Below are positions 1 through 12,254 of a DNA stretch of 12,254 nucleotides, one piece after another. The notes under the pieces are model-generated. The model made no database searches, was not told the origin of the DNA, and was given only the letters and a program-made list of their open reading frames with translations. Each line of letters begins with the position of its first letter. The first letter of the stretch is position 1. The position numbers were made by a program, and so were the translations under genes. The DNA comes from Chloroflexota bacterium (GTDB taxonomy: Bacteria > Chloroflexota > Ktedonobacteria > Ktedonobacterales > Ktedonobacteraceae): NCBI GenBank assembly GCA_005881995.1, contig VBHV01000615.1, positions 1 through 12,254 of the forward strand, in the 5' to 3' direction.

Positions 1-864
1 GAATTCATCATGCCAACGGTGGTCATGGAGGATGGACATCCCATCGCTGTGGTCAAAGCGGGGGACGCGCTCATTCATTACAATTTCCGGCCCGACCGCG
101 CGCGCCAATTGACCAAAGCCTTCGTTCAGCAAGAGTTGCCCCCGCAGGCAGAGGGAAAGTTTAACCGGGGGCCGCGCCTGCAAGACCTGGCATACGTGAT
201 GATGACGGAATATGAAGAGGGATTAGACGCGGATGTGGCCTACCGTGCCGACGAGGTGGAGATGCCCTTAGCGCGCGTCATCTCCGAACACGGCCTGCGG
301 CAATTTCACACCGCCGAGACCGAGAAGTACGCTCATGTCACTTACTTCATTAATGGGCGGCGCGAAACGCCGTTTCCGGGAGAAGACCGCCTACTGGTGC
401 CATCCCCCAAAGTGCCAACCTACGATCTGCAGCCGGAGATGAGCGCGGCAGGCATCACCGATACCGCCGTCGAACGCATTCGCAGCGGGCAATACGACCT
501 GGTCATTATGAACTACGCCAACGCGGACATGGTCGGCCACACCGGGGTGATCGAGGCCGCCATCAAGGCGGTCGAGGCGGTCGATACAGGCGTCGGGCGC
601 GTCGTTGAGGCAACCCTGGCTATGGGCGGCGGACTGCTCATCACAGCAGATCATGGCAACGCCGAACAGTTGATCGAGTATGACACCGGCAAACCATTCA
701 CCGCGCACACCACCAACCCCGTGCCGCTCTACCTCGTCGTACCACAACTGGCCCAGGCCAGGCTGCGTTCCGATGGTATCCTTGCCGACGTGTCGTCTAC
801 TATTTTGGAAATCATGCAGATTCCACAGCCTAAAGATATGACCGGGCGTTCGTTGATGGTATGA
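1..864 (+). CDS. gpmI: 2,3-bisphosphoglycerate-independent phosphoglycerate mutase, C-terminal part (5' end outside window)
   Basis: GpmI interconverts 3- and 2-phosphoglycerate in cytosolic glycolysis, using two metal ions (usually Mn) in an alkaline-phosphatase-type fold. The frame is open from base 1: the first codons read EFI before the internal Met at 10, matching the family's DEF(I/V)xPTV segment, so the Met is not the start. Visible family signatures, in order, are NFRPDRARQ, HVTYFINGRRE followed by a PSPKVPTYDLQPEMSA block, NYANADMVGHTG (metal-binding Asp and His), TADHGNAEQ (metal-binding Asp-His) and HTTNPVPL. About 287 residues are visible of an enzyme usually slightly over 500. 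The C-terminus looks complete, ending at TGA 862-864. The gene faces the minus-strand KOW gene across a 158-bp gap. The identification is very safe; only the N-terminal part is missing. Confidence 0.97.
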   Translation, partial: EFIMPTVVMEDGHPIAVVKAGDALIHYNFRPDRARQLTKAFVQQELPPQAEGKFNRGPRLQDLAYVMMTEYEEGLDADVAYRADEVEMPLARVISEHGLRQFHTAETEKYAHVTYFINGRRETPFPGEDRLLVPSPKVPTYDLQPEMSAAGITDTAVERIRSGQYDLVIMNYANADMVGHTGVIEAAIKAVEAVDTGVGRVVEATLAMGGGLLITADHGNAEQLIEYDTGKPFTAHTTNPVPLYLVVPQLAQARLRSDGILADVSSTILEIMQIPQPKDMTGRSLMV

Positions 865-942
865 TAACGAGCGCTCCCGCCCTGGAATCCCTACTGCTGA
901 GAAACACCAGGTTTTTCGCGGATTTTTAACCTCAAATCCCAT

Positions 943-1000
943 GTAAGTTATCCACACATTCAATAGAAACATGTGGATAACTTACTACAGGTGTGGATAA
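943..1000. promoter_or_regulatory. Cluster of three perfect DnaA boxes with a 14-bp inverted repeat
   Basis: Three exact copies of the DnaA box TTATCCACA lie within 53 bp: 948-956 on the plus strand, and 972-980 and 992-1000 on the minus strand. The first two are embedded in a longer perfect inverted repeat, GTAAGTTATCCACA (943-956) against its complement at 972-985, with a 15-nt loop. The third box stands outside the repeat. The cluster sits between the 3' ends of two convergent genes, so it is not an obvious promoter operator. By established knowledge such a cluster binds the initiator DnaA. By inference it could be a DnaA titration or reactivation site, or part of an origin, although no dnaA, dnaN or strong AT-rich unwinding element is seen here. 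The hairpin could also help terminate the two converging transcripts, but it has no T tract. Confidence 0.75.
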
Positions 1001-1022
1001 GCAACCCCGCTCGACAGGCCAA

Positions 1023-1997
1023 TTACCCGATTCTTTCCAGGTTCATCAGTGGCACAATCAGCCTGGAGCCATCCGCCAGGCGCAATCTCGCCGCTCGCGC
1101 GTATACGCCGGAGAGGAAAACATGCTGGTGCGCGAAGAAATGTTCTATCTGACCTATCTCACCCTCGTACATACCCGCACTCACACGTACCTGTGAATCC
1201 AGCAGCAGTGTGGGATCGGGCGATTCCGGCTGCCAGTTCTGTTGCGCTTCTTCCACCGGTAAGGAGATAACGAGTTCAGGGTACATAGTATAACGTACCG
1301 AAGTAACGCCGGAGATCAGAGCTACCGAACCGTTCCGCTGGCTCAGCGCCTGCATAGTTGTCTCAGGCATCGCCATCGTGCCAGGACCCTCGGTAAAGAG
1401 CAGCGTCAAGGGCGGAAGTTTAGCCTGCGCCATATCGACATTGACGCTGTTCAACAGGTCGAGCATATCGACGCCTAAAAAGCTTTCCAGGTCACGGGTC
1501 GTAATACTACTGGCCACGACGCCCACCACTCCCGAATTGATGGCCTGCCTCAGCAATGCAGCATCTACAGGGCCAGGAATCACCAGGATTGCGCCGGGCG
1601 GCATTGGCAACGGAGACGATGAAAGCTGATACGCATTGGAGGGTTGCCACCATGTAAGTACACCCACAGCCTGCTGTCCCGCGCCAATCTTCCCCCCAAT
1701 AATGGAGGCGCGTGTCTTAATGACCACTCCTCCACGACGAGTAATCTCCACCACCTGGCCACGCAGACCGGCACGGGCGATAACCGGAGGAATAGGGGTA
1801 GCAGGAGGATTTTGTTGCATCTGAGTCTGAGCAGTTCTACCATACCCAATTTTTTCCAGGCGGAGAACAGCTTGATCCGGCAGCACATCCTGTCCCACCT
1901 GCACCAGCGGAATCGCCCTCGTCTTATACCCAATAGCGCGGCGTTCCCACTCAATCTCCATCTGTGTCACTACCGGCCACCCGGAGGGATAGACCAT
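1023..1997 (-). CDS. KOW-tailed protein of unknown function, downstream of mutL
   Basis: A soluble-looking protein of 324 residues with no membrane segment or signal peptide. Residues about 72-114 form a glycine- and valine-rich beta segment (LRGQVVEITRRGGVVIKT), compatible with a small barrel. Residues about 136-180 look like an alpha/beta unit (ILVIPGPVDAALLRQAINSG, then DLESFLGVD). Residues about 195-250 contain LTLLFTEGPGT. Residues about 268-322 resemble a KOW fold (VRVSAGMYEGEIGQIEHF, then LRLADGSRLIVPLMNLERI). The ATG at 1997 is preceded by AGGTGG (2002-2007) four bases upstream. A promoter at 2061-2089 and the mutL terminator at about 2151-2187 suggest separate transcription from mutL, though the genes are adjacent and co-oriented. 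I believe similar proteins neighbour MutL-like genes in other Chloroflexota, but this is from memory. The function is not known. Confidence 0.85.
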   Translation of the reverse strand: MVYPSGWPVVTQMEIEWERRAIGYKTRAIPLVQVGQDVLPDQAVLRLEKIGYGRTAQTQMQQNPPATPIPPVIARAGLRGQVVEITRRGGVVIKTRASIIGGKIGAGQQAVGVLTWWQPSNAYQLSSSPLPMPPGAILVIPGPVDAALLRQAINSGVVGVVASSITTRDLESFLGVDMLDLLNSVNVDMAQAKLPPLTLLFTEGPGTMAMPETTMQALSQRNGSVALISGVTSVRYTMYPELVISLPVEEAQQNWQPESPDPTLLLDSQVRVSAGMYEGEIGQIEHFFAHQHVFLSGVYARAARLRLADGSRLIVPLMNLERIG

Positions 1998-2060
1998 AGC
2001 TCCACCTGCCTTTTACCATATTTTTCCCTGTGCCCAGCACCTTTTCTAATGACCACATGC

Positions 2061-2089
2061 ATTATAAGCGATTCCACAAGCAGAGTAAA
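2061..2089 (-). promoter_or_regulatory. Sigma-70-type promoter for the KOW-tailed gene
   Basis: On the minus strand TTTACT (2084-2089) is followed by a 17-nt spacer and a perfect TATAAT (2061-2066). Transcription would begin near 2054, giving a leader of about 57 nt before the ATG at 1997. The promoter lies just downstream of the mutL terminator, which supports independent expression. The -10 is perfect; the -35 matches four of six. Confidence 0.6.
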
Positions 2090-2150
2090 AGACCCGGTAA
2101 TAAAGTCCATCCTTAAGGGTGCACGGTTGGATGGTAAACCTCAACCATTC

Positions 2151-2187
2151 AAATCAAAAAATAATACCGCGCAAAATGAGCGGTATT
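2151..2187 (-). terminator. Rho-independent terminator after mutL
   Basis: Read on the minus strand, the stem AATACCGC (2187-2180) pairs with GCGGTATT (2170-2163) around a 9-nt loop, and is followed by ATTTTTTGATTT. This is a classic intrinsic terminator about 75 bp past the mutL stop. A further imperfect inverted repeat, 2203-2214 against 2240-2251 (10 of 12 pairs), lies between the stop codon and this hairpin and could add 3' structure. Confidence 0.7.
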
Positions 2188-2262
2188 TGCACACTATTTC
2201 AACCCCCCTGCACCGCACGACCAGGCACCACCTCAAACAGGTGCAAAGGGGTCTGGTAATTT

Positions 2263-4137
2263 CTACGCTCCCATCACCTGCATCCACTGCAACAGCCTTG
2301 CCTGCCGCTCAGCCTCATTCGTCGAAAATGTCAGCGGCCTGCCGCGCGCATCGATGATCAGACCTATCAGGCCACCATCGATCTCCTCGGCGGCGCGTGC
2401 CCTTTCACCCGGTCCCAGCCCGACATCGGCGGTGGGAGCGGGATAGAGCGTCAATAAGGCTTGCTCGTTGAGGCGTAGGGGGATGATTTCAATCGAGCCG
2501 GTCATGACTTCAGCCGTCACCTGGCGCCCATTGCTATACTCAACCCCGACGCGAATAGCTGCCTGGCCGGAGGGTAAATCGCCGAATGGCACCACGCAGG
2601 TACCCAGGCGATGCATCACCGCGTCGTTTTCATTGACCTGCACCGCCGCGATAGGCGCAACGGTGGCAACTGCACCAAGCTGCGAGATAAGCATGGTTCG
2701 ATCCAGCACCAGCGAAGTCACGCCTCGCGGTTGCAGCGCATCTAGCAGCATCAATGCAGCCTGCCCAAATTTGGGCGCTTGCGAGAGAACGCCGCCGGTC
2801 GCTAAGATCAAATCAGCATCAAACGGGCCGAAACTATCCTGCCCGGTTGCCTCTTTAGTGAGGATGATGGCTTCACGCGCAAATGCCTGGATAATCTGGA
2901 GTTCACGATAGCTGGTCGGGAGAGCCTCCGCGTGCAGCATGTGGTTCATCACATACTCGCGCAGCTCATCTTCCGTGATCGTAAAAGGTAGCCAGCGCGC
3001 TATACGCTGCACACCCACCTGCTGTAAAATAGTGCCGAGACCGGTACCCACACCTACGCCAGGGTTTACCAGGGGAATAAAATCGCCACGCTCACCGGCC
3101 ATCATCAAAGTCGTCGTACTCGATCCGGCATCCACTGCCGTGACATTCATGGAATAGTGCTGCGCGAGAAAGCGCACCAGGCTGCTGAGCGAACTGGCGG
3201 TACCAACCGGCACGGCCTGAGACCAGGAACCCAGGGTCGAATAACCAGGAATGCGCTGTATCACGTCACGTTCATACAACGCGCTCGCGGCCATACTGGT
3301 TGGACCAAGCTGCGCCTGTGATACCAGCGTTTCAACACGCGTAACTTCCGCGTAACCGTTGAGCATGCGCCGCACCGCTTCGACAAACTGCGGCGCACCC
3401 GCATACAGCACGGGAAGCTGGTAATCCTCGGCCTGCTGGTTCGCGTCTTGCGCAGCGCGTATAATCAGCTCGCAGGCCTGTTGCAGTGGAGCAGCTCCGG
3501 CTGGACTATCGGTTAATCCAACGATGAGCGCTGCATGCGGATGCAACTCACGCATGCGCCCGATCTGGCGTTCCCACTCCCGATTGATTTGCTCAGGCGT
3601 CCACGCACCGGTATGCATGGGAGAGGTACCCGCCTGGCCCGCGCCTACAGCCGAAAGCGAGTTCGGCGTCGTGGCGGCGAGGTATGCCGGGGCAGGTATG
3701 GTATAAGTTTCAGCGTGAAGACCTGAGGCAGACTGCGCAGCAAGTCCCTCGAGTTCTTGATTCACAGCGCCCAGCACTACCAGGCGCATTGGACCACCAA
3801 TACTGATCGTCGAGACAAACAGATCAACGCCGTCACCTGAGGAGTCTTCTGGGAATATGATGTGCCCATCCGCGATAAAGTGACGCCCCGTAATATACTC
3901 GATCTCGCTGATCGCCGAAATAACGCCCCTGGTCACATCTTCATAAGGGGCGGCAACGGTCGTAGGCGCTACACCGCGCGCCATGAGGCGATATTGACCC
4001 TCCACAAGGCCAAGCAGCGACACTTTGGTAAAGGTAGTACCGCAATCTGCCACCAGGATCGAACTGGCGGACGCCGGATTCTGATTCTGGCTGCTAGTCG
4101 AAGCTGGTCCTTCCCCCAGGTACGGTTCTGTCTGCAT
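2263..4137 (-). CDS. mutL: MutL-type ATPase (glutamate mutase MutL family, ASKHA fold) with C-terminal extension
   Basis: A protein of 624 residues. In clostridia MutL accompanies coenzyme-B12-dependent glutamate mutase and is thought to act as an ATP-dependent repair or reactivation factor. The ASKHA ATPase fold shows in the phosphate-1 loop VADCGTTFTKVSL (about 29-41), a second loop VDAGSSTTTLMM (about 335-346) and LATGGVLSQAP (about 445-455). The usual family length is about 460 residues, so the last 110 or so (from VVPFGDL to GLIIDARGRPL) form an extension. The start at 4137 is chosen over 4191 because AAGGA (4146-4150) lies 8 nt upstream and because the longer start would overlap the preceding gene. 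That gene ends 22 bp upstream, so the two are probably one operon; a terminator follows at 2151-2187. No glutamate mutase subunit is present. This MutL is unrelated to the mismatch-repair protein of the same name. Confidence 0.88.
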   Translation of the reverse strand: MQTEPYLGEGPASTSSQNQNPASASSILVADCGTTFTKVSLLGLVEGQYRLMARGVAPTTVAAPYEDVTRGVISAISEIEYITGRHFIADGHIIFPEDSSGDGVDLFVSTISIGGPMRLVVLGAVNQELEGLAAQSASGLHAETYTIPAPAYLAATTPNSLSAVGAGQAGTSPMHTGAWTPEQINREWERQIGRMRELHPHAALIVGLTDSPAGAAPLQQACELIIRAAQDANQQAEDYQLPVLYAGAPQFVEAVRRMLNGYAEVTRVETLVSQAQLGPTSMAASALYERDVIQRIPGYSTLGSWSQAVPVGTASSLSSLVRFLAQHYSMNVTAVDAGSSTTTLMMAGERGDFIPLVNPGVGVGTGLGTILQQVGVQRIARWLPFTITEDELREYVMNHMLHAEALPTSYRELQIIQAFAREAIILTKEATGQDSFGPFDADLILATGGVLSQAPKFGQAALMLLDALQPRGVTSLVLDRTMLISQLGAVATVAPIAAVQVNENDAVMHRLGTCVVPFGDLPSGQAAIRVGVEYSNGRQVTAEVMTGSIEIIPLRLNEQALLTLYPAPTADVGLGPGERARAAEEIDGGLIGLIIDARGRPLTFSTNEAERQARLLQWMQVMGA

Positions 4138-4159
4138 CTCCACTATCCTTTTTCTGTAA

Positions 4160-5158
4160 CTACAGGTGGAACCATTCGCGAATGGTATCAATAATGCTGC
4201 GTTTGGCAGGTTTAGCTCCAGCCCGGTTCACCTGATTTCCCGAATTCACTGGCGTTCTCTGACCAGCGTTATAAGCATCTGCCGACATGCCCGGAAACTG
4301 GATTGGAACTGGACCCTGGGCGTAATTGCCGCCTGGATACCCTCCTCCATATCCACCCTGCCCGCCCTGGTATACCCCCGGTCCCCCCGAATAACCAGCA
4401 GGCATCGCACCCTGCTGCATTGGCTGCCCGCCAGTGTTTGGTATTGCGGTTGGTGATTGAGGAGGAACATTCTGGAAGTTCTGTTGTGGTTGTACTCCAA
4501 AAGGAGTCGGCTGAGCGGGATATGAAGGCGCTCCTGATGCCACTCCCAACATCGAAGAAAAGATAGTGGCCGCGGCTTCGCTTTGCTCTTGCGGCGCCAT
4601 CTCTGCGCGAGGGCGACTGGGCACACGGATACTCTCAACGCGACCCGACGAGGCCGGTACATTACTCCCCGGCGGTGTTCCTTGTGGCTGACTATCCGCA
4701 TTACGCAGCCAGGCCGGCAAGGCATTCATATCAATCAGTGACCCGGCGGACAGGTTGCTATTTGAACCTCCCTGCCCCGGTTGTCCAGGTTGAGCCGTAT
4801 ACCCCTGTTGCCCTTCGCGCAGCCAGCTCGGCAACGCGTTCATGTCGAGCAATGATGCTGCGGACAGGCCAGCCCCGCTGTCTCCACTTCCCGGCGCAGC
4901 CTGGGAGGGTGCCCCTTGCCATGTTGATTGGGCTATTTGACCCGGCTGACCCTGTTGGCTCGGCTGGTTCAACTGGTTCGGTTGATTTGTCTCTCCTGGC
5001 CGCCCTTGCCATCCAGACATCCAACTCGGCAGCGCCTGTGGATCTACCAGGTCTTGTGCCGACATCAAGCGTGGCGGTATCTCCGCGTCAATGCGCCCCG
5101 ACTGCGCCTGCTGTGGAGCATCAAAGGAGGCGGATGCGCTTCCGGACCAGTTCTGCAT
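4160..5158 (-). CDS. C-terminal fragment of the zinc-ribbon/LPxW-repeat protein (downstream of a frameshift)
   Basis: This frame continues the gene that starts at 5649, after a one-base frameshift near 5180-5189. Its first ATG (5158) lacks a ribosome site, and the frame upstream of it reads GQPSQQPP, the same linker style. It holds three copies (residues 32-47, 98-113 and 136-151) of a 16-residue motif of form (L/M)SAxxL(V/L/I)DxxALPxW(L/M). The linkers are rich in Gln, Pro, Gly, Ser and Asn and look disordered; a Gly/Tyr-rich stretch (YQGGQGGYGGGYPGG) follows. The protein ends in a basic, amphipathic segment, KRSIIDTIREWFHL. No membrane segment is seen. The stop lies 22 bp before mutL, implying co-translation or at least co-transcription. 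The role is unknown; a scaffold or recruitment protein is a guess from the repeats and disorder. Confidence 0.75.
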   Translation of the reverse strand: MQNWSGSASASFDAPQQAQSGRIDAEIPPRLMSAQDLVDPQALPSWMSGWQGRPGETNQPNQLNQPSQQGQPGQIAQSTWQGAPSQAAPGSGDSGAGLSAASLLDMNALPSWLREGQQGYTAQPGQPGQGGSNSNLSAGSLIDMNALPAWLRNADSQPQGTPPGSNVPASSGRVESIRVPSRPRAEMAPQEQSEAAATIFSSMLGVASGAPSYPAQPTPFGVQPQQNFQNVPPQSPTAIPNTGGQPMQQGAMPAGYSGGPGVYQGGQGGYGGGYPGGNYAQGPVPIQFPGMSADAYNAGQRTPVNSGNQVNRAGAKPAKRSIIDTIREWFHL

Positions 5159-5649
5159 AGGCGGTTGCTGCGATGGCTGCCCGGTGGGGCTTGTGCCTCT
5201 CCTGGGAAGTACGAACCACTTCCCGGCCCTTGCGCTGCTGGCTGGTTTTCCTGTACCCAGGAAGGGAGAGATGCCGCATCGACCAGTGAACTGGCCGAAA
5301 AACCTCTGGGAGGTGGCATACCGGCATCTGTATTTGGCGCAGGCATAGAAGACGGGCGCGGCGCGCCATACTGACCGCCATTGACATTTTCCGCCATTTC
5401 CGCATGCTCAGGCCGCATCCAACCCGGTAAGTCATCTTCATCAAACAGGTCGGCGGTTGAGAGACTTTCTCCGCTTGACGGTGTACGGGGCCGCTCATTG
5501 GCGCGCAGCGATTCCAGCCAGGTCGGCAGCGCCGGTTGTTCCTGAGCATCCATATTGCCTCTTCCTGAACTGGATACGGGCACTCCACAATTCGAACAAA
5601 TCGCCGCACCAGCAGGGATCTGCTTCCCACAGCGGTTACAAGTAATCAC
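5065..5649 (-). CDS. N-terminal fragment of the zinc-ribbon/LPxW-repeat protein (frameshifted gene)
   Basis: The protein opens with a zinc ribbon, CNRCG...CSNCG (Cys 4, 7, 18, 21), typical of small zinc-binding N-terminal domains. It then has an LPTWL motif (41-45) and two full 16-residue motif copies (63-78, 117-132) in a disordered Pro/Gly/Ser-rich context. The meaningful reading ends near residue 157 (about 5180); beyond it the frame turns into unrelated His/Arg-rich sequence, while the -1 frame continues the same repeat protein to 4160. Adding one base in the CCC (5180-5182) or GGGG (5186-5189) run restores a single protein of about 496 residues. The start is a GTG, with GAGGAG about 5 nt upstream (minus strand), and the zinc ribbon directly behind it supports this choice. 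It is the first gene of the mutL operon. Sequencing error or a true frameshift cannot be told apart here. Confidence 0.78.
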   Translation of the reverse strand: MITCNRCGKQIPAGAAICSNCGVPVSSSGRGNMDAQEQPALPTWLESLRANERPRTPSSGESLSTADLFDEDDLPGWMRPEHAEMAENVNGGQYGAPRPSSMPAPNTDAGMPPPRGFSASSLVDAASLPSWVQENQPAAQGPGSGSYFPGEAQAPPGSHRSNRLCRTGPEAHPPPLMLHSRRSRGALTRRYRHA

Positions 5650-5764
5650 GTTTGCTCCTCACTTTCGCCAGGCCTTGACATGCGTATCTACATACTAGGC
5701 CTCTACCCATCCTGCCAACGCGGGCGCGTTCAACCCTATAGCAGGACGAAAGAAGAATGATGTG

Positions 5765-5793
5765 AGTGTACCATGCTTTATTTCGCTTGACAA
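5765..5793 (-). promoter_or_regulatory. Sigma-70-type promoter for the zinc-ribbon/mutL operon
   Basis: On the minus strand TTGTCA (5788-5793) is followed by a 17-nt spacer and TACACT (5765-5770). A TG one base before the -10 makes it an extended -10 element. It matches five of six bases at -35 and four of six at -10. The predicted leader before the GTG start at 5649 is about 110 nt. Confidence 0.5.
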
Positions 5794-5815
5794 TGCGTTA
5801 GACCTACACGATAAG
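5787..5815 (+). promoter_or_regulatory. Candidate plus-strand promoter overlapping the divergent one
   Basis: A perfect TTGACA (5787-5792) is followed by a 17-nt spacer and GATAAG (5810-5815), which matches four of six at -10. It would transcribe toward the DUF92 gene with a long leader of about 240 nt. Its -35 occupies almost the same bases as the -35 of the minus-strand promoter, so the two would compete for polymerase. The long leader and weak -10 keep confidence low. Confidence 0.35.
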
Positions 5816-6062
5816 ACATATTGGTATGATACAATACACACGACACGCCACTACAAGGCACATTTCCGTTTCTCCAAAAGTACTAGATCTACTGGTCGTT
5901 ATGGCTAGATATCATGGGGAACTTCCCTTGTAGATACTTTTCCTGGCCCTCTCCTTCAACATGCCATGGCCCTGTTCGGAAGCAAGGCCTTCACTAGAAT
6001 AAAACTGGCATTATCAGCATTCTGTAACACTTTGCACACAATTTTCTCATGAGGTACTGCTT

Positions 6063-6500
6063 ATGGCTAGAAAAATGTTCGTACAAGTCGCCACTCAAAA
6101 ACCAAAAGCGCGGTTTTTACTGGGCTTACTCTTCAGCAGCAGCGTTGCGCTGGCTGCTCATCGCCGTCACTCCCTTAATTCCAGTGGAGCGCTTGGCGCA
6201 ATAACCAGTGGTACGACGATTGTTACGATGGGAGGCTGGTCGTGGGGTCTTTCGCTGATCTATTTCTTCATCTCATCCAGTCTGCTTTCACATTTTCGCG
6301 AGCAGGACAAAGCGCGAGCCGCCGCCGATAAATTCAGCAAGGGTGCTCGCACTCGCCTACGGCCTGACGCGTTCATTATGGGCGCGCAGGCTACTGAAAG
6401 CTGGATTTACCGGCGCGCTCGCTGCTGCCAACGCCGACACCTGGGCCACCGAGCTGGGCGTGCTCAACTCGTCACCGCCCCGCTTGATCACCTCCGGTAA
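6063..6500 (+). CDS. N-terminal fragment of DUF92 membrane protein (gene interrupted near 6340)
   Basis: The first 94 or so residues are the start of a DUF92-family integral membrane protein. They include hydrophobic segments at about 17-32 and 44-74 (GALGAITSGTTIVTMGGWSWGLSLIYFFI), then the loop FREQDKARAAADKFSKG. GAGGT (6052-6056), 7 nt before the ATG, supports this start. DUF92 proteins include plant VTE6 phytyl-phosphate kinase, so a CTP-dependent polyprenol-type kinase role is possible but unproven in bacteria. After FSKG (about 6340) the frame leaves the family, and the following family sequence is read in another frame from about 6343. From memory of the family, roughly a dozen residues of a loop resembling RRDxxQVLANGG are missing at the junction. 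So this is the 5' part of a broken or misassembled gene; its last 50 residues are shadow. Confidence 0.72.
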   Translation: MARKMFVQVATQKPKARFLLGLLFSSSVALAAHRRHSLNSSGALGAITSGTTIVTMGGWSWGLSLIYFFISSSLLSHFREQDKARAAADKFSKGARTRLRPDAFIMGAQATESWIYRRARCCQRRHLGHRAGRAQLVTAPLDHLR

Positions 6501-7323
6501 ACGTGTTGCGCCAGGCACATCGGGGGGTATCACCTTGCTGGGAACAACGGCTTCGTTCCTGGGTGCGCTCTCCCAGGGTCTCTGGTTCTGGATGTTGCAA
6601 GGGTTTCGCAAATCGCTGGCAGCGCTCCCACTTATCGGCCTCACCGGCGGCATGGCCGGCAGCATCTTCGATAGCTTTCTGGGAGCCACAGTACAGGCAA
6701 TGTACTACTGCCCCACGTGCCAATCCGAAACCGAGCGGCGCATCCATCGCTGCGGCACGAAAACCACTCGCCTGCGCGGCATTCGTTGGATCAACAATGA
6801 TACGGTCAATTTCCTGGCAACCGCGCTTGGAGGAGCCGTGGCTATGGGCCTGGCACCCATTTTTCTACTTATCACCCCTTCCTGGCGCCCACGGCGTGCT
6901 GCCGTTGCAGGACTTGCCGCAACAGTTGCCTACAGCATTGCTATGGAGGGGGATATGTCACTCACAGGCAGCCGGTTCAGCGATGTACGCTTTATTGAAG
7001 GGCTTCTCCCAGGACGCGATCAATCGCGTTCCAACGCGTGGTTGCTGGCATGGATAATCCACCTGCTGAACGGGGTGATGCTGGGCGAACTCTACGCGGC
7101 GATCTTCAAACGTTTCTTGCCGGGGCCGAACTGGTTGAAAGGGGCTATTTTCGGTGAGTTGTTCATTGTCTCGGCGTGGTGGCTAACCCCGCTTGCCGAC
7201 AAATATCATCCGATGATTAAGAGCGGGGAACTACCTCGACTCGCCAACCGGACCGCTTTTTTCCAGAACATTGTGCGTCACCTGGTCTTTGGGTTAACGC
7301 TGGGTTTACTCTACAAAGAGTAA
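6343..7323 (+). CDS. DUF92 membrane protein, main part, fused to an extra C-terminal membrane domain
   Basis: This frame carries the conserved body of DUF92: ANADTWATELG (29-39), PGTSGGITLLGT (57-68), and GGMAGSIFDSFLGA (102-115). It also has the insert CPTC (123-126) with Cys 137, then WINNDTVNF (149-157), seen in many bacterial members. A separate region of about 145 residues (180-326) follows, with hydrophobic segments near 185-200, 233-252, 266-284 and 309-323; I do not recognise it. The listed start is a GTG without a ribosome site, so it is not a true start: the gene begins at 6063 and is interrupted near 6340. A palindromic repeat lies in frame at 7012-7036 (residues 224-231). The stop is TAA 7321-7323, convergent with the DUF4870-type gene 28 bp away. 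The DUF92 body is clear; the biochemical role is not. Confidence 0.78.
   Translation: MLALAYGLTRSLWARRLLKAGFTGALAAANADTWATELGVLNSSPPRLITSGKRVAPGTSGGITLLGTTASFLGALSQGLWFWMLQGFRKSLAALPLIGLTGGMAGSIFDSFLGATVQAMYYCPTCQSETERRIHRCGTKTTRLRGIRWINNDTVNFLATALGGAVAMGLAPIFLLITPSWRPRRAAVAGLAATVAYSIAMEGDMSLTGSRFSDVRFIEGLLPGRDQSRSNAWLLAWIIHLLNGVMLGELYAAIFKRFLPGPNWLKGAIFGELFIVSAWWLTPLADKYHPMIKSGELPRLANRTAFFQNIVRHLVFGLTLGLLYKE
7012..7036 (-). repeat. REP-like palindrome, copy 1, inside the DUF92 gene
   Basis: GGACGCGAT, CA, ATCGCGTTCC and then AACG match 22 of 25 bases of the element at 10646 and are identical over the first 18. The copy lies in frame within the C-terminal membrane region and encodes GRDQSRSN. 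Its tail is the most degenerate of the family, with the CTACA foot changed to AACG. Confidence 0.7.
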
Positions 7324-7332
7324 AGGGAAGCC

Positions 7333-7360
7333 TGGACATAGGAGCGCGCTCCTACGTCCA
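7333..7360. repeat. 28-bp palindrome between convergent genes
   Basis: A perfect 16-bp palindrome, TAGGAGCGCGCTCCTA (7339-7354), is extended by TGGAC/GTCCA arms across one mismatch. It overlaps the stop codon of the minus-strand gene. On the minus strand it reads GTAG followed by GAGCGCGCTC, the same foot-plus-hairpin layout as the other repeats here. It may serve as a bidirectional terminator stem, though no T tract follows. Confidence 0.6.
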
Positions 7361-7819
7361 CCTGCCAAACGTGCCCTCTATCATCCTGCCTACAAACGGC
7401 AGGCGATAACCAGGGCGGAAAAATGCCATAATAGTCAGCCAGACAGCCAGCAAAATCATTACCCACACGATTACACTGGCAAGCAACCCTAACCCCAGGC
7501 TTGTGAAAAAGCCCAGCACCCAGATGCCGCCCAGTAGCCATTTCAAGAACACCACCAGCATATAGACTATTGATAGCGATCCAAAGACCACTGCCGATTG
7601 CAGGGCATGCCAGCGCACATTACGGTTCTTTTCTATAAAGAAGACAACCAGGCTCACAAGCCAGCCAAACGGCAATAACCAGCTAAACAATGCTAATATG
7701 CTTGCAAGCAGGTTGATGAGATAGAGCGAAACGCGCTCCAGCTGCTCACTTAAACCAAACGTGGTTGCGCTGCTGCGCGTTGCCGTTCTACCTCTAGTTA
7801 TTCTATCTCTATTCATCAT
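7352..7819 (-). CDS. DUF4870-type small membrane protein
   Basis: A protein of 155 residues with a hydrophilic, Arg/Thr-rich N-terminal tail of about 25 residues. Three hydrophobic blocks follow: LYLINLLASILALFSWLLPFGWLVSLVVFF (a likely hairpin), SAVVFGSLSIVYMLVVFLKWL, and a long final one ending LTIMAFF. The loop FIEKNRNVRWHALQSAVVFG and the tail RPGYRLPFVG are the usual DUF4870 signatures (charged loop, then HAxQS, and a YxLPxxG end). The start at 7819 (or 7816, as two ATGs are adjacent) is preferred over 7918 because GAGGA (7825-7829) lies 5 nt upstream and the extra 33 residues look non-native. Function is unknown for the family. It is divergent from the DUF2156 gene and convergent with DUF92. 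Confidence 0.75.
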   Translation of the reverse strand: MMNRDRITRGRTATRSSATTFGLSEQLERVSLYLINLLASILALFSWLLPFGWLVSLVVFFIEKNRNVRWHALQSAVVFGSLSIVYMLVVFLKWLLGGIWVLGFFTSLGLGLLASVIVWVMILLAVWLTIMAFFRPGYRLPFVGRMIEGTFGRWT

Positions 7820-8174
7820 GATGGTCCTCAATCTTTCTGCATCGTTGATGGCCCAGGCACGTTTGCTACGTCCAGCGGCTCTATGTACTTCTGAACATGT
7901 ATACGAATTTGCCTTCATCTGGTTGCAGTTTACCGCGGTGTGGAGTACTGCACATTCTCCTCAAGAGTGACGAGCTTCACATTTTTTCGGGAAAGTTCCG
8001 CGTAATTCACGCGTCTCTAATAATAGAAGTCTAAAATGGAGATGTCCAGGCGTCTTTCATGATAGAGGCTATGGTATCGGGTGATATGCCCAAAAGAAAA
8101 TGGGACATTTGCCACTGTTAAAATTATCGGTGTTAGCGCATAATAAACAAAAACCATTAAAGGATTATAAACAT
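7820..8174. other. 355-bp divergent intergenic region
   Basis: This gap separates the DUF4870-type gene from the DUF2156 gene. Candidate signals on the plus strand are an extended -10, TG-T-TAAAAT (8116-8124), and CATAAT (8139-8144), both lacking a good -35. Small inverted repeats occur at 7990-7999 (GGAA-AG-TTCC), at 7999-8013 (CGCGT/ACGCG, 5-nt loop) and around 8086-8108 (ATGCCCA against TGGGACAT). None is convincing alone, and I see no additional gene. Confidence 0.4.
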
Positions 8175-9938
8175 ATGTTTTCTCTACAAAAATTCTTTAA
8201 TAACGTTTCTGCCGATAAAGCGCGCACACCTGTGCGTTTTATCATTGGACTGGCTACCGGGTTGGTAGGGATAGCCGATATGCTTTCTGCCATCGTCCCC
8301 AAACTCAACTGGGATATTCTGCTTGGCTCGTACACAAGCGACTTCCCGCAAGGGCCGCAGAAGCTCACCGTCGTCGTCGGCTTCTTTCTGATTATGCTCT
8401 CCTATGGCCTGATGCGTGGTAAGAAGCAAGCATGGGCTATCACCATAGCGCTCTTGATCTTGTCTTTCTTCCTGCATATCAAGCGCGGCGGCTCAGTGCT
8501 GGCAAGCATCATAGCGGTCGCCTTGCTGGTGCTGTTACTGCTGCTGATGCGGTTCTTCCGGGCGCGCAGCGATCCTCCATCGGTGAGGCGTGGCTATATC
8601 GCGCTGATCCTGGGGCTTGGCATTGTAGTTTTCTACACGGTCAACGGTTTTATCATCCTTTATAAGCAGTTTGAGCCGGTGGTCGATCGCTTTGGCATTG
8701 ATGGTGTGCTCCTGCGCCTGGTTACCAATACACACCTGCACCTGCCACAAGACACCCAGGCCTTTCTGCTTGAACGTGCTTTTCCCCTGCTCTGCGTCAG
8801 CGCGGTCCTCTTTGGTATGTTCTCGATTTTGCGCCCGGTCGCCGCTACCCTGTTACCTGATGCAGAGGCACGCCAGAAGGTGCAGCAACACACGCGCACT
8901 TATGGCAAAAACTCGATCTCCTACTTCGCGTTCAGCGAAGAGAAAGCCTACTTCTTTTCATCGTCAGGAAAGTCCGTAGTCAGTTACGTTCTGGAAGGAC
9001 AGGTAGCCGTTGTCGCGGGTGACCCGATTGGTCCCGATAGCGAGATAATCAACGCCATCGAGGAATTTATGGCTTTTTGCCGTGAACAGGACTGGACCAT
9101 CGTCCTCTGGCAGGTACGCGACGATCTAGCCTCAGTCTACCGCTCCCTGGGGCTGCATCTACTAAAAATTGGCGAGGACGCGGTCATCGATACGCAGAAA
9201 TTTACGCTCAAAGGTGGAGCGATGGCGAACGTGCGCTCCAGTGCGAAACGCGCCGAAAAGGATGGAGTCAGCGTCACCTTCTATCGTGGAACCGTGCTGG
9301 ACTACGAGCAGCGCGTGCAAATGGAACACATCTCACAACAATGGCTGGCACAAAAAGGTGGAAGCGAGATGGGCTTTAGCATGGGACAGTTCGATCCAGA
9401 GGGAGACCCGGAACAGATTACCGCGCTGGCAGTCGATAGCACCAATCGCGTTCACGCCTTCGTGACCTTCATCCCCATCTATGGGCGACAAGGCTGGGGG
9501 CTGGACCTGCTGCGCCGTGCCGACCGCAGCGCCCCAGGCACTATCGAGTTGCTATTGGCACGCTCTATCGAGTACCTGAAAAACAATGGAGCCGCCATGG
9601 TGAGCCTCGGTCTCGCGCCGTTAAGCAATGCGAATAACGATGATACTACGTTGTTGGATACCAGCATCGACTTTCTGACCCATCGTTTCGGCAACTTGAG
9701 CAAGAGCCAATCGCTTTTCAACTTCAAAAAGAAGTTCCAGCCAACCTGGGAAAGCCGTTACCTGGTCTTCTCCAACACACTGACCCTCCCCAAGATCGGC
9801 TGGGCGCTCTACAAAGCCCACCAGGAGGACGCGACCTTCTTCAAGACGCTGCGCCGCTCCGTTCTAGGCTGGCAAAAGAGTTACGAGACCGTCAAAGAAA
9901 AGATTGCAACAGGGGCGTTGGAAGCCCTCAAGGCATAA
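8175..9938 (+). CDS. DUF2156 / MprF-type aminoacyl-phosphatidylglycerol synthase, short membrane form
   Basis: The protein has 587 residues. Six hydrophobic segments (about 19-41, 64-80, 86-102, 106-126, 139-163, 198-219) are followed by a cytosolic domain from about 240 to 560. That domain resembles the GNAT-like DUF2156 region that transfers Lys or Ala from aminoacyl-tRNA to phosphatidylglycerol. Supporting motifs are YFAFSEEKAYFF, VVAGDPIGP, MANVRSSAKRAEKDGV, GFSMGQFDPEGDP and LGLAPLSN. Classical MprF has about 14 helices and a flippase domain; here only six precede the catalytic part, so flipping may be absent or done by another protein. ATG 8175 is preferred to 8100: AAAGGA lies about 10 nt upstream, and the extra 25 residues of the longer form look unlike a membrane-protein start. 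The amino acid and lipid specificity cannot be read from sequence. Confidence 0.85.
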   Translation: MFSLQKFFNNVSADKARTPVRFIIGLATGLVGIADMLSAIVPKLNWDILLGSYTSDFPQGPQKLTVVVGFFLIMLSYGLMRGKKQAWAITIALLILSFFLHIKRGGSVLASIIAVALLVLLLLLMRFFRARSDPPSVRRGYIALILGLGIVVFYTVNGFIILYKQFEPVVDRFGIDGVLLRLVTNTHLHLPQDTQAFLLERAFPLLCVSAVLFGMFSILRPVAATLLPDAEARQKVQQHTRTYGKNSISYFAFSEEKAYFFSSSGKSVVSYVLEGQVAVVAGDPIGPDSEIINAIEEFMAFCREQDWTIVLWQVRDDLASVYRSLGLHLLKIGEDAVIDTQKFTLKGGAMANVRSSAKRAEKDGVSVTFYRGTVLDYEQRVQMEHISQQWLAQKGGSEMGFSMGQFDPEGDPEQITALAVDSTNRVHAFVTFIPIYGRQGWGLDLLRRADRSAPGTIELLLARSIEYLKNNGAAMVSLGLAPLSNANNDDTTLLDTSIDFLTHRFGNLSKSQSLFNFKKKFQPTWESRYLVFSNTLTLPKIGWALYKAHQEDATFFKTLRRSVLGWQKSYETVKEKIATGALEALKA

Positions 9939-9957
9939 GTCAAAGCAGGGCCTAATG

Positions 9958-10123
9958 ATCCGTAGGGGCGAGGGTGGATGATGTGGGGTTGGGAGGGCCT
10001 TTATGGTCGCCCGCGTGCCTGTTCATCTGGCTTGAATCTTGCGGCAACACGATCGCCCCCCACCCCACGGGCGACCATAAAGGCCCACACCACCCCACGT
10101 CCTCCGCTCTCGCCCCTACGGAT
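9958..10123. repeat. 166-bp inverted-repeat element (MITE/BIME-like)
   Basis: The outer arms are perfect for 15 bp: ATCCGTAGGGGCGAG (9958-9972) and its complement at 10109-10123. An inner perfect 19-bp repeat, GGGCCTTTATGGTCGCCCG (9995-10013), pairs with 10068-10086; the arm stretches between are similar but imperfect. The loop is 54 nt (10014-10067). Both outer ends carry GTAG just inside the terminus. It starts 20 bp after the DUF2156 stop. The plus and minus reading frames across it are mirror artefacts of the repeat and not genes. Confidence 0.8.
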
Positions 10124-10165
10124 GTTGATGAGCCTTTTCTTAGGTTGATGCCTCTTGGGCGACTC

Positions 10166-10195
10166 TTGCGATCCCCCTGGTACCAGACGTATAAT
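10166..10195 (+). promoter_or_regulatory. Sigma-70-type promoter for the small membrane gene and probably holA-midA
   Basis: TTGCGA (10166-10171), an 18-nt spacer and a perfect TATAAT (10190-10195) precede the ATG at 10243 by a leader of about 40 nt. The -35 matches four of six bases. No terminator is visible between 10605 and holA, so it may also serve the downstream genes. Confidence 0.55.
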
Positions 10196-10242
10196 GAATG
10201 TAGCACGCATTCAAAAAACACCTTTCGGGAGGCTTTACAATA

Positions 10243-10605
10243 ATGGGCGGTCCTGCATTAATGATCGTTGACAATCAAGGTATATTCCTGGCCGACCTCT
10301 TCGGTCTCATTCTCTCACTCCCCATCGCGCTTTTCCTGGCTTTCTGGATGAGCGCAGTAAAGAGGCGCAGAGTCGTGGTGTTTGGCGCATTTGTCGGCAG
10401 CTTTATTGGCTTCCTTGTTATCCTGGGCTGGGTAGGAACACTTATTTACGATACCGTATTACCCGGCGCCAATCCCGGCTCAACCTTCTTTGGCTCGCTG
10501 CTGATCAACTCGGCTCTCGGTCTGGTTTTTGCCATCCTCTCCGATCTGGTTGTCGCGCGCCTGACTGCTCCTGACTACAGGAGACCTGCCCCCATCCATG
10601 AATAG
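10243..10605 (+). CDS. Small membrane protein of unknown function
   Basis: A protein of 120 residues with three predicted membrane segments: about 13-35 (GIFLADLFGLILSLPIALFL), 44-69 (VVVFGAFVGSFIGFLVILGW) and 83-106 (FGSLLINSALGLVFAILSDLVV). A KRRR cluster after the first helix suggests that loop is cytoplasmic. GGGAGG (10227-10232) lies 10 nt before the ATG, a slightly long spacing, and a good promoter stands upstream, so the gene is likely real. I do not recognise the family; the Gly-rich helices recall small GlsB/YeaQ-like membrane proteins, but the match is not firm. It precedes holA by 109 bp, a gap that holds two palindromic repeats. Confidence 0.65.
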   Translation: MGGPALMIVDNQGIFLADLFGLILSLPIALFLAFWMSAVKRRRVVVFGAFVGSFIGFLVILGWVGTLIYDTVLPGANPGSTFFGSLLINSALGLVFAILSDLVVARLTAPDYRRPAPIHE

Positions 10606-10645
10606 CGGGACAAGATGCGATTAATCTAATACCCACAAAAGAATC

Positions 10646-10670
10646 GGACGCGATCAATCGCGTCCCTACA
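10646..10670 (-). repeat. REP-like palindrome, copy 2
   Basis: GGACGCGAT, CA, ATCGCGTCC and then CTACA. The 9-bp arms are perfect. On the minus strand it reads TGTAG followed by the hairpin, the arrangement of REP elements. It is identical to copy 3, 10 bp further on, in direct orientation. Confidence 0.85.
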
Positions 10671-10680
10671 TAACTGAACT

Positions 10681-10705
10681 GGACGCGATCAATCGCGTCC
10701 CTACA
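10681..10705 (-). repeat. REP-like palindrome, copy 3, abutting the holA ribosome site
   Basis: An exact 25-base duplicate of copy 2, separated from it by 10 bp. It ends one base before the holA Shine-Dalgarno GGAG (10707-10710), so a transcript hairpin would stand directly before the start codon. Confidence 0.85.
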
Positions 10706-10714
10706 TGGAGAGAT

Positions 10715-11776
10715 ATGCTCTATCTCCTGCACGGCAACGATGAATTCACCTGTCGAGAACAACTGAAGAAGCTGCGACAGCAGGGGGATTACGGCTACAA
10801 TAACGATACCTACACCGGCGGTGAGGTGCCACTGGCAACTATCACCGCAACTTGTGATACCTTCCCTTTCCTCACCGATGCGCGCCTGGTCGTGCTTGAA
10901 GGATTACCAAAGAAACGTAAAGGCGAAGAATCCCTTCCAGTACCCGCGGAGAACGTAGAAGCAAAGGACGCCGCCGTTGCCGTCGCTGCCCCGGCGAAGC
11001 CGAAAAAAGGCAAAAAAAGCGGCAAAAGCCAGGCAGAATCTCGCGCTGGGTTTGAAAAAGGATTGGCTGAATATATTCCCCGGCTCCCCGAAACGACAAC
11101 CCTGATCGTGCTGGTCGATGAAGAACTTACCGCCAGCAGCTCTCTGCTCAAAGCAGTGCAGGAACACGGCAAAGTCATCCAATGCACCCTTCCCAGGGGT
11201 GCCGCGCTGGAAAGCTGGATCAGTAAGCGGGCGCAGAGTAGAGGCGTCAAGATCACCTCTGAAGCAGCATCACTGCTGGCAAACCTCATCGGTAACCAGC
11301 TGCGCCTGCTGGCAAACGAACTCGAAAAGCTGGCAACCTATGTTGGGGAGCGCGCCATCATCAATGTAGACGACGTGCGCAAGCTCTCTGCGCAGGTGCA
11401 GGAGGCGCGTATCTTCGATCTGACCGACGCACTTGCCCAGCGCAATCGCAAACAGGCGCTCGATTTGCTCCACGACCTGCTCGCAGATGGAGAGCCACCG
11501 CTCAAACTTATCAGCACCATCACCTCACAGGTGCGTTCGCTCCTGCTCGTCAAAGAACTGGCAGATGACGGCCTGCGTGTGCAGCAAATTGTAGCCGCGA
11601 CGGGTATGGCTCCCTTCGTCGCGGAAAAAGCCCTGCGCCAGATAGGAAAATTTTCAGCGCTCCAGTTGGAGGGTGCCTATCGCCAGTTGCTGGCAACCGA
11701 CGCCGCCCTCAAACGCAGCCGCATGACCCCCGAAATGGCCTTAGACTTACTGGTCGTCAATTTCGGCAACGCCTGA
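10715..11776 (+). CDS. holA: DNA polymerase III subunit delta
   Basis: HolA is the clamp-loader subunit that opens the sliding clamp during replication. The length of 353 residues fits the family. The N-terminus LYLLHGNDEFTCREQLKKL is the usual (L)YLLxGxDEF opening. Later hallmarks are FPFLTDARLVVLEGL (50-64), IPRLPETTTLIVLVDE (121-136), LANLIGNQLRLLANELEKL, a VEARIFDLTDAL-like segment (VQEARIFDLTDALAQRN) and the C-terminal collar helices ending TDAALKRSRMTPEMALDLLVV. Residues about 66-112 form a Lys/Ala-rich low-complexity insertion between the alpha/beta strands. GGAG at 10707-10710 lies only 4 nt before the ATG. One REP-like copy sits just before this site and another 2 bp after the stop. 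It lies between an unknown membrane gene and midA, probably co-transcribed. Confidence 0.93.
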   Translation: MLYLLHGNDEFTCREQLKKLRQQGDYGYNNDTYTGGEVPLATITATCDTFPFLTDARLVVLEGLPKKRKGEESLPVPAENVEAKDAAVAVAAPAKPKKGKKSGKSQAESRAGFEKGLAEYIPRLPETTTLIVLVDEELTASSSLLKAVQEHGKVIQCTLPRGAALESWISKRAQSRGVKITSEAASLLANLIGNQLRLLANELEKLATYVGERAIINVDDVRKLSAQVQEARIFDLTDALAQRNRKQALDLLHDLLADGEPPLKLISTITSQVRSLLLVKELADDGLRVQQIVAATGMAPFVAEKALRQIGKFSALQLEGAYRQLLATDAALKRSRMTPEMALDLLVVNFGNA

Positions 11777-11778
11777 TC

Positions 11779-11803
11779 GGACGCCATTGATCGCGTCCCT
11801 ACG
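11779..11803 (-). repeat. REP-like palindrome, copy 4, between holA and midA
   Basis: GGACGCCAT, TG, ATCGCGTCC and then CTACG. It differs from copy 2 at four of 25 positions, one of which makes a single mismatch in the stem. It starts 2 bp after the holA stop and ends 6 bp before the midA ATG, thus filling almost the whole 33-bp gap. Confidence 0.8.
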
Positions 11804-11809
11804 TGAAAC

Positions 11810-12254
11810 ATGACACATCCAGCACTACAGCAGCTCATCATTGAACGCATCCAACGCGAGGGGCCACTTACCTTCGCAGAGTATATGCGTATGGCGCTCT
11901 ACGAGCCTGGCTATGGATATTACGTCACAGGCGCGCCTAAAATGGGATGGCAGGGAGATTATTTCACCAGCACCGATGTATCCACCCTCTTCGCCAACTG
12001 TATGGGGCGACAACTTTACCGCATGTGGGAATCACTCAAACGTCCTACTCCATTTCTGGCGCTGGAACAGGGCGCGGGACGCGGAGACCTGGCTGCAGGC
12101 GTGCGCGCATGGGCTGCAAAAGAAGCGCCGGACTTTTCCACCGCGCTCGATTACCGTGTGTCAGATATGCGCAGCGGGGAGGACGCGCTAAATAGCGTCT
12201 CTACAGGTAAGACGAAAAGTGAAGCGTCAGATGCGCCTGAGCCATCGGTGATCC
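11810..12254 (+). CDS. MidA/NDUFAF7-type SAM-dependent methyltransferase, N-terminal part (3' end outside window)
   Basis: The frame is open from the ATG to the last base (148 codons). The opening matches the SAM-dependent methyltransferase family PF02636: a helix LIIERIQREGPLTFAEYMRMAL, then YEPGYGYYVTG, GDYFTSTDVSTLFANCMGRQL, and the SAM-binding LALEQGAGRGDLAAGV. In mitochondria the homologue NDUFAF7 methylates an arginine of complex I subunit NDUFS2 and is needed for assembly; in bacteria the target is generally unproven. An in-frame TGA at 11804 forbids an earlier start; the ATG has only a weak ribosome site, because copy 4 of the repeat fills the space. From about residue 125 (GEDALNSVSTG) the sequence is encoded by another repeat copy (12181-12205), where the family would normally continue into a conserved strand and helix. 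Confidence 0.85.
   Translation, partial: MTHPALQQLIIERIQREGPLTFAEYMRMALYEPGYGYYVTGAPKMGWQGDYFTSTDVSTLFANCMGRQLYRMWESLKRPTPFLALEQGAGRGDLAAGVRAWAAKEAPDFSTALDYRVSDMRSGEDALNSVSTGKTKSEASDAPEPSVI
12181..12205 (-). repeat. REP-like palindrome, copy 5, inside midA
   Basis: GGACGCGCT, AA, ATAGCGTCT and then CTACA match copy 2 at 21 of 25 positions, including the CTACA foot. It is read through in frame and contributes roughly EDALNSVST to the protein. The stem is weaker than in copies 2 and 3. Confidence 0.75.

Follow-up and report, generated by a model that had tools for sequence, protein, structure and literature searches.

GTAG-footed repeats in a probable Ktedonobacterales genome as likely REP elements mobilised in trans by a RAYT transposase

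Genes and repeat copies of the window

The window, the whole stretch of 12,254 bp analysed here, probably derives from a Ktedonobacterales bacterium (Chloroflexota). Its genes take the Pfam names phosphoglycerate mutase, MutL (PF13941), DUF92/DUF6789, LPG_synthase_C, DNA polymerase III delta (holA) and Methyltransf_28, the last of which we take to be midA or a midA-like gene. Neither Rfam matches at gathering thresholds nor tRNA or tmRNA genes were found in the window. The comparison set comprises 47 genomes of relatives, inferred to be Ktedonobacterales, and the window HolA (10715-11776) shares 76% identity with that of G027, 70% with that of G001, and 67% and 80% over two pieces with that of G002. 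G001 is an uncultured Ktedonobacteraceae (locus L004) and G002 is Ktedonobacter sp. UBA10473 (locus L025).

Five copies of a 24-nt repeat, which we regard as putative REP elements, are read on the minus strand of the window. Two of them, at 10646-10669 and 10681-10704, show no mismatch to the consensus and form a perfect 9-bp stem with a 2-nt loop, the stem opening with G-C, G-C and A-T pairs at its base; they stand in tandem and co-oriented, 35 bp apart from start to start, and the GTAG foot of the first occupies 10669-10666. The copy at 11779-11802 retains the GTAG foot with one stem mismatch and 3 of 24 mismatches to the consensus. The REP-like sequence at 7012-7035, inside DUF92/DUF6789 coding DNA, carries GTTG in place of GTAG, one G-T pair and 2 of 24 mismatches, while that at 12181-12204, inside the Methyltransf_28 coding sequence, is degenerate, with 4 of 24 mismatches and several unpaired stem positions.

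Resemblance of all five copies to the repeat exceeds chance, as judged from mismatch counts in shuffled sequences and in the DNA of relatives. No site with up to six mismatches to the 24-nt consensus occurred in 60 dinucleotide shuffles, and 258,404 bases of relatives contained no site with up to four mismatches, one with five and three with six. The 20-bp palindrome with at most three mismatches is found at four places in the window, where shuffled sequences average 0.01. A scan for GTAG joined to hairpin arms of at least 7 bp recovered exactly three sites, all on the minus strand (10669-10646, 10704-10681 and 11802-11779), where 30 dinucleotide-resampled sequences averaged 0.17 such sites and never gave more than 2, so that GTAG-footed hairpins account for only three of the five copies. 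An earlier sequence-only reading had placed repeat copies at the same five coordinates, and a related 24-mer is indeed present at each. Its further description applies in part. A single orientation is a property of the three footed copies and, for the other two, refers only to the better-matching strand; the 9-bp-arm palindrome ascribed to every copy is seen at 10646, 10681 and, with one mismatch, 11779, and fails at 12181 because several stem positions there are unpaired; and the one-sided foot or tail is GTAG in these same three copies and GTTG at 7012. Besides the five copies, GTAG near the outer ends is clearest in an inverted 56-bp pair at 9958-10013 and 10068-10123, which belongs to a second repeat family considered below.

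Sites of the copies and the element in relatives

The 10646/10681 pair sits in the 109 bp separating the end of a small ORF (10605) from the holA start (10715), and the 11779 copy takes up most of the 33 bp from holA to the next start (11810). With two copies closely preceding holA and a third separating it from the following gene, REP-derived copies might now be kept as RNA or transcription elements, that is, as intergenic hairpins that stabilise, attenuate or end messages. On the minus strand the 10646 copy scores like a terminator whose tail contains T, yet it is one of three such sites where 1.7 are expected, which is chance level. Furthermore, holA was matched in 44 of the 47 genomes, and at all 20 of the holA loci compared the exact 9-bp arm of the repeat is absent from the 150 bp before and the 120 bp after the gene, which argues against a conserved role at the holA sites; the comparison used exact arms and is blind to degenerate remnants. 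We therefore consider retention for such a role unlikely. A function of this kind is compatible with a REP origin and does not exclude it. On comparison of the flanking sequences, the window copies are taken as additions on the window's own lineage.

The two copies in coding DNA differ in their setting. The 7012 copy falls in a coding linker common to relatives, and a simple insertion there is not supported: the linker has 11 residues in the window and 10-12 in the relatives compared (drawn from 22 of 25 loci), with no net gain in length. In the 12181 copy an arm coincides in part with a GxDAL codon motif that is found at the same place in 11 of 20 relatives' loci, a proportion that is no measure of conservation since the search itself required the motif. 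A simple insertion was set aside here too. The variable segment following GxDAL has 18 residues in the window compared with 6-13 in the relatives counted, which leaves room for a degenerate insertion. The mixture of solo, tandem and degenerate copies suggests an old and mostly inactive population in the window.

The tail-free palindrome, with up to two mismatches, is present in 30 of the 47 genomes; controls yield 0-3 matches per genome, so genomes with one to three matches are indistinguishable from chance. The footed architecture GTAGGGACNNGATNNATCNNGTCC, with at most one mismatch, occurs in 13 of the 47 genomes, and the reversed pattern used as a control occurs in none. Strand matches number 33 in G029, 32 in G002, 18 in G001, 15 in G035, 10 in G042, 6 in G027, 5 in G041 and 3 in G011, with two each in G036, G037 and G038 and one each in G026 and G040, the few sites with feet on both sides being counted on both strands. 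The hundreds of copies that the sequence-only reading would have counted as support are thus not what the 13 element-bearing relatives contain.

The usual stem in G001, G002 and G035 is GGACCCGAT/ATCGCGTCC, with a C-C mismatch. Its asymmetry provides a test of the side on which the foot lies that is independent of the foot itself. Among 69 unique elements from 58 loci in six genomes, counted with elements of less than 45 nt of context left out, 48 have one foot, 2 have both and 19 have none. The asymmetric stem is present in 51 of the 69; 41 of the 51 are single-footed, and their foot lies on the C side without exception (41/41). The elements are also paired in a regular manner in one genome, G029, where 12 plus/minus (inverted) pairs are spaced 108-110 bp from start to start and one more pairing is spaced at 148. 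G002 and G035 have inverted pairs at other distances, and two elements of G001 stand in tandem at a distance of 37 bp. The five window copies, which share one orientation, occur singly or in tandem and form no inverted pairs.

These observations bear on the idea that the repeats are palindromic operator sites of a DNA-binding regulator, for which the perfect 20-bp palindrome standing twice in front of holA would be a natural arrangement. A regulator does not account for a one-sided foot tied to stem asymmetry, for inverted pairs of constant length, for copies within coding DNA or for the bracketing of RAYT-like genes described below, and the same sites at the relatives' holA loci compared are without its exact core. 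The comparison of foot side and holA sites, together with the constant-length pairs in G029, rules the operator reading out for practical purposes and we give it almost no credence.

RAYT-like genes, the second repeat family and wider spread

No RAYT gene lies in the window, as the sequence-only reading had stated. In other genomes RAYT-like genes do lie beside the element. At L178 (Chloroflexi bacterium ANAER1) and L179 (Anaerolineae bacterium MGR_bin408) the palindrome GTAGGGACGCGATNNATCGCGTCC is exact and stands on both sides of a RAYT-like gene. Within the order, L325 (G029) has a RAYT-like open frame of 178 aa (1130-1663, minus strand) between inverted pairs at 890/1022 and 1794/1926, two of the G029 pairs, whose stem is a variant of the window element. 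At L215 (G035) a hairpin with feet on both sides, CGACCCAAT/ATTGCGTCG, which shows the same C-C mismatch, stands 28 bp away from a RAYT-like gene (1489-2058). A RAYT-like gene flanked by exactly the stem of the window was seen nowhere in the order, the exact case being that of L178 and L179 in other Chloroflexota. Six aligned RAYT-like proteins have the HUH, WQ and NNP positions in common.

NCBIfam model NF047646 (REP-associated tyrosine transposase) has a curated cut-off of 80 bits. It gives some match in 36 of the 47 genomes, many of the weak ones IS200-sized, and exceeds the cut-off in 4 of the 47. L178 (77.6 bits), L179 (76.6), L325 (64.9) and L215 (51.6) score below the cut-off and L176, a second-family locus discussed below, scores above it (88.9). 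At E 0.001 NF047646 recognises the proteins of L325, L178, L179 and L215, and the IS200 model recognises none of the four. The L325 and L215 proteins have no Pfam match at this E value, and a PDB sequence search with the L325 protein returned nothing. For PF01797, L179 falls just below the cut-off and L178 just above. The PF01797 search proposed in the sequence-only reading would consequently miss key genes in the order, and as a sole approach it overlooks some RAYT-like genes.

PF01797 matches are nonetheless common, occurring in 41 of the 47 genomes and often in frames of about 140 aa, and a single tail-free match of G002 is some 1 kb away from a PF01797 gene, as might be expected were the repeats moved by an ordinary IS200-type Y1 transposase rather than a RAYT. 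In a scan of 30 PF01797 loci, however, none had, up to 900 bp from the gene, a footed hairpin of the GGACGCGAT type and only five had another GTAG hairpin, whereas the RAYT-like loci do have such hairpins and their four proteins favour NF047646 over the IS200 model. IS200-type Y1 genes were rejected as mobilisers on the basis of the 30 loci, and the explanation they offer appears highly improbable.

A profile built from the six RAYT-like proteins exceeds 180 bits in four element-bearing genomes, G026, G029, G035 and G038, and does not reach this level in 9 of the 13 element-bearing genomes, including G002 and G027. G027, the closest relative examined and one with six strand matches, has no RAYT match to the profile. 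Co-occurrence of enzyme and element gives a Fisher value of 0.004 with kinship ignored, a value that is only indicative because three of the four genomes fed the profile, the 180-bit line was set afterwards and kinship is uncorrected. G026 and G038 have just one and two strand matches, respectively. In the RAYT tree, 9 of 27 forks are starred; L178, L179 and L196 group firmly (100/99) and L325 with L215 only weakly (88/47), from which no conclusion on co-divergence is drawn.

The second repeat family provides a parallel case. Its left unit (9958-10013, plus strand, 56 bp) and its inverted right unit (10068-10123, minus strand), 88% complementary to the left, make up a 166-bp REPIN-like pair with feet outward and GTAG near the outer ends. 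The stretch 9955-10126 is matched in at least 5 of the 47 genomes, with at least 32 matches in G001, 12 in G052, 8 in G002 and one each in G028 and G029, several places being counted on both strands. Units of this family bracket a RAYT-like frame at L333 in G052 (units 895-947 on the plus and 1571-1518 on the minus strand, frame 990-1526) and a RAYT-like gene at L176 in G001 (units 684-735 on the plus and 1394-1341 on the minus strand, gene 774-1244). The pair in the window probably derives, in non-autonomous form, from such a second RAYT unit. The family has constant ends, GTAGGGGCGA...GGTCGCC, and a G-rich interior: in 27 units extracted with a pattern fixing their ends the interiors are variable, with a mean G content of 0.54 and a mean C content of 0.15. 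Four runs of at least three G occur in 17 of the 27 units compared with 10.5 expected after interior shuffling, so these runs mostly reflect plain G-richness, and a G-quadruplex was not adopted as the explanation.

Beyond the order, the exact tail-free palindrome is found in at least 118 stretches of public genomes. Among the 149 matches listed, one-sided feet are present in 89 of 114 from Bacteroidota (a further four have both), 3 of 6 from Firmicutes, 14 of 15 from Chloroflexota outside the Ktedonobacter types and 1 of 3 from Ktedonobacter types, while WOR-1 has one double foot in two matches and the remaining groups (9 matches) are footless; these groups were assigned from record titles, which are mostly those of metagenome bins and so allow for misbinning. 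Records named Bacteroidota, Chloroflexota, Firmicutes and WOR-1 contain exact palindromes with GTAG feet, and the GTAG-GGACGCGATNNATCGCGTCC palindrome stands beside or inside RAYT-like genes. At L192 (WOR-1) and L193 (Bacteroidales) the palindrome is inside the RAYT-like frame, and 82 of 120 listed relatives of L192 (787 found) contain a D-A/S-I-x-R-V/I/L peptide of the kind expected from translation of the repeat. We put forward as a tentative proposal, doubtful when taken as a whole, that GTAG-GGACGCGATNNATCGCGTCC is carried nearly unchanged between phyla with RAYT genes and that the second-family RAYT, given the constant ends and variable G-rich interior of its units, may read a G-rich single-stranded structure and not a simple hairpin.

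A RAYT-based origin and its relation to known systems

Our analysis makes it very probable that the window copies are GTAG-kind REP elements of a Ktedonobacterales genome and that a RAYT mobilised them in trans. The substrate would be short hairpins whose 5' foot is an unpaired GTAG. The RAYT, an HUH enzyme with a single catalytic tyrosine, would act in trans, its gene lying elsewhere in the genome or having been lost since. It would recognise GTAG and the hairpin on single-stranded DNA and then cut and rejoin, as does E. coli TnpAREP, described as cleaving and rejoining REPs (PMC6006769), and such activity would have placed the window copies. For the very genome of the window, mobility by a RAYT is inferred from these comparisons. 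The support comes from relatives, in the consistent foot side and the bracketing at L178, L179 and L325, and is tempered by the two of the five copies that are degenerate; the REP/RAYT reading first made from the sequence is upheld to this extent.

The features tested place the element in the GTAG REP superfamily. The 2013 report of that superfamily describes GTAG repeats in Proteobacteria, Cyanobacteria, Chloroflexi and the PVC group, RAYTs flanked by them, stems of 5-13 bp and loops of 2-20 (PMC3733652). An unpaired GTAG at one end, a 9-bp stem and a 2-nt loop within these ranges, copies inside genes, a RAYT association in relatives and a host from one of the phyla named are all shared, a likeness of architecture. 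The same report finds few or no head-tail dimers in most genomes. The copies here differ from the superfamily in being dispersed, and this dispersal extends to the relatives with 1-33 strand matches. That the repeats would be notable in this lineage is accordingly weakened and their novelty modest, Chloroflexi having been included in 2013. A literature search with most subscription journals outside it returned no paper on such repeats in Ktedonobacter and little for Chloroflexota in the texts available.

The enzyme of the relatives is likely one of RAYT subclass 2.4 on its motifs, although the assignment is not strict. The motifs of the subclass are NH[IFV]H, WQ and YIxNNP (PMC6006769); L325 and L178 have all of these, L179 has them with YVINNP, and L215 has NHLH. 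Double-foot REPs beside L215 and a patchy spread over phyla are further likenesses, the spread of RAYT subclasses being described there as patchy and consistent with horizontal transfer. REPs inside RAYT genes have already been described for subclass 2.4 (PMC6006769), whereas the frames of L325, L178 and L179 as found contain none, and the canonical REP of the subclass has three G-C pairs at the stem base where the window stem has G-C, G-C and A-T.

The window thus brings together two RAYT-linked repeat families within 12 kb in a phylum with little literature on such elements. A comparative test is made possible by the stem-fixed orientation, by the constant pair length and by the fact that some genomes with the element have a strong candidate enzyme and others do not. 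In comparison with REPINs, the five window copies differ in not being paired, while inverted REPs at constant distance are shared by the 12 pairs of G029 and, in the window itself, the second-family pair at 9958-10123 has the same form. With its RAYT-like gene lying between two such pairs, G029 documents the REPIN-RAYT arrangement in a Ktedonobacterales relative.

The DUF92 gene and the copy at 7012

The DUF92 gene of the window (6063-7323) is composed of two overlapping frames, 6063-6500 and 6343-7323, whereas in several relatives DUF92 is a single open frame of approximately 480-570 aa. This split is a frameshift, either real or derived from the assembly. Within the gene a near-perfect copy of the palindrome (7012-7035) stands in place of most of a coding linker, which is also present in relatives, and the copy adds no net length.

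Further repeats in the window and its relatives

A further, weak match to the repeat lies on the minus strand at window 10613-10636, 33 bp ahead of the tandem pair of copies that precedes holA; it has 8 mismatches over 24 positions and, taken alone, is no more than chance would give, as shuffled sequences hold on average 0.6 matches each at that mismatch level. The window also carries a second family of GTAG-ended repeats as an inverted pair spanning 166 bp (9958-10123), with units of 56 bp each whose ends are constant and whose interior is variable and G-rich. A unit of this second family brackets the RAYT-like genes of two loci from related genomes, L333 (G052) and L176 (G001). In two other relatives, G011 and G012, a stem differing from that of the window, GGGCGCGATNNATCGCGCCC, occurs in most of the 23 and 37 matches listed, respectively. 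In genome G004, a RAYT-like gene is located amid an array of at least 23 footed hairpins of two stem types (locus L196, 483-2456).

The palindrome within RAYT-like reading frames

The palindrome of the window is also found inside RAYT-like reading frames of a WOR-1 locus (L192, 1751-1778) and a Bacteroidales locus (L193, 1800-1823), with the HUH part of each frame on one side and the tyrosine part on the other. A REP within the gene is a trait already known for RAYT subclass 2.4 (PMC6006769).
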